From Actinomycetota bacterium (lineage in GTDB: Bacteria; Actinomycetota; Actinomycetes; S36-B12): DNA of 62,991 nt. A program made the position numbers and the translations under genes. Shown piece by piece: positions 1 through 62,991 of this stretch. Each line of letters starts with the position of its first letter. Positions within the stretch are counted from its first letter, which is position 1. The stretch spans positions 1-62,991 of the forward strand of contig CANFQC010000009.1 of NCBI GenBank assembly GCA_947449035.1. The letters run 5' to 3'. The notes beneath the pieces were generated by a model. It saw only the letters and a program-made list of their open reading frames with translations. It made no database searches and was not told the DNA's origin.

Positions 1-3000
1 CCGGAGAGGCAGCGAGTGCCGCAGGTCGCTGACGAATCTGTGTAGATCGCGGCTACTTGGTAGTAGTACGTGGTGCCGAGAGTCAGGTTCTCTGAGCGTT
101 GCGCCAAGCCCGTGGGGCTCACCGCAGCGCTCGCGATGTTGGCATTCGTACGCGTGAACGTGAACGTCGTGGTGGTCGGCACTGTGGCCACCGTGAACTT
201 TCCGTCGAAGGGTGCTCCGACTCCGGTGATGGTCACGCTCTGGCCAACAGCAAGGCCGTGGGCTGTCGACGTCGTGAGGGTGGCCACATTTGTGCTTAGC
301 GACTTGTTCGTCACAGCGAAGACACCGGCCGATTGATGTGCGAAGCCCGTAGCGGCCGGATCCATCACATCGAAGGAGTTCGTGAGATTGCCGGATGATG
401 TTCCCCAGATAACTCGGTAACCGGTCACCGCATCATTCGTGACGGGGGTCCAGCTGAGATTCGCCACACGCTGCGTACCGATGCCAGCAAGATTGGTCGG
501 GATGTCGCTCGTCGCTGTTGTCGCGTATGACACCGAAACCTGACCTGCGCCGCTGCGCACTCCGGTGCCATAAATCACGCCCGACGGCGTGCGGACATCT
601 GAGTTGCTGAGCGCAGCGGAACTCGCCCAGCCCGAACCGCCGCCGCCACCGGTGTGCGTGTTGGAAGCCATGCCACCCCAGTAACCGCCACCGCCGCCAC
701 CGGAGTACGAGCCCTGCCCGGCCTGTCCGATGCCGAGCGCATTGCCTGTGGTCTGCGTTCCGCCGGCAGCAATCGTGCCGCTGTAGACCGAGGCGCTGCC
801 AGTAAGGCCACCGCCGGCACCGCCATTCGCGTAGATGCCGGAGCCGCCTCCGCCGCCGGCCACCACGAGGCGTGAGCTCAAAGATGCAGAAGTGCTCCAT
901 AAGCTCGGGCCGCGCACAGTTCCCGAAGCCGAAGTGGTGGAGATGTTGGCGTTCGTGACGGCATAGGTGATCGTGGAAGCCGTCGTGCCCGTCACCGTCG
1001 TGAAGGTCCCATCAAAGGGCGCTCCGACTCCGCTCACGATGATCTGCGCACCTACGGCGATTCCGTGCGCGGCCGAGGTCGTGAGCGTCGCAACATTCGC
1101 GGTGAGAGCCTTATTTGTGACGGTGAAGGAATTACGCCGAATATCGGAAGCACCACCGCCACCAGCAGAGGCATTGACGTGCGTATAGCCCGCACCACCA
1201 CCGTTCCAGCCACCGTCATAGAGATTGCCGGTCGTGGAGCCGTCGTACAGCGGCACGTTTCCGCCCATGCCGCCCGAGTAGATGTACAACGTCTCTCCGG
1301 GAGTCACGGGGATGGTCGCTTGGGTGCGACCGCCGAGGCCACCGGGATAGCCCGTGGTGTTCGTCTCAGTGCCTCCCTCGGCGCCGCGGGCATCCACTTG
1401 GAGTGACGTGACACCCGAGGGAACAACGAAAGCCTGCGGCGCACCGGTGTATCCAAAGGTCATCGAGCGAGAGAAGACTGTCTGGGTCGAGATCATCGGC
1501 GAATAGGCCGACAGGCACACGGCTGCGCAGCTTGCCGCGGTATCGGTGTAGATCGCGGCAATCTTGTAGTAGAAGTTCGTGCCGATCGGCAGGGCTAATT
1601 CGCGCTGGACGAGTCCGGTCGGAGTGACCGCGGTGCTGGTGACGTTCGCATTCGTGCGTGCATACGTGAACGTCGTTGTCGTGGGCACACCGGTCACCGT
1701 GTAAGTGCCATTGAAGACAGAGTCAACACCTTCGACGACTACCGAGTTTCCGACGGAAAGGCCGTGCGCCGAGGCGGTGGTCAGAGTCGCGGTATTCGTC
1801 GTGAGCGACTTATTGGTTACGGCCAGGACTGTTTGGCTCTGGTGACGGAAGGTCGTGGCCGTCGAGTTCTGGTCGACAACATTCGTCAAAGCAGTCGGAT
1901 CAGTACCCCACTTGATGCGGTAACCGGTCACGGCATCTTCCGCGGGGGCTACCCACTGCAGGTCGACGCTGCGCTGGAAGGGAGCAGCGGAAAGAGAGGT
2001 GGGTACAGACATCACGTTCGTCAGGGCGACGGTGATGCGAATGCTGCCGTTGCCATTTGCGCCTGCAAATGCCGGCGTATGACGAACTGACGTCACGGTT
2101 GAACCTGTCCAACTGGATCCACCGCCACCACCAATGCCATTCGTCGCGGCCGAGGTGCCGCCCCAATAACCGCCACCGCCACCGCCGGTGTTCACCGTCG
2201 TTCCAGCAGCACCCACTCCCAGCGCGTTGCCGGAGGCCTGGGTGCCAGCCGCACTCGTAAACCCTGCATAAACCGACGTAAGGCCGGAAAGACCTCCACC
2301 GGCACCGCCCGCCATGTAATACCCACCGCCACCACCGCCGGCTGCCACCAGCAGGCGATTGGCGAGCGCGGTGCCACCACGGCGAATATCCGAGGCGCCG
2401 CCACCACCTCCGCCGGCGGCATTTTGGCCGTTGCCACCGCCGTTCCAGCCTCCGGCGGAGCCGTTCGCGCCGGCAGCGCCAGCTCCACCGACGGAAATGT
2501 TGAGCACTTCACCAGGCGTGACCGGGATCGTGCCTTGTACTCGACCTCCGACGCCGCCGAGCGGCCCGTTATTCGACGCACCACCGGCTCCACCGAGGGC
2601 ATCAACGCGAATTGCAGTTACGCCAGCGGGAACGGTGTATGTCTGCGTCGCGCCCGTGTAATTGAAGGTGGTGGTCTTGGCAAAAACCGGAGTTGCTGAG
2701 ATTTCCGAGCTGTATGCAGAAAGGCATGCTGTGTTGCACGACTGCGTGGCGTCTGTGTAGACCGCGGCGATTTGGTAGTAGTACGTGGTGTTGTATGAAA
2801 GATTCTGCGCCCGCTCCACCTGACCAGCCGGCGATGCAGCGGTTGAAGTGACATTCGGAGCGGTTCGACTGTAAGTGAAAGTCGTCGTCGTCGGCGCGCT
2901 TGCCACTGTGTAGGTGCCGTCGAAGGGGTAGCCGAGTCCGGAGACATTGATCGACTGACCGACTGAAAGTCCGTGTGCAGATGAAGTTGTCAGGGTCACG

Positions 3001-6000
3001 ACGTTTGATGCGAGCGCCTCATTCGTCACCGAGAACACTGCTCCACTGTGATAGAAGCTCGTCGTGGTCGGGTCAGTGATATCGAAAGTGTTGGTCAGGG
3101 CACCGGACGTAGAGCCCCACTTCACCCGATAGCCGGTGACTGCTTCCTCATCCGACGCCGCCCAGGTGAGATCAACTGCGCGCTCAATGGGCGACGCTGC
3201 AAACGAAGAGGGCACGGTTGCCGTGCCGCTCATTTGCACGCTGATCTTGACCTGGCCATTGGCGAAAGCGCTGGGGAATCCAGGAACATGGAGGACCGAC
3301 TTCACGGAGGATGCGGCCCAACTAGATCCGCCACCGCCACCGATACCGTTGGCGGCACCGGATCCACCGCCCCAGTAACCGCCGCCGCCCCCACCGGTAT
3401 TCACAGTCGTTCCGGCAGCGCCGATACCTAGCGCGTTTCCTGAAGTCTGGGTTCCGGCCACACTTGTGACACCCGAATAGATCGAGGTCTGCCCTTCTAG
3501 CCCGCCACCGGCGCCACCCGCGGCGTAATAGCCGCCACCGCCGCCACCAGCGGCGACGATTACTCGATTCGAAAGCGCAGTGCCACCACGGCGAATATCA
3601 GAGGCGCCGCCACCGCCACCGCCCTGGCCGTTCTGCCCGTTTCCACCGCCGTTCCAGCCACCGCCGGTCGAGGCAAACGGAGGTCCGGCACCACCGACGT
3701 ACACATTCAGCACTTCACCCGGCGTGACAGCGAGCGTGCCCTGGACCCGTCCGCCAAGACCGCCGGCGGGACCGTTTGCCGAATCGCCACCGGCGCCGCC
3801 GTAGGCATCAACGCGGACACTCGTCACACCCGCGGGCACCGTGTAGGTCTGCATCGCGCCTGTGTACGAGAAGGTTGTGGACTTCACGAAGACAGGAGTT
3901 GCACTGACCTCGGTGGTGTAATCAGAAACGCATGCTGTGTTACACGGTTGCGATGCATCGGTGTAAATCGCAGCTATTTGGTAGTAGTACGGCGTGTTGT
4001 AAGTCAGATTGACGGCCCGCTCCACCTGACCTGCCGGTGACGCCGCACCGGTAGCAACGTTCGAGGCGTTGCGAGAAAACGTGAATGTTGTCGGCGACGG
4101 AACTGTGGCCACGGTGAAGAACCCATCGAACGGGTAACCCAACCCTGAGACGTTGATGGATTGACCAATAGCGAGGCCATGCGCCGCCGAGGTCGTCAAG
4201 GTCGCGATATTTGAAGTCAAGACTCGGTTGGTGACCTGGAACACTGCACCCGAATGCTTGAACGAATTACTCGCGCGCCCCATGACATCGAAGGTGTTCG
4301 TGAGCGAGCCTGATGTGGTTCCCCACTTAATGCGGTAGCCAGAGACGGCATCGAAGTTCCAGGGAGTCCAGCCCAGGTCTACCGAGCGCGAATAACCCGT
4401 GCCCGTAAAGTCATTCGGAGCCAGTGAAGGCACCGTAGTAGTGATGGTCAGAGATCCGTTCGCACTGTTGGCGGTGTTCACCTGACTTGTGTGCGTGACC
4501 GACGTAACTGCGTTCGAGGTGTAACTCGAACCACCAGCACCGGAAGCATTGGTTGCACCCGCGCCGCCACCGAAGTAGCCGCCGCCACCGCCGCCCGAAT
4601 TCGAGCCGGTGGTGTTCGCACCTACGCCATTGGCACCACCGGCTGACTGCGTGCCGCCCGTGCTGTTATTGACGCAGTTGGTCCATGTCGCCGAGCAGAG
4701 CACTCCGGCAGCACCTGTCGGGTAACCACCTGAGCCACCACCGCCGTAGAGACCACCACCGCCACCACCGCCAGCGACGATGACGCGGTTAGCTACCGCA
4801 CTTCCGCCCTGACGAATATCAGTTGCTCCGCCGCCGCCTGCGCCATAGGTGCCCTGGCCGTTGCCTCCGCCATTCCAACCACCGGCCGCACCGGCGGCTC
4901 CACCAGCACCGCCACCGCCGACGTAGATATTGAGAGTCTCGCCCGGCGTCACAGCGAGGGTGCCCTGAACGCGAGCACCACCTCTAGAAGCGCCCGAGCC
5001 AAGGCCGCCGTTAGCGCCGATCGCTTCGACGTAGACCGACGTGACTCCCGTCGGCACTGTCCAGGTTTGCGCGGCACCCGTGTAGGCAAAAGAGTTCGTC
5101 AACGCAACAGCGGCGATTTGCACGATGCCGGAGCCACAGCCCTTTGCCGGATCGGGATCACACGCGCCACCCGCGAAGCGCTTGGTTGACGAAGCGCCGG
5201 TGATCTGGAATCGGAGTAGTGATGGTGACGATTTGGGATTCAACTCGATGAGTCGTGCGATCGCGCCGGTGACGTGGGCGGCTGCGACTGAGGTGCCTTG
5301 GGTGTGGGTGTATCCGTCAGCAGCCGGAGCAGTGGTGCCGGAGTTCGAGAGTGTGTAGACGCCGGAAGTGCCATCGACGTTCAGATCACCGCCCGGTGCG
5401 GAGATGTCGATGCCTTCGCCGTAGTTCGAGTAGGCGGCGCGCTTGCCGTTGCGATCGGTCGCGCCAACGCTGATGACACCCTCGCAGTTGGCCGGCGCGT
5501 AGTTACGAACATCGTCATTCGCATTGCCCGCCGCCGCAACGACTGAGACGCCACGCGACACTGCCCCGTCAATCGCGGTCTGCAGCGCAGGGGTGCACAT
5601 TCCCAGCGTCGCGAACGACAGGTTGATGACGTTCGCCGGAGTCGCGTTGTCGGGAACTCCGGGAACCGAACCGCCCGAGGCCCAGGTGATCGAGGCCGCG
5701 ACGTCGGAGAGCAAGCCACCACGCCATGAGAGAGCGCGAATGGGCTGGATTTGCACCTGCGGAGCCACACCCACGATGCCCACACCGTTGTTTGCCTCGG
5801 CGCCGATGATGCCCGCCATCGCCGTTCCGTGCCACGAGCTATCTCGCACCGGCGCCACCTTGCGCCAGTCGCCCGGGTCAGCGGGGTTGGCATCCCAACC
5901 GGCCGCGCCATAACGATCGGCATCGACGTAGTCGCCGTCGAAGCTCACGAGTTCGCCGTTGGGAGCCACTGTGACAGCGGATGCAGATGATGACGCCGAA

Positions 6001-7706
6001 CTGGAGGCCGTTGCACTGCTGGAAGCGGAAGGAATGCTCGACGCGGAAGAGGAGGCGGATTCACTCGCGCTCGAGGAGCCTGATGCCGACGGGCTGGCTG
6101 AGCTTGCGTCTGCGACGGGGCCGGCGCGGCTTTGGACGATGCTGCCGGCATCTCGAACGCCGGCGAGCTCGCGGTAATCGGAGACGAAGTCGTAGCCAGG
6201 CAGCAAGCGACCACCGAAGTCAGCATGCGGAGTGATGCCGGTATCGATGACAGCGACGCGTACGCCCTTACCCTGCGCATTTGCATAAGCGGTCGTCATC
6301 TTCGTCGGTGACTTCGCGGCGCCGATGCCGAAGTCTCCCCACAAGTTCCACTGCTGATCTGCGAACGATGCATCGTCGGGTGCGGTGTCAGGGAATGCGG
6401 CAGCAGTGACGACCTGGTCGGGCTCGGCCGAGACAATGCGCGGGTCAGCAGTGAGTTCCGCAGAAATGGCCTGTGCTTCTTCTGTCGAAACTGGCTCGCT
6501 CAGTTCAACAGTGCGCAGGCCGTCACCGAGTTCCTTGCCCGGTTCGAGGCCGACGGAATCAATGAGATCTGCTCCCGTGGCAACTTTCGACGACTCGGTG
6601 GGCGCGACACCCTTTTCGTATTCGACCACCAACCTCGACACCGCACCGTCGATGCCATTGGTCGGCGTGACCTCCACGGGCTCAGAGGCTTCGCTCTCGC
6701 CAGCCGGGTTGATGGCGATCATCGTGATGGCATACACGCGGCCATTGCGTAGGCCTGTAAGGGTGGCCGCATTGGCCGGGGCATCGATGGTGATCTCCTG
6801 CACGTCGGCGGAGTCATCGATTGCCTCGGCGCGGATGCGATACGAGGTCGGGGGCACCGGGACCTGATCGCCCTGGCGCGGGTTGTCCCAGGACAGGGCT
6901 ACCGAGTTGTCGCCCGGGGCCGCCTGAACACCTGTCGGAACATCGGGGCAGGCCAGCAGGACCGACGGGTCAGCAGAATCGGTTGGCGAGGCACTAGGCG
7001 ATGGGCTCACCGAACCGCTCGGCGCTCCCGTCGGGCTCGCGGAAGGCGAGACGGTGCCCGAGCTCGACGGGCGGGGAGATGCACTCGGTGATGCTGATGC
7101 CGTGGCACTCGCAGAAGGCGAGACGGACTCCGACGGCGTCGGTGAAGCAGATGAGACCTCGGGAGTTGCTACCGGTGACGAGTCGGTGGTGGCGGAGTCA
7201 CTCGGAGCCGTTGCTGCGATCTCGCCCGAACGGCCACTGAGCGCAGCTTCGAAGGCACTTCTCGCGATGACACTCGGCAACGGCGACACGGATGTACTCT
7301 CACTCGGCGTTGCACTAGCTGACTGCGCGATGGAATCCGATGGTGAAGGCGATGCAGACGCAGAAGCGCTGACACTCGATGATGCCGAACTCGAAGGCAG
7401 TGCACTTCGAGAAACCGATGTCGACGGTGATGCACTGCTCGACGCACTCGGAGAAATCGTGAGTGACGGTGACGAAGTTGCTGACGGTGATGCACTCGCG
7501 ATCGGGAGCACGATGCAGGGCTCACGCGGCGTGGTGACCTGCTCGGTATCAGTCGCGGGGATCTCAGCCGCCATGGCGACAGAGCCGGTTCCAAAAGTCG
7601 CGAAGATCAAGCTCGCGGAGACAGTGATCGCGACGCCACCGGTGCGGCGTACGCCCCGCGTGTGGGCATGCCTGCGGAACGCCGAACGGCGTGAGACCGC
7701 AGACAT
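1..7706 (-). CDS. Giant secreted subtilisin-like protease with Gly-rich/FN3 repeats (3' end outside window)
   Basis: The reading frame stays open from the ATG at 7706 (GAGGAG ribosome site just upstream) to base 1, so at least 2,568 residues; the C-terminus is missing. Order: Arg-rich signal peptide (about 1-47), Ser/Pro-rich low-complexity stalk (about 60-260), FN3-like domain (about 265-345), I9-like propeptide (about 350-440), then a peptidase S8 domain with Asp488 (VIDTG), His626 (SWHGTAM) and Ser806 (GTSVAAAH). After it come four glycine-rich modules resembling Pfam Gly_rich (GGGWNGGGNGQ, GGGGGASDIRRGG) alternating with FN3-like domains in a roughly 1.2 kb DNA period. The Asp-His distance is far longer than usual because of a Ser-rich insertion at about 528-583. 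Likely an extracellular or surface-displayed protease or adhesin; substrate unknown. All opposite-strand frames here are shadows. Confidence 0.93.
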   Translation of the reverse strand, partial: MSAVSRRSAFRRHAHTRGVRRTGGVAITVSASLIFATFGTGSVAMAAEIPATDTEQVTTPREPCIVLPIASASPSATSSPSLTISPSASSSASPSTSVSRSALPSSSASSSVSASASASPSPSDSIAQSASATPSESTSVSPLPSVIARSAFEAALSGRSGEIAATAPSDSATTDSSPVATPEVSSASPTPSESVSPSASATASASPSASPRPSSSGTVSPSASPTGAPSGSVSPSPSASPTDSADPSVLLACPDVPTGVQAAPGDNSVALSWDNPRQGDQVPVPPTSYRIRAEAIDDSADVQEITIDAPANAATLTGLRNGRVYAITMIAINPAGESEASEPVEVTPTNGIDGAVSRLVVEYEKGVAPTESSKVATGADLIDSVGLEPGKELGDGLRTVELSEPVSTEEAQAISAELTADPRIVSAEPDQVVTAAAFPDTAPDDASFADQQWNLWGDFGIGAAKSPTKMTTAYANAQGKGVRVAVIDTGITPHADFGGRLLPGYDFVSDYRELAGVRDAGSIVQSRAGPVADASSASPSASGSSSASESASSSASSIPSASSSATASSSASSSASAVTVAPNGELVSFDGDYVDADRYGAAGWDANPADPGDWRKVAPVRDSSWHGTAMAGIIGAEANNGVGIVGVAPQVQIQPIRALSWRGGLLSDVAASITWASGGSVPGVPDNATPANVINLSFATLGMCTPALQTAIDGAVSRGVSVVAAAGNANDDVRNYAPANCEGVISVGATDRNGKRAAYSNYGEGIDISAPGGDLNVDGTSGVYTLSNSGTTAPAADGYTHTQGTSVAAAHVTGAIARLIELNPKSSPSLLRFQITGASSTKRFAGGACDPDPAKGCGSGIVQIAAVALTNSFAYTGAAQTWTVPTGVTSVYVEAIGANGGLGSGASRGGARVQGTLAVTPGETLNIYVGGGGAGGAAGAAGGWNGGGNGQGTYGAGGGGATDIRQGGSAVANRVIVAGGGGGGGLYGGGGSGGYPTGAAGVLCSATWTNCVNNSTGGTQSAGGANGVGANTTGSNSGGGGGGYFGGGAGATNASGAGGSSYTSNAVTSVTHTSQVNTANSANGSLTITTTVPSLAPNDFTGTGYSRSVDLGWTPWNFDAVSGYRIKWGTTSGSLTNTFDVMGRASNSFKHSGAVFQVTNRVLTSNIATLTTSAAHGLAIGQSINVSGLGYPFDGFFTVATVPSPTTFTFSRNASNVATGAASPAGQVERAVNLTYNTPYYYQIAAIYTDASQPCNTACVSDYTTEVSATPVFVKSTTFSYTGAMQTYTVPAGVTSVRVDAYGGAGGDSANGPAGGLGGRVQGTLAVTPGEVLNVYVGGAGPPFASTGGGWNGGGNGQNGQGGGGGGASDIRRGGTALSNRVIVAAGGGGGGYYAAGGAGGGLEGQTSIYSGVTSVAGTQTSGNALGIGAAGTTVNTGGGGGGYWGGGSGAANGIGGGGGSSWAASSVKSVLHVPGFPSAFANGQVKISVQMSGTATVPSSFAASPIERAVDLTWAASDEEAVTGYRVKWGSTSGALTNTFDITDPTTTSFYHSGAVFSVTNEALASNVVTLTTSSAHGLSVGQSINVSGLGYPFDGTYTVASAPTTTTFTYSRTAPNVTSTAASPAGQVERAQNLSYNTTYYYQIAAVYTDATQSCNTACLSAYSSEISATPVFAKTTTFNYTGATQTYTVPAGVTAIRVDALGGAGGASNNGPLGGVGGRVQGTIPVTPGEVLNISVGGAGAAGANGSAGGWNGGGNGQNAAGGGGGGASDIRRGGTALANRLLVAAGGGGGGYYMAGGAGGGLSGLTSVYAGFTSAAGTQASGNALGVGAAGTTVNTGGGGGGYWGGTSAATNGIGGGGGSSWTGSTVTSVRHTPAFAGANGNGSIRITVALTNVMSVPTSLSAAPFQRSVDLQWVAPAEDAVTGYRIKWGTDPTALTNVVDQNSTATTFRHQSQTVLAVTNKSLTTNTATLTTASAHGLSVGNSVVVEGVDSVFNGTYTVTGVPTTTTFTYARTNANVTSTAVTPTGLVQRELALPIGTNFYYKIAAIYTDTAASCAAVCLSAYSPMISTQTVFSRSMTFGYTGAPQAFVVPSGVTSLQVDARGAEGGTETNTTGYPGGLGGRTQATIPVTPGETLYIYSGGMGGNVPLYDGSTTGNLYDGGWNGGGAGYTHVNASAGGGGASDIRRNSFTVTNKALTANVATLTTSAAHGIAVGAQIIVSGVGAPFDGTFTTVTGTTASTITYAVTNANISTTSASGTVRGPSLWSTSASLSSRLVVAGGGGGSGIYANGGAGGGLTGSASVYSGTIAAGGTQTTGNALGIGQAGQGSYSGGGGGGYWGGMASNTHTGGGGGSGWASSAALSNSDVRTPSGVIYGTGVRSGAGQVSVSYATTATSDIPTNLAGIGTQRVANLSWTPVTNDAVTGYRVIWGTSSGNLTNSFDVMDPAATGFAHQSAGVFAVTNKSLSTNVATLTTSTAHGLAVGQSVTITGVGAPFDGKFTVATVPTTTTFTFTRTNANIASAAVSPTGLAQRSENLTLGTTYYYQVAAIYTDSSATCGTRCLS
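98..320 (-). repeat. Inserted beta module, copy 5 (inside FN3-d)
   Basis: Encodes the module starting AVTNKSLSTNVATLTTSTAHG and running through GVGAPFDGKFTV to the TFTFTRTNAN stretch. It splits an FN3-like domain between the HQSAGVF strand and the LTLGTTYYYQVAAIYTD strand. The pattern resembles the FCCH-like module seen in some bacterial repeat proteins; that family name is an inference. Confidence 0.7.
910..1127 (-). repeat. Inserted beta module, copy 4 (inside a Gly-rich module)
   Basis: Same module as in the FN3 domains (TVTNKALTANVATLTTSAAH, then PFDGTFTTV), but here it interrupts a glycine-rich module between its SDIRR and SRLVVAGGGGG strands, which are contiguous in the other three glycine-rich modules. 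Confidence 0.75.
1605..1826 (-). repeat. Inserted beta module, copy 3 (inside FN3-c)
   Basis: Encodes AVTNKSLTTNTATLTTASAH, then VFNGTYTV and TTFTYARTNAN, splitting the third FN3-like domain. It is the most diverged copy among the FN3 insertions (VVEGVDSVFNG instead of the G-PFDG pattern). Confidence 0.7.
2815..3035 (-). repeat. Inserted beta module, copy 2 (inside FN3-b)
   Basis: Encodes SVTNEALASNVVTLTTSSAH, then GLGYPFDGTYTV and FTYSRTAPN, splitting the second FN3-like domain. Nearly the same as copy 1 (GLGYPFDG and ASPAGQVERA shared), pointing to a recent duplication of this repeat unit. Confidence 0.7.
4020..4240 (-). repeat. Inserted beta module, copy 1 (inside FN3-a)
   Basis: Encodes QVTNRVLTSNIATLTTSAAH, then GLGYPFDGFFTV and FTFSRNASN, splitting the first FN3-like domain after the catalytic region. 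Confidence 0.7.
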
Positions 7707-7881
7707 GTGAGATCTCCTCACGAATCGTGAATGAATTCATTCGATTCTCACCCGCGCTTTCTCATGCTCCCCACCACAAATCGTCCCCAGGTACAAGGAC
7801 AATTTCGCGACCTTGGCAAAGCCCTAGGGGCGCTGGTACGTTGTCGGCTCACTTCCCTATTGATTAACGAATGGTTCTGCC

Positions 7882-8556
7882 ATGCTCATCGGAGTCTCCG
7901 AATACGCCGCTTCCCGCGGCATTTCCAATGCACGCGTAATCCAGTTGATCACTGAGGGCCGCCTCGAGGCCCGCCGCTCAGGCGGTATCTGGCTGATCGA
8001 TTCCGAGACCGCGAACCCGATCACTTACTCCGGTCGCCCGCTCAGCCAGCGCATGACCGCAGGGCTATTGCTACTCCTCTCAGGTCAACCGTTGCCAACA
8101 CAACTCACGGCAACCGATGCGACTCGACTACGCGCTTACGCACAGCGTCTTCGAGACTCCGATACGCCAGCAGACCTGCTGAACTCCTGGCTGCGCACGC
8201 GCGCCACGCACGCGTCGTACCGAGTGACCCAAGGACGCATGCGTTCACTCGCCGATGATCAGCGCATTGCCAAATCAGGCATCAGTGATTCACGCACGAA
8301 GCTCGTTGTTCCCGCAGTCGAGGGCTACGTCACGAGCAAGTCACTGCGCTCACTCGTGCGCGACTACTCACTGCAGCCAAGTAGTGAGCCCAATGTCTTC
8401 CTGCATGCCACGAAGGTCGCACTCCCCCAGCCGGTGATGCTCGGCATCACGATTGCCGATCTCGCCATGCATCCCGAATACGAGAACGTGCTGGCACGCC
8501 TGCTGAATCAGGCATTGGCCCGCCCGCGGGCAGCAGGGCGACCCAAGGTCGGCTAG
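7882..8556 (+). CDS. Helix-turn-helix protein of unknown function
   Basis: 224 residues. The N-terminal 40 residues (LIGVSEYAASRGISNARVIQ, then a Gly-Ile-Trp-Leu wing) look like a MerR/excisionase-type winged helix-turn-helix. The remaining 180 residues are soluble, Arg/Leu-rich and not recognised; the general layout recalls AbiEi-type antitoxins, but no partner toxin gene follows. Its stop codon abuts the stop of the convergent kinase gene. AATGGT lies six bases before the ATG, close to the leaderless-promoter pattern found elsewhere here. Probably a DNA-binding regulator; target unknown. Confidence 0.75.
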   Translation: MLIGVSEYAASRGISNARVIQLITEGRLEARRSGGIWLIDSETANPITYSGRPLSQRMTAGLLLLLSGQPLPTQLTATDATRLRAYAQRLRDSDTPADLLNSWLRTRATHASYRVTQGRMRSLADDQRIAKSGISDSRTKLVVPAVEGYVTSKSLRSLVRDYSLQPSSEPNVFLHATKVALPQPVMLGITIADLAMHPEYENVLARLLNQALARPRAAGRPKVG

Positions 8557-10437
8557 TTAGGCCTGCACGGGCCGACTGAGCACCACGGTCGCCGTCTGAG
8601 TCTTGTCCTCGGCCGATTCATCAAGGTCGACGTCAATCAGGCAGTCACCAAAGGTGCTTGTCGTGCCCGGCTTCAGGCCGGCCACGGACAGCGCCTGGGC
8701 GTCGACCCTCATGGACAAGAAGTCTTCTTGCCCGTTGCTGATCACCTGCACGCCTGAGCGCGTGGCGACGGCTGATAGGAGTCGATAGATGACGCCCAGG
8801 GCCGCCTCGTCAATGGGTCGGTGGTCCGTGGAGGAGTTGATGCCCTTAACGGTGGCAATCACCCCACGCTCGGCGAGGGAATCGACGATCGACTTGGCCA
8901 GCACGGCGAATGCCCCGGCACCTTGCGGGTCGACCTGCATATCGGCGCGAATCTGACCGTCGACCAATCGCAGTCGCTCACGCATCTCGCTGTCGACCTC
9001 AGCGCCCGCTGCGATCGCGCTGATGAGCGAAACGGCCTCTTGCACGACATCGTGCAGTTCTGCGTTGATGTCGACCGCGGCGATAGCACGTCCGCGCTCA
9101 CGAATCTCCTGCTGGCGAATCTCCATCGCACGACGCCGTGATCGCTCATAGGCCGCGGTGCCGGCGTAGGTCACGGTCACGATCACGGGCAGCGCAACCA
9201 AGGTGTTCACCAACGCCACAGTCATGAACTGGCGGCAGTCACCGGGCATGCGCAGTGCGATCAGCACGCCACCGACGCCCCAGATGAGCAGGCCGATCGC
9301 CCCCGCGGTTCGGGTCGCCCAAGCGGCAATCACCATGACGCAGAAGCCAGCGATGTTGAGGATGGGCGAGAGGATCAGCGCCTCGCGGCAGCCGAGATCC
9401 TGGGAGAGGAACAGCCAGGGCAAGATCGCGGGAATCACGATGACCGGAATCGCCCATGACGGGCGGATGCGTACTCGTCGAAGCACGATGACAAGGGCTA
9501 TAAGGCTGCCGGCCACGCCGAGAATCACTGCAGGGATCGCCTGGGTGCCTTCGTCGGCAAGAAGGTAGATCAGGAAGGTGATTCCGCCAAAGGCGTTGCC
9601 GGCAAGCGCGGCGGTGACCAGGAGTCTGCCCTTATTGAATGGTTCGGAGACATCGGTACGTGTGACGGGAACCGGTGCTGCAGAAACCTGAAGCTGAGCG
9701 GCATCCTGCGGAGTCGGCAGTGAGACATCCGCGAAGTCACGCAGAACCTCGCGATCAACCGTGGGGGAAGCGATCAGGTAGCGCAGGGAATTCAGCACCG
9801 ACTCGTGAAGTCTCGTGCCGGTGAGACGCCACATCGCCGCACGCTCGGTCACGAGCATCGACTCAGCGGTGCGAGAGTCGAGCACCGCGAGATCAGCATC
9901 GGTGCGATCCGCCTCGCTGCGCAATGAGTTCCAGGCCCACCAGATCATCGCTGTCGCCACGGCAACTTGGATTGCAGCTAATGACCCATTCGCCAAGGCA
10001 AGGCCACCAGGGATGACGTTCTCCGGACGCTGCCACCAGACGAACATAAGAAGTAGTGGGCCAAGCACGATGGCGATCGACCCGATCCACCTGGGCGAAA
10101 GCACCGCCCAGAGGTAGCTGCAATACGAGGTGAGGAGTACACCCGTCACCCAGCGAGGTCCGCTATCCGGGTAGAGCAGTGCGCAGATCAATATCGCCAA
10201 CAGTGCTGGCACGAACAGCCACAACCCGAAATTCCGCGTCGAGAAGGCCACGCCGGCGATGAAGAAGGGAATCGTCACGAGCACGAGCGCGTGCTCGCCT
10301 CCGGTCAGTTGATTCCAGTCAATCGCCGCCACGACAAGAGTGATGGCATAGGCGATACCAACACCCAGCACGAACACCCAACGTCGAGTAAGTCGAAGTG
10401 CGGTCCATTCCGGCCGGGTGCTCAGTTCGTTCATCAT
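8557..10437 (-). CDS. Two-half membrane sensor protein with two His boxes and no ATPase domain
   Basis: About 626 residues made of two similar halves. Each half has a block of about six hydrophobic segments followed by a coiled region with a NarL/DesK-type dimerisation-phosphoacceptor box: His212 (RLHESVLNSL) and His463 (ELHDVVQEAV; both numbered from the TTG one codon upstream). No N box or DDGRG-type G box follows either His, so it cannot bind ATP like a normal histidine kinase. The stop of the upstream kinase overlaps this ATG (TGATG), so the two proteins are translationally coupled and probably made in fixed ratio. Likely a partner or phosphotransfer substrate of that kinase rather than an independent enzyme. 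The ATG at 10437 was preferred over the TTG at 10440. Confidence 0.8.
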   Translation of the reverse strand: MMNELSTRPEWTALRLTRRWVFVLGVGIAYAITLVVAAIDWNQLTGGEHALVLVTIPFFIAGVAFSTRNFGLWLFVPALLAILICALLYPDSGPRWVTGVLLTSYCSYLWAVLSPRWIGSIAIVLGPLLLMFVWWQRPENVIPGGLALANGSLAAIQVAVATAMIWWAWNSLRSEADRTDADLAVLDSRTAESMLVTERAAMWRLTGTRLHESVLNSLRYLIASPTVDREVLRDFADVSLPTPQDAAQLQVSAAPVPVTRTDVSEPFNKGRLLVTAALAGNAFGGITFLIYLLADEGTQAIPAVILGVAGSLIALVIVLRRVRIRPSWAIPVIVIPAILPWLFLSQDLGCREALILSPILNIAGFCVMVIAAWATRTAGAIGLLIWGVGGVLIALRMPGDCRQFMTVALVNTLVALPVIVTVTYAGTAAYERSRRRAMEIRQQEIRERGRAIAAVDINAELHDVVQEAVSLISAIAAGAEVDSEMRERLRLVDGQIRADMQVDPQGAGAFAVLAKSIVDSLAERGVIATVKGINSSTDHRPIDEAALGVIYRLLSAVATRSGVQVISNGQEDFLSMRVDAQALSVAGLKPGTTSTFGDCLIDVDLDESAEDKTQTATVVLSRPVQA

Positions 10438-12731
10438 CAAGCACCGGCGCCACGGCGAATGCTGAGCAGCGACTGCTTTTCACCCGAGGGCGAGCGCGAG
10501 AGAACGAGGTCACCAATGACGATTGCCTCAGGCCCGCACTCCCCCTTCGCTGGATTCGGGCGAGAGAGGTTCGCCCACCCAGCATCCACCGCCGCGTTCG
10601 GTGCAGTCACAAGCACTTCGGCCAAGCCTTGATCAACGAAGATGCGCATCGTCACTGTGCGGCTCGGAGCATGCAGCACCACGGCAGCAAGCAGGTCGCT
10701 CACCTGCTCGGGAATCGAGTCATCGTCGTCGGGCATGCTGATCACTGCCGCATCGACGCTCAGGCCCCGAGCGGCACCGAGTTCGACGGCTTCGAGCACC
10801 GCTCGCCACAGGCTCGAAATTGATCGGCGCTCCATGCCCAGATTGCCGCGAAGCTGACTCTCTTCACTTGCCGCTCGCTCACGGATCCCGGTATCGCTCG
10901 CATCAAGGCTGCCGTCGGCGATGCCGGTGAGCAGGGCAACGGTCGACGCACTCACACGGCTCCACTGGGAGGTCACCGTGATCTGACGCTCGATTTCCGC
11001 CTGGTATTCGACTGACGATGCCCAGAGCAAAAGTCCATTACTACGGCGACGATCGAACTCGCGGAAGAGCACGGTCATCAAGAAGAGCGCGGCCGACATG
11101 TAGAGCACGGTTACGACGAGTGACATCGCAGGAACCGCCTTGCACTCATCAGGCAAGGAAAGGGTCAGGACAAGCCCGGCCGCAGTGATGATCGGGAGGA
11201 TCAGCCAGTGCCACCAATACCTCTGGCCCGCGAAGAGCAGGAGACCGATACCACCAGCCACGCTATTGATAATCCAGTGCACCGATGAGGCGGAGTAACA
11301 GCCGACGAGATCTTGTCGAGTAATCACATAGGTCACGACACCCATCACGAGCGTGATCCAGGTGAGCGCAACCCGCGAGACCGTACTCCAGCGCAGAGCG
11401 AGGGCGATGTTGCTCGCCAGGAAGGCAATGAAACTCAGGCTAAAACCGATCTTTGCGTCGCCAAGCCCGCCTGCAATCCACGGCAGCATGACGAGTCCGA
11501 AGATCGCGGGAGCGAAAAGCAGCACTCGAGGGCGAACTGAGTCGAGCAGGATGTCGAGCACAGCACTCACCGGCACCTGGAGTTCGGCGGCCACGACGAT
11601 AGGCACGCGCAGAGTCACCGAAGTTCCGCGGCCGGGCTCACTGACAATCACCGCCTCGCCACCGATGGCGCTGAGAGATGCCTTGATCGTGTTGCGCATT
11701 CCGAACCGCTCAGTGTCACCCTCACGTAGACCTCGCCCGTCATCACTTACGACGACTTCGAGCACGCTTGCTTGCTGTCGGGCGCTGATGATGACCGCTC
11801 GTGCCTGCGCATGACGCTCGACATTTCGCAGCGCCTCCACAAGCGCATCGCGCAAGGCACCAGCTGACTGCTGAGGCAGGAGGTAGTCATCGTCGATGCG
11901 TACGTTCACCTGAGGGGTGCGAAGACCAGCGGCCGCTCGCGCTTCCGCAACGACGGCGCCGATGGTCGCCTCCTGCGCCGGAAGTGCGCCGAGTTCTAGC
12001 TGCTCGATATCGCGTCGGCATTCCGCCCGCAGTAGTTCGGACTTCTCATCCACGCCCTGGGTGATGGCGTTGAGGGTATTGAGCACGGTTTCATGTATTC
12101 GTCGGTCAACTGACGTGCGCGCTGACTGCACTTGCACCGCGCGATAGTTCGATGCGGCCGCCACCTCGAGTTCGAGGGTGCTCGCGTCAGCAATTCGAGC
12201 CGCCCGACGCCAGCTATAGGCCATACCCAGCAAGGCGGGCGCGGCGATGAGGATGAAAATCGGGCCAATGGTGCCGCCTGCCAGTTCGGCCGCCGCCAGG
12301 ATCATCTGTGGAGTCGGAAACAGCACCGCGATGAGGTTGAGGAAAGCCGCCAAAACGATGACGACCAGTGCCGGGGCGGCACTGAGCGTGAAGGCAGCTC
12401 CGAAGGCCACCGCGAATGCGGAGAACGGGAGAGGGAGCCAACCAGGACCGTACGACTGCGGAATCGCGATCGCGAGAACAAGGAAAAGCAGTCCGGCGAA
12501 TGCCTGGATAAGACCTTGATTCCTGCGCAGGCGGGGAAGAAAGCCCACCAGGAAGATTACGACCGGGATCATCCACGTAAGCCAGATCGAGCCAGGCAGT
12601 TCACCTTCATGAATCACGAGGAGATAGAGCGCCGGAAGAAACTCGATCACGCCTGCGGCCACGAGCGCTGTAGCGCCAGTGCGCTCGAAGATTGCAACAA
12701 GCTGCGTTGCATCCTTCGATGACTCGCTCAC
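10437..12731 (-). CDS. Two-half sensor histidine kinase (NarL/DesK type) with degenerate second half
   Basis: 764 residues from a GTG preceded by AGGAG. First half: hydrophobic segments to about 175, phosphoacceptor His213 (RRIHETVLNTL), HATPase_c with N box Asn303 (ALRNVERHAQA), G1 box at 330-334 (DDGRG) and G2 FGMRNT at 343-348. Second half: a new set of membrane segments (about 400-560), then a region shaped like the kinase linker but lacking a His in the H-box position and lacking usable N/G boxes. Such an internal duplication is not the usual layout of this family. It is operonic with the ATPase-less paralogue downstream and divergent, 29 bases apart, from two response regulator genes. 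Signal unknown. Confidence 0.88.
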   Translation of the reverse strand: MSESSKDATQLVAIFERTGATALVAAGVIEFLPALYLLVIHEGELPGSIWLTWMIPVVIFLVGFLPRLRRNQGLIQAFAGLLFLVLAIAIPQSYGPGWLPLPFSAFAVAFGAAFTLSAAPALVVIVLAAFLNLIAVLFPTPQMILAAAELAGGTIGPIFILIAAPALLGMAYSWRRAARIADASTLELEVAAASNYRAVQVQSARTSVDRRIHETVLNTLNAITQGVDEKSELLRAECRRDIEQLELGALPAQEATIGAVVAEARAAAGLRTPQVNVRIDDDYLLPQQSAGALRDALVEALRNVERHAQARAVIISARQQASVLEVVVSDDGRGLREGDTERFGMRNTIKASLSAIGGEAVIVSEPGRGTSVTLRVPIVVAAELQVPVSAVLDILLDSVRPRVLLFAPAIFGLVMLPWIAGGLGDAKIGFSLSFIAFLASNIALALRWSTVSRVALTWITLVMGVVTYVITRQDLVGCYSASSVHWIINSVAGGIGLLLFAGQRYWWHWLILPIITAAGLVLTLSLPDECKAVPAMSLVVTVLYMSAALFLMTVLFREFDRRRSNGLLLWASSVEYQAEIERQITVTSQWSRVSASTVALLTGIADGSLDASDTGIRERAASEESQLRGNLGMERRSISSLWRAVLEAVELGAARGLSVDAAVISMPDDDDSIPEQVSDLLAAVVLHAPSRTVTMRIFVDQGLAEVLVTAPNAAVDAGWANLSRPNPAKGECGPEAIVIGDLVLSRSPSGEKQSLLSIRRGAGA

Positions 12732-12748
12732 GCGCTCGACTCCTGCCT

Positions 12749-12754
12749 TATGGT
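12749..12754 (+). promoter_or_regulatory. -10 element, leaderless promoter of the first response regulator
   Basis: TATGGT ends six bases before the GTG at 12761, so the predicted first transcribed base is the start codon itself. Confidence 0.6.
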
Positions 12755-12760
12755 GTGCCG

Positions 12761-13339
12761 GTGCCCCGCCACTCGTTCATCGTGCTTGAGGATCATCCTC
12801 TCGTTCTCGGTGCGATCACTGATCATTTGAGCACCGCGTTCCCCGGCGCAACGATCGCATATCGCGGAGCGCATCTTCTTGACGCACTTGAGTTTTCTGC
12901 GGCGGATGATGCCACCTGCGCCATCGTCGATCTCGACCTCGGCGATGGACGAGCACCTGCAGAAACTGTCCTGCATTTGAGGGACGCTGGAATTCCGGTG
13001 GTCATGATCAGCGCTCACGAGCAGGCGCTCTTGGTGCAAGAGGCCGTGGTTGCTGGTGCCTGGGCGTACGTGCCGAAGCGCTCAATCATCGATCAGCTTG
13101 CCGACGCTGTGACCGCTGCTGAGGCTCAAAAGCCGTGGCTCTCCCCCGACTTGGCTGCGGTTCTGGTGCCGGTCGAAGGTTCGACCGTGGTGCTGGATCC
13201 GCTTGCTGAGCGTGCCCTGGTGCTTTATGCGGCAGGTCTGCCCACATCGATGATCGCCTCGCGCACAGGCATCGACGTCGATCAGGTGCGTCCACTTCTA
13301 GAGTCGGTAATCCAGGCATATCGGTCCCCCGACCTCTGA
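12761..13339 (+). CDS. Response regulator with short degenerate C-terminal helix-turn-helix
   Basis: About 192 residues from a GTG that follows TATGGT by six bases (predicted leaderless start). Receiver domain: acidic pair ED at 10-11, phosphoacceptor Asp57 (IVDLDLGDG), Ser in VVMISAHE and Lys in AYVPKRS. The C-terminus (PLAERALVLYAAGLPTSMIA, then GIDVDQVRPLLESVIQAY) resembles the start of a LuxR HTH but ends right after the recognition-helix region. It lies back-to-back with the kinase pair and 60 bases before a second, full-length regulator, so it probably serves that system. Confidence 0.85.
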   Translation: MPRHSFIVLEDHPLVLGAITDHLSTAFPGATIAYRGAHLLDALEFSAADDATCAIVDLDLGDGRAPAETVLHLRDAGIPVVMISAHEQALLVQEAVVAGAWAYVPKRSIIDQLADAVTAAEAQKPWLSPDLAAVLVPVEGSTVVLDPLAERALVLYAAGLPTSMIASRTGIDVDQVRPLLESVIQAYRSPDL

Positions 13340-13399
13340 CGCGAAATGGGGGACAGAAGTCCCCCGTGATGCGCTACCGTGTGCTCACAGGAGGTCACC

Positions 13400-14041
13400 A
13401 TGGCTGCTCAGAAGCTGCGTTTCATTGTGCTCGAGGATCACCCCCTCGTGCGTTCTGCCCTGATCACCGGGCTCATCAACGAACTCGGTGATGTCGAGAT
13501 TGCCTACGAGGGCACGGTCATCGCCGACGCCCTGAATGCCGCGAAGCGCAAGGGAGTCGACTGCGCGCTGCTCGACCTCGATCTCGGTGATGACTCAAAC
13601 CCCATCGCGAACGTGCGTGCACTCGTTGAAGCCGGAGTACCGGTGATGGTCATCAGCGCCCTCGGCGACCCGATGATCGTGCGCGAGTCGATGTCGGCAG
13701 GTGCACTCGCCTACGTCTCGAAGCAGACCGACGTGATTCAGATTCGCGCGGCGATCGATTCGACTCTTGCCGGCAAACCGTTCATGTCACCAGAGATCGC
13801 GATGGCGCTCGTCGGCGACCTGCACTCTGACGTCAAGCTTTCCGATCAGGAGCGCACTGCGCTCTCGCTTTACGCATCAGGGCTGAAGATGGAAGCGGTC
13901 TCACGCCGCATGGGTGTTTCAGTCACCACTGCGCAGGAATACATCAAGCGCGTGCGCGCGAAGTACACCAAGGCCGGTTACGAGGTCTCAACTAAGACCG
14001 ATCTCTATCGCGTTGCCAAGAAGCGCGGCCTGATCACCTAG
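13400..14041 (+). CDS. NarL/LuxR-family response regulator
   Basis: 213 residues from the ATG at 13400, chosen because AGGAGGTCACC directly precedes it. Receiver: ED at 12-13, phosphoacceptor Asp59 (ALLDLDLGDD), Ser in VISALGD, Lys in AYVSKQT. C-terminal LuxR-type HTH (LSDQERTALSLYASGLKMEA to AKKRGLIT), complete. Paralogous to the regulator just upstream, with which it probably forms one unit; presumed target of the divergent kinase pair. Confidence 0.9.
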   Translation: MAAQKLRFIVLEDHPLVRSALITGLINELGDVEIAYEGTVIADALNAAKRKGVDCALLDLDLGDDSNPIANVRALVEAGVPVMVISALGDPMIVRESMSAGALAYVSKQTDVIQIRAAIDSTLAGKPFMSPEIAMALVGDLHSDVKLSDQERTALSLYASGLKMEAVSRRMGVSVTTAQEYIKRVRAKYTKAGYEVSTKTDLYRVAKKRGLIT

Positions 14042-14043
14042 TG

Positions 14044-15123
14044 CTAGCTGCGATCGCTAGAGAAACGCACGCTGGTCTCGCCCAGATTCGCACCCGGCCA
14101 CACACGTACGCCAGCAATAAGTTCGTTACCTGAGCCAATCACCGCACCATCACCGATTACTGCGCCGTCGATCACGCAGTCGGCACCGATGACAGCACCC
14201 TCGCCGATGATCGAGTTGGTGATGCGGGCATTCACACCCACCTGAGCCGAGTCAAAGATGACTGCGCCGTCAATGATCGCGCCGCTCGCGACACTCGCAT
14301 TCGAACCAATGGTCGTGCCGCCAGTGAGCATCGCATCGCCTGCAACCGAGGCGCCGTCGAGAACGAGTGACTGCCCGGTCTTCGCGACAGCGGGGCTCGG
14401 AGCCTTGCCCAACACGAGGTCGCAGGAACCCTGCACGAAGGCAAGCGGAGTTCCGAGGTCGAGCCAGTAGCCGCGATCGACGATGCCGCTCAGGACTGCG
14501 CCTGATTCGAGCAGGCCCGGGAAGGTCTCCCGCTCAACGGACACCGGGCGACCGGTCGGGATCGAATCGATGACCGAGCGCTTGAAGACATAGCAACCAG
14601 CGTTGATCTGGTCGGTGACGATCTCCTCGGGAGTCTGCGGCTTCTCGAGGAACTGAATGACCCTGCCATTCGCGTCGGTCGGCACTAGGCCGAACGCACG
14701 CGGATCCTCGACTGTGGTCAGGTAGAGCGAGACGTCGCTATTGGTCTCCTGATGTCTGCCCACCAGGCCGGCGATGTCGAGTCCGGAGAGGATGTCGCCA
14801 TTGAAGACGAGCACCGGCTCGTCGGCACCGCTCTCGAGATACGGCAGCACGTGGCGAATCGCACCGCCGGTGCCTAGGGGCTCGTCTTCGGTTGCGATGA
14901 CGACCTCGATACCGAGATCGCTGGCATCGATGAACTCCTTGAAGACATCTGCCTTGTAGCTCGTGCCGAGCACGATGCGCGTGACGCCTGCATCGCGGGC
15001 GCGGGTGATCTGGTGCACCGTGAAGGGCACGCCGGCCACCGGCAGCATCGGCTTGGGGGTGTTGATGGTGAGCGGACGCAGGCGCGTGCCCTGGCCACCG
15101 ACGAGCAGTACGGCTTCGGTCAT
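14044..15123 (-). CDS. Mannose-1-phosphate guanylyltransferase-like nucleotidyltransferase
   Basis: 359 residues from MTEAVLLVGGQGTRLRPLT; the frame extends further upstream but the start at 15123 places the family's N-terminal GGxGTRLRPLT signature at the right distance. N-terminal nucleotidyltransferase fold with PKPMLPV, FNGD metal site and EKP; C-terminal left-handed beta-helix of hexapeptide repeats (about 270-350). It makes a sugar nucleotide, GDP-mannose or dTDP-glucose type; exact substrate cannot be read from sequence. Related genes sit near LCP and TIGR03089 genes in Mycobacterium, as here, supporting a cell-envelope role. Confidence 0.85.
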   Translation of the reverse strand: MTEAVLLVGGQGTRLRPLTINTPKPMLPVAGVPFTVHQITRARDAGVTRIVLGTSYKADVFKEFIDASDLGIEVVIATEDEPLGTGGAIRHVLPYLESGADEPVLVFNGDILSGLDIAGLVGRHQETNSDVSLYLTTVEDPRAFGLVPTDANGRVIQFLEKPQTPEEIVTDQINAGCYVFKRSVIDSIPTGRPVSVERETFPGLLESGAVLSGIVDRGYWLDLGTPLAFVQGSCDLVLGKAPSPAVAKTGQSLVLDGASVAGDAMLTGGTTIGSNASVASGAIIDGAVIFDSAQVGVNARITNSIIGEGAVIGADCVIDGAVIGDGAVIGSGNELIAGVRVWPGANLGETSVRFSSDRS

Positions 15124-15204
15124 GCCGCCAGGGTGCCATAAGCCCGAGCGAGCGCCCGTATCCCGCGAGGTGCCGGCAGTCACACAGCGGCTCGAGCTCA
15201 TCCG

Positions 15205-15241
15205 TTGACCCTTGCCCACGATGCATGCATAATGCATGCAT
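15205..15241 (+). promoter_or_regulatory. Toxin-antitoxin promoter and overlapping operator
   Basis: TTGACC at 15205-15210, 17 bases, then CATAAT at 15228-15233; the ATG at 15240 falls six bases later, so the mRNA should be leaderless. Two copies of the self-complementary ATGCATGCAT (15221-15230 and 15232-15241), one base apart, cover the -10 and start codon and are a good operator for the ribbon-helix-helix antitoxin. Confidence 0.75.
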
Positions 15242-15476
15242 GACTGTGATCACCATCCGAAATGTGCCTGACGAGCTCAACGAATCCATCAAGACTCTCG
15301 CTGCGGGAGCGGGCCAATCCGTACAGCAATACCTCCTCAGCGTCCTGCACACCCAAGTCGAACGATCGGCAATCGAGGATCGACTCACTGTTCTTCTCGA
15401 TTCAATCCCCCGCGGCGAGGTATCCACCGCTGACATCGTCGAGGCGGTCCGGGCCCATCGAGACGAGCTCGGATGA
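15240..15476 (+). CDS. FitA/VapB-type ribbon-helix-helix antitoxin
   Basis: 78 residues starting MTVITIRNVPDELNESIK, the usual N-terminal ribbon-helix-helix of FitA-like antitoxins, with a C-terminal segment (from about 45) that would fill the toxin active site. The ATG at 15240 was preferred to the one at 15225 because a -10 element ends six bases before it. The stop overlaps the toxin start (ATGA). It should neutralise the downstream PIN toxin and repress this promoter. Confidence 0.88.
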   Translation: MTVITIRNVPDELNESIKTLAAGAGQSVQQYLLSVLHTQVERSAIEDRLTVLLDSIPRGEVSTADIVEAVRAHRDELG

Positions 15477-15868
15477 CAGCTGTCCTCGATGCGAGCGCAT
15501 TCGTCGCCCTGCTTACCTCGCCTCGCTACGAGCACGTGCGCAAGCAACTTCCCGCAGAAGATTCGTGGTGCGCGCCCGATTACGTCCGTATCGAGTGTCT
15601 GTCGGCAATGCGACGCATGCTCCTCCAGGGGCGTCTCGCCACTGATGCGTTCACTCGCTCCGCCAACGCACTTCCAGCAATGCCGATCCGACTGTTTCCC
15701 ATTGACCTACAGATACCCCGGATGATTCAACTCACTCCAAATGCGACCGCCTTCGACTCGGGGTACCTCGTTCTCGCGGAACTTCTCGAAGCTCCCCTCT
15801 ACACATGCGATGCAAAGCTCGCCGCGGTTCCCGGCATTAAGTGCGACGTCATAGTGTTCGCACCGTGA
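15473..15868 (+). CDS. PIN-domain toxin ribonuclease (VapC/FitB family)
   Basis: 131 residues. All four acidic residues of the PIN active site are present: Asp6 (VLDASAF), Glu41 (RIECLSAM), Asp95 (AFDSGYL) and Asp113 (TCDAKLA). Members of this family cleave RNA, often tRNA, in a Mg-dependent way. It overlaps the antitoxin by four bases upstream; its own TGA overlaps the GTG of the next gene, so the TA module is stitched tightly into a run of chromosomal genes. It looks intact. Confidence 0.9.
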   Translation: MTAVLDASAFVALLTSPRYEHVRKQLPAEDSWCAPDYVRIECLSAMRRMLLQGRLATDAFTRSANALPAMPIRLFPIDLQIPRMIQLTPNATAFDSGYLVLAELLEAPLYTCDAKLAAVPGIKCDVIVFAP

Positions 15869-16530
15869 CCGATGCTGATATGTGGGGCCTGCTGACCACC
15901 CGCCGCCGCACCCATGGCGTGGACCCGCTTCTTACCTACATTTCCGGCGATGAGCGGATGGAGCTCTCGGCGATCTCGACCGAGAATGGCGCTGCCAAGG
16001 TGGCAGGTGCCCTCGCTGACGAATTCCTGCTCGACTCGGGTGCTCGGATCGCCGTTCACCTTCCCTGGCATTGGCAGCGCAGTCTGTGGATTGGTGGCAT
16101 TGCAGCAATCGGCGGTGAGTGCGAGCCCTTCGGCGACTCGAGCACCGCCGATCTAGTCGTGTGCACTTCTGGTGATGCCGAGTCGTTGGCTGCGTCAGCA
16201 ACCTGCGATGTGGTCGTGGTGTCGCTGCACCCATTCGGACTCACGGTGCCGGGCTCCGTGCCTGATGGATGCATCGATGCCTCTGTCGTGGTGCGGATGC
16301 AGCCTGATGGCTTTTCAGCACGCGGCCGATTCAGCTCCGAGGTGCCAGACGTCGGCGCAACTGCTGAGCGCACCGTTGTTGTCTGCAGCGATGAACGCAA
16401 TCCCGAGTCATGGGTCTGGGCACTTGCCGCACCACTGGTAACCGGCGGCTCGATCATCATGTGCACGGATGAGAATGCGGCTGAGTCGATTGCCGAGCAG
16501 GAGCGCGCATCGCGCATCGTGGTGCTCTAA
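15865..16530 (+). CDS. TIGR03089 family protein
   Basis: About 221 residues from the GTG at 15865, which overlaps the toxin stop (GTGA). It matches the actinobacterial TIGR03089 family in length and neighbours: in Mycobacterium a member sits next to the LCP gene and close to a sugar-phosphate nucleotidyltransferase, as here. The sequence resembles the N-terminal part of an AMP-binding enzyme (HLPWHWQRSLWIGGIAAIGG) without a catalytic region. Function unknown. Its stop abuts that of the convergent SpoIID gene. Confidence 0.8.
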   Translation: MTDADMWGLLTTRRRTHGVDPLLTYISGDERMELSAISTENGAAKVAGALADEFLLDSGARIAVHLPWHWQRSLWIGGIAAIGGECEPFGDSSTADLVVCTSGDAESLAASATCDVVVVSLHPFGLTVPGSVPDGCIDASVVVRMQPDGFSARGRFSSEVPDVGATAERTVVVCSDERNPESWVWALAAPLVTGGSIIMCTDENAAESIAEQERASRIVVL

Positions 16531-18588
16531 CTACGGAGTGACAGTGATGGTGGTCGGCTCGCTCACGGCGAGCACCTGCTTCTTCTTGAAGACCACCACT
16601 CGGTACTGATACACCGCACCGGCCGGCACGGCCTTCTTGATGGTGAAGGTGAACGTGCCGTTCTTCCTGGTCTTAGCCTTGGCCTTCGTCCGCCACACAT
16701 CGTTGATCAGCATCTGGCGCTCGATGCGAAGGCCCTTCTTAGCCGTCGACAATGCGCCTGAGAAGACGAGTGAACTGCCGACCTTGGGCGTGACCGTAGG
16801 ACCGACAGTAAGCGAAACAGTTACTGCAGCCGGGGCGACGACCGCAGGGGTCTGCGGTGCAGGAGTCGTTCCCGGGACGGGAGGTGCTCCTTCGGGAGTG
16901 ACCGGCACCGTCGGCGTAATCACGGTCGACGCAATAGTCGGAAGCGGAGTTCCGATCTGACCGTCGACCGACTGGATGTATCGCGACTTCGCACCGATCG
17001 CCGACATGAAGGCGGTGCCGCCCTTGGTCACGGTGCGACCGTCGGGCAACGTTGCAGTGATTTGCTTAAGGGCGCCCGAGCCGATGCGATCAGTGATGTT
17101 GACGCTGGTCACCTGCGGAACGCCGAAGATTTGCGCCATCTTCGCCTGCGTCACAGGGATCGTCCAGGAACGGTCGGGGTTCGGTGCATTGAGCGACCAG
17201 TGATCGTCGACCACCTGCGCATAGGGAAGATCGCCGCCCCACTGATCCTTCGAGGATGTCGTGAGACCGCCTGTCGACGCGGTGTAGAACGCCTTGATCG
17301 GCTTGCCGGTGCTGTCGAGCAGGGCAAGACCTGTCGTGTCAGATGAGAGCGTGCCATTGACCGCTGCAACCCAGTTGTCACCCTTAGCTGCGCTCGCCTT
17401 ACTCCAGCCGGTGAAGGTCTGATCGCTGTACGGGCCCATGCCATCGTCGAGATGACATGCGCACGGCTTACGCACACCAGCATTGATCTTGCTGAGTGCG
17501 TAGGAACGGGCCGCGATGATCTGCGCCTGGAGTGCCGCGAGTGGCCACGCGCTCGTGACCTCGGAGATTCCGTACAGGTACTCCTCGTGCAAGCGCAGGG
17601 CATTCACGACATTGAGCGTGCGGCCTGTGTCGCCATTGAAGGGCACGATCTCAATAGAGCCGAAGCGATAGCGATGGCCCGGGGAAGCCAGGGTGCCCTT
17701 CGGTCCGGTGATGTTGAGCAAAGTCGCGCCACCTGCAGCAGTACCTGGAGTCCTGGTACCTGCCCAGCGCACGCCGATCTTCGGCGCGGTGCCGAGATCC
17801 GTCGCTGCGCCATTCGTGGTCTTGATGACTCGCACTCCATCGGGAACGAGTTCAGTGGTGAACGTGTCACCGGGGCCACCGAGAACCACAGCAGAGCCGA
17901 TGGTGAGCTCGATCGCTCCCCCGTCGGCATCGAGAGGCTCAGTGCGGAACTTGGCATTCGGTACGTGATAGAGCAAGTTGACGCGGATGTTCATGTCGTC
18001 CTGCACCGGCTGCACGCTTGATCCAAGGAAGTAGTGCGACACGATCGTCGAGGCATCTGCGCCTTCTTGTGCCATGCCGTATGCGCCCCACTGCGACATG
18101 CCCACACCGTGGCCGAAGCCGGCACCGGTGATCTGGAACTTGTCGGGCGGCCCGCACGGATCTGCGGGTGAACCCGGCGATGCGTCGACGCGCGCGTAGG
18201 CAGTTAGGGCGTTGACAGTGTCGCCGCCATTGGAGCCGGTGAGAGTAAGCGTGTAGTTGCCGGGAGGTGCCGGCTGTCCGGCATCGGTGAGGCCGTCCCA
18301 GGCAATGGCAAGTGGGCCGGCTGCCGGCTGCTGACCGGTGAGGGTGCGCACCTGAGCGCACCGTGAGGCAATCGCCACGCTCCAATTCAGCGGTCCAGGA
18401 GTGCTGGTCGTGAGCTGGATCGGGGCGCCACTGCCATACGTGGTGTCAGTGGTCGAAGCAGCGGGCAGGGCGATACCTGCGCGGGCCTTGGCGAAGGCCA
18501 CCGGAGCGGCCGCGGAGGAGAGGATGACGGCCAGGCCCAGGGTGGGTACGAGGGCGCGCACGAGGCGCGGTCGTACGGATCTGGACAC
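16531..18588 (-). CDS. Secreted SpoIID/LytB-domain protein
   Basis: About 685 residues from the GTG at 18588 (MSRSVRPRLVRALVPTLGLA, a signal peptide; GGGAAGG nearby); longer upstream starts would run into the divergent promoter region. A FlgD-like Ig segment precedes the SpoIID/LytB domain, which carries GAGFGHGVGMSQWGAYGMA and IIAARSYALSKI. SpoIID proteins are lytic transglycosylases or amidase activators acting on peptidoglycan; in non-sporulating actinobacteria the role is not settled. A Pro/Thr-rich linker and an Ig-like domain end the protein. It is divergent to the LCP ligase gene. Confidence 0.85.
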   Translation of the reverse strand: MSRSVRPRLVRALVPTLGLAVILSSAAAPVAFAKARAGIALPAASTTDTTYGSGAPIQLTTSTPGPLNWSVAIASRCAQVRTLTGQQPAAGPLAIAWDGLTDAGQPAPPGNYTLTLTGSNGGDTVNALTAYARVDASPGSPADPCGPPDKFQITGAGFGHGVGMSQWGAYGMAQEGADASTIVSHYFLGSSVQPVQDDMNIRVNLLYHVPNAKFRTEPLDADGGAIELTIGSAVVLGGPGDTFTTELVPDGVRVIKTTNGAATDLGTAPKIGVRWAGTRTPGTAAGGATLLNITGPKGTLASPGHRYRFGSIEIVPFNGDTGRTLNVVNALRLHEEYLYGISEVTSAWPLAALQAQIIAARSYALSKINAGVRKPCACHLDDGMGPYSDQTFTGWSKASAAKGDNWVAAVNGTLSSDTTGLALLDSTGKPIKAFYTASTGGLTTSSKDQWGGDLPYAQVVDDHWSLNAPNPDRSWTIPVTQAKMAQIFGVPQVTSVNITDRIGSGALKQITATLPDGRTVTKGGTAFMSAIGAKSRYIQSVDGQIGTPLPTIASTVITPTVPVTPEGAPPVPGTTPAPQTPAVVAPAAVTVSLTVGPTVTPKVGSSLVFSGALSTAKKGLRIERQMLINDVWRTKAKAKTRKNGTFTFTIKKAVPAGAVYQYRVVVFKKKQVLAVSEPTTITVTP

Positions 18589-18670
18589 ACGTGCCTTCCC
18601 GGCGGGTGAGGAAGGCCCCGCCTGCCTTCCATTCTCACATGCCCCATCAGTCACACCAACAACATCTTTA

Positions 18671-18681
18671 GGTGATTCACC
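18671..18681. promoter_or_regulatory. Palindrome in the spoIID-LCP divergent region
   Basis: GGTGATTCACC is a perfect 11-base palindrome in the 218-base gap between the two divergent envelope genes. It may be an operator; no other copy was noticed. Confidence 0.3.
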
Positions 18682-18806
18682 CCACGAGTAATGTCCGAAA
18701 TGTCGGGAACCCTTCCTCGTGGAGACGCGTCCTATGCGGGAGTGCCGCTGGTCAGCATTCAGCCAGCAGCGACTTACCATGGATGAACCCCCACAAAGGA
18801 GCACCA

Positions 18807-20213
18807 ATGAGTACCCCTGCCCGCCGCCGCTGGCCCCGCCTGCTGGCTGCCGTGCTTGCCGTCGCCGTACTGGCGATGACGATCGTGGGCGTGGGCGTGA
18901 ACATGCTTCTGGGGCACCTGACCGGCAACATCACCGCGATCGACATCAGCGGCCAGACCGGCTCCTCTGCGGCACCCGCCCTGGTCGATGAGCAGACCGG
19001 TAACTACACCCCGCTCAATATCTTGATGATGGGCAGCGATACCCGACAAGGCAAGGGCAATAAGGGATACGGCAAGGCCGGCGTGATCAGCGGCGCGCGC
19101 TCCGACACCACGATCCTTTTGCACGTGAGCGCCGATCGACAAAGTGCGATCGCAGTCAGCATTCCGCGCGACACAATGATCACCTTGCCCGAGTGCAAGA
19201 AGTCTGATGGCAGCACGGTCGGTGGCTACAAGGCCCGCTTCAACTCAGCGATCGAGCTCGGCGGCCCTGGCTGCACGATCAAGGCTGTGCACGAGATGAC
19301 CGGCCTCGACATCAACAACTTCATGCTCGTCGACTTCGGTGGATTCAAGAAGATCGTTAATGCCCTCGACGGCGTTGAGATCTGCCTGACTGAAGACGTC
19401 AATGACGTCAAGAGCGGCCTGAAGATGAGCAAGGGCCTGCACGTCGTCAATGGCGAAGAAGCACTGGCGTTCGTACGCACCCGCCACGGACTCGGCGACG
19501 GCTCCGACACCTCGCGCATTCGTCGACAGCAGGCATTCTTGTCGTCACTTCTCCGCAAGACACTGTCGAGCGGCACCTTGCTGAATCCGGCCAAGATGCT
19601 CGGCGTCCTGAACGCCGCCACTGAGTCGCTGACCGCTGACCCGACCCTCGCGAACGTCGACAACCTCAAGGAAATCGCGCTCAGCCTCAAGGACCTCAAG
19701 CCGAGCAAGGTCACCTTCACCACGATGCCCTGGTACCCCAGCGGTGACGGCGCCACCGTCCTTTTGAACAAGAAGAAGGCTAAGCCGATCTGGGAAGCCA
19801 TCGCGAACGACACGACGTGGCCGCCGAAGCCCGCGGGTGATCAGCCGCTGCTCAAGGCCGAGCCTTCAGGCATTCGAGTGAACGTCTACAACGGCACTAC
19901 CACCAAGGGCCTGGCCAAGAAGGTCGCCAAGCAGCTCAAGGCCGAGGGCTACCTTGTCCGCGATACCGGTAACTGGGACACCAAGGACGTCACGACGACC
20001 ACGGTCAATTACGACCCTGACTACGACGTATCAGCCAAGACCCTGATCTACGCAACGACCGCAAACGGAGTTGCCAAGACGGGTCAGGGCCAGGCCATGG
20101 ATCTCGTCATCGGCAGTGACTTCACCGGCGTGAAGCCAGTGCAGATCGCGGCGGCGATGAAGGATCTCACCGCGAACGTGAACTCCGGTGATGAGGCTTA
20201 CTGCGCAAAGTAG
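18807..20213 (+). CDS. LytR-CpsA-Psr (LCP) family cell wall polymer ligase
   Basis: 468 residues from the ATG at 18807, preceded by AAAGGAG. One N-terminal membrane segment (about 9-33), then the LCP domain (MGSDTRQGKGNKGYG, RSDTTILLHV, ISIPRDTMI, AFVRTRHGLGDGSDTSRIRR) and a C-terminal LytR_C domain (from RVNVYNGTTTKGLAKKVA). LCP enzymes transfer lipid-linked glycans to peptidoglycan outside the membrane. Its neighbours (TIGR03089, nucleotidyltransferase, and the glycan genes downstream) fit anchoring of a secondary wall glycan. Confidence 0.93.
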   Translation: MSTPARRRWPRLLAAVLAVAVLAMTIVGVGVNMLLGHLTGNITAIDISGQTGSSAAPALVDEQTGNYTPLNILMMGSDTRQGKGNKGYGKAGVISGARSDTTILLHVSADRQSAIAVSIPRDTMITLPECKKSDGSTVGGYKARFNSAIELGGPGCTIKAVHEMTGLDINNFMLVDFGGFKKIVNALDGVEICLTEDVNDVKSGLKMSKGLHVVNGEEALAFVRTRHGLGDGSDTSRIRRQQAFLSSLLRKTLSSGTLLNPAKMLGVLNAATESLTADPTLANVDNLKEIALSLKDLKPSKVTFTTMPWYPSGDGATVLLNKKKAKPIWEAIANDTTWPPKPAGDQPLLKAEPSGIRVNVYNGTTTKGLAKKVAKQLKAEGYLVRDTGNWDTKDVTTTTVNYDPDYDVSAKTLIYATTANGVAKTGQGQAMDLVIGSDFTGVKPVQIAAAMKDLTANVNSGDEAYCAK

Positions 20214-20222
20214 TTTGCGCAG
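20201..20222. terminator. Hairpin over the LCP stop codon
   Basis: CTGCGCAAA, loop GTAG, TTTGCGCAG: a perfect 9-bp stem whose loop contains the TAG stop. A second smaller hairpin (TGCGCG, loop, CGCGCA) lies at 20268-20285, and the word TACTGCGC-AAGTA occurs in both. Probable terminators for the convergent genes. Confidence 0.5.
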
Positions 20223-20285
20223 CAGGCCTTGGAGAAACAATCGACCGACGGTTGATTCGCTCTCTACTGCGCGAAGTAACGCGCA

Positions 20286-21149
20286 CTAGATAACCGGCGG
20301 CCGTCCGGCCTTGGTCATCTCCCACACGGTGCGCCACTTCATCGCACGTCGTCCGCCCGGATTCTCGGTCATGCCTTCACGCAATCCGCCGAACCAAGCT
20401 TTCAACGCATCCTTGTCGCGCATGCGCAGCACCGTGATTCCCACCCACGTGCCAACGTAGATCGGTTCAAGAACCACAGGAAGATTGCGACGAGCCAGCC
20501 ACACTCGATTGCGTGCATTAAGTCGGTAGTAGACCTCATGACGTGCGGGATCGATCACGGGGTGATGCACGCTCACGTCGCCTGCGTACCAGGCCGTGTA
20601 GCCGGCATCCCACACGCGCCAGACGAGCTCGATGCCCTCGTGCGCATAGAAGAACGGATCGGGCCAGCCGCCAATCGCATCGAAGAGCTCGCGTCGCATT
20701 GCGACAGCGCCCTCCCACAGAGCAGTGGCAGGACCGGGGGTTGCATGGTTACCGGGACGCAAGCGTGGCACCCATCGACCGGGTGCCACGGCGCCGGTCG
20801 GATCAACCACGCGCGGCTGAATCAGGCCCAAGGTGGGGTCGGCAGCAAACCTGCGGGCCAGATCAGCAAGGAAGCCATCATTTGCCAGGCAGGCGTCGTC
20901 GTCGAGGAAGAAGATCAACTCACCGTCGACTTCGGGAACACCGGCATTACGGCCGGCAGGAATACCGAGGTTCTCCGGCAGCGCGAGTGTCTTGACCTGC
21001 GCAGGCAGGCCAGTGGGAATCCACCCGTTGCCCACCACGACAACATCAACCTCGACGTCACGCTGATTCAAAATCGAGGCCACCGCAGCCTGGAGTTCCT
21101 CCGGGCGCTTGCCCATCGTCAGGACAACAACGCCATACCTGGCGGTCAT
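20286..21149 (-). CDS. Family 2 glycosyltransferase
   Basis: 287 residues. GT-A fold of the GT2 family: VVVLTMGKRPEELQAAVAS, VVVGNG, ENLGIPAGRNAG and the metal-binding FFLDDDACL. EGAVAMRRELFDAIGGWPD and FYAHEGIELVWRVWDAGY resemble rhamnosyl- and galactofuranosyltransferase relatives. No membrane segment. Its ATG overlaps the stop of the CDP-alcohol transferase gene (ATGA), so the two are co-translated. Acceptor and donor are unknown; context suggests an envelope glycan. Confidence 0.88.
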   Translation of the reverse strand: MTARYGVVVLTMGKRPEELQAAVASILNQRDVEVDVVVVGNGWIPTGLPAQVKTLALPENLGIPAGRNAGVPEVDGELIFFLDDDACLANDGFLADLARRFAADPTLGLIQPRVVDPTGAVAPGRWVPRLRPGNHATPGPATALWEGAVAMRRELFDAIGGWPDPFFYAHEGIELVWRVWDAGYTAWYAGDVSVHHPVIDPARHEVYYRLNARNRVWLARRNLPVVLEPIYVGTWVGITVLRMRDKDALKAWFGGLREGMTENPGGRRAMKWRTVWEMTKAGRPPVI

Positions 21150-21946
21150 GCGCGCAGCTTGCTCGAGCTCAGGATGGACGCGAGGTGGCCAATGATCGTG
21201 ATGACGCCGAAGATCGCGAGGAAGGCGAGCAGGATTCTCGTCACGACGAGATCACCTGTGATCGCATCTCCGATAGATGCGAGGAAGATCAAAATGGTGA
21301 GCTCGACTGAATGGTACGAGCGATGGAAGGGAACGAAGCGGGCGAATGAGCGAAGGTTGCGCAGGCCTGCCGCCTTCGGAACTCCGACGTCGGCGCGATC
21401 AGCAAGCTTGGGCAAGTCGTTGTAGGCACGCGACACATGCACCATGTCGTTCAGAGCCTTGTTGTAAAGAATCATCACGGCGAGCAGAGCGCCGATCAAC
21501 GGCCACGGCGAATCGAGCCAGCCGGGATTCGGGAAGCCGGCGGCACGGAAGCCCAGTGCAATCGGGATGATGCCTTCAGTTGTGTAGTGACCCACGCGGT
21601 CGAGGAATACCCCGAGCGGCGAGGACTTCTTGCGCCAGCGCGCGACCTCGCCATCGCAGCAGTCCCAGAGCATCTGCATCTGGCCGAGCAGCATGGCAAG
21701 TAGGCCACCGATAACACCTGGGATCAGTACGACGAGCCCGGCACCCGCACCGGTGAGAATCATCAGCCAGGTGACCTGATTCGCGGTGATCGGCGTGCGA
21801 AGCAACAACTTGGTCAGGTACGGCGAGATGTCGCGCAAGTAGACATCTGCGACCCAATGCTCAGAGTTCTTGCGTCCACGAATGGCAGGCGGCTGGCACA
21901 CCTCGCGGATTTCGGCCACGGTGGGGCGTGACGGTCGATCAGTCAT
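21146..21946 (-). CDS. CDP-alcohol phosphotransferase with His in place of the fourth motif Asp
   Basis: 266 residues from the ATG at 21946 (another ATG at 21961 is possible). Several membrane segments. The CDP-OH-P signature is clear (D95-CC-D98-G-EV-A-R, then G112 and D116), but the fourth Asp of the family pattern, the proposed general base, is His120. These integral membrane enzymes transfer a phosphoalcohol from a CDP-alcohol to another alcohol. Next to a cytidylyltransferase-like gene and a glycosyltransferase, it could attach a phosphopolyol to a lipid or glycan. Activity with the His substitution is uncertain. Confidence 0.85.
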   Translation of the reverse strand: MTDRPSRPTVAEIREVCQPPAIRGRKNSEHWVADVYLRDISPYLTKLLLRTPITANQVTWLMILTGAGAGLVVLIPGVIGGLLAMLLGQMQMLWDCCDGEVARWRKKSSPLGVFLDRVGHYTTEGIIPIALGFRAAGFPNPGWLDSPWPLIGALLAVMILYNKALNDMVHVSRAYNDLPKLADRADVGVPKAAGLRNLRSFARFVPFHRSYHSVELTILIFLASIGDAITGDLVVTRILLAFLAIFGVITIIGHLASILSSSKLRA

Positions 21947-21975
21947 GCCGCAGCCTCGCATCCACTGGTGAACAT
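21943..21975 (-). other. Possible 10-codon leaderless upstream ORF
   Basis: TAGGCT at 21983-21988 (minus strand) is followed after seven bases by ATG at 21975, opening a frame that reads MFTSGCEAAA and stops with a TGA overlapping the ATG of the CDP-alcohol transferase (ATGA). If real, it would couple a leaderless peptide to the main gene. Confidence 0.35.
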
Positions 21976-21999
21976 CGGGCCAAGCCTACCTAGACCAGA

Positions 22000-22827
22000 T
22001 CAGAGATCCTCGTACTCGCCCTCTTCGTCTTCCTCGATTCGCGCCTTGTCCTTCTTGCGCTTGGAGCTCGGAACCATTTCCTTGCGTATGGCAAGACCTT
22101 CCTCGACTGAGGTCTCGGCGATGATCGAGCCACTTCCAAGCACGATCGCGCGATCGCAGAAACGCAGGAGATCGTCATCGTTGTCACTGGACACCAGGAA
22201 GGTAAGTCCGTCAGCACGCTTCTGATCCAGCTCGGCCCAGCAGTGCTCGCGATACTCACCGTCGCCGACGACGAGGAGCTGTTCGATCGCATAGGCACGC
22301 GTTTCGACGGCCATGCAGATCGCCCAGGCGAGCTTCTGGCGCACGATAGGACGTGCGTTGCTCAGGTACTTGTCCAGGCGACCATCCAGATCGGCTTCTT
22401 CGGCGATACGGTCCACCTTCGATTCGACTTCACTGGGCGTCATGCCCAGAAGTCCGCCGATGATGTAGATGTTCTGACGAAATGTGTACGAGCGATCGAG
22501 TGCCGGGACTACACCCACGAAAGGAACCACGTAATTCTTGCGACGTACGACTCCGGTATCAGGGATGAGGGTTCCGGCGGCCAGCCGGAGAAACTCCTCG
22601 CGGCCGTCATCCGGAAGGGCAATTAGCGCAACCGACTCACCGACTCGAACTGAAGTGGTGATGTCCCGAAGGATCCACTCGGTCTCGTTCTGGAACTCAC
22701 CAGCCATCCGGCGCAGAGCATGCTTGCGACCTCCACCGCCACGCCTTGTCTGACGCACCACTGAGCTGCCCACACCAGCGAAGTCGATCATCGAGTCGAG
22801 CTCAGGGGTCAGGTGAATACGGGCCAT
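22000..22827 (-). CDS. Degenerate ABC ATPase of a polysaccharide-type exporter
   Basis: 275 residues, with the overall layout of a Wzt/TagH-type nucleotide-binding subunit, starting one base after the permease gene. Every ATP site motif is gone: at the Walker A position (about 68-79) the sequence is ALIALPDDGREEF, with no GxxGxGKS; the signature is KYLSNARPIVRQ instead of LSGGQ; Walker B reads LLVVGDGEYRE; the H-loop His is Ser (FLVSSDNDD). The tail from about 253 is a charged Lys then Glu stretch. The frame is intact with normal codon use, so it is a maintained pseudo-ATPase, not a decaying gene. It may pair with a catalytic subunit encoded elsewhere or act structurally. Confidence 0.85.
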   Translation of the reverse strand: MARIHLTPELDSMIDFAGVGSSVVRQTRRGGGGRKHALRRMAGEFQNETEWILRDITTSVRVGESVALIALPDDGREEFLRLAAGTLIPDTGVVRRKNYVVPFVGVVPALDRSYTFRQNIYIIGGLLGMTPSEVESKVDRIAEEADLDGRLDKYLSNARPIVRQKLAWAICMAVETRAYAIEQLLVVGDGEYREHCWAELDQKRADGLTFLVSSDNDDDLLRFCDRAIVLGSGSIIAETSVEEGLAIRKEMVPSSKRKKDKARIEEDEEGEYEDL

Positions 22828-22828
22828 C

Positions 22829-23599
22829 TCACACCCCCTTCAGGATGCGTGGTTCGAGCTTCTTGAAGACGAGCAGGCCGATTCCGATGACGAGAATCAC
22901 AGCACCGAATGACACGCCGTAGTGCCACGGCGTCTCGATTTCCTCGGTCCAGAAACCGATGCGATACAAACCCAGGATTCCCACGAGGGGATTAATCGCT
23001 GCGATTGGCTGGACATGCTCCGGGATCTTGGTGATCGAGTACAGAACCGGTGATAAGTAGAACAGTGCGCGCATGCAGATGCGCACGATTCGATCGAGGT
23101 CAGGGATGATGGCGACTCCCGAGGCCACCAAAAGGCCAAGGCCGTACATGAGAAGAAACTGCAGGATCACGGCAACCGGATAGAAGATGATCAGCGGGCC
23201 GGGGATGGTGCGCGTGAAGATCATCGCAATGAGAATGATCGGCAGCGAGAAGAGGAACTCAATCATCGACACCAGCACGACTCGAAGCACCCATATCTCA
23301 GTGGGCAGCAGGCTAATGCGAAGCGCATTCGTATTTCGCTTGAACGAGCGTGTCGACTGCGCGATGCCCTTGGTGAACCACCACCACGGCAGGATCGCGA
23401 TAGTGATGAATAGCGCGTAGGGCTGCTGACCGATATGCCTGGAGAGCAGCACAGAGAAGACGAGCCAGAGAACGATCGACATGCCCAGGGGTTCGAGCAA
23501 GGTCCAGAGGTAACCCAGACGCAATTTGGTGTAGGTCTTCTGCAGGTCACGAAGGACCAGCATTCGGAGCACTTGGCGGTGCTCCCAGATGACATGCAC
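22829..23599 (-). CDS. ABC-2 type exporter permease (TagG/Wzm-like)
   Basis: 256 residues from a GTG. N-terminal amphipathic stretch (RDLQKTYTKLRLGYLWTLLE), then about six membrane segments; LGYLWTLLEPLGM and LFYLSPVLYSI are typical of teichoic acid and O-antigen exporters. Such permeases move lipid-linked glycans outwards and form homodimers with two ATPase subunits. Its adjacent ATPase gene lacks all ATP-binding motifs. TATCGT lies six bases before the start, predicting a leaderless mRNA. Confidence 0.9.
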   Translation of the reverse strand: MHVIWEHRQVLRMLVLRDLQKTYTKLRLGYLWTLLEPLGMSIVLWLVFSVLLSRHIGQQPYALFITIAILPWWWFTKGIAQSTRSFKRNTNALRISLLPTEIWVLRVVLVSMIEFLFSLPIILIAMIFTRTIPGPLIIFYPVAVILQFLLMYGLGLLVASGVAIIPDLDRIVRICMRALFYLSPVLYSITKIPEHVQPIAAINPLVGILGLYRIGFWTEEIETPWHYGVSFGAVILVIGIGLLVFKKLEPRILKGV

Positions 23600-23605
23600 C
23601 CCGCT

Positions 23606-23611
23606 ACGATA
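23606..23611 (-). promoter_or_regulatory. -10 element of the ABC exporter operon
   Basis: TATCGT on the minus strand ends six bases before the GTG at 23599; predicted leaderless transcript. Confidence 0.55.
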
Positions 23612-23710
23612 CCGACCATCTGAGGATCACCCGGACACCACGCTCGCCTTCAGGTACAGCACAGGTCACAGGGGTGTTCCGCGAGACACGCTTTGGCAAC
23701 GGGAGTGATC

Positions 23711-24403
23711 ATGAACGTGCAGGCCGTCATCCTGGCTGCGGGGATGGGAACACGCCTCGGCAAGCCCTGGCCCAAGCCGCTCACCCCTCTCGTCGACGGC
23801 CGCACCATCATGCGCCAGCAGATGGACAACCTCGAGAAGGCATTCGGTGCTGATCTTCGCGTCATGACTGTCATCGGCTTCAAGCTCGAGTTGATCATCG
23901 AGGCATTTCCTGACGTGGCCTATGTCTACAACGAGAACTACGACCAGACCAACACAAACCGCAGTCTCCTCAAGGCGCTGCGCATCGCCAGCGACGGAGG
24001 AGTGCTCTGGATGAATGGTGACGTCGTGTTCGACCCTGCTGTGCTCGAGCGAGCGAAGCCCCTCATGGACGCCGGCACATCGTTCATCTGCGTCAACACT
24101 TCAGCGACGGCAGAGGAAGAGGTCAAGTACACAGTCGATGCCGAGGGCAATGTTGCGCTGCTTTCCAAGACAGTCGAGAACGCCCTCGGTGAATCAGTCG
24201 GCATCAACTACATCAGCGCATCCGATCGCGCCGACCTCATCGCTGGCCTTGAGGCATGCGCCGACACGGACTACTTCGAGCGCGGTATCGAAATTGCCAT
24301 CGAGAAGGTGGGGATGAAGGTCGTTCCCCTCGACATCAGCGATCTCTTCGCTGTCGAGGTTGACTTCGAGGACGATCTCGAGCGCGCGAACACGCATCTC
24401 TAG
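23711..24403 (+). CDS. CTP-type nucleotidyltransferase (inositol- or choline-phosphate cytidylyltransferase-like)
   Basis: 230 residues; the ATG at 23711 follows GGGAG. Signature VILAAGMGTRLGKPWPKPLT and metal-site WMNGDVVFD. It lacks the beta-helix of mannose-1-phosphate guanylyltransferases; the short length and the YNENYDQTNTNRSLLKAL stretch resemble cytidylyltransferases of the LicC and inositol-1-phosphate type. Such enzymes make the CDP-alcohol used by CDP-alcohol phosphotransferases, one of which is encoded 1.8 kb away on the other strand. Substrate is inferred from context only. Confidence 0.82.
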   Translation: MNVQAVILAAGMGTRLGKPWPKPLTPLVDGRTIMRQQMDNLEKAFGADLRVMTVIGFKLELIIEAFPDVAYVYNENYDQTNTNRSLLKALRIASDGGVLWMNGDVVFDPAVLERAKPLMDAGTSFICVNTSATAEEEVKYTVDAEGNVALLSKTVENALGESVGINYISASDRADLIAGLEACADTDYFERGIEIAIEKVGMKVVPLDISDLFAVEVDFEDDLERANTHL

Positions 24404-24423
24404 TCGTTCGCTGCACTGCATCG

Positions 24424-24466
24424 CCGTCCCTATCAAGGACAGTTCCTTAAGCCTCGATAGGGACGG
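24424..24466. repeat. Large inverted repeat A
   Basis: CCGTCCCTATC at 24424-24434 pairs perfectly with GATAGGGACGG at 24456-24466 (11 bp). The loop contains a smaller hairpin (AAGGA/TCCTT). It is in the gap between convergent genes and may be a terminator or structured element. Confidence 0.6.
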
Positions 24467-24514
24467 GGATTCCGTTTCGCGTACAACTGTGACGGCGAAC
24501 ATGCGACGACCGGC

Positions 24515-24566
24515 GATTGCTTCGCAATGGAGACTCAAAAGTTCTTGTCTCCATTGCGAAGGAATC
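24515..24566. terminator. Large inverted repeat B, probable bidirectional terminator
   Basis: CTTCGCAATGGAGAC at 24520-24534 and GTCTCCATTGCGAAG at 24547-24561 form a perfect 15-bp stem with a 12-base loop; GATT/AATC extends it past one mismatch. It lies between the cytidylyltransferase and rdgB stops. No clear T-run follows. Confidence 0.6.
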
Positions 24567-24581
24567 TGAGGGAGTCTCGAC

Positions 24582-25181
24582 CTACGAGAGAATTTCGCGA
24601 AGCACGGGAACCAGCGCGCGCATGGCGCGGCCTCGGTGGCTGATGGCATCCTTTTGGTCGGCGCTCATCTCGCCGGTGGTACGTGTCTCACCGACAGGGA
24701 TGAAGATCGGGTCGTAGCCAAAACCGTTGGTACCGCGGGGCTCGCGAATCAGCGTGCCGTCGATGGTGCCTTCGACCACGCGCTCGGTGCCGTCCGGGAG
24801 CACCACCGCTGCGGCGCAGTGGAAGGCAGCGCCACGGCGGGCGTCGGGTACATCGGTGAGTTGACCGAGCAACAGGTTCAAGTTGGCGAGGTCGTCTCCG
24901 TGAGCACCTGACCAGCGCGCGGAGAAGATGCCCGGCATGCCGTTGAGGGCATCGACGCCCAGACCGGAGTCATCGGCAATGGCAGGCAGGCCGGTCTCGG
25001 AGCAGACCGAGCGGGCCTTGAGAAGTGCATTGGCAGCGAAGGTTGAACCGGTTTCAGCTACGTCAGTCAGATCGGGGAACTGATCAGTGCCCACGAGCTC
25101 AATGTCGAGACCTGCTTCGTCGAGAATGCGACGCATCTCGATGAGCTTGTGCGCATTCTGAGTGGCGAGCACTACACGCAT
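24582..25181 (-). CDS. rdgB: RdgB/HAM1 family XTP/dITP pyrophosphatase
   Basis: 199 residues from MRVVLATQNAHKLIEMRRIL, the family's usual N-terminus (TQN-K); longer starts read into rph. FAANALLKA, ADDSGLGVDAL, GIFSARWSG and GFGYDPIF are standard. It hydrolyses non-canonical purine triphosphates to monophosphates, cleaning the nucleotide pool. The start lies one base after the rph stop, so it is co-translated with rph, the same pair order as in Mycobacterium. Confidence 0.95.
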   Translation of the reverse strand: MRVVLATQNAHKLIEMRRILDEAGLDIELVGTDQFPDLTDVAETGSTFAANALLKARSVCSETGLPAIADDSGLGVDALNGMPGIFSARWSGAHGDDLANLNLLLGQLTDVPDARRGAAFHCAAAVVLPDGTERVVEGTIDGTLIREPRGTNGFGYDPIFIPVGETRTTGEMSADQKDAISHRGRAMRALVPVLREILS

Positions 25182-25182
25182 G

Positions 25183-25899
25183 TCAGGCCCGGGCAGCGGC
25201 CTGCATGGCCGTGAGCGTGGTGCAGCCATCTCCTGCGAGTGCAAGCAACTGATCGAGCAGGGCGCGATCAAAAGGCTCGCCTTCGGCGGTGCCCTGGATC
25301 TCGATGAAGCGGCCGTCACCGGTCATGACGACATTCATGTCGGTCTCGGCGCGCACATCGTCGTCGTAGTGAAGGTCAAGACGCGGTTCGCCGTCGATGA
25401 TGCCGACGCTGACAGCAGCAACAGTGTCCTTGAGCGGTGAGCTTTTCATGATGCCCTTGGCGATGGCCCAGTCGATCGCGTCAGCAAGGGCGACGTAGGC
25501 ACCCGTGATGGCAGCGGTGCGGGTGCCACCATCAGCCTGCAGCACATCGCAGTCGATCACGATGGTGTTCTCGCCCAGCGCGTCCATGTCGACAACGGCG
25601 CGCAGCGAGCGGCCGATGAGTCGGGAGATTTCCTGGGTGCGGCCACCAACCTTGCCCTTGACGCTCTCGCGGTCATTGCGGGTATTAGTCGACCGCGGCA
25701 GCATCGCGTACTCGGCAGTGACCCAGCCCTTGCCGGAGCCCTTGAGCCAACGCGGCACGCCTTCGGTGAATGACGCCACGCACAGCACTCGCGTGCGACC
25801 GAAGGAGACGAGCACCGAACCTTCTGCCTGATCGAGCCAATTGCGCTCGAAGGTCACGGGACGGAGCTGATCATTGGTGCGGCCATCGGTACGAGTCAT
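25183..25899 (-). CDS. rph: Ribonuclease PH
   Basis: 238 residues, full length. The N-terminus [18 protein letters not shown], the [10 protein letters not shown] stretch, [23 protein letters not shown] region, [18 protein letters not shown] and LDLHYDDD are diagnostic. It is a phosphorolytic 3'-5' exoribonuclease that trims tRNA 3' ends. TAGGGT lies six bases before the ATG in the 21-base gap after murI, so it may have its own leaderless promoter besides read-through from murI. Confidence 0.96.
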
Positions 25900-25905
25900 G
25901 CTCGA

Positions 25906-25911
25906 ACCCTA
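25906..25911 (-). promoter_or_regulatory. -10 element of rph-rdgB
   Basis: TAGGGT on the minus strand ends six bases before the ATG at 25899. Confidence 0.5.
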
Positions 25912-25920
25912 GATGAGCAC

Positions 25921-26715
25921 TCAGGCCAAGGATTCGACGGTGCCGATCTCCGGGCCGAGGAAGCGGCGGCCGAGGCGCTGGAACTCGGCCGGGTCACCGG
26001 TTGCCATGAAGTGATGGACGGGTTCAGGAAGCGAAGCATCGCGAATCAGATCGCGAGCGACGAGCGTGCGATAGACATCCTTGGCCGTTTCCTCAGCACT
26101 CGAGACCAGTGTGACGTTTTCGCCCATCACATAAGAGAGCACGCCAGTGAGAAGTGGGTAGTGAGTGCAGCCGAGCACGAGAGTGTCGACATCAGCGTCC
26201 TGCAATGGGGCTAGGTACTCGCGAGCACTGGCCAGCAGATCGGGGCCGCTCGTGATGCCCGCCTCAACGAATTCGACGAAGCGCGGACAGGCGACGGAGA
26301 CGACATTGATGTCAGGCGCGGCCGCGAAGGCATCCTCGTACGCAGCACTCGTGATCGTCATCGACGTGCCGATCACGCCCACTCGACCGCTGCGCGTGGC
26401 AGCAGCCGCGCGACGGACGGCTGGGTGCACGACCTCGATCACCGGAACGTCGTAACGCTCTCGGGCGTCGCGCAAGGTCGCGGCACTCGCGGAGTTGCAG
26501 GCGATCACCAAGGCCTTGACGCCGTCATCGACGAGGCGATCCATAATCTCGATCGCGAATTCACGCACCTCGGCCAAGGGGCGAGGTCCGTACGGACCTC
26601 GCGCGGTGTCGCCTACGTACAGGACAGGCTCATGGGGCAACTGATCGAGGATCGCCCGGGCGACAGTGAGCCCGCCGACCCCTGAATCCATGATTCCCAC
26701 GGGTGCATCAGCCAT
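25921..26715 (-). CDS. murI: Glutamate racemase
   Basis: 264 residues. [29 protein letters not shown], the first catalytic Cys in [14 protein letters not shown] and the second in [13 protein letters not shown] are all present. It converts L- to D-glutamate in the cytoplasm for peptidoglycan. It lies upstream of rph-rdgB on the same strand, as in mycobacteria. TAGGCT occurs nine bases before the ATG, giving at most a very short leader. Confidence 0.96.
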
Positions 26716-26826
26716 AACGAGCCCAGCCTACGGCGCGCGTCCCCCTCTTTGGCCTCACGGTTCCCTACTCTGCAAGACGTCGGCCGACCGGCCGAAGCGC
26801 GAAAAGTACTTCCCCGGAGGAGAGAC

Positions 26827-27252
26827 ATGTCCGTAGAAATGAATATGCCCACGATGAAGCGCCCCGGCGGAGTTACCGTCGTCGGCTTCCTGATCATCCT
26901 TGCCGCCGTCTTCAACATCTTCCTTGGTGTGTGGCTGTTCTTCGCTGCCTTCGGCGACAACCCCACCTGGACCGACGCATTCGGCAACACCCAGACCGTG
27001 AGCACCTTCTACCTGTGGTTCAACGGCGCCCTGATGGTCTTCCTTGGCCTGATCTACTTCTGGCTCTCGAAGCTCACGTTCCTCGGCAGCGCCACCGCAC
27101 ACATGCTGATCTCGCTGCTCGCCGTGCTGAACATCATCTTCGGCCTGTTCGCCCTGGGCCGCGGTGGCTTCGTCAGCATCATCATCAACCTGATCATCCT
27201 GCTGATGATCAACACCGCTTCAGCGAAGGCCTGGTTCACCCAGAACATCTAG
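26827..27252 (+). CDS. Small four-helix membrane protein, unknown
   Basis: 141 residues from the ATG at 26827 (CCGGAGGAGAGAC ribosome site). Four membrane segments (about 15-38, 58-78, 84-105, 108-130) with a short N-terminal cytoplasmic tail. No catalytic motif. In Mycobacterium the equivalent stretch between cysM and murI holds a rhomboid protease; this is not one, lacking GxSG and a membrane His. It is on the opposite strand to its neighbours. Function unknown. Confidence 0.8.
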   Translation: MSVEMNMPTMKRPGGVTVVGFLIILAAVFNIFLGVWLFFAAFGDNPTWTDAFGNTQTVSTFYLWFNGALMVFLGLIYFWLSKLTFLGSATAHMLISLLAVLNIIFGLFALGRGGFVSIIINLIILLMINTASAKAWFTQNI

Positions 27253-27264
27253 TTCAGCCGGGCG

Positions 27265-28486
<1,222 letters not shown>

Positions 28487-28615
28487 GGTCTACTCCGAAA
28501 TGTCTCGTCGCCGCCTTCGCAGCGTGCGTATGACAGGTTACGGACGAAAGGGGTGAACCGCCACCGCCAGGGCATCACCTGCAAACAGTTCGCAGGAGAC
28601 CTCCGTCACAGGACT
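28487..28615 (-). other. Gap between mec and cysO with a hairpin
   Basis: 129 bases without a gene. On the minus strand CCTGCGAA, CTG, TTTGCAGG (28578-28596) forms an 8-bp stem with one G-T pair. It could end mec transcription or form part of a cysO leader; no known riboswitch is recognised. Confidence 0.4.
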
Positions 28616-29032
28616 TCAGGTAATCACCACAGGTTCTTCAGTGACCGCACCGTCGACAATGCGATACGAGCGGAACTCGTAGGGACCATCTTCGGTTCCA
28701 GTCTCGCGCGTGGAGACGAGCACATAGTGAGCCTCTGGCTCCCCCGCTAGTGAGATGTCGGTTCGCGAGGGGTAGGCCTCGGTGTGCGTATGTGAGTGGT
28801 AGATCACGACAGGAATCTCATCGTTATCGTCCATCTCGCGATACAGCTTGAGGAGATCGACCGAGTCGAACTCATAGAAGGTCGGCGAGCGGGCGGCATT
28901 GACCATCGGGATGAATCGGGTCGGAGTGTCGGTGCCGACCGGCCCGGCAATCACTCCGCAGGCCTCATCAGGATGATCTGCGCGCGCATGCGCGACGATC
29001 GCGTCCACGAGTTGCTGGGAAATGGTGAGCAT
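28616..29032 (-). CDS. mec: Mec-like JAMM metalloprotease for CysO-cysteine
   Basis: 138 residues. The JAMM zinc motif is complete: HSH, seven residues, S, two residues, D (HSHTHTEAYPSRTD), with an upstream Glu in the DEACG stretch. In Mycobacterium the homologue hydrolyses CysO-cysteine to free cysteine. It is separated from cysO by 129 bases. TACGAT lies six bases before the ATG, predicting a leaderless mRNA. Confidence 0.92.
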   Translation of the reverse strand: MLTISQQLVDAIVAHARADHPDEACGVIAGPVGTDTPTRFIPMVNAARSPTFYEFDSVDLLKLYREMDDNDEIPVVIYHSHTHTEAYPSRTDISLAGEPEAHYVLVSTRETGTEDGPYEFRSYRIVDGAVTEEPVVIT

Positions 29033-29038
29033 GCCCAG

Positions 29039-29044
29039 ATCGTA
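29039..29044 (-). promoter_or_regulatory. -10 element of mec
   Basis: TACGAT on the minus strand ends six bases before the ATG at 29032. Confidence 0.55.
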
Positions 29045-29147
29045 GGGGAATCGTTACATTCCACCTTTTTAACGCACGTGTGATCGGACAATCACCCCTC
29101 TCGAGTTGCGGGAATGTCCGTACGGGTGGACTGATGCGTGACGCCTC

Positions 29148-29204
29148 GCGACCTCGGTCGCCCGACGCCACGATGAGGCGGGTGGTCCGCCTCACCTGAG
29201 GAGG
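29148..29204 (+). promoter_or_regulatory. Structured leader before the rhodopsin gene
   Basis: Two hairpins: GCGACC/GGTCGC (29148-29161) and TGAGGCGG, loop GTGGT, CCGCCTCA (29174-29194). The second ends four bases before the strong ribosome site GAGGAGG (29198-29204) of the GTG at 29210. CGCCTC at 29142-29147 could instead pair with GAGGCG of the second stem, giving an alternative fold. Confidence 0.45.
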
Positions 29205-29209
29205 ATTAC

Positions 29210-30040
29210 GTGGACTCGGTTTTAGAACTATCTAACTCGCAATACCAGACAGTATTCAACGTGCTGTCATTCGCACTCGCATCAATGATCGGCACTGTCG
29301 TCTTCTTGCTCGCAGTACAGGGACGCGTTCTTCCGCGCTACCGCCTCGCTCTGGTCGTCTCGGCCATCGTGTGCGTGATCGCCGGCTACCACTACTTCCG
29401 TATCTTCAATTCCTTCACGGAGGCCTACGTAGCCAACGGCGCCGGATCGGCCGTTACTGCGGGTGCGGCAACCACCTTTGAACTGGTGAGCGGCCCCGGA
29501 TTCAATGAGGGCTACCGCTACGTCGACTGGCTGCTGACTGTTCCGCTGCTGCTCTTCGAAACCGTCGCAGTTCTCGCCCTGCCGCAGGCAACTCGCAAGT
29601 CACTGCTGCTGAAGCTCATCCCGGCATCCGCCCTGATGATCATTCTCGGCTACCCCGGCGAGCTCTCGTCTGACAACATGACCAAGGGCATCTGGGGAGC
29701 AATCTCCTCCATTCCGTTCCTCTACATCCTGTACGTGCTGTTCGTGGAGCTCTCGCGCGCTTCCAAGTCTCAGCCGGTCCAGGTGGGCAAGGATCTCAAT
29801 GGCCTGCGTTGGTTGCTTCTGGCCACCTGGGGCGTGTACCCGATCTCGTACATGTTCCCGATGTTCGGCTTGAACGGCGCTGACGCCTTCGTCTACCGCC
29901 AGGTGGGCTACTCAATCGCCGACGTTCTTGCCAAGTGCCTCTTCGCTCTGCTTATCTTCAAGATCGCCCGCGAGAAGAGCTTCAACGATGATGCGGCATT
30001 TGCCGACCAGGAGATCAAGGCTGCGCCTTCCTCCGTGTGA
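29210..30040 (+). CDS. Light-driven proton pump rhodopsin (xanthorhodopsin/actinorhodopsin type)
   Basis: 276 residues, seven membrane helices, from a GTG with GAGGAGG. Proton-pump residues are all present: Arg103, acceptor Asp106 and Thr110 in RYVDWLLT, donor Glu117 (a D-T-E motif), His61 in helix B, retinal Lys242 in helix G (DVLAKCLF). Position 114, equivalent to the 105 tuning site of proteorhodopsin, is Leu, which predicts green absorption. Gly163 (IWGAIS) takes the place of bacteriorhodopsin Trp138; this small residue opens the site for a carotenoid antenna in xanthorhodopsin. The gene sits alone, opposite to its neighbours, between DUF2017 and mec, which are adjacent or nearly so in relatives. 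No carotenoid or retinal gene is in the window. Confidence 0.96.
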   Translation: MDSVLELSNSQYQTVFNVLSFALASMIGTVVFLLAVQGRVLPRYRLALVVSAIVCVIAGYHYFRIFNSFTEAYVANGAGSAVTAGAATTFELVSGPGFNEGYRYVDWLLTVPLLLFETVAVLALPQATRKSLLLKLIPASALMIILGYPGELSSDNMTKGIWGAISSIPFLYILYVLFVELSRASKSQPVQVGKDLNGLRWLLLATWGVYPISYMFPMFGLNGADAFVYRQVGYSIADVLAKCLFALLIFKIAREKSFNDDAAFADQEIKAAPSSV

Positions 30041-30053
30041 TCAACTCAGCACG

Positions 30054-30094
30054 AAAAAAACGTGGTGGTGGCCCTCGGGCCACCACCACGTTTT
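30054..30094. terminator. Bidirectional intrinsic terminator after the rhodopsin gene
   Basis: An A-run, CGTGGTGGTGGCCC, loop TC, GGGCCACCACCACG and TTTT: a 14-bp GC-rich stem extended by A-T pairs. It serves the rhodopsin gene and the convergent DUF2017 gene. Confidence 0.93.
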
Positions 30095-30098
30095 ACAT

Positions 30099-30638
30099 TT
30101 AAGGAAGCAGCAACTGCACGAGAGACTCCTGCAGATAGGTCAGCCAGTCGTACACGTGGAACATGCCGTGGCGAGGATCGTCTTCGGGCAGGTCGGCGAG
30201 CTCTTCGTGGTTGTCTTCGGTGATCTCGATGCGGGTGCCAATGGCCAGGCGAGCATCGTTGAGGAAGCCGAGCCAGGAAGGCACATCGCCTGCGCCGAGG
30301 GTGACTTTCTCCCCCGACTTCGACAGCGACTGCAGCACGGTTCGTGCATGCGCGAGCTTGGCCTCTTGCAGGGAGCGCTGGGTGAATCTGCGGAAGTCGA
30401 GCGCCGCTTCCGGGTCGTCGGGGTAGGCATCGGGAAACAGGCGTGCCATGGCCGGGTCATCGGGGAACTCGGCATCCATGTCGATGCCGACGATTGCGGC
30501 GAGCGGATCGGAATGCCCATGAGGCTCGGGGCTGACGAACTCGCATACCTGATCCGCGAGTGAGACCAGCAGGCCCTTCTCGACTTCGTCAACGCGCAGG
30601 ATGACTCGACCGGTGAGCGACTTACTGAAGCCACCCAT
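30099..30638 (-). CDS. DUF2017 family protein
   Basis: 179 residues, soluble. GFSKSLTGRVILRVDEVEKG and the C-terminal MFHVYDWLTYLQESLVQLL fit DUF2017, an actinobacterial family found next to clpS. It starts one base after the clpS stop, so the two are co-translated. Function unknown; a role linked to proteolysis is only suggested by neighbourhood. Confidence 0.85.
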   Translation of the reverse strand: MGGFSKSLTGRVILRVDEVEKGLLVSLADQVCEFVSPEPHGHSDPLAAIVGIDMDAEFPDDPAMARLFPDAYPDDPEAALDFRRFTQRSLQEAKLAHARTVLQSLSKSGEKVTLGAGDVPSWLGFLNDARLAIGTRIEITEDNHEELADLPEDDPRHGMFHVYDWLTYLQESLVQLLLP

Positions 30639-30639
30639 C

Positions 30640-30921
30640 TCAGTCGTCCTTCTTCAAGGTTGCCCAGAGACCGTAGCCGTGCATGGCCGTCACATCGCGT
30701 TCCATTTCCTCGCGGGTGCCATTCGAGACAACCGCTCGGCCCTTCTCGTGGACGTCCATCATCAAGAGCTCGGCCTTCGCACGGTCGTACTTGAAGTACT
30801 CCATGAACACGTACGTCACGTACGACATCAGGTTGATCGGGTCATTCCACACCAAGGTGATCCAAGGACGATCAACGACGACCTCGGTCTCCGGCAGGGC
30901 CAGATCCAGTTGCGAGCTCAC
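30640..30921 (-). CDS. clpS: ClpS adaptor for ClpAP/ClpCP protease
   Basis: 93 residues from the GTG at 30921, chosen because it lies just after the stop of the upstream gene; the frame also allows a start at 30960. PWITLVWNDPINLMSYVTYV, the TAELLMMDVHEKG-like helix and the Asp/His pocket residues of the N-degron site are present. It delivers proteins with bulky N-terminal residues to the Clp protease. Confidence 0.9.
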   Translation of the reverse strand: MSSQLDLALPETEVVVDRPWITLVWNDPINLMSYVTYVFMEYFKYDRAKAELLMMDVHEKGRAVVSNGTREEMERDVTAMHGYGLWATLKKDD

Positions 30922-30925
30922 AGCC

Positions 30926-32710
30926 CTACTTAACCCGAATGCGGAACGGAGCGCTTGCACCGGTCAGGAAACCGGCCTTCCCCAGGGCAACCGCGCGATA
31001 CGTGTAGGCACCCTTCTTGAGCACCTTCAGCAGCACCGTCGCGTTACCAGAGGCGTCGGCCTTTGCCCGTCCGGAATTAATCCAGTTTCCGGCCTTACTT
31101 AGTTGGATCACGAACTGCTGGCCGTCGAGAGCGGGAACCGCAATTACCCCGATGGGTACGACGCTGCCGGCCTTGACCCGCTTCTTAGGCGCCGATGTCA
31201 CGGCGACCGCCGAGGTGACACTGATTGTTAGCGGATCACTGAGTTTCTCCGCGCGACCTTCGGCACCCGCGACGAATAAAGCCCAATCGCCAGGGGTCGA
31301 GGCGACGGGAGCGAAGGCAACTGCGCCATCTGCCCCGGTGGGCGCAGACGAGACGTCAACGAAATCAGCGGTACCGGAGGCCTTGAATCGCAACGTGGCC
31401 GCGATGCCCGCCAAGGGAGCGCCATTGGAGGCCACAGTTGCGGTGATCGGGATCGGCGCACCTGCAATCGCATTGGGCGGTGCGGAAACCGTGATGGAGG
31501 TATCCAGCGTTCCCAGTGATTCGGCATAGGCGCGGATCATCGGCCACTGCGCGGGGTCATCCCCGCCGACTGTCCAGCAGGCCGCAGCGCTGATGCCGTA
31601 CGTGCCGACGAGCTGAGTGCGCACGAGCACTGCCTGGGGACCGACGAACCACATGATGCGTCGAGCAGTGCACGTGCCCCCGCTCCAGTTCACGACCTTG
31701 TCGAATTCAACGAAATTCTCCTGCGAGGCGTCGTCCCACTTCACATCGGTGGCGGGCACGTTGTTAGTCGCCAGGATCTTCGCGATGTCGGCGTCATTCA
31801 CGGCCGACTTCGAAGTGAGAGCGCTGTAGGCCTTTGAGTCCTGTGATGAGGTCGGGCAGCTTCCACTTAGTTGATAGTTGCCGTTGGCCTTCTTCTGGGT
31901 CCAGCTACGCCCGTACGTCGGAACGCCGATCTGCAACTTTGCAGGGTCCATGACCGTGATCGCGTACTGCACGATAGCCGTGACCCAGCCAATCGGGGCA
32001 ATGGGGCCTGCACCGTTGACGTGGTAGTCGTAGGCCATGATGCGAATGCGATCAACGGCCGGCGCTATTCCCGCCATGTTGTAAACCCAGTAGCCGTTCT
32101 GTCCACCACATTTATTGGTCGTGCTGCACGGGCCGGGAATCGTGACGAAGAGCTTCTTTCCCTGGCCATGTAGGGCGCCTGCGAGCTCGTTGACGAATGC
32201 GGTCCAGTTCGGCTGGGTCGCGGCCCACGATGAGCTGCCATCAGTGAAGGCGAATACCTCGTAGTCGAGATCTATGCCGTCATAGCCGTTGTTGACGACG
32301 GTCGCGACAATGTCTTGTACGTGAGCCGTGCGCTTGGCCGGGTCGGCAAGGGTCTTGGCCATCACTCCCTTGCCGGAGCCGTCAGCGATGGAAGGGATCA
32401 CCGGGATCCCCGCGCCGCGCAGGGCATTGGTGGCCCAGGCCGCATTCGCCGCGCCATTGGAGAAGTTCGGGTTCAGGGCAACGCGTACGCCCGTGGAGCC
32501 TGCGGCGAGTGCGGAGTAGATGAAGGGCGATACCTCGCTGAACAGATCTGCGTTAGCTACCGCGTTGTTCACTCCGACCGGATTACCGGGCGTGGCCATC
32601 CAGTAAGGAATCCAGCCGGTCACGATCTTCTTCGGAGCCGCCTCGGCCATCGGTGCTATCGCCAGTGTGAGGGCGAGCACGCTGATAAGCAGTGTTACAA
32701 GGCGACGCAC
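30926..32710 (-). CDS. Secreted GH18-family glycosidase-like protein
   Basis: 594 residues; signal peptide to about 24 (APMAEAA). The GH18 barrel spans about 28-400 with the catalytic motif DGIDLDYE (Asp144, Asp147, Asp149, acid Glu151) and MAYDYH. Two C-terminal Ig-like domains follow (about 400-594), similar in style to the end of the SpoIID protein. The family includes chitinases and peptidoglycan or glycan-processing spore-type enzymes; substrate not predictable. GGAG precedes the GTG start. Its stop lies four bases before clpS, an unusual neighbour. Confidence 0.88.
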   Translation of the reverse strand: MRRLVTLLISVLALTLAIAPMAEAAPKKIVTGWIPYWMATPGNPVGVNNAVANADLFSEVSPFIYSALAAGSTGVRVALNPNFSNGAANAAWATNALRGAGIPVIPSIADGSGKGVMAKTLADPAKRTAHVQDIVATVVNNGYDGIDLDYEVFAFTDGSSSWAATQPNWTAFVNELAGALHGQGKKLFVTIPGPCSTTNKCGGQNGYWVYNMAGIAPAVDRIRIMAYDYHVNGAGPIAPIGWVTAIVQYAITVMDPAKLQIGVPTYGRSWTQKKANGNYQLSGSCPTSSQDSKAYSALTSKSAVNDADIAKILATNNVPATDVKWDDASQENFVEFDKVVNWSGGTCTARRIMWFVGPQAVLVRTQLVGTYGISAAACWTVGGDDPAQWPMIRAYAESLGTLDTSITVSAPPNAIAGAPIPITATVASNGAPLAGIAATLRFKASGTADFVDVSSAPTGADGAVAFAPVASTPGDWALFVAGAEGRAEKLSDPLTISVTSAVAVTSAPKKRVKAGSVVPIGVIAVPALDGQQFVIQLSKAGNWINSGRAKADASGNATVLLKVLKKGAYTYRAVALGKAGFLTGASAPFRIRVK

Positions 32711-32805
32711 AGGGAACTCCAGTCTGCGGGGATGTACCGATTGTGCGTCATGACGCGTAGTACCCCCTACACGCCAGAAGGAACGGCCTGTCGCATGATG
32801 GAGTA

Positions 32806-34050
32806 ATGCGCAGGCTCATTCTTCCCCTCGTCCTGGCCGGATCGTTCATCGTCGCCCCCATGGCGCACGCTGCCGATGCCGCTGATCCCTCGGCCTACGC
32901 GGCCCAGGACTCTCAGATTGCCTCAGTGCTAGCCAAGCGCATCGCCGGCCCCAAGCTCGGTCGCGACGTGGTCGTGAACGTCACCAACCTGACCACGGGC
33001 ACGACGATCTTCAGCCATGACGCGAATGATCCACAACGCCCGGCCTCGAATATGAAACTCATCACCGCCGTGAACGCACTCAGCCAGCTCGGCCCCGATT
33101 ACGCGTTCCGCACTCAGGTGTTCGTCGGCACCGACCCCACGCAGATATACATCAAGGGCGGCGGTGACCCGATGCTGAGCACCAAGAGCCTGGAGAACCT
33201 GGCTGTTGATGCGGCGAAGGGTCGAGACACCACGGTCCCGATCACGGTGCATGTCGACACGTCACTCTTTCCCGCACCCAGCAACGCACCAGGCTGGACG
33301 ACTGGTTACACGCCGTACGTCGTAGCTCCAGTGCGTGCGCTCGCACGGCTATACGACTACTCGAAGGACACCACCTCTAATGCTGTCGACGTCTTCGACA
33401 AGAAGCTGAAATCACTCGGATTCACCGTGACGCGCGGTGACGATGCACCAGTGCCGACTGATGCGACCCTTATTGCCGAGAATGCCAAACACACAGTCGC
33501 TGATGCAGTGCATCTAATGCTGCTCGACTCCGAGAACAACATTGCTGAGACTCTTTACCGTCAGGTTGCAGTCAAGCGCGGTTTGCCGACCGACTGGGCC
33601 GGCAGCAAGCAGGCGGCCGAGGACTCCCTACGCGAGCTCGGTATTGATCCCGCTCCCCTGTCGCTCTATGACGGCAGCGGTGTTTCGCGCAAGGATCGCC
33701 TGACGGCCAGCACCCTGACTCAACTGATTGCCCTGACCACGACTGGCGATCCCGCGCGCTTCGCCGAGATGTACGCCGACCACGCAATGCCCGTCTCCGG
33801 TCAGACCGGCACGCTGAAATCCGGATTCGGTCGGTACGTGACGAAGGCGAGCAAGTGCGCTGTCGGAAAGATTCGCGCGAAAACCGGCACCCTGTTCGAC
33901 ACCATTGCGCTCTCCGGAGTGGCCTCGAGCGTTGACGGTGCGCAGCGCGCATTTTCAATCATGGTCAACAAGCGCCCGTCAAAGTACTCGAAGCTGTCGA
34001 CTCGTCAGGCCATCGATGCATTGACCGCCGTGATCGCCGGCTGCAACTAA
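32806..34050 (+). CDS. dacB: D-alanyl-D-alanine carboxypeptidase, PBP4/DacB family (S13)
   Basis: 414 residues with a signal peptide (to about 22). Active-site Ser81-x-x-Lys84 (PASNMKL), SxN as SEN in LLDSENNIAETL and KTG in RAKTGTLFD. It trims D-Ala from peptidoglycan stem peptides or cleaves cross-links in the cell wall. CATGAT lies six bases before the ATG. Its stop is four bases from that of the convergent IclR gene. Confidence 0.94.
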   Translation: MRRLILPLVLAGSFIVAPMAHAADAADPSAYAAQDSQIASVLAKRIAGPKLGRDVVVNVTNLTTGTTIFSHDANDPQRPASNMKLITAVNALSQLGPDYAFRTQVFVGTDPTQIYIKGGGDPMLSTKSLENLAVDAAKGRDTTVPITVHVDTSLFPAPSNAPGWTTGYTPYVVAPVRALARLYDYSKDTTSNAVDVFDKKLKSLGFTVTRGDDAPVPTDATLIAENAKHTVADAVHLMLLDSENNIAETLYRQVAVKRGLPTDWAGSKQAAEDSLRELGIDPAPLSLYDGSGVSRKDRLTASTLTQLIALTTTGDPARFAEMYADHAMPVSGQTGTLKSGFGRYVTKASKCAVGKIRAKTGTLFDTIALSGVASSVDGAQRAFSIMVNKRPSKYSKLSTRQAIDALTAVIAGCN

Positions 34051-34053
34051 TAG

Positions 34054-34701
34054 CTACCGCAGGGCTCTGGCGATTTCTGCCGCGGCACGCGCAACACGTG
34101 GCCCGACCTCAGCCTCATTGAGCTCGCGGAGCGACACGACACCCACGCTGCCTTCGAGGCCGGGAACACCGATGATCGGCACGGCGATTCCGTAGCCGCC
34201 CTGAGCGCCTTCGCTCGTGGCCACGATCCAGGCAGGATCAAGAGGACGACCCGCGGCCGTGCGAGCGGCGAGAACTGCGCGGCCTGCTGCACCGGCCTCG
34301 AGTGGGTGCCTTGCGCCCATGCGGTACGCCACGTGCAGATCAGAGCGGGAGGGCTCGACGACAACCGCCGTAAGTGCCTCAGCGCCGTCGACGATGGTCA
34401 GGTGAGCGGTCGCACCCACCGCGTCAGCGAGCAGGCGCAGGGCTGGCAAGGCCACATCGCGCACGATCGGCTGCACCTGTCGGCCCATGGTGAGCACTGC
34501 CAGCCCAAGGCGGCACTTACCGTCAGGGGAACGACGCAAGAAGGCGTGCTGCTCCAAGGTCACCACGAGGCGGTAGACGACCGTTCGGCCGATATCGAGC
34601 TGGGCGGCAAGCTCGGTGACCGTCAGCCCCTCAGGAGCGTCAGCGAGCGCCTCGAGCACGCGTAGGCCGCGGTCGAGGGTTTGCGAGGTTTCGGATGCCA
34701 C
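34054..34701 (-). CDS. IclR-family transcriptional regulator
   Basis: 215 residues. N-terminal winged HTH (QTLDRGLRVLEALADAPEGL, AAQLDIGRTVVYRLVVTLEQ), then a C-terminal effector domain (ALRLLADAVGATAHLTIVDG, GARHPLEAGAAGRAVLAA). It is slightly shorter than most IclR proteins. TACTTT lies six bases before the GTG start and overlaps the T-tract of the terminator of the upstream gene. No obvious catabolic target gene is adjacent. Confidence 0.9.
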   Translation of the reverse strand: MASETSQTLDRGLRVLEALADAPEGLTVTELAAQLDIGRTVVYRLVVTLEQHAFLRRSPDGKCRLGLAVLTMGRQVQPIVRDVALPALRLLADAVGATAHLTIVDGAEALTAVVVEPSRSDLHVAYRMGARHPLEAGAAGRAVLAARTAAGRPLDPAWIVATSEGAQGGYGIAVPIIGVPGLEGSVGVVSLRELNEAEVGPRVARAAAEIARALR

Positions 34702-34707
34702 GACATA

Positions 34708-34713
34708 AAAGTA
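34708..34713 (-). promoter_or_regulatory. -10 element of the IclR gene inside a terminator tail
   Basis: TACTTT on the minus strand, six bases before the GTG at 34701; its first two bases belong to the foot of the upstream terminator stem. Confidence 0.45.
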
Positions 34714-34746
34714 GTGGCCTGCGTCGGAATCCGACGCAGGCCACTA
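34712..34746 (-). terminator. Intrinsic terminator of the HdeD-like gene
   Basis: A 17-bp perfect inverted repeat (TAGTGGCCTGCGTCGGA and its complement around a single base), followed on the minus strand by CTTTTA. Confidence 0.9.
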
Positions 34747-34759
34747 ACGAAGTGCGGAA

Positions 34760-35356
34760 TTACTTGGCGGCACCCTTGATCATGAACGAACTGATGATCT
34801 CGAAGATGCCGAGAACGATCAGCCAGATGCCGACGACCCAGGCGAGTGCGACGACCGTGGTCGGCGTGGTCAGGATGACCAGGCCACCGATGAGGATGAT
34901 GATGCCGGCGAAGATGTTCCAGCCGCGACCGGGCTGGCCCTTGCCTTCGATGCCGGCGAACAAGATCGCCATGCCGCGGAACAAGAAGCCCACGCCGATG
35001 AAGATCGCGAGCACCCATGCCGAGAGCAGGATGTTGTCGTTGTGCGCCCAGGCACGGAAGCAGATGGCGCCCAGGATCAGCGACAAGCCGCCGGAGATGA
35101 TGAAGAGGGCGCGCATGCCACCCGAAAGTCCGTGCGAGAACGCGCGGACCAGCGAGAAGATGCCCGTGACAATGAGCCAGATGGCGAACAGGATCGCGAG
35201 AATCGCGATGGCGTCTTCCGGCTGCATCACGCAGAAGATGCCGACGATCAGGCTGATGATGCCGAAGAACAGAACGATCCACCAGTTGCGGGCGATGGCA
35301 TTGAGCGCACCAGCCTCGAGCTGTGCTTCGGAAGGACCGGCGTTTACCGATGCCAT
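34760..35356 (-). CDS. HdeD/DUF308 family membrane protein
   Basis: 198 residues from the ATG at 35356, chosen because GGAGG lies eight bases before it (the ATG at 35371 is the alternative). Six membrane segments in three similar pairs (WWIVLFFGIISLIVGIF, GGMRALFIISGGLSLILGAI, GWNIFAGIIILIGGLVIL), the DUF308 repeat. HdeD is linked to acid resistance in E. coli; the role here is unknown. Confidence 0.88.
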   Translation of the reverse strand: MASVNAGPSEAQLEAGALNAIARNWWIVLFFGIISLIVGIFCVMQPEDAIAILAILFAIWLIVTGIFSLVRAFSHGLSGGMRALFIISGGLSLILGAICFRAWAHNDNILLSAWVLAIFIGVGFLFRGMAILFAGIEGKGQPGRGWNIFAGIIILIGGLVILTTPTTVVALAWVVGIWLIVLGIFEIISSFMIKGAAK

Positions 35357-35449
35357 GGGTTGTACCTCCATGCGAGTGGGGTGCCGTATGCACCCGCGAC
35401 GCCTCGACTTTAGGGGCGAATGAGGGAATTCCCCTCGTACGACACCCGT

Positions 35450-36190
35450 TTAGCCGAGTACGCGTGCGAGGAATTCGCGGGTTTCCTGGCGCTCCGGAGC
35501 ACTGAAGATGACCTCGGGCGTCCCCTGCTCAAGGACGACACCGTCCTTGAGGAAGCAGACCTTGTCAGCAACCTCGCGGGCGAAGCCCATCTCGTGGGTG
35601 GCCATGAGCAAGGTGAGGCCGGTCTCCTTGAGCTCGCGTACCGCCTCGAGTACCTCGCCCACCAATAGCGGATCAAGGGCCGAGGTGATCTCGTCGAAGA
35701 GCATCAATTCGGGCTCCATTGCCAAGGCTCGCACGATCGCTACGCGCTGTGCTTGTCCGCCAGAAAGTCGATCGGGATACTCATCGGCCTTTGCCTCGAG
35801 TCCAAAACGAGCGAGCAATGCGCGTGCGGCATCGACGCTCTCGGCTTTGGATCGGCCAAGTACCTTTCGCGGGGCCAGCGCCACGTTGTCGAGCACGCTC
35901 ATGTGCGGGAAGAGGTTGTACGACTGGAACACGATGCCAATGCGGCGGCGGGCGGCATCCATGTCGGTGTCGAATGACGTGATGTCCAGCGTCCCATCGA
36001 GCATGATGCGACCGGCATCGACCATGACGAGACCATTGATGCAACGCAGCAGCGTCGACTTGCCTGAGCCCGATGCTCCGATGAGCACGACGGCTTGATG
36101 GTGACCGACGGTGATGTCGAGTCCGCGCAGAACCGGATGCCCCTCGAATGACTTCCAGACGCCCGAGACGTCAAGCATTGACTCGCTCAT
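35450..36190 (-). CDS. Polar amino acid ABC transporter ATPase
   Basis: 246 residues from the ATG at 36190, which overlaps the permease stop (ATGA). Walker A GASGSGKSTL, Q-loop FQSYNLFPHM, signature LSGGQAQR, Walker B LMLFDEITSAL, H-loop ATHEMG: an intact ATPase of the GlnQ/HisP type. It powers the permease encoded just upstream. Confidence 0.94.
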   Translation of the reverse strand: MSESMLDVSGVWKSFEGHPVLRGLDITVGHHQAVVLIGASGSGKSTLLRCINGLVMVDAGRIMLDGTLDITSFDTDMDAARRRIGIVFQSYNLFPHMSVLDNVALAPRKVLGRSKAESVDAARALLARFGLEAKADEYPDRLSGGQAQRVAIVRALAMEPELMLFDEITSALDPLLVGEVLEAVRELKETGLTLLMATHEMGFAREVADKVCFLKDGVVLEQGTPEVIFSAPERQETREFLARVLG

Positions 36191-37050
36191 GCGACACCTC
36201 CTGCGCGGCGTCGGCGACTCGAGCGCTCCTGCACCCAATCTGCGAAGCGGGTCATCGGAATGGTGAGTGCGATGAAGATCAGCGCCGCACCGACGTAGGG
36301 CGTGTAGTTAAACGATGACGAGGTATCGATCTGCGCCTGCCGAAGCACCTCGATCGGGCCAAGGACGGCAACAAGCGCGGTGTCCTTCTGCAGGGAGATG
36401 AAGTCATTGAGCAGGGGCGGGATCACATTGCGGATCGCCTGCGGCAGCACGACGTAGCGATTGGTCTGCCACGAACTCAGGCCTAACGAGCGTGAGGCCA
36501 TCTGCTGACTCGGATGCACAGAGCCGATTCCGGCTCGGAAGACCTCGGCGACATAAGCACCGTAGGAGAGCACGAGTGCCGCCGTACCCCAGAAGATCGC
36601 CCCGTTCGGAAATCCGGTCAGCCGAAGTGCCGGGATACCGAAGCCCAGCAGGAAGATCACGAGGATCGTCGGGATGCCTCGGAAGATGTCGACATACAAG
36701 GTGGCGATCACTCGCACCGGTAGGAAGATCGGCGATTGAAGGGTGCGCGCGAGCGCGACCAGGAGTCCGAGAATCAAGATCAGCGGCTCAGCGATCACGA
36801 AGATACGCACATTGAGCATGAATGCACTGAGCAGGCCGGGGAAGGTCTTGACGAACTCCTCGCCGTTGAAGAAGGTCTCCTGCACGATCGGCCAGCCAGG
36901 AGTGCGCGAGACGATCACCGAGATGACAATCACGAAGCCGACGAGGCTGGCCATGCCCACCAGTGCATTGCGTCGGGCGCGCTGACGCACCAACGCCCGA
37001 CGCTGAGGGTCGACGTATGCGACCTCAGTGCCGGGCGTAGGAGCGTTCAC
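36187..37050 (-). CDS. Polar amino acid ABC transporter permease
   Basis: 287 residues from a GTG, about five to six membrane segments. The HEQMA family pattern (GTAALVLSYGAYVAEVFRAG, then ASRSLGLSSWQTNRYVVLPQ) is clear. It should form a homodimer with the ATPase. A 7-bp hairpin abuts the start codon. Confidence 0.93.
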   Translation of the reverse strand: MNAPTPGTEVAYVDPQRRALVRQRARRNALVGMASLVGFVIVISVIVSRTPGWPIVQETFFNGEEFVKTFPGLLSAFMLNVRIFVIAEPLILILGLLVALARTLQSPIFLPVRVIATLYVDIFRGIPTILVIFLLGFGIPALRLTGFPNGAIFWGTAALVLSYGAYVAEVFRAGIGSVHPSQQMASRSLGLSSWQTNRYVVLPQAIRNVIPPLLNDFISLQKDTALVAVLGPIEVLRQAQIDTSSSFNYTPYVGAALIFIALTIPMTRFADWVQERSSRRRRAGGVA

Positions 37051-37051
37051 G

Positions 37052-37077
37052 GGCGAAGACTACCGAGAGCCTTCGCC
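37052..37077 (-). promoter_or_regulatory. Hairpin between binding-protein and permease genes
   Basis: GGCGAAG, 12-base loop, CTTCGCC. It ends one base before the permease GTG, so it could both protect the binding-protein mRNA and dampen permease translation. Confidence 0.5.
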
Positions 37078-37087
37078 TGCCTTGGCG

Positions 37088-37996
37088 CTACTGCTTGATG
37101 TACGGAGCGGCCTCGCCCGCGAGCCACTGATCCTGGATCTTCTGGAGTTCACCGGAGGACTTCAGGTCGGCGAGCACCTTGTTCACGCAGGTCACCAGCG
37201 GATTGCCCTTGGCGAAGAGCATGCCGAACTGCTCTGAGCCAGCCTGGGCAGCGAACTGACCGACAATCTTGCTGTTCTCAATCTCGACTGCGGTGATGTA
37301 GTACGCGGTCGGCAGGTCAACGACGAGGCCGTCGATCTGGCCGGCCTGCATTGCACTCTTGGCGTCATTGGTGTCATTGAAGATCTGAGCCTGGTTGGTC
37401 GGCTTGATGACATCGTCGATGAACTTCGCCGAGGTGGTACCGACCTGAGCGCCGAGGTTCGCCTTCTGCAGTTCGGCGATGGTGGTGGCATTGGCGATCG
37501 GTGAATCAGCAAGGGCGACAACTGCCTGGTTCACGTCGTAGTAGCCATCGGAGAAGTCAACGACCTTCTGGCGCTCGGGCGTGATCGAGATCTGGTTGAT
37601 GTCGAAGTCGAAGTTCTTGTCACCCGGTGCGTAGGAAGAGTTGAACGGCACGACCTCCCACTTCACCTGCTCCTTGGTGAAGCCGAGGCCGTCAGCGACG
37701 GCGTAGGCCACTGCCGACTCGAAGCCCTGGCCGCTGGCCGGGTCACCGTTCTCCTTGGTGGGGTCATCGGTCACGAAGTAGGGCGGGTACGCAGGCGAGT
37801 CAGTTCCAATCGTGAGCTGGCCACCGGTGACCGTGGTGAGGTTGGCGGGCGCGCACTCATCGGTCGCGGCTGCAGATGCAGCGGTTGAGGCAGCGGTGGT
37901 GGATGCGGCCGTGGGGCTTGAGGACTGGCCGCAGGCGGCGAGCAGCAGGCTCGAGGCTGCGATGGCCAGGACGGGAACGAGCAGACGACGCGACAT
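37088..37996 (-). CDS. Amino acid-binding lipoprotein of the ABC transporter
   Basis: 302 residues from the ATG at 37996 (AAAGGAGAGTC ribosome site). Lipobox LAAC at about 19-22, Ser/Ala/Thr-rich linker, then an SBP_bac_3 domain (GQLTIGTDSPAYPPYF, ITPERQKVVDFSDGYY, VGTTSAKF, GQIDGLVVDLPTAYY). It captures a polar amino acid outside the membrane; the ligand cannot be read. First gene of the three-gene operon. Confidence 0.94.
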   Translation of the reverse strand: MSRRLLVPVLAIAASSLLLAACGQSSSPTAASTTAASTAASAAATDECAPANLTTVTGGQLTIGTDSPAYPPYFVTDDPTKENGDPASGQGFESAVAYAVADGLGFTKEQVKWEVVPFNSSYAPGDKNFDFDINQISITPERQKVVDFSDGYYDVNQAVVALADSPIANATTIAELQKANLGAQVGTTSAKFIDDVIKPTNQAQIFNDTNDAKSAMQAGQIDGLVVDLPTAYYITAVEIENSKIVGQFAAQAGSEQFGMLFAKGNPLVTCVNKVLADLKSSGELQKIQDQWLAGEAAPYIKQ

Positions 37997-38054
37997 GACT
38001 CTCCTTTGATGGAAACCTTCCTTGGGCATCCTCTCAGATGCCCTTCCGCTGGCG

Positions 38055-39389
38055 TTAGTGAGGAATGCGCGGGCGCATGCGCCCCGCCAGCACGACCGCG
38101 ATCACGGCGATCACCGAGGAGGCCAGCCAGAGTCCGGTGAAGGTGCCTGCTGTCGCCCCGCCATGTGCGACCGCTGTGGCGTAGCCGATGCCGAGCACCG
38201 CAACGGCCACCGAGAACCCGACCGCATCGAGGATCTGGATGGCGGCGGAATTGACCCCTTGGTCCTGCTCAGGCGAGAGCCTCAATACCTGCACGGAAAT
38301 CGAGGGCACGGCCAGGCCCATGCCTGCCGAGGCGAAGATCCAGGAAACTCCGGCGATCCACGCGGGCCACGTTCCCAGGAGCGAGAGCGGAACGGTCGCA
38401 ATCGAGAGAGCAATTATCGCAGCGCCGAGACGCACTGTGGCAGAGCGATCCTTGGTGGCCGGCAATCGTGACTGCAGGTAGGAACCGCCGGCCCACGCGA
38501 CTGCAGACACTGCAATGGTCAGGCCGGCCATCGTGGTGCTTAGCCCACGAATCTGCACCAAGGCGAGCGGAATGAACACCTCCGCCGAGAAGTACGAAGC
38601 AGCGAAGAAAGCTCGCATCATGACACTAGATGGCAGGCCGCGACGAAGTACGAGAGCCCCCGCGGGCAACACCTTGCGCACTGCGAGCAACAGAACCACG
38701 ACACCGAGCGCTGCTTCTGCATATCCGACCACTGAAAGTCGAAGAGCACCGTCTTGCAAGAGGAAGAGTCCGATGGTGGCGACCAATCCTGCAAGCAGAC
38801 GTGAGCGCCACTTCGGGTGCGGTTCACCGCCTTGATAAGGACCTACGCGCGGAATGAGGAGGACCGCAACAGGAACGATGAGAATCGGGACGATCCAGAA
38901 CACGTAGCGCCAGCTCATGGAATCGGCGAGCCAGCCCGCAATGAATGGGCCCACGATCGACGGCACGATCCATGCCGCGGAAAGCACCGAGAATGCCTTC
39001 GGTCGCAGACTTTCGGGGTATGCGCGCGCAATCAGTAAGTACGCGGCCACGATCGCAGCGCCGCCGCCCATTCCCTGCAGTCCACGTCCGATGATGAGAA
39101 GTGGCAGGCCGCCTGCCGCACCGGAGGTCACTGATCCGAGAAAGAAGCAGGTGATTCCCGCGATGAGCGGACCACGCGGGCCACGCGCATCACCCCAGAG
39201 TCCTGCGACCACCATCGCGAACAGCGATGCGACTGTGTACGCGTTAAATGCCCAGGTGTAGTCAGCAAGCACGCCGAGTTCGCGCGCAACCACCGGCATC
39301 GCCGTACTCGATCCAATGGCCTCGAATGCATTAAGGGTGATGAGGACGACGACACCGATGGTGATCGGCGCGAGATCGCCGTGCCACAC
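38055..39389 (-). CDS. MFS transporter (drug efflux type)
   Basis: About 444 residues. Twelve to fourteen membrane segments, starting with ITIGVVVLITLNAFEAIGSS; FAMVVAGLWGDARGPR is the motif A loop of the family. Start uncertain: the GTG at 39389 places a short tail before the first helix, while the open frame runs further into the DUF3039 gene. Substrate unknown. Confidence 0.82.
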   Translation of the reverse strand: MWHGDLAPITIGVVVLITLNAFEAIGSSTAMPVVARELGVLADYTWAFNAYTVASLFAMVVAGLWGDARGPRGPLIAGITCFFLGSVTSGAAGGLPLLIIGRGLQGMGGGAAIVAAYLLIARAYPESLRPKAFSVLSAAWIVPSIVGPFIAGWLADSMSWRYVFWIVPILIVPVAVLLIPRVGPYQGGEPHPKWRSRLLAGLVATIGLFLLQDGALRLSVVGYAEAALGVVVLLLAVRKVLPAGALVLRRGLPSSVMMRAFFAASYFSAEVFIPLALVQIRGLSTTMAGLTIAVSAVAWAGGSYLQSRLPATKDRSATVRLGAAIIALSIATVPLSLLGTWPAWIAGVSWIFASAGMGLAVPSISVQVLRLSPEQDQGVNSAAIQILDAVGFSVAVAVLGIGYATAVAHGGATAGTFTGLWLASSVIAVIAVVLAGRMRPRIPH

Positions 39390-39430
39390 GGATCGTGCCG
39401 CCGCATCAGCCTCCGGCGTCGCAGCGTCGA

Positions 39431-39718
39431 TCAGGAGTCCTTGTCGCCGCCGCCTCGCGGCAAACCGGCATGAATCTCCTGGCACTCCGGGCAGATCGGG
39501 AAGCGAGAGGGGTCGCGGTTCGGAATCCAGGTCTTGCCGCACAGGGCCTTGACCGGAACACCCGTGACAGCGCTCTCCATGATCTTGGCCTTTTCGACAT
39601 AGTGGGCGAAGCGCTCATGGTCACCCTCGTCGATGCTGAACTCGGTGCGTTCCTCGAGCAGCGTGCTGCCCTCGATAGAGGGGGCATCCAAGGGAGTCGA
39701 CATCAGGTAAGCGGCCAT
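39431..39718 (-). CDS. DUF3039 family protein
   Basis: 95 residues, actinobacterial family. C-terminal half has a likely zinc site: ALCGKTW, then FPICPECQEIH. Function unknown. TACACT lies six bases before the ATG, favouring this start over the ATG five codons in. It is divergent to the thioredoxin gene and probably leads into the MFS gene. Confidence 0.88.
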   Translation of the reverse strand: MAAYLMSTPLDAPSIEGSTLLEERTEFSIDEGDHERFAHYVEKAKIMESAVTGVPVKALCGKTWIPNRDPSRFPICPECQEIHAGLPRGGGDKDS

Positions 39719-39724
39719 GCGGGA

Positions 39725-39768
39725 AGTGTAGAACCGACACTGCGTAACTCGCTGGCACTCCCTAGGCT
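39725..39768. promoter_or_regulatory. Divergent leaderless promoters, DUF3039 and thioredoxin
   Basis: Minus strand: TACACT at 39725-39730, six bases before the ATG at 39718. Plus strand: TAGGCT at 39763-39768, six bases before the ATG at 39775. Confidence 0.55.
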
Positions 39769-39774
39769 TGAGTC

Positions 39775-40152
39775 ATGGCGACGACAGATATCACCGAGGC
39801 AACCTTCAACGACACGGTCAGCGGCAATGAGATCGTGCTGATCGACTTCTGGGCCGCCTGGTGCGGGCCGTGCCGGCAATTCGCCCCCACTTACGAGAAG
39901 GTCTCCGAGGCCAATCCCGACATCGTCTTCGCCAAGGTCGACACCGAGGCTGAGCAGCAGCTGGCCGGTGCCTTCAACATCACGTCAATCCCCACTCTGA
40001 TGGCGATCCGCGAGGGTGTGGTGCTCTACGCGAATCCTGGCGCTCTGCCCGAGGCCCAACTCGCCGGTCTCGTGGCCAAGGTGCGCGAGGTCGACATGAA
40101 TGACGTAAGGGCGCAGGTTGCCGCCCAGGGCACTGAGCAGCCGACTGAGTAA
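39775..40152 (+). CDS. Thioredoxin
   Basis: 125 residues. Redox site in DFWAAWCGPCRQFAPTYEKV, cis-Pro in TSIPTLM. Slightly longer than the usual 105-110 residues through a C-terminal tail. It reduces protein disulfides in the cytoplasm. Leaderless start predicted. Confidence 0.94.
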   Translation: MATTDITEATFNDTVSGNEIVLIDFWAAWCGPCRQFAPTYEKVSEANPDIVFAKVDTEAEQQLAGAFNITSIPTLMAIREGVVLYANPGALPEAQLAGLVAKVREVDMNDVRAQVAAQGTEQPTE

Positions 40153-40295
40153 TCGAGGTGTCCCACATCACCCGATGCTCGTGGGCTACGGACCAATAGC
40201 ACTAAGTCAGGACCTTTGTCCCTCTGAGCCAGCACACCTTTGCCCTTAACGTGATGAATGCACGGATAACGCACATGGCAGAAGGAGTGGGGATC

Positions 40296-40667
40296 ATGCC
40301 GCAACAGCCCTTGGCCCAAGTACCGGTCGATGCAGAGTGGTTCTGGCAGGAACGCGGCTCATGTCGCGACGTCGATCCACTGATCTTCTTCCATCCGCAA
40401 AATGAGCGCGGTTCTGCCCGCGTGAAGCGCGATCGTTCTGCCAAGCAGGTGTGCGCCGGATGCACCGTTCGACTCGAATGCGCCGACTACGCAGTGCGGG
40501 CACGTGAGCCTTACGGGGTGTGGGGCGGCCTGTCGGAGGACGAGCGCGAGCACATCTACTCACGTCTTGATTCGCGCAATTACCCGCGCGCCAAGGGCGA
40601 TGGCCTACGTGTTGCTGCGCGAGACATCGCGATGGCCGTAAGCCCGCGCGCACTCGGAATCGCCTGA
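40296..40667 (+). CDS. WhiB-family iron-sulfur transcription factor
   Basis: 123 residues from the ATG at 40296 (AGAAGGAG upstream; earlier in-frame ATGs at 40251 and 40275 are possible). Four cluster Cys: Cys23, Cys53, Cys56, Cys62, and the GVWGGLSE turn at 74-81, followed by a basic C-terminus. WhiB proteins bind a [4Fe-4S] cluster and partner with the principal sigma factor. Only actinobacteria and their phages carry them. Its regulon is unknown. Confidence 0.95.
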   Translation: MPQQPLAQVPVDAEWFWQERGSCRDVDPLIFFHPQNERGSARVKRDRSAKQVCAGCTVRLECADYAVRAREPYGVWGGLSEDEREHIYSRLDSRNYPRAKGDGLRVAARDIAMAVSPRALGIA

Positions 40668-40668
40668 G

Positions 40669-41319
40669 TTACTCCACGCCTTCGAGGATCGTCTCGAGGC
40701 GACCGGCCGGGAACTCCGGGCGCAACGCCTCGATGATGCCCGCGTACACCTCGGGCGGCAGTACGCCCTTGACGTTGTTGAGCACCTCGCGGTTCTCGGT
40801 GACCGTGCGTGCGGGCGCGCAAATCGTGAACCACGCCATCAGAAGTTCCGGGCTCATCGTCTGCGCGATCACTGCCTCACCAGCACGCAGTTCGTCATCG
40901 GAGTAGTGCGGCCACAGTTCAGGCTCGAAGTCGCGCTCTTCGCGCACCAGATGCAGCAGGTACCTCGCCTGAAACTCCGTGACATCGAGATAGAGGGCAT
41001 GAGCGTCCTCGCGCGATTGCGTGCCATCCATCTCATCGAGGCGCGCGACGATCGATTCCAGTGATGCATCCAGCACTCCATGATCGGCATGCAGAGCTGC
41101 GGTGGCTCCGGGCACCTTCGCCTCGAGAAGCGGGAAGATGACGTCATCTTCATTGCGCGCGTGCTCCTCCAGCAAGGTCTGCACCCGGTGCGCCAAGTCG
41201 CGCAGTGCCGCGAGTTCGACCGGGTCGGCGTAGTCGGTGCGACCCGCCGCCAGGGCGAACTTTCCGAGCAGATGGCGAAGCCCCTTATGGGGCGGATCCA
41301 GGAGTCGCAGACCGGTCAT
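40669..41319 (-). CDS. Hemerythrin-domain protein
   Basis: 216 residues from the ATG at 41319 (MTGLRLLDPPHKGLRHLLGK). A four-helix hemerythrin-like bundle with His in PPHKGLRHLL, EEHARNEDDVIFPLL, HADHGVLD and the HLVREERDFEP helix, likely a di-iron site. Related proteins sense or store oxygen or NO, or repair iron centres. The role here is not known. Its stop is one base from that of whiB. Confidence 0.8.
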   Translation of the reverse strand: MTGLRLLDPPHKGLRHLLGKFALAAGRTDYADPVELAALRDLAHRVQTLLEEHARNEDDVIFPLLEAKVPGATAALHADHGVLDASLESIVARLDEMDGTQSREDAHALYLDVTEFQARYLLHLVREERDFEPELWPHYSDDELRAGEAVIAQTMSPELLMAWFTICAPARTVTENREVLNNVKGVLPPEVYAGIIEALRPEFPAGRLETILEGVE

Positions 41320-41459
41320 CAGCACGCCTTTCGTCAATCGGTCCCTCATTCGAACGGCCACCATCTTGGCCGATAAGTCTGTAAGTGCGGGGCCGCACGA
41401 GGTCACGCATTCACGTGCTGGGCGACCACCTGGATTCGGGGACGAATGCCTTCGGGCGG

Positions 41460-41465
41460 TAACGT
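41460..41465 (+). promoter_or_regulatory. -10 element of the ornithine carbamoyltransferase gene
   Basis: TAACGT ends six bases before the ATG at 41472; no ribosome site is seen, fitting a leaderless mRNA. Confidence 0.55.
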
Positions 41466-41471
41466 TCTTCA

Positions 41472-42464
41472 ATGACGCTTTACGGACGCGACTTCCTCAA
41501 GGAATCCGACTTCAGCCGGGCAGAGCTCGAGGCACTGCTCGACCTCGCTGCTGAGTTGAAGTCGGCTCGAGCCGCGGGTACCGAGAAGCAGCGCCTGGTC
41601 GGCAAGCAGATCGCACTCATCTTCGAGAAGACCTCCACCCGAACCAAGATCTCGTTCGAGGTTGCCATGCGCGATCAGGGCGGTCATGTCAGCATCCTTG
41701 ACCCCAGCACCTCGCAGATCGGTCACAAGGAGTCAGTCGCCGATACCGCTCGCGTGCTCTCGACCATGTTCGACGGCATCGAATACCGCGGTGCGGCCCA
41801 CGCGAATGTTGAGCAGCTTGCCGACTACGCCAACGTGCCAGTCTTCAACGGGCTGACTGACGACTGGCATCCCACCCAGATGCTCGCCGATTTCCAGACC
41901 ATGCGCGAGCACGCCGCACCCGGACAGTTGTCATACGCGTACATCGGTGATGCTCGCAGCAACATGGGCAATTCACTCCTTGTCATGGGCGCAATCATGG
42001 GTGCCGATGTGCGCATCGTGGCTCCGAAGGAGTTGTGGCCCAGCGATGAGGTGCAGGCACTTGCAGCATTACGCGCAGCCGAGAGCGGTGCGATCATCAC
42101 GTTGACCGATGATCCGGCCGTGGGCATCCCCGGCGCACAGTTCGTGCACACCGACGTGTGGGTGTCGATGGGCGAGCCTGCTGAGGTGTGGGCAAGTCGC
42201 GTCGAACTGCTCAAGCCGTATCGCGTTGACGCGGCACTCATGGCGCTCACCGGCCGTACTGACGCGAAGTTCATGCATTGCCTGCCGGCCTTCCATGACG
42301 CCAACACGGCAGTGGGTCGCAAGGTCGAGGCCGACTTCGGTCTCACCGGCGGAGTCGAGGTGACCGACGAGGTCTTCGAGTCACCCGCAAGCATCGTGTT
42401 CGAGCAGGCCGAGAACCGCATGCACAGCATCAAGGCCGTGCTCGTCGCCACCTTGGCTCAATAG
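41472..42464 (+). CDS. Ornithine carbamoyltransferase, ArcB/ArgI-like
   Basis: 330 residues. Carbamoyl-phosphate loop S55-T-R57-T-K59, where Lys replaces the usual Arg of [23 protein letters not shown] with the catalytic Cys. [17 protein letters not shown] and DDWHPTQ, VWVSMGE follow the enteric ArgI/ArcB form. It makes citrulline from ornithine or runs in reverse for arginine catabolism. No other arginine gene is nearby, so direction is open. Confidence 0.93.
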
Positions 42465-42472
42465 AACGTAGG

Positions 42473-42517
42473 CAACAAGCAGAAGGGGCGGCCATCGGCC
42501 GCCCCTTCTGCTTGTTG
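42473..42517. terminator. Bidirectional intrinsic terminator
   Basis: A perfect 21-bp stem with a three-base ATC loop between the convergent carbamoyltransferase and pckG genes (left arm 42473-42493, right arm 42497-42517). Confidence 0.92.
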
Positions 42518-42523
42518 TGACGT

Positions 42524-44347
42524 TTATGCGTTCGCAAGCCGGGTACGCAGGTCCGTGAGCTCGGCGGAGAGCTCCGTCGGCAGGCGATCACCGAACTTCG
42601 CGAAGTACTCCTCGGTCAGCCCACACTCAGCGAGCCACGACTCAGGGTTAACGGCGAAGAGCTGATCGAGCTGATCGGCGGTCATGGCCAGGCCTTCGAC
42701 GTTGAGATCGCTCATGACCGGCATGTTGCCGATCGGGCTCTCGACTGCGCCCACACGGCCCTCGAGGCGGTTGACGACCCACTCGAGAACGCGGGAGTTC
42801 TCGCCGTAGCCCGGCCACAGGAAGCTGCCCTCGTCATCCTTGCGGAACCAGTTGACCGCGTAGATCTTCGGCAGTTTGTCAGCCGAGGTCATGGTGCCGA
42901 TCTTGAGCCAGTGGGCCCAGTAGTCGCCCATGTTGTAGCCGCAGAACGGGAGCATCGCGAACGGATCGCGACGAAGCTCGCCGACGGCACCGACGGCAGC
43001 TGCCGTGGTCTCGGAAGAAACCGAGGAACCCATGAACACGCCGTGCTGCCAGTCGAGGGACTCGGTGACCAGCGGGACATTCGTGGCGCGACGGCCACCG
43101 AAAAGGATCGCATCGATCGGAACACCCGCAGGATCCTCGAAGTTCGGGGCGATCGACGGGCACTGATCGGCCGGCGCGGTGAAGCGGGAGTTCGGGTGGC
43201 TGGACGGCTCGGTCGAGGCCGGGGTCCAGTCATTGCCCTTCCAGTCGATGAGGTGAGCGGGCTTCTCGGGGGTCAGGCCCTCCCACCACACATCGCCATC
43301 ATCCGTGAGTGCGACGTTGGTGAAGATGCAGTTCGCGTACAGGCTCTTGACCGCATTCGCGTTGGTCTCCATGCCAGTGCCGGGGGCAACACCGAAGAAG
43401 CCGGCTTCCGGGTTGATCGCGTACAGGCGACCGTCATCACCGAAGCGCATCCAGGCGATGTCGTCACCCACGGTCTCGACCTTCCAGCCCGGAATGGTGG
43501 GCTCGAGCATGGCGAGGTTGGTCTTGCCACAGGCCGAAGGGAAGGCCGCGGTCACGTAGCGGACGTCGTTGCTCGGTGAGGTGAGCTTCAGGATGAGCAT
43601 GTGCTCGGCCATCCAGCCGGCGTCGCGGCCCATAGCCGAGGCGATGCGCAGTGCGAAGCACTTCTTGCCGAGGAGTGCGTTTCCGCCATAGCCGGAGCCA
43701 TACGACCAGATCTCGCGGGTCTCGGGGAAGTGCACGATGTACTTGGTGTCATTGCACGGCCACGAGACATCATCGCGACGGTTGCCCGCCTCGTCGATCA
43801 GCGGGTAGCCGACCGTGTGCGCTGCGGGAACGAAGTCGCCGTTCTCGCCGATGAGGTCGAGTGCGGCCTGGCCCATGCGAGTCATGATGCGCATGTTGAC
43901 CACGACGTAGGGCGAGTCAGTGATCTCGATGCCCAGCTGCGAGATACGCGAGCCCAAAGGACCCATGGAGAACGGGACGACATACATCGTGCGGCCGCGC
44001 ATCGAGCCGGCGAACAGACCCTTGAGGGTTCCGCGCATCTCGGTGGGATCGGCCCAGTTATTCGTGGGGCCGGCGTCAATGGCCTTCTCGGAGCAGATGT
44101 AGGTGCGGTCCTCGACGCGAGCGACATCGCTGGGGCTCGAGCGAGCGAGGAAGGAGTTCGGGCGGATCTCAGGGTTCAAGCGAATGAACGTGCCCGCGTC
44201 GACCATCTGCTGGGTAAGACGCTCCCACTCTGCCTGCGAACCATCGCACCAGACAACCTGCTCCGGCTGAGCGAGTTCGGCCATCTCGGTGACCCACGCG
44301 AGCAGCTTGGCGTTCTTGGTGGGTGCGTTCTGCAGACCAGGGATCAT
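42524..44347 (-). CDS. pckG: Phosphoenolpyruvate carboxykinase (GTP)
   Basis: 607 residues, the family's normal length. Kinase loop [13 protein letters not shown], metal/substrate regions [14 protein letters not shown] and FGGRR, nucleotide-site residues in the NWFRKDDEG region. It converts oxaloacetate and GTP to PEP, the key gluconeogenic step. A ribosome site (GGAG) precedes the ATG. The upstream gap carries likely carbon-response sites. Confidence 0.96.
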
Positions 44348-44532
44348 CGATTCGCTCCGTTGCGATTCCGGCCCGCCTTGTCGGCGAGCGCTGATCGCCT
44401 AAGCATGCTCCTCACCAGGGCTGATGTCGTCAGGAAATCTCGTGCAAGCGCTTCCGTGTGATCAAGTGCACATGAGGGAATGTGGCCCACGGCACATTGT
44501 TGGTGACCATCGGGTTTTAGTCGTGAACTAGG
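44348..44532 (-). promoter_or_regulatory. Regulatory region of pckG with CRP-like and LacI-like sites
   Basis: 185 bases without a gene. TGTGA-N6-GCACA at 44457-44472 differs by one base from the CRP consensus, and TGCAAGCGCTTCCG at 44443-44456, directly adjacent, differs by one base from the LacI-family TGNAANCGNTTNCA. Both are upstream of pckG, as expected for control by carbon supply. Confidence 0.55.
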
Positions 44533-45084
44533 TCACTTTGGTGCCGTTATTGCCTGTGCGATCAGCCGTGCGTAACCCTTTGCACCGGCGGGCGGTAAGT
44601 GGGTGTGATCGGAGTACAACCAGGACGGATGTGCCTGGGTCGCTGCCTTCCAGTCGATGATCGTGACGCGCCCCACCGGGAAGGCTCGCGCGCATCGACG
44701 AATGGTGTCGTTGTTGACCTTTTCCCAGCTACGAGGCACCGAAATGGTCAGCATGAACACGTGCCGATCCGGCCCGGCGATCTTCACCATGTCCTTGCAG
44801 TCCTCAAGTGAGTAACTGCCATTGGTGCCGAGATGGATCACGACGTTGGTCGGAAGTTTCTTTCCGCGCTTGCGCAGTAGCCCAGGACCAGTCGACGCCT
44901 GGCGACTGACCTTCGCGTCGACAATGTCGACACCCTTCTTCAGGAGCACCCACTTCGCACCCAACTGCACGGAGTCGCCGAGGGTGATGGCATCAAGGCT
45001 CGGGGTCGACTCGGCCGCTGAGGCGGCGGGAGCCAGGGCTGCCGACGCAATGATCAGGCCAGCGACCAGGAGGGGAAGGCGCAT
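44533..45084 (-). CDS. Secreted SGNH-hydrolase-like protein
   Basis: 183 residues with a signal peptide (cleavage near ASA at 23). Blocks of the SGNH fold: ITLGDSVQLGA (Ser38), VVIHLGTNGSY and YSDHTHLPPAG (Asp and His). It resembles the extracytoplasmic domain of OatA-like acyltransferases without the membrane part, so it may acetylate or deacetylate a wall glycan. TACGGT lies six bases before the ATG: predicted leaderless. Confidence 0.8.
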   Translation of the reverse strand: MRLPLLVAGLIIASAALAPAASAAESTPSLDAITLGDSVQLGAKWVLLKKGVDIVDAKVSRQASTGPGLLRKRGKKLPTNVVIHLGTNGSYSLEDCKDMVKIAGPDRHVFMLTISVPRSWEKVNNDTIRRCARAFPVGRVTIIDWKAATQAHPSWLYSDHTHLPPAGAKGYARLIAQAITAPK

Positions 45085-45090
45085 GACTTA

Positions 45091-45096
45091 ACCGTA
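45091..45096 (-). promoter_or_regulatory. -10 element of the SGNH gene
   Basis: TACGGT on the minus strand ends six bases before the ATG at 45084. Confidence 0.55.
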
Positions 45097-45109
45097 CGTC
45101 GCGAATCGA

Positions 45110-47326
45110 CTATTCATCGATAGCGACGGAGCGAAATCTGCGAAGTCTGAGACTATTCGTGACGACGAAGACTGAGGAGAAGGCCATTGCGGCGCCGGCC
45201 ACCATCGGATTGAGTAGACCGGCCATGGCCAGGGGGATCGCCGCGATGTTGTAGGCAAAAGCCCAGAAAAGATTTCCCTTGATGATGCGCAGAGTCCGCC
45301 TCGACAGACGGATGGCATCCACCGCGCCCATTAAGTCACCGCGCACGAGCGTGATGTCAGCGGCCTCGATCGCGGCATCGGTGCCGGTGCCCATCGCCAA
45401 TCCAAGATCGGCTAGAGCAAGTGCGGCCGCGTCATTGACGCCATCACCGGCCATTGCAACGACATCACCCCGACTCTGCAGCCCTGAGATGAGTCGAGCC
45501 TTCTCATCAGGGAGTACTTCGGCAATGACTTCCTCGATGCCTACCTCAGCGGCAACAGCGGCGGCCGCCCTCGGATTGTCACCGGTGAGCAGCACGGGGC
45601 GGAGCCCAAGTGCACGAAGGCCGGCGATTGCCCGGGCGCTCTCCGGCTTCACAGTGTCCGAGACGATCGCGAAACCCGCAGGCTCGCCATCAATGGCGAT
45701 ACCGATGACCGTACGGCCGAGATCCTCATGCACGTGCATGGCAGTCAAAGCCTTCGAATCGAAGAGCACCGACCATTGATCCGCGAGCCATGCCGGGCGA
45801 CCGGCTGCCACCGAATGACCTTCGACAACTCCGCTGACGCCAAGACCTCTCACTGAAGCAAAGCCTTCGACCGGAGGCAGAGACTCCCCTGCCCCCATGG
45901 CGATCGCCCTGCCCACCGGATGCTCAGACGCAGCCTCAAGCGCACCGGCCAGCCGAAGTACCTCATGGGGTGCGTGCATCCCTAGCGGTATGACATCGAT
46001 CAGTGACATTCGTCCGGTCGTAATCGTGCCGGTCTTGTCGAGCACGAAGGTATCGACGCGGCGAGTCGACTCAAGAATCTGCGGCCCCTTGATCACGATG
46101 CCGAGTTGCGCGGCACGACCGGTGCCGACGAGCAGTGCGGTCGGCGTAGCCAGCCCGAGCGCGCAGGGGCAGGCAATGATCAGCACCGACACAGCGGCGG
46201 TGAACGCAGCAGTCGCACTGTGCCCGGTGAGAAGCCAGCCGGCCAGGGTAAGCAGTGACAGGCCGATGACAATCGGGACGAAGATCGTCGCGACGCGATC
46301 AGCCAGGCGCTGCACAGGCGCCTTACCTGTTTGCGCCTGCTCGACCATGCGAGCAATTCGCGCAAGTTGCGTGTCACCACCGACTTCAGTTGTACTCACG
46401 ATGAGTCGCCCGCCTGCATTGATGGTCGCGCCGATGACCGCATCGCCTGGCCCCACGTCGACCGGCACCGGCTCTCCGGTGAGCAGGGAGTTATCGACCG
46501 CTGACTCACCTTCGACCACAACGCCGTCAGTGGCGACCTTCTCCCCCGGTCGCACGACAAACAAATCGCCGACGGCGAGCTCCGTCACCGAAATGCGAAT
46601 CTCGACTCCATCGCGCAGCACCGCGACATCCTTGGCACCGAGTGTCAGCAACGCCTTAAGTGCAGCGCCGGAACGAGCTTTCGCGCGCACTTCCAAGTAG
46701 CGCCCGAGAAGAATGAAGACCGTGACTGCCGAGGCGACCTCGAAGTAGATCTCGACATTTCCGGACTCGGACGGCAGCCACGCGAAGTCCATTGTCATGC
46801 CAACCATGCCGGCTCCGCCGAAGAACAGCGCGTACAACGACCACGCGTAAGCAGCGATAACTCCGAGCGAGATCAAGGTGTCCATGGTGACCGCGCCGTG
46901 ACGAAGGTTCGTCCAGGTCGCACGATGGAAGGGCCATGCCCCCCATGTCACGATAGGAGTCGCGAGCACCAATGAGATCCACTGCCAGTAATCGAACTGC
47001 AGTGCAGGCACCATCGCCATGAGAACTACAGGAATGGTCAAGATCGCGGAGATGATCAGACGCTGACGCAGGCTGCGAAGTTCACGGTCATCGCCTGCTG
47101 CAGCACTGACCGCATCAACCTCGTGCAGTGAGGCCGTATACCCGGTGTCGGCAATGGTCTCGATTGCTCGTTCGACGCTGATGCCCTGAGGCAGCACCAC
47201 GTGCGCCTTCTCAGTCGCGCAGTTCACCGTGGCGACCACGCCGGGCAACTTGTTGAGCTTCTTCTCGATACTCATGGCGCAGGAAGTACAGGTCATACCG
47301 CCGATATCGAGATCAACCTCAGTCAC
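45110..47326 (-). CDS. copA: Copper-translocating P-type ATPase
   Basis: About 738 residues from the GTG at 47326 (AAGGAG eight bases before; an ATG at 47341 is the alternative). One HMA domain (GGMTCTSCAMS), then eight membrane segments with CPCALGLATP, actuator TGEPVPV, phosphorylation site DKTGTI and GDGVNDAAAL. It exports Cu(I) from the cytoplasm. It is the second gene of an operon with csoR, 52 bases apart. Confidence 0.93.
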   Translation of the reverse strand: MTEVDLDIGGMTCTSCAMSIEKKLNKLPGVVATVNCATEKAHVVLPQGISVERAIETIADTGYTASLHEVDAVSAAAGDDRELRSLRQRLIISAILTIPVVLMAMVPALQFDYWQWISLVLATPIVTWGAWPFHRATWTNLRHGAVTMDTLISLGVIAAYAWSLYALFFGGAGMVGMTMDFAWLPSESGNVEIYFEVASAVTVFILLGRYLEVRAKARSGAALKALLTLGAKDVAVLRDGVEIRISVTELAVGDLFVVRPGEKVATDGVVVEGESAVDNSLLTGEPVPVDVGPGDAVIGATINAGGRLIVSTTEVGGDTQLARIARMVEQAQTGKAPVQRLADRVATIFVPIVIGLSLLTLAGWLLTGHSATAAFTAAVSVLIIACPCALGLATPTALLVGTGRAAQLGIVIKGPQILESTRRVDTFVLDKTGTITTGRMSLIDVIPLGMHAPHEVLRLAGALEAASEHPVGRAIAMGAGESLPPVEGFASVRGLGVSGVVEGHSVAAGRPAWLADQWSVLFDSKALTAMHVHEDLGRTVIGIAIDGEPAGFAIVSDTVKPESARAIAGLRALGLRPVLLTGDNPRAAAAVAAEVGIEEVIAEVLPDEKARLISGLQSRGDVVAMAGDGVNDAAALALADLGLAMGTGTDAAIEAADITLVRGDLMGAVDAIRLSRRTLRIIKGNLFWAFAYNIAAIPLAMAGLLNPMVAGAAMAFSSVFVVTNSLRLRRFRSVAIDE

Positions 47327-47378
47327 CGAGTACTCCTTCATCACTGCCGGATAACGCCGGCCCGCGCCCACCTATTCC

Positions 47379-47670
<292 letters not shown>

Positions 47671-47736
47671 GCACCTTTCCGACAGAAGAACGCCCGGGCG
47701 ACACTCCACCGATAGCTGCGCAAGCCCTTGTAATCG

Positions 47737-47840
47737 GCGGTGGTGGCGGCGATTCTGCAGCGGCAGCAGCTTCCTACATCGTTCACCCATCCAAGTAGAG
47801 CGGGAACTACACCGTGCTTGGCGGTGACGAGGTGCGATTC
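47737..47840 (+). pseudogene. Decayed copy of the neighbouring secreted-protein gene
   Basis: The stretch with GAGCGGGAACTACACCGTGC and GGTGACGAGGTGCGA closely matches 48117-48165 inside the intact gene, and GCAGCGGCAGCAGC before it matches its signal-peptide region. A TAG interrupts the frame, there is no start, and similarity ends at about 47840. The rest of 47671-48004 shows nothing else recognisable. Confidence 0.65.
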
Positions 47841-48004
47841 GTCTAACGCCAATCATGGATACTCCTGCCCGGCACTTCACCTGAGTCACACCTGTCGCAA
47901 CCTGAGCAATCTCCAGGGTCACGCTTGAGCTCCATCGCGGAGTGAGTACATTCTCGGCACGGCAATGTGGCGCACTGTTCGAAATCGACCTTGAGGACAC
48001 GTAC

Positions 48005-48550
48005 ATGCGGAAACGACGGATTGTGGCAGCGATAGCGTCGACAGCGTTGGCGACGGGGCTCGGGTTCGGAGGCGCATCTGCAGCGGCTGCCGCCACGTAC
48101 GTGGTCAACGCCTGCCAGCAGAGCGGGAACTACACGCTGCTTGTCGGTGACGAGGTGCGAACGATCATTCCGGCGAGCACCGGCGGCCAGTGTTCCGCTT
48201 CCATCACCCACGACACATATCTTGCGGAATTTTCGGGCTCGGACGGCTCCATTTGTTTCATCTGGCAAGCCGAAGCGGGCGCCGAATTCGAGTCCACCTA
48301 CGGCAACATCACCTTGACCATACGTGAGGACGACGGCCCCGCGACTCTTGGCCAAATTGCCGCAGATGGCTCGGCGTGCGGATGGGGCTCTCCCGCGGCG
48401 CCCGCTATCCCGATGTGGCAACAAGCAATCGGGCGCGCGTCAGCAACGGCCACTTGCCCTGACGGCTACACCGGCTCCTGGGACACCTGGCCCAACGGCG
48501 GCACGGGTGGCTACGTCTGTAATCGGTTCGTCCCCTTCTACGGAAACTGA
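48005..48550 (+). CDS. Secreted protein with C-terminal Cys/Trp domain, paralogue 1
   Basis: 181 residues; ATG at 48005 after GAGGA. Signal peptide (MRKRRIVAAIASTALATGLG to AAAA, about 30). The middle has paired Cys (NACQQSG, GGQCSAS, SICFIWQ, SACGWG). The C-terminal 40 residues (IGRASATATCPDGYTGSWDT, then WPNGGTGGYVCNRFV) recur in the next gene. Likely an extracellular disulfide-bonded protein; function unknown. Confidence 0.8.
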   Translation: MRKRRIVAAIASTALATGLGFGGASAAAAATYVVNACQQSGNYTLLVGDEVRTIIPASTGGQCSASITHDTYLAEFSGSDGSICFIWQAEAGAEFESTYGNITLTIREDDGPATLGQIAADGSACGWGSPAAPAIPMWQQAIGRASATATCPDGYTGSWDTWPNGGTGGYVCNRFVPFYGN

Positions 48551-48743
48551 GCATCGACTAGCTCTTACCTCTCGGCGGTACTTCATTGCCGCCAGGGAAC
48601 GTGCCTGAGATAGGTGTGTCGCAGACGCAGGGGTACCCCTAAAAGGTGCTGCACAAGTGTGCCGCCGCCGCCGGTGTCCGCTAAATTCCCCTGATCGTGC
48701 CCATGGGGGCCGATGTTTAACTCTGGTGCTGAGGAGGGTTCTG

Positions 48744-49373
48744 ATGCGGATGCGAGGGATTCTGGCCGCTACGGCGGCAACGGTGCTGGTGGCGGGGCTG
48801 GGGGTTGTTGGGGCGACGCCCGCGTTCGCCATCCCACTTCAGGAAATCACGTCTCTTGGACCTGGGTCGGCGCCATCATCGCTGGTGGTCTCGTGGACTG
48901 CTGACAACACCGAGAATCAGGTCTACGTGGGAATCGCGCTGGCCGGTGCCTTCAGCCCCTCAAATCCGTGTGACTGGGCAAATTGGGACACGGCGGCCTC
49001 CAACCCGGACAACCATGTTGGCTACTTCTACCAAGGTGATGTGTCGTCGAACCCGCTTGAGTTCACCTCATACGTCGACTGGAACTCTTCTTCTTCGATT
49101 GCCGTCGAGCCGTCTACGGAGTACGTAGCCTGCTACTTCGGCTACCTCGACGGCGTTTATGCGAATCTCGGAAGTGGATCTCCCGTTTACGGCATGAGCA
49201 GCGGTTCTGGTGCCAGCGGTGCGCGCCCCATCTGGTTCCTGGCGGTCGGCCGTGCGTCGGCGGATGCGACCTGCCCGCGCGACTACACGCCGTCATGGGC
49301 GCAGTGGCCGAATGCCGGAACGGGCGGCTGGGTCTGCAACCGTGAGGTCTTCGCGGACGAACCCCTGTCCTAG
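48744..49373 (+). CDS. Secreted protein with C-terminal Cys/Trp domain, paralogue 2
   Basis: 209 residues; ATG at 48744 after GAGGAG. Signal peptide to about 28 (ATPAFA). The body (beta-rich, with SLVVSWTADNTENQVYVGIA and YVACYFGYLDG) does not resemble paralogue 1, but the end (VGRASADATCPRDYTPSWAQ, then WPNAGTGGWVCNREV) does. The shared tail therefore acts as a module on different bodies. Function unknown. Confidence 0.8.
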   Translation: MRMRGILAATAATVLVAGLGVVGATPAFAIPLQEITSLGPGSAPSSLVVSWTADNTENQVYVGIALAGAFSPSNPCDWANWDTAASNPDNHVGYFYQGDVSSNPLEFTSYVDWNSSSSIAVEPSTEYVACYFGYLDGVYANLGSGSPVYGMSSGSGASGARPIWFLAVGRASADATCPRDYTPSWAQWPNAGTGGWVCNREVFADEPLS

Positions 49374-49453
49374 TCCTCAGCCCTGACAGCGACGGCATCA
49401 GCCCTTCGGGGGTGGTGCCGCCGCTTCCTTTCACGGGCCACGGTCCCGCCCGC

Positions 49454-49459
49454 TACCGT
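49454..49459 (+). promoter_or_regulatory. -10 element of the MFS-S51-trmB operon
   Basis: TACCGT ends six bases before the GTG at 49466. Confidence 0.55.
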
Positions 49460-49465
49460 GGTCGG

Positions 49466-50710
49466 GTGAGTGATCAGGCAAGTGTCGGCGTCTCGCACGG
49501 GGATGCCCTCTTCGCCCGCGGCTCGCACTTCACTCCCTATCTCGCCACAGGGCTGATCGCCCGCACCGCGACCGAGGCGGCCAGCCCCGCCGTCCTTCTC
49601 ACAGCCATTGCCCTCCTCGGAAAAGCCTCGACAGGCTCCTATCTCGTCGCGGCGCTGACGGTTGCGGCGGCTCTTACCGGTCCGGTCGCCGGCGCACTGA
49701 TCGATCGCAGCCACAACCCTCGCGCCTCGTTCGTCGTCGGCATGGGTCTGCTGGCGGGCGGTCTGCTCGGCCTGGTGCTGACTATCGGTCACGCCCCGGT
49801 GCCATTGCTGATGACTTTCTCCTTCGTTGCCGGCCTCGGTTTCCCTGCGGTGACAGGTGCCTGGAGCGCGCAAATGCCCACGATGGTCTCTCCTGCCAAC
49901 CTGCATCGCGGCTACTCGATCGATGCCGGCACCTACAGCATCGCCGCGATCATCGGGCCGCCGGCGGCTGCGGCGATGCTCTACATCTCTGACCGTGCGC
50001 CCATCTGGCTGCCGATCGTCCTGCTCGTCATCGCCATCGCACTGCTGCGCTTCGTGCCTCTGAAGTCCGCAGTGCACCATCACGAGGGCGAACGGCCCAC
50101 GTTGGTGGAGGATCTCAAGCACGGCATCGAGACGATCCTGCATCGCGCCTCACTTCGGCGATCCACATTCATCACGACCCTGGGATTCGCGGGACAGGCC
50201 GCACTCTTCATCAGTGCGCCGCTACTCTCGCAACACCTCACGAATTCACTGACGTTCACAGGCGTGATCCTCGGCTTCAACGCAGCGGGCGGAGTCACAG
50301 CGGCACTGGTGATAACTCGAGTTCCGATTCGGCGACCTGACCTGCTAGTCATCATGACCATGTTCATCTCGATGCTTTCTCTGCTTCTGATCGCCGTCGC
50401 ACCCGTGCTATGGGTGGTGCTGCTCGGCGCCTTCATCATGGGTGCCACGGATGCACCGATGCTCTCGGCGATGTACCTCGTGCGCAATCGCGAATCATCG
50501 CCGCGCGTGCGTGCTCAGGTGTTCTCGACAGCTGCCAGCCTTCGCACTGCTGCCTTCGGTCTCGCCGCTGCGCTGTTCGGCACGCTGCTCGTGCATGGCA
50601 CGACTTTCGTCCTGCTCGTCGGAGTCGCTATGCACCTACTCGCGCTAGTCGTGGGTCTGGCGATCGGCCCACCATTGGCCTGGCATCGCCTCCGTAAGGT
50701 TGAGGCATGA
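49466..50710 (+). CDS. MFS transporter
   Basis: 414 residues from the GTG at 49466, which follows TACCGT by six bases (leaderless). About twelve membrane segments; PVAGALIDRSHNPRAS is a motif-A-like loop. Substrate unknown. Its stop overlaps the start of the S51 gene (ATGA), forming an operon of three. Confidence 0.85.
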   Translation: MSDQASVGVSHGDALFARGSHFTPYLATGLIARTATEAASPAVLLTAIALLGKASTGSYLVAALTVAAALTGPVAGALIDRSHNPRASFVVGMGLLAGGLLGLVLTIGHAPVPLLMTFSFVAGLGFPAVTGAWSAQMPTMVSPANLHRGYSIDAGTYSIAAIIGPPAAAAMLYISDRAPIWLPIVLLVIAIALLRFVPLKSAVHHHEGERPTLVEDLKHGIETILHRASLRRSTFITTLGFAGQAALFISAPLLSQHLTNSLTFTGVILGFNAAGGVTAALVITRVPIRRPDLLVIMTMFISMLSLLLIAVAPVLWVVLLGAFIMGATDAPMLSAMYLVRNRESSPRVRAQVFSTAASLRTAAFGLAAALFGTLLVHGTTFVLLVGVAMHLLALVVGLAIGPPLAWHRLRKVEA

Positions 50711-51423
50711 CACCCGGTCGCATCGCCCTCGTCGGCAGTGGCGAGTATCTGCCCGTCATGCAGGAGACCGAGGCGTGGCTCCTCGAGGGTCGGCCGAAGC
50801 GATTCGTGCAGCTGGCAACGGCCGCTGCTCCTGAGGGCGACACGTCCCTGACGAGATGGCATGAGCTCGGTCGCGAGTCGGCTGATCGACTTGGCGTTGA
50901 GCAGGTCGTGGTCGATATACGCAAGCGCCCTGATGCCGACGAGGATCGCTGGGTTGACGCCATCAAGGGCGCCGGGCTCATCTACCTGTCAGGTGGCAAT
51001 CCCGGGTACCTCGCGAAGACGCTGCGGGGATCGCGTGCCTGGCGAGCGATCAAGGACGAATGGCTGGCGGGTGCGTCAGTTGCAGGGTGCAGCGCCGGCG
51101 CCATGGCGCTGTGCGGCTACGTGCCCGACTTCAGACACCCGAGCAAGGGCGGCGAGGACGGCCTCAATCTCATTCCCGACCTCCGGGTACTCCCGCACTT
51201 CGATCGTTACGGCAAGTGGATCCCCGATTTCGCCATGAAGCCACTCGTCACCGATGGTGCGCAGGTCGTCGGCATCGATGAGGACACAGCGCTTCTCGGC
51301 GAGATGGATGACTCGGGCACCTGGCTCTTTCGCCCCCGCGGTCGCCAGTCGGCCTGGCGTATCGAGGCCGATCGCAAGTACCGGGTGAACAGCCCCCTCG
51401 AACTGCGTGTGCCGCGTGTCTGA
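50707..51423 (+). CDS. Peptidase S51-family protein (cyanophycinase/dipeptidase E fold)
   Basis: 238 residues. Nucleophile Ser129 in VAGCSAGAMAL; LIYLSGGNPGYL and LRVLPHFDRY fit the family. Members cleave Asp dipeptides or cyanophycin-like bonds; this one's substrate is not predictable. It is coupled to the MFS gene (ATGA) and overlaps trmB. Confidence 0.82.
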   Translation: MTPGRIALVGSGEYLPVMQETEAWLLEGRPKRFVQLATAAAPEGDTSLTRWHELGRESADRLGVEQVVVDIRKRPDADEDRWVDAIKGAGLIYLSGGNPGYLAKTLRGSRAWRAIKDEWLAGASVAGCSAGAMALCGYVPDFRHPSKGGEDGLNLIPDLRVLPHFDRYGKWIPDFAMKPLVTDGAQVVGIDEDTALLGEMDDSGTWLFRPRGRQSAWRIEADRKYRVNSPLELRVPRV

Positions 51424-52105
51424 CTCGCCTGAAGTCGCGGCGGCTGAGTTCCATCACGCGCACATTCGCACCTTTAAGCCACGCCGCGGTCGCGTGACTC
51501 AGAAGCAGAACGCGGCGCTCACGAATCTCAACGGCCCGATCATCACCGTCACTGACCAACTGCTCGACTTCGCTGATATCTGGCCCGGCCTTGACGATGT
51601 GGTCATCGAGATTGGTTTCGGCACAGGTACCGCAACAGTTGCCATGGCGATGGCAGATCGCACGACCGGCCTCCTTGCCATCGACGTGCATACTCCGGGA
51701 GTCGGCGAGCTTCTGCATCGCATTGACGAGGAAGCCCTCACACAGGTGCGTGTTATCGAAGGCGACGCAGTGGTCGTGCTCAAGCAGATGATCCCGCCAC
51801 ACTCACTCGCCGGCGTACGCCTTTACTTTCCTGACCCGTGGCCCAAGGCCCGTCATCACAAGCGTCGCATCGTGCAGCCTGAGTACGCCGCTCTGATCGC
51901 AACTCTCGTGCGCCCTGGCGGCTTCTGGCACCTGGCAACCGACATCGTTGACTATGCCGAGCAGATGATCGAGGTCCTGGGTGCCTCACCTGTTTGGGCG
52001 GGTGGCCCGATCGATCGTCCGACTTATCGCCCCGTGACGAAATACGAATCGATTGCCCTCGACGCAGGTAGGCCGATCACCGACCTGTTGTATAGGCGCG
52101 TCTAG
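51416..52105 (+). CDS. trmB: tRNA (guanine-N7)-methyltransferase
   Basis: 229 residues from the GTG at 51416, overlapping the S51 stop. SAM site VIEIGFGTGTATVAMA, the family's RLYFPDPWPKARHHKRRIVQ and TDIVDYAE. It methylates G46 of tRNAs. Its TAG and the TAG of the convergent DUF4436 gene share the same CTAG. Confidence 0.93.
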   Translation: MSDSPEVAAAEFHHAHIRTFKPRRGRVTQKQNAALTNLNGPIITVTDQLLDFADIWPGLDDVVIEIGFGTGTATVAMAMADRTTGLLAIDVHTPGVGELLHRIDEEALTQVRVIEGDAVVVLKQMIPPHSLAGVRLYFPDPWPKARHHKRRIVQPEYAALIATLVRPGGFWHLATDIVDYAEQMIEVLGASPVWAGGPIDRPTYRPVTKYESIALDAGRPITDLLYRRV

Positions 52106-53040
52106 TTGTCATCGTGCAGGGCGTTGAGCTCTGCCTTCTTCGCACGCGTCCAGGTGATCGCCGACAAGATCATGGCGGCCATTGCTGCCAGCAGAACCCA
52201 CAGGAACAGCAGGATGTCGATCGACGCACCGATCGGCGGAGCGTTGGGCAGTGAGTTGCGCAGCAAGGGCAGCGCAAAGAGCAGGGAGCCCAGCCAGCCG
52301 AGCAGGGCGACCTCCATGCGACGACGACCCGAGGAAACGAGCAGCGCAATGAAGAGTGCAACAGCTGCGAGGGCGGTCATGGTGATGAGCAGCACTATCG
52401 CGAACAGCTTCGTGCTGAAGGCACGCACGACTTCGATCGAGACTTGCGCTCCATCTTCCATTGACGTGGGCATATCGAGTGAGACATCCCAGCCGGAGAG
52501 CCCTCCCCCGCCATACGTGCCGACGGGGATGGGACCGATAACTGTCCAGGCGCCGCCGGTCTCGCGCTGCACATTTTCTGCCCGCACGTAGAGGTCGGAG
52601 TTATAGCTGTCGAAGGGATAACTGCTCACTGAGCCGTCGGCGCCGAGAATCACCTGCGCCGCGCCGAGATGGCTTCCCTGCGGGTAGTAGAACTCCTGAT
52701 TGCCCTCGGTCGTGGCGACGGTAATGCGAGTGTTCTGGAGCAACGTGTCGCTATCGCTATTGACGTAGTCCGTGCCCAGCGCGTTGAAAACCAGTCGAGC
52801 AGTCATCGTGTTCGTCGCAGCCTCGAGCGAGAGTGGCTGAATGGTCACCGATATTCCTGGAGCGGAGGGAACGTCCAGGCCGCCGGTCGTGTTGAGGTCG
52901 CCCTCGTTCTCATACGCAATGGATACCGCCAGAATTGCCGCGAAAAGCACCACCAAGGCGATGATCGTGCTGCGCCAGCCTTTGCGAGAGAGCGGGCGCG
53001 GCTGCGGATGAAGCAGCCACTCACTTCGACTCTTGGTCAT
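52102..53040 (-). CDS. DUF4436 family membrane protein
   Basis: 312 residues from the ATG at 53040. One N-terminal membrane segment (about 23-43), an extracytoplasmic beta-rich region (about 50-210) and three C-terminal membrane segments. It fits DUF4436, an actinobacterial family; function unknown. Confidence 0.8.
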   Translation of the reverse strand: MTKSRSEWLLHPQPRPLSRKGWRSTIIALVVLFAAILAVSIAYENEGDLNTTGGLDVPSAPGISVTIQPLSLEAATNTMTARLVFNALGTDYVNSDSDTLLQNTRITVATTEGNQEFYYPQGSHLGAAQVILGADGSVSSYPFDSYNSDLYVRAENVQRETGGAWTVIGPIPVGTYGGGGLSGWDVSLDMPTSMEDGAQVSIEVVRAFSTKLFAIVLLITMTALAAVALFIALLVSSGRRRMEVALLGWLGSLLFALPLLRNSLPNAPPIGASIDILLFLWVLLAAMAAMILSAITWTRAKKAELNALHDDN

Positions 53041-53068
53041 CGCCTCACCCTTCGCCAACACAAGGAAA

Positions 53069-53100
53069 CGCGACGCACTGTATCTCTCCAGTGCGTCGCG
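53069..53100 (-). terminator. Intrinsic terminator of the thiolase gene
   Basis: CGCGACGCACTG, eight-base loop, CAGTGCGTCGCG: a perfect 12-bp stem, followed on the minus strand by a T-containing tail (TTTCCTT). Confidence 0.85.
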
Positions 53101-53115
53101 TCCTTGGTGAATCGC

Positions 53116-54300
53116 TTATGCAGGCGTGCTGAACAAGATTGCCTCGCCCTGACCGCCGCCGCCACACAGTGCCACGGCACCGAGGCCGCCGCCGCGGTTC
53201 TTGAGTTCGTAAGCGGCACTGAGGAGCACGCGAGCGCCGCTCATGCCGACCGGGTGGCCGAGCGCAATGGCGCCGCCGTTGACGTTGACGATGTCGGGGT
53301 TCAGGCCGAGCTCCTTGGCCGAGGCGAGGCCGACGCTGGCGAAGGCCTCATTGATCTCGACGATGTCGAGGTCGGCCACGGTGGCCTTGCCATCGCGGCG
53401 CAGGGCGTCCTTGATCGCATCAGCAGGCTGGAGCAGCAGTGACGGGCTCGGGCCGGCAACCTCGCCATGGGCGCGGATCTCTGCGATCCAGTTCAGGCCA
53501 TGGGCTTCAGCGAACTCCTTGGTGGTTACCACGACTGCCGCAGCACCGTCGGAGAGCTGCGAGGCATTGCCCGCGGTGATGCGACCGTCCTTGGCAAAGG
53601 CCGGCTTGAGCTTGGCCAGGCCCTCGGCAGTGGTGTCGGCGCGCACGCCTTCATCTTCGGTCACAGTGATGGTGCCCTTGCGGGTCGTGATCTCGACGGG
53701 GACGATCTCTTGGGCAAGACGACCGCTTGCGGTAGCCGCTGCAGCGAGCTGATGCGAGCGAGCGGCGAAGGCATCGAGTTCCTCGCGCGAGATGTCGTGA
53801 TCATTGCCGTAGCTCTCGGTGGAACTGCCCATCGAGACCTTGTCGAAGGAGCAGATCAGCGCATCACGATCGAGGGCGTCGGCGGCCTTGACCTCGCCGT
53901 ACTTGTAACCATGGCGCGAGCCCTGCAGCAGATGCGGGGCATTGGTCATCGACTCAGTGCCGCCGGCGACGATAACCGTGTGCTGGCCGGCCTTGATCAT
54001 CTGCACGGCCATGGCCACCGAGACCAGGCCCGACAGACAGAGTTTGTTGATCGAGACAGCGGGGATGTTGATCGGCAGGCCTGCGGCTGCAGCGCACTGG
54101 CGCGCCGGGTTCGGGCCGACACCGGCCTGCACCACGTTGCCAAAGACCACGGCGTCGATCTGGTCAACAGTGACGCCGGAGCGCTCGACTGCCGCCTTGA
54201 TCGCAATGCCGCCGAGATCGACTGCCGAGAGGGTCGAGAAGGCACCCAGCAGTTTGCCGATCGGGGTACGGGCACCATCGAGGACTACGCACGTGGTCAT
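53116..54300 (-). CDS. Thiolase (acetyl-CoA acetyltransferase)
   Basis: 394 residues from the ATG at 54300 (GGGAG five bases before). Nucleophile Cys88 in SINKLCLSG, NEAFAS, GHPVGMSGAR and catalytic Cys in ALCGGGGQG. It either condenses acetyl-CoA or cleaves 3-ketoacyl-CoA. Divergent to an SDR gene; with the genes to 61646 it suggests acyl-CoA catabolism. Confidence 0.94.
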   Translation of the reverse strand: MTTCVVLDGARTPIGKLLGAFSTLSAVDLGGIAIKAAVERSGVTVDQIDAVVFGNVVQAGVGPNPARQCAAAAGLPINIPAVSINKLCLSGLVSVAMAVQMIKAGQHTVIVAGGTESMTNAPHLLQGSRHGYKYGEVKAADALDRDALICSFDKVSMGSSTESYGNDHDISREELDAFAARSHQLAAAATASGRLAQEIVPVEITTRKGTITVTEDEGVRADTTAEGLAKLKPAFAKDGRITAGNASQLSDGAAAVVVTTKEFAEAHGLNWIAEIRAHGEVAGPSPSLLLQPADAIKDALRRDGKATVADLDIVEINEAFASVGLASAKELGLNPDIVNVNGGAIALGHPVGMSGARVLLSAAYELKNRGGGLGAVALCGGGGQGEAILFSTPA

Positions 54301-54389
54301 GAACACTCCCTTTAGTTGGATGTCCTAATACTATCCCCCGAGGTCAAGTGAATCGATAGCCTCTCTTCAGTTACTAGTCAGGGGAGCCC

Positions 54390-55139
54390 ATGAGCCGCAC
54401 GGCCATCGTCACGGGGGCGGGCACCGGTATCGGAGCCGCCACGGCTCGCACCCTCGCCTCAACCTGCAGCACGGTCGTGCTCGTGGGTCGCCGCCTGGAG
54501 AAGCTCGAGCAGGTGGCTGCCGAGATCGCAGCACAGCACCCCGACGTCACCACTCATGTGAAGTCCGTCGACCTCACCGACGTGCCCGCGGTCGAGGCCT
54601 TTGCCGACTGGGCCACCACTGAGTTCGCGTCCATCGACGTACTCGTCAATAACGCCGGCTCGGTTCAGCCGCGATTCACCGGCGGTCTGCAGGATCTCAA
54701 TGACGTGTGGGAGACCACTCTCCGCGGCAACCTGATGAGCGCGGTGCTGATGACTGAGGCATTGCTGCCTCATGTGACCTCTCCCGGTGGTCGAGTTGTC
54801 ATCGTCGGGTCCTTCGCCGCGCAATTCGGCAATGGCTCAATCGCTTATTCGGCAGCGAAGTCAGCGCTCCAGACCTACGTCGTCAGCCTGACTCGCACTC
54901 AGGGGCCGCGCGGCATTACTTGCAACGTGGTCGCCCCCGGCTTCACTGGAGATACAGAGCTCGTCGTCGGTCGTATCGACGAGGAACGTCATGCTCGTCT
55001 GGTAACCGGCATTGCCGCCGGGCGCTCCGCGAGCTCGCAGGAGATCGCGAATGTCATCGACTTCCTGGCCTCGCCGGGAGCATCGTTTGTCAGCGGACAG
55101 ACCGTCACCGCCAACGGTGGCGTCATGTTCCCCGGCTAG
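54390..55139 (+). CDS. Short-chain dehydrogenase/reductase
   Basis: 249 residues, classical SDR: TGAGTGIG, NNAG, Ser in VIVGSFAA, YSAAK. FabG-like length, ending GQTVTANGG. GGGGAG precedes the ATG. Substrate unknown; divergent to the thiolase gene and followed by a SnoaL protein. Confidence 0.92.
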   Translation: MSRTAIVTGAGTGIGAATARTLASTCSTVVLVGRRLEKLEQVAAEIAAQHPDVTTHVKSVDLTDVPAVEAFADWATTEFASIDVLVNNAGSVQPRFTGGLQDLNDVWETTLRGNLMSAVLMTEALLPHVTSPGGRVVIVGSFAAQFGNGSIAYSAAKSALQTYVVSLTRTQGPRGITCNVVAPGFTGDTELVVGRIDEERHARLVTGIAAGRSASSQEIANVIDFLASPGASFVSGQTVTANGGVMFPG

Positions 55140-55183
55140 TTCACTGCTTTCCTACTAAGACACCACCGAGAAGAGGGATCACC

Positions 55184-55633
55184 GTGGCCGAGTTCACTGA
55201 ACTGGATCTGCAGCGCATCGAGATCGCGAAGAAGCTGTTCGCAGCCTGGAGCAGCGGCAATGCCGATGCGCCTGCCGAGTTCATGGCCCCTGACGCGACC
55301 TTGTGGGATTCCATTGGCGGGCAAAAGGATGGCTGGTCGAATATTCGCGAGTACTTCGCGCACGGCCTGCAGCGCTACCCCGATCTCGTTCTCGAGCCGA
55401 CCGGTGAGTACTGGGCACGTCCTGATGGCATTGCCCTGCAGTGGGTCATGAGCGCCACCGTTATGGACGACTCGAAGGGTGCTGAGCACAAGGGCAAGAA
55501 GTGGATCGTCGAAGGGCTGAGCTTCCTGCAGTTCGACGGCCTGACCGTCGTACTCGAAGCGGACTATCACGAGGGCACCTCGCGAGATAAGTCACTTCAT
55601 GAAGGCGGACTCCACGCGCCGATCAAGCGCTGA
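55184..55633 (+). CDS. SnoaL-like (NTF2-fold) protein
   Basis: 149 residues from the GTG at 55184 (AAGAGGG upstream). FAAWSSGNADAPAEFMAPDA and the WDSIGG, WIVEGLSFLQFDG strands fit a SnoaL/ketosteroid-isomerase-like cone fold. It could isomerise, hydrate or simply bind a hydrophobic ligand. Its end overlaps the convergent TetR gene by 37 bases. Confidence 0.85.
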   Translation: MAEFTELDLQRIEIAKKLFAAWSSGNADAPAEFMAPDATLWDSIGGQKDGWSNIREYFAHGLQRYPDLVLEPTGEYWARPDGIALQWVMSATVMDDSKGAEHKGKKWIVEGLSFLQFDGLTVVLEADYHEGTSRDKSLHEGGLHAPIKR

Positions 55634-56166
55634 TGTAGCTGCTCAACCTGGCGTGAGGTGATGTGCGCCTGTGTCACTAGGCGGCGGTAAAGAAATGGCG
55701 ACACCAAGTCTTCGACTCCTTGCTTTACGTCGAGATCAGCACTGAAGACTCCGTCAGCCTGGCCGCGCCTGATGATCTCGGCCGCGCGCGATCTCGTCTG
55801 CGAAAAACTGCGGCTATGCACGTCGGCGAAGGCGTCATCGCGCATCGAGCCTTCGATAAGTGCGATGAGCACGGCGCAATAGGTCGGGTCATTGAGTCGT
55901 CGGGCGTAATCGGCGAGGTAGTCGCGAAGTGCCGCGACCGGATCAGCGGCAAACTCCGCTGAATTGCGATGCATGAGTTCGTCGAAGACCTCGCAGGTCA
56001 GCGCCGCGAGATCGGGCCAGTTGCGATAGATCGTGCTCCGCGAGATTCCTGATTCCTCCGCCAGGCGATCAGTGGTCAGACCAGCAACCCCATCGGAGAC
56101 AAGTACCGAGCACACGGCCTCGAAGACCGCAGCCTTTGAGCGCTCATAACGGGCATCGGTCGTCAT
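55597..56166 (-). CDS. TetR-family repressor
   Basis: 189 residues. N-terminal HTH (DGVAGLTTDRLAEESGISRS, TIYRNWPDL) with a helical ligand domain. Last gene of the operon epimerase-kinase-TetR (gap of two bases to the kinase). It probably binds the symmetric site before that operon, so it would repress both the operon and the divergent AttH-like operon. Inducer unknown. Confidence 0.9.
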   Translation of the reverse strand: MTTDARYERSKAAVFEAVCSVLVSDGVAGLTTDRLAEESGISRSTIYRNWPDLAALTCEVFDELMHRNSAEFAADPVAALRDYLADYARRLNDPTYCAVLIALIEGSMRDDAFADVHSRSFSQTRSRAAEIIRRGQADGVFSADLDVKQGVEDLVSPFLYRRLVTQAHITSRQVEQLHQRLIGAWSPPS

Positions 56167-56168
56167 GG

Positions 56169-57455
56169 CTACGCGCAGGTGATGTCGAGAAGTTGACCGA
56201 GGAAGCGAAGGTGCACCGCAATACCGATGGCAAGCTGATCAGCCGTTCGATGCGAACCCTCGGTGAAGACCGTGAGAGCAGTGAGGTTCACGCAGGCCCC
56301 ACGGAAGTGGTTGTATGCCAGCCAGTTTCGCCACTGCTGCTCGGTGTACTCGAGCCCGATGGTCTCGGTGAGTCGTGCCTTCCATGCCTCAGGACTCATG
56401 GTGCGCCTACCGCGGATGAGCGCGAGATACGCCCAATCCTCGGCCGCATCGCCCACGTGAGCGAACTCCCAGTCGAGGACGGTGAGCCCGTTCTCAGCAT
56501 CGAACAGCGCATTGCCCGGGCCAGCGTCGCCGTGAACGATCACACTCGGACCGGTGGGCTCGAGGTTCGCGCGTAGCCAGGCGGCACCCTGCTCGATCAG
56601 CGGAATGGGAAGTGCTGCGTGCGCGCGATACAGGGCGAGCCAGCCCTCAATGTTGTCGCTGATGACCTGCTCGGGTGTCCGACCTGATGCATCGATCGCA
56701 GTCACCGGCACCTGATGGAGTTCGGCCACCGAGCGAATGATGTCGTCGAGGCCCGCGTCATCCAGGCGCACCTCGCCACGTACCTCTTCCATGACGAAGA
56801 AGGGCTCGCCAAGTACCGAACCGGTCGGCTCGACGTGCACGATCGCAGGCACGCGATAGCCGGCATGGAGCAGTCCGCGCATGGCAGCCACCTCGGTGTC
56901 GGTCTCCGTGCCGAACATGCCACCTTGCTCAATGCGCACGATGACATTGCGCGAGCTGCCGTCGATGCTCACCGTCGTGCGCCACATGCGGCGAGAGAAT
57001 CCGCCACCGATGATCTCTGCACGCAGGATTTCGACAGGCGCACCGTGCTCAGCCGTCAACCAGGCTGCAAGCTTCGCAAGCTCGGCTTGGTCAACCTCGA
57101 TGACGGGGTGCTCGACGTCAGTGCCGTGACCGGTGAACACCGCGAGGAGTGGTTCGGCGATGACGAAGTCCTCGCGCGACCAGGCCACCAATTGCTCGCG
57201 AAGAGGTGACGGCCCGAAGTCAGCGAGCATTGCCTGGGCGGCAGCCTCGTAGGCCGTATCGCTTGCCGTGCCGACGGGCAGATCCAGAAGCTCTGCGATC
57301 ACAGCAGCGCGAGCACTGGTCGGATCCGTGCCGCGGGTCGCGGCGTACTTTTCGATGCCGGCCCATTGACTCACGTCACCGTGAGCGATGTCAGCGGCCG
57401 CATGAGCGCGTGCAATCGCTTCCGCCAGTGCCTCATCAGCGATGCGCACGGTCAC
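56169..57455 (-). CDS. APH-family kinase with extra N-terminal helical domain
   Basis: 428 residues from the GTG at 57455, overlapping the epimerase stop (GTGA). Residues 1-140 are a helical domain not seen in most members. The kinase fold from about 145 has VIVHGDAGPGNALF (catalytic Asp and Asn) and VLDWEFAHVGD. Relatives with this context phosphorylate unknown small alcohols, often near lipid or steroid catabolism genes; there is no reason to see it as antibiotic resistance. Confidence 0.87.
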   Translation of the reverse strand: MTVRIADEALAEAIARAHAAADIAHGDVSQWAGIEKYAATRGTDPTSARAAVIAELLDLPVGTASDTAYEAAAQAMLADFGPSPLREQLVAWSREDFVIAEPLLAVFTGHGTDVEHPVIEVDQAELAKLAAWLTAEHGAPVEILRAEIIGGGFSRRMWRTTVSIDGSSRNVIVRIEQGGMFGTETDTEVAAMRGLLHAGYRVPAIVHVEPTGSVLGEPFFVMEEVRGEVRLDDAGLDDIIRSVAELHQVPVTAIDASGRTPEQVISDNIEGWLALYRAHAALPIPLIEQGAAWLRANLEPTGPSVIVHGDAGPGNALFDAENGLTVLDWEFAHVGDAAEDWAYLALIRGRRTMSPEAWKARLTETIGLEYTEQQWRNWLAYNHFRGACVNLTALTVFTEGSHRTADQLAIGIAVHLRFLGQLLDITCA

Positions 57456-58450
57456 GCGCGCAACTCCTTGGCGAACTTCGCCTCGAGTCCGAAGTCGTAG
57501 CCCGCTCCCCACATCGGGTCGGCAAGCACATCGGGCGAATCCGCCACGGGTGACTCGCAGAACCAGGCGTAGGTCTGCTCGTGGCCCACGCGGAAGCCGC
57601 GCTCGACAGTGAGACCGAAGTCAGCCGCCTTCTCGACCGAGAGGATCCCGTGGTGACGATCCTTGAACAGGTGGCCGAAGAGCGGACCTTCGGCGGTGTA
57701 GCCGGTGGGCACGTTGATGATCTCGGGGGTTACACCGACGATGTCGGCAAGCTGGTGCACGTATTCAATGGCTGAACAGCCTTGGCCGGTGATGTTGAAG
57801 ACCTCGCCGGCGGCCTTCGGCAGCTTCGACATCTCAACGAGATTCGTCACGAGATCGTCGACGTGTCCGTATGAGGTTGTGACGAGACCCTCATGCGGCA
57901 CGAGAACCGGAAGCCCCTTGCGCAGGCGCAAGAACATCGCGGTCTCCATGTCATGGATGTTGTTGTCAGGGCCGTAGATCGCAGCCGGTCGGGCAATTGA
58001 TCCCGGGAAGCCGGTGCGTGCATGACGATCGAGGATCACGCGCTCGGCGTGCGCCTTGAATCCGCCGTAGGTGGTCTCGGGGTCATCGCGATAGGGCTGG
58101 TCTTCTGTCCAGGGCATGACGCCGGTCGGCGCGTAGGCCATGATCGACGAGACGAACACATACGAGCCGACCCGACCATCGAGCAGATCGATGAGATCCT
58201 CGAAGAGTCCACCACCCGCGGCCATCACGAAACCCGAGACGTCGATCACGGAGTCCCATTCGGTGCCTTCGAGCGCTGCGCGCATCGACTCGGTGCTGGT
58301 GCGATCGCCGACGATGCGACTGACGCCCTCAGGTAGTTCGCTGGTTGTCTTGCCGCGATTAAGCACGGTGACTTCGTGACCTGCCGCCCGTAGCTGCTCG
58401 ACCGTGCGACGTCCGACAAAGGTGCTTCCACCGAGGATGAGTGACTTCAT
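57452..58450 (-). CDS. NAD-dependent epimerase/dehydratase family protein
   Basis: 332 residues. Extended SDR: SLILGGSTFVGRRTVEQL nucleotide site, YVFVSSIMAY; the usual YxxxK appears as YGGFKAHAE. Substrate unknown. First gene of the TetR-terminated operon; TAGGGT lies six bases before the ATG. Confidence 0.88.
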   Translation of the reverse strand: MKSLILGGSTFVGRRTVEQLRAAGHEVTVLNRGKTTSELPEGVSRIVGDRTSTESMRAALEGTEWDSVIDVSGFVMAAGGGLFEDLIDLLDGRVGSYVFVSSIMAYAPTGVMPWTEDQPYRDDPETTYGGFKAHAERVILDRHARTGFPGSIARPAAIYGPDNNIHDMETAMFLRLRKGLPVLVPHEGLVTTSYGHVDDLVTNLVEMSKLPKAAGEVFNITGQGCSAIEYVHQLADIVGVTPEIINVPTGYTAEGPLFGHLFKDRHHGILSVEKAADFGLTVERGFRVGHEQTYAWFCESPVADSPDVLADPMWGAGYDFGLEAKFAKELRA

Positions 58451-58456
58451 GCGGGG

Positions 58457-58521
58457 ACCCTAGCCCAGATTCTCATTTTATGAGACATTTTGTCTCATAG
58501 TGGCGAATCCGCCAGTAGGCT
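58457..58521. promoter_or_regulatory. Symmetric divergent promoter with TetR-type operator
   Basis: Core palindrome ATGAGACA-TTT-TGTCTCAT at 58480-58498, overlapped by TCTCAT-TTT-ATGAGA at 58471-58485. TCTCAT stands 17 bases from TAGGGT (58457-58462, minus) and 17 bases from TAGGCT (58516-58521, plus); each -10 lies six bases before its ATG (58450 and 58528). Confidence 0.7.
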
Positions 58522-58527
58522 GCGGGA

Positions 58528-59649
58528 ATGAGTAATCAGCGTCTGACCGCCTTTGACGAGTTCCCGCGCCACCAGACCACCGGCACCTTCAACTCGGTCG
58601 CGAGCGACTCCCCCAACTGGAGCGATGGCTTCTACTTCACCCTGGGTGACCAGGAAACCGGTGCGAGCTTGTTCGTCGGCATGCGGCTGTATTCCAACAC
58701 CGACGTGATGGATGGTTTCGCCTGTGTCACGGTCGACGGCAAGCAGCACAACGGCCGCTGGTCACGCCGCCTGCGCCCGAATATTGACGACATCCGCGTC
58801 GGACCGCTCGCCCTGGAGATCCTCGAGCCGATGAAGCGTCTGCGTCTGACATGTGATGAGAACCAGTACGGCATCAGCTACGACCTTGAGTGGACTGCAC
58901 TCCACGAGCCGTTCCTGGAGGACGAGATCATCCGCTATGCCGGCGGCCGCAAGGTGTACACGCGCAATAACTACGACCAGTGCCTCGATGTCACCGGCAT
59001 CATCACCGTCGGTGATCGCACCCTGCAGGTATCCCCGAAGTCTTGGGTGGGCGTGCGAGATCACTCATGGGGCATGGGTCGCACCGGAGGCAAGAACGCA
59101 GGCGTTGCGCCTGAAGCAGGCCCGGATCCGCGGCGCGGATTTGCGATGCGCCAGTGGACTATGTTCAAGATGCCCGACCGCGTCATGTTCTGGCAGTTCC
59201 ATCAGCAGCCCGATGGTTCGTTCAATCAGCTCGAGACCATCGTTATCCCGAATGACACCTCCCAGGAGTGGTGGTCTTATGTCGATGCCAGTGTCACGCA
59301 TGAGCGCATCGACGGGTTCCCGCGCCTGAAGGAATCCACGATCTCCCTGACCCGCCCCGATGGCACGGTGGATCGCTTCCTCAACACCCCCGTCGGATGG
59401 CCTGTGTACCTGCAGGGCGGCGGATACCACGATGGCTTCGCCGACGGCCTCGGTCGTGGCGTGTACCGCGGCGAGGAGTTCAGCGACGGCGAGGTCTGGG
59501 ATGTCACGCATCCCATTAACGTCGTAGACCCTGCCGGCTGGTTCGTGCAGCGCCCTGACGCCTGGGCAGAGCAGTTCGCCACCTGCGTGAACCTCGACAA
59601 CCCTGCCGATGCCGGTTTCGGCCACATGGAATGCGTGATCACCCCGTGA
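58528..59649 (+). CDS. AttH/carotenoid-hydratase-like protein
   Basis: 373 residues, beta-rich, no signal peptide. DHSWGMGRTGG with WTMFKMPDRVMFWQFHQQPD recalls the lipocalin-like AttH/CrtC fold; relatives co-occur with APH-fold kinases and SnoaL proteins in actinobacteria. Function unknown, perhaps binding or hydrating a terpenoid-like ligand. Its stop overlaps the next GTG (GTGA). Confidence 0.75.
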   Translation: MSNQRLTAFDEFPRHQTTGTFNSVASDSPNWSDGFYFTLGDQETGASLFVGMRLYSNTDVMDGFACVTVDGKQHNGRWSRRLRPNIDDIRVGPLALEILEPMKRLRLTCDENQYGISYDLEWTALHEPFLEDEIIRYAGGRKVYTRNNYDQCLDVTGIITVGDRTLQVSPKSWVGVRDHSWGMGRTGGKNAGVAPEAGPDPRRGFAMRQWTMFKMPDRVMFWQFHQQPDGSFNQLETIVIPNDTSQEWWSYVDASVTHERIDGFPRLKESTISLTRPDGTVDRFLNTPVGWPVYLQGGGYHDGFADGLGRGVYRGEEFSDGEVWDVTHPINVVDPAGWFVQRPDAWAEQFATCVNLDNPADAGFGHMECVITP

Positions 59650-60158
59650 CCGACATTGATCCCGCTCGCATCCAGTGGCTATTCGACCGCGAGGAACTCC
59701 GTGCGCTTTCGGCCACGTACATGCGAGGTCTCGATCGTGGCGATGCGACGTTGGTGCGAAGTGTCTTCACTGATGACGCGACCACTCACTACGGCTCCTT
59801 CACCGGCGGCCCTGACGAGATGGCCAAAATGGCGATGAAGGCGCTCTCCACCTACAGCGATACCCAGCACTTCCTCGGCCAGATCAATCTCATCGTGGAT
59901 GGTGATGAGGGTACGGGCGAGGTGTACTTCCAGGCGTACCACAAGCACGCAACCGAGGGATTCGACCGATTCATCTGCGGTCGCTATATCGATCGCTACC
60001 GCAGAGTAAACGGCTCGTGGAAAATGTCACACCGAACTGAGGCCGTTGACTGGTCACGCACAGAGCCAATAGCCGATGATTACCTACACCTCCGGCCGCA
60101 CACGGTCAGAGGTACGCGCGACAGCACGGATCTCAGCTACCGCCCGCACGAGGCCTGA
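59646..60158 (+). CDS. SnoaL-like (NTF2-fold) protein
   Basis: 170 residues from the GTG at 59646, coupled to the AttH-like gene. IQWLFDREELRALSATYMRG, ATTHYGSFTGG, HFLGQINLIVDGDE and YIDRYRRVNGSWKMSHR match the SnoaL_4 subgroup found with ring-hydroxylating or dehydratase activities. Substrate unknown. Confidence 0.85.
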   Translation: MTDIDPARIQWLFDREELRALSATYMRGLDRGDATLVRSVFTDDATTHYGSFTGGPDEMAKMAMKALSTYSDTQHFLGQINLIVDGDEGTGEVYFQAYHKHATEGFDRFICGRYIDRYRRVNGSWKMSHRTEAVDWSRTEPIADDYLHLRPHTVRGTRDSTDLSYRPHEA

Positions 60159-60183
60159 CACTTTCGAGCACGAAGGAGCACGA

Positions 60184-61188
60184 ATGAACATCGAGCGCTT
60201 CCAGGCCTTCCTGGATGCCGTCGAGCCGGACCGCGGGGCCACCGTGCTCAGCGCATCCCCGCTTCCCGGTGGCTATAGCCGAGACACGGTGATGGCCGAA
60301 GTGAAGTGGGCCGACGGCAGCACTGAGAAGTTCGTACTCCGTGGAGACCCGGCTGAGGAGAACAGTGTCTTCCGCAGTGACCGCGCCGCAGAGTGGGCGA
60401 TCCTGCAGGCCGTCAAGGATCTCCCCGACTTCCGCATTCCCACGCCACGCTACTTCGACGCCACAGGCGAGTACATGGGCTGCAAGGCGATCGTCTCCGA
60501 GGCCATCGACTCGACCTCCATGCAGAAGTACCTCGACTCCGGTCCCGATCTCGATAAGGCTCGTGAGGATTTCGTCGCGATCATGGCCTCGGCGCACAAC
60601 ACCTCGCTCGATTCGATCAGCGAATCGATCCCGCGTCCTTCGAGCTGGATCTCGCACATCGAGGATGTCATCGCTAACTACGAGCGCATGCTCGACATCA
60701 TCGACAACTGCGATCCGGTGCTGCGCTACACGCTCAAGAAGATCCGGATGAACATGCCGGCTGAAGTGCCCATGGTGCTCGTGCACGGTGACCTGCAGCC
60801 GGGCAACTTCCTGCTGTCCGAGGGCACCGACCCGTACATCATCGACTGGGAGTTTTCACGCATCGGCGATCCCCGCCTTGATATCGGGTACTACCTGCAG
60901 ATCCCGATGCCCCCGCATCTGTACCACCCGGATCCCGAGGCTTTCTTGACCTCCTACCGCGCACTTACCGGCCTCACCGAGGAGCAGATCAACCCGGCAA
61001 TTGCCAAGTACTTCCTGTTGCTCGGCACGAGCCACCTGATGGTCGACATTGTTCGAGGCGTCCAAGACGTCACCGAGGGCCAGCATCGCGGCGTGATGGG
61101 AACTTTCTTGATGACCGCCTACGCACACTTCAACAACCTGTACCTCGACTACTCGCTCGAGCTGCCCTACTCGGAGGTCACCGCATGA
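60184..61188 (+). CDS. APH-family kinase
   Basis: 334 residues from the ATG at 60184 (AAGGAG). LPGGYSRDTVM nucleotide loop, H201-G-D203-LQPGN208 and D221-WEFSRIGD. It phosphorylates a small alcohol of unknown nature. It overlaps the next gene (ATGA), and that gene is a usual partner of such kinases. Confidence 0.9.
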   Translation: MNIERFQAFLDAVEPDRGATVLSASPLPGGYSRDTVMAEVKWADGSTEKFVLRGDPAEENSVFRSDRAAEWAILQAVKDLPDFRIPTPRYFDATGEYMGCKAIVSEAIDSTSMQKYLDSGPDLDKAREDFVAIMASAHNTSLDSISESIPRPSSWISHIEDVIANYERMLDIIDNCDPVLRYTLKKIRMNMPAEVPMVLVHGDLQPGNFLLSEGTDPYIIDWEFSRIGDPRLDIGYYLQIPMPPHLYHPDPEAFLTSYRALTGLTEEQINPAIAKYFLLLGTSHLMVDIVRGVQDVTEGQHRGVMGTFLMTAYAHFNNLYLDYSLELPYSEVTA

Positions 61189-61646
61189 TCACTCGTCCCT
61201 CAACCTCGCGCGTGCTCGAGGATGTCGTCGAAGAGCTCAGCCGCGACATCATGCCGATCATCACCGACCCAGCCCAGCAGATTCGCCTGCACATGCTCAT
61301 GGTTGTACTCAATGACTGTGTCAACGCCAGCGAGCGCGAAATCTCAGTCATGCGCACCGAGATTCCCGAGTACCTCGCCTTCGCCAATGATGTCGCCAAG
61401 TCCACCGGCAATGCCGAGGTTGCCGCGGCAGTCGCAGGAGCTCAGATGGGTGACTCACTCGTGCTCTCTGACGTGATCCGTGACTACGAGAATGCGAGCC
61501 GAGCCTTCTCGACCGCCATGGATCTCGTGATGGACACCGTGAATCGCGAGTTCATTGAGCGCGGCGAGGCAATCCTGAAGACACGGGTGACGAACGAGCG
61601 CGCGATTCTCAGCGGAAGTTCAGCAGTGGGGCGTTCGGCGAGCTAG
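61185..61646 (+). CDS. DUF6285-like helical partner protein
   Basis: 153 residues, all helix, soluble. The pattern (RVLEDVVEELSRDIMPIITD, RLHMLMVVLNDCVNASERE) fits the small family that follows APH-fold kinases in actinobacteria. Role unknown; tight coupling suggests it works with the kinase. Its TAG shares CTAG with the stop of the convergent gene. Confidence 0.78.
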   Translation: MITRPSTSRVLEDVVEELSRDIMPIITDPAQQIRLHMLMVVLNDCVNASEREISVMRTEIPEYLAFANDVAKSTGNAEVAAAVAGAQMGDSLVLSDVIRDYENASRAFSTAMDLVMDTVNREFIERGEAILKTRVTNERAILSGSSAVGRSAS

Positions 61647-62122
61647 TTGCTCAAGTAATCGGTTTCGGCCTTCAGCGCTGCAATGACGCAGTCATTCGTG
61701 ACCGTGAGGTCAACCACGGTGTTGTACTCCTCGGGAGTCGGGCATCCCTCAACCGGAACTCCGACCTGCACGATCATCATCTGGGTCGACTGAAGCATCT
61801 GACGTGCGTCGCTCGCCAGCAGCGGGGCGAGCCAGGAGTCGACATCCGATGATTTCCCATCGGGGGTCGTGCACGTTTCAGCGGCATCGTCGAAGGTGCC
61901 ACCGAGACCGAACTTCGCACCTGAGGCGGTGCACAGTGCCTTCACATAAGCGACCTGGACCTCGCGCGGAACATCCCACACGCCCGCGGGTGTCAACGAC
62001 GAATCTGCTGAAACCTCCGGGGCCGATGCTTGCGAGGACGAGCTCGAGGAGCAGGCACTCAGCGATGCCGCGGCCAGCACTATTCCGGTGCACACGAGTG
62101 AAAAGCGTCGAAGATGTGTCAT
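61643..62122 (-). CDS. Small lipoprotein, unknown
   Basis: 159 residues with lipobox LSAC (about 21-24) and a Ser-rich linker. Four further Cys (ALCTASG, ETCTTPD, EGCPTPE, NDCVIAA) may form disulfides outside the membrane. TAGGTT lies six bases before the ATG. Not recognised. Confidence 0.82.
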   Translation of the reverse strand: MTHLRRFSLVCTGIVLAAASLSACSSSSSSQASAPEVSADSSLTPAGVWDVPREVQVAYVKALCTASGAKFGLGGTFDDAAETCTTPDGKSSDVDSWLAPLLASDARQMLQSTQMMIVQVGVPVEGCPTPEEYNTVVDLTVTNDCVIAALKAETDYLSN

Positions 62123-62128
62123 GACGAA

Positions 62129-62134
62129 AACCTA
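62129..62134 (-). promoter_or_regulatory. -10 element of the lipoprotein gene
   Basis: TAGGTT on the minus strand ends six bases before the ATG at 62122. Confidence 0.5.
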
Positions 62135-62184
62135 AGGGTGAACATGCCGAGTTGGCCGCCGAACACTCACGGTGAGAGAGATTC

Positions 62185-62985
62185 TTAGCTCTCCGGCGGG
62201 TAGAACTTGTCGCGCGCTCGATCGCTCAAGACTTCCTTGCCCGAGTCGATGATGATGACTGTGCCGTTCATGAAGGTCGACTCATCGGAGGCCATGAACA
62301 AGGCCGCGTTGGCGAGGTCGCGCGGCATGGGCGCCTTGCCGCCGACGTACTTCGAGCCCAGGCGAATGGCTGCTTCCTCGAGATTGTCCTTGTCGCCAGT
62401 GACGACGCCGGCAGTGAGTGAGGAAACTGTGGCGCCGGGAACGAGTACGTTGCTGCGAATCCCGAAGGGTGCGAGTTCGACGGCCACACTCTTGGTGAGG
62501 CCGACAACGGCGTGCTTTGCAGCGGTGTACACGTGAGGGCCGAGACCGCCATTGATGCCTGCCGTGCTGGCGGTGTTGATGATGACGCCCGAACGCTGCT
62601 TCTTGAAGACGCCTGCCGCGAGCTTGGTGCCCAGGAACACGCTCGTGACGAGAATGCTCATCGTGCGCTCGTAATCGGCAAGCGGGGTTGTGTCGATATG
62701 GCCAATCACGCCGACGACGCCGGCGTTGTTCACCATGATGTCGAGGCCGCCGAATTCGAGAATCGCTGCCTCGATAGCGGTGGCGATATCAGATTCGCTG
62801 GTCACATCGGTGCGAACGAAGATCGCGTTGGGGGCAAGCTCAGCCGCGAGCTTCTCGCCCGCTTCTACGTCAATGTCGGCGATGATGCAGCGAGCGCCCT
62901 CTTCGACGTACAGGCGAACGATGCCCTCGCCAATTCCGCGCGCGCCACCGGTGACAACGGCCGACTTACCGGCCAGACGGCCCAT
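62185..62985 (-). CDS. Short-chain dehydrogenase/reductase
   Basis: 266 residues, classical SDR: TGGARGIG, NNAG, Ser in NTASTAG, YTAAK. ADIDVEAG at the end of the second strand favours NAD. The C-terminal FMNGTVIIIDSGKEV is usual. Substrate unknown; it may belong to the catabolic region but is transcribed the other way. Confidence 0.93.
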   Translation of the reverse strand: MGRLAGKSAVVTGGARGIGEGIVRLYVEEGARCIIADIDVEAGEKLAAELAPNAIFVRTDVTSESDIATAIEAAILEFGGLDIMVNNAGVVGVIGHIDTTPLADYERTMSILVTSVFLGTKLAAGVFKKQRSGVIINTASTAGINGGLGPHVYTAAKHAVVGLTKSVAVELAPFGIRSNVLVPGATVSSLTAGVVTGDKDNLEEAAIRLGSKYVGGKAPMPRDLANAALFMASDESTFMNGTVIIIDSGKEVLSDRARDKFYPPES

Positions 62986-62991
62986 CAGTGA

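Follow-up and report, generated by a model that had tools for sequence, protein, structure and literature searches.

A TagH/Wzt-type pseudo-ATPase maintained beside its ABC-2 permease in an aquatic actinobacterial family

Introduction

The defining property of ABC exporters is transport driven by ATP. One of the described systems closest to the gene pair reported here is the wall teichoic acid exporter TarGH/TagGH of Bacillus, Staphylococcus and Alicyclobacillus, which resembles the pair in NBD fold, gate loop and ABC-2 permease, and whose neighbourhood of polymerase (CDP-glycerol:poly(glycerophosphate) transferase family) and LytR-CpsA-Psr (LCP) genes is matched among the relatives of our locus. 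TarGH has a gate loop corresponding to ours, and TarH carries all of the ATP motifs (PMC7078476), which our protein has lost. The Wzm-Wzt exporters of O-antigen and mycobacterial galactan include the closest match by structure and by profile, A. aeolicus Wzt, and share the gate helix described between beta1 and beta2 (PMC6379404); Wzt, however, is an active ATPase, whereas our protein is without the catalytic motifs and without a carbohydrate-binding C-terminal domain. A degenerate ATP site kept by selection is likewise seen in the heterodimeric exporters TM287/288, CFTR and ABCG5/G8, but these keep one canonical site (PMC7756269), whereas our pair has a single NBD gene with its permease and has lost the motifs for both homodimer sites. 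A search of the open-access literature found no description of a pseudo-ATPase in a polysaccharide ABC exporter.

The window, by which we mean the whole stretch of DNA that was analysed (62,991 nucleotides), encodes such a protein one base from its permease.

Results

Identity of the gene pair

22000..22827, minus strand: pseudo-ATPase, a TagH/Wzt-type nucleotide-binding domain predicted to be catalytically dead, 275 aa (homology and motif loss)
22829..23599, minus strand: TagG/Wzm-type ABC-2 permease, 256 aa, separated by one base from the pseudo-ATPase downstream

The pseudo-ATPase reading frame starts with ATG and is uninterrupted, that of the permease starts with GTG, and a single base (22828), as an earlier note on this DNA had observed, lies between the permease stop and the pseudo-ATPase start. 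The permease was matched to ABC2_membrane (PF01061, 3e-10) and has an NBD gene adjacent to it, in keeping with a permease of the TagG/Wzm type. Classification of its partner was less direct. There was no match to Pfam PF00005 (ABC_tran) at E=1e-3 nor any at 0.01, and although NCBIfam models were hit with convincing E-values (galactan_ABC_ATP, 1.1e-17; TagH, 5.5e-11), the NCBIfam score of 64 bits fell far below the curated cut-off of 400. The alignment to Wzt/TagH models that the earlier note had proposed as a check made the relationship clear, then, but with scores short of the curated family cut-offs. A profile search against PDB chains matched A. aeolicus Wzt (5.8e-43) and TarH (4.2e-35). 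An AlphaFold2 model, which is of the monomer and was built from a shallow alignment of 18 sequences, had a pLDDT of 88.6, and Foldseek placed it closest to Wzt structures 8dne/6m96 (9.5e-23), with TarGH 9cfl and TagH structures also matched. By homology of sequence and predicted fold, the gate helix included, we assign the protein to the Wzt/TagH family; because it fails the defining catalytic tests, it is not classed, as judged from its residues, as a functional ABC ATPase.

Loss of the ATP motifs

Alignment to relatives and to active homologues located the remnants of the motifs:

22597..22623, minus strand: degenerate Walker A, residues 69-77 (IALPDDGRE), with Lys replaced by Arg76
22342..22365, minus strand: degenerate ABC signature, residues 155-162 (LSNARPIV for xxxxSSGM)
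22276..22296, minus strand: degenerate Walker B, residues 178-184, with the catalytic Asp-Glu replaced by Glu-Gln
22183..22203, minus strand: degenerate H-loop, residues 209-215 (TFLVSSD), with His replaced by Asp215

In the window protein the A-loop aromatic has become Val23, the Walker A stretch reads ALPDDGREEFL, with Glu77 in place of Ser/Thr after Arg76, the signature SSGM has become RPIV, and the Glu-Gln of Walker B stands at residues 182-183. Every replacement that the earlier note had listed for this otherwise intact gene (Walker A, signature, Walker B with its Glu, and H-loop) was found. Not one of 42 aligned pseudo-ATPases has the Walker A Lys, for which Arg is nearly fixed (38/42), nor the A-loop aromatic, nor the signature SSG(M), which was present in 21/21 active homologues. 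The catalytic Glu after Walker B was kept in seven of the 42 (it is Gln in the window protein), and the H-loop His in 3/35, these forming one small clade, so a reading in which this His is always lost was rejected. Of the dead motifs, whose conservation among relatives the earlier note had proposed to check, only the A-loop aromatic, the Walker A Lys and the signature are lost in all sequences of this alignment. The Walker B Asp is kept in 31/42, about half of the pseudo-ATPases have Thr after the Walker A Arg, and one subclade has GxxxxGRT plus Asp-Glu. Since the same losses are common to 42 aligned sequences, they are not a matter of chance.

Distribution, selection and origin

A search of 59 genomes returned some match to the pseudo-ATPase in 50; of the same-family genomes among them, about two thirds have a strong homologue (39-62% identical). 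In the loci that were read, these relatives adjoin the same permease and mostly have the same neighbours, and no internal stops were reported within strong matches (aligned copies). A scan of named species genomes, in records titled Candidatus Nanopelagicales or with other actinobacterial names, found 41 loci, all but one of the pseudo-ATPase type. The scan pattern was drawn from residues 163-172, making the high conservation there partly circular; the dead motifs hold also in the set from a whole-protein search. Nearly all of the named relatives are metagenome-assembled genomes, and taxon names are those given by the records. Public assemblies titled Bifidobacterium breve (L113, L115, L117, L119, L126, L131, L149) carry the Nanopelagicales-type gene, and these organism names look wrong. 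In G001 (same genus) and G021, at loci L102 and L103, the permease and the pseudo-ATPase are both absent, with the nucleotidyltransferase, CDP-alcohol transferase and glycosyltransferase kept side by side. The permease and pseudo-ATPase are co-inherited.

Pairwise Nei-Gojobori dN/dS for close pairs lay at 0.05-0.20 in the pseudo-ATPase gene and at 0.02-0.15 in that of the permease, dS being near saturation between the window and its nearest relative. By this dN/dS check, which the earlier note had called for, the pseudo-ATPase is under purifying selection, somewhat looser than that on the permease. Bit scores at the level of the class were above 300 for the pseudo-ATPases, then showed a gap, with the next homologues at about 200. 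The 21 nearest homologues outside the family were all intact in every motif, and two of them (L064, L065) occupy the syntenic slot in another family of the same order. These active orthologues share the synteny of permease, ATPase, CDP-alcohol transferase and glycosyltransferase, and L065 has the gene order of the window (nucleotidyltransferase, permease, ATPase, CDP-alcohol transferases, glycosyltransferase, LCP, SpoIID); they differ from the pseudo-ATPase in their intact GANGHGKST, SSGM, VDEVLAVGD and VSH motifs. In a tree the pseudo-ATPases grouped as one clade with support of 100/100, and the stem leading to it measured 2.46 changes per column. Given a single clade on so long a stem, catalytic capacity was most likely lost once, in an ancestor within the family that then diversified. 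Relatives with intact motifs together with relaxed selection had been named beforehand as the mark of simple decay; the former exist, outside the family, but selection is purifying and the dead state has become fixed across about 40 species. That this is a maintained, non-decaying pseudoenzyme is well supported, as is the original description of a glycan-type exporter with a maintained pseudo-ATPase.

Conservation was compared between 35 pseudo-ATPases and 21 active sequences. It fell from 0.89 to 0.64 in Walker A and from 0.89 to 0.60 in the signature (Walker A, signature and Walker B together, 0.86-0.89 to 0.60-0.66), whereas two other regions held or gained:

22696..22746, minus strand: residues 28-44 (RRGGGGRKHALRRMAGE), a basic insertion that lies between beta1 and beta2 and carries the gate helix (conservation 0.83 vs 0.50; helix 34-41 in the model)
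22435..22491, minus strand: residues 113-131, Q/X-loop region on the permease-docking side, conserved (0.82 vs 0.79)

The gate segment, at 0.50 in active and 0.83 in pseudo-ATPases, was the most strengthened region, and Arg28, Arg29, Gly31 and Arg40 are invariant there. In the permease we saw no sign of decay, and its conserved loops are common to active homologues. Constraint has thus shifted away from the ATP motifs and onto the basic gate helix at the substrate entrance, the putative permease-docking loop having stayed conserved.

Gene neighbourhood and likely cargo

Synteny and Pfam matches identified the conserved neighbours of the pair:

21146..21961, minus strand: CDP-alcohol phosphotransferase (PF01066, 2.1e-7)
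20286..21149, minus strand: family 2 glycosyltransferase (PF00535, 2.6e-12)
23693..24403, plus strand: MobA-like nucleotidyltransferase, divergent, possibly activating a CDP-alcohol or sugar-phosphate (PF12804, 3.6e-14)
18672..20213, plus strand: LCP protein (PF03816, 3.2e-46)

The LCP family attaches wall glycopolymers to peptidoglycan. In most relatives the pair lies between a gene of the CDP-glycerol:poly(glycerophosphate) transferase family (PF04464) and genes for a sulfotransferase-like protein (called by eye, with no Pfam match) and CDP-alcohol transferases, so that synthesis genes for a polyol-phosphate polymer stand alongside, as in TagGH-type systems. The window locus has no polymerase, sulfotransferase-like gene or second CDP-alcohol transferase. 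Contig C18 of the same genome, however, encodes a fusion of a GT2 and a glycerophosphotransferase (PF04464, 3e-106) that is not adjacent to the pair; the polymerase that adjoins the pair in G006 is 60% identical to it, and G018 and G026 likewise have close homologues of it next to the pair. Because PF04464 polymerases adjoin the pair and an LCP gene is nearby, the cargo, judged from gene context, is likely a teichoic-acid-like wall polymer.

Several other features of the region may be recorded here. The C18 locus (L187:5460-12531, G000) looks like a second polymer locus, with acyltransferase-like, sulfatase-like, GT2+glycerophosphotransferase fusion and sulfotransferase-like genes, counterparts of which adjoin the pseudo-ATPase in G006 and G018. 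Compared with L040 of the nearest relative (G002), the flanks of window 21962-23692 have 84-86% DNA identity, against no more than 73-77% for the permease and pseudo-ATPase. Three additional genes (polymerase, sulfotransferase-like and second CDP-alcohol transferase) lie between the flanks in G002, and the transporter cassette gives the impression of an exchangeable module whose flanks stay fixed. A microbial rhodopsin gene lies at 29210-30040 of the window (plus strand; PF01036, 3.7e-38).

Discussion

We read the pair as a descendant of a TagGH/Wzm-Wzt-type exporter in which the pseudo-ATPase was kept as a docking and gating subunit and translocation proceeds without hydrolysis there, a reading to which we give a probability of roughly 45%. 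The ATPase of an ancestral teichoic-acid-like exporter would have become a pseudoenzyme once within the family and been retained since. It would stay docked on the permease via the conserved Q/X-loop side and hold it permanently in a state that resembles the nucleotide-free one (channel or flip-competent), while the basic gate helix would present the phosphate-bearing lipid-linked substrate and gate its entry. The energy for translocation would presumably come from polymer synthesis or from trapping outside by LCP ligation, with no ATP hydrolysis by the pseudo-ATPase. We suggest, tentatively, that this is a translocator whose only NBD is a pseudoenzyme with both homodimer sites dead, and that it acts as an ATP-independent channel or scramblase controlled by the gate helix. 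Counted against this are that, to our knowledge, the known homologues need ATP; that the gain in mean net charge of the gate region is modest (+9.0 in pseudo-ATPases vs +7.6 in active homologues); that the near-fixed Arg and frequent Thr of Walker A possibly leave residual nucleotide or phosphate binding; and that another ABC-2 permease or a MOP-type flippase could provide a motor or a different route.

A shared active ABC ATPase might instead dock on the permease in trans, with the pseudo-ATPase serving as an adaptor or as the inactive half of a mixed dimer. Multitask ATPases serve some importers in this shared manner, and the window genome does encode a bona fide Wzt (contig C43) and a DrrA-like ATPase (contig C10); at least one other ABC-2 permease was found in each of the eight genomes tested. 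The C43 Wzt is the sole other Wzt of the window genome, however, and sits beside a Wzm of its own, so the proposed search for an orphan Wzt-like ATPase came up empty there. The C10 match belongs to a DrrAB-like pair instead, and a C35 match (L006, 26% identical) was rejected as an orphan Wzt since its neighbours and length, read by eye only, suggest a nitrate/sulfonate-type importer ATPase. Many relatives have an ORF of ~840 aa that includes an ATPase domain; it was dropped as a universal partner, no such match being listed in the window genome. Seven genomes that hold the pair and are 91-99% complete (G005, G010, G015, G024, G026, G029, G034) gave no second Wzt/TagH-type ATPase, genome-wide statements of this kind being based on searches, and in two of them (G010, G029) the ABC-2 permeases number two, the pair's own and a DrrAB-like one that has its own ATPase. 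Nor did the neighbourhoods read contain a second Wzt-like NBD gene, which separates the pair from the degenerate-site heterodimers, and because both Walker A and signature are lost, pairing with an active partner in a mixed dimer would still leave both sites incomplete. With no second Wzt/TagH in several near-complete genomes that bear the pair, there is no support for a dedicated glycan ATPase acting in trans, nor for the earlier note's implication of a second active ATPase elsewhere; a moonlighting DrrA-like ATPase is a possible motor, but a shared motor in trans seems unlikely overall.

The other role that the earlier note had raised, one outside transport, is possible in that it is compatible with the data, though the data do not require it. 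In its specific form the pair would be a scaffold or a receptor for lipid-linked substrate that keeps the polymerase, transferases and LCP protein in position, with a MOP-type flippase carrying the substrate. A MOP-family match was present in all eight genomes tested, the pair persists without an adjacent polymerase in the window and in genus g3, and the most strengthened region is the gate helix, a likely substrate-binding element. Yet the MOP matches are weak and could be MurJ, the permease retains features common to active Wzm/TagG, and a polymerase of the type that adjoins the pair in G006, G018 and G026 is present on another contig of the window genome. Polymerase types also vary from one neighbourhood to another, which suits a transporter of related polymers more than a fixed scaffold, and we regard a pure scaffold as improbable.

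Less probable still is a non-canonical use of nucleotide, in which Arg76 and its neighbours would bind ATP or another phosphate ligand for ligand-controlled gating or slow hydrolysis. The Arg at the Walker A Lys position, the Walker B Asp of most family members and the GxxxxGRT subclade with its Asp-Glu would suit such a site, but the A-loop aromatic, the signature and nearly always the H-loop His are gone, and the Walker A and signature stretches are now no better conserved than the less constrained parts of the protein. That the exporter is simply decaying and about to be lost, as the faster evolution of the pseudo-ATPase relative to the permease and the absence of the pair from some family members might suggest, is rejected at the family level and scarcely credible given the purifying selection on copies with no internal stop reported, one ancient origin, wide retention and strengthened constraint on the gate region.

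On the preferred reading, of a pseudo-ATPase that docks on and gates its permease, an aquatic actinobacterial family has long kept a motor subunit unfit for ATP use along with its channel, and no motor that obviously replaces it is seen. This suggests a translocator of ABC type that operates with no ATP consumed at its own motor subunit. If this is true, a polymer exporter became fixed for motif loss in its sole NBD and retained that state as the family diversified, and the gating role of an NBD would have been separated from its role as motor. What drives polymers through Wzm/TagG channels, whether ATP, synthesis or ligation outside, would then become directly testable, with nature offering for comparison an orthologue whose motifs are intact in the same operon.
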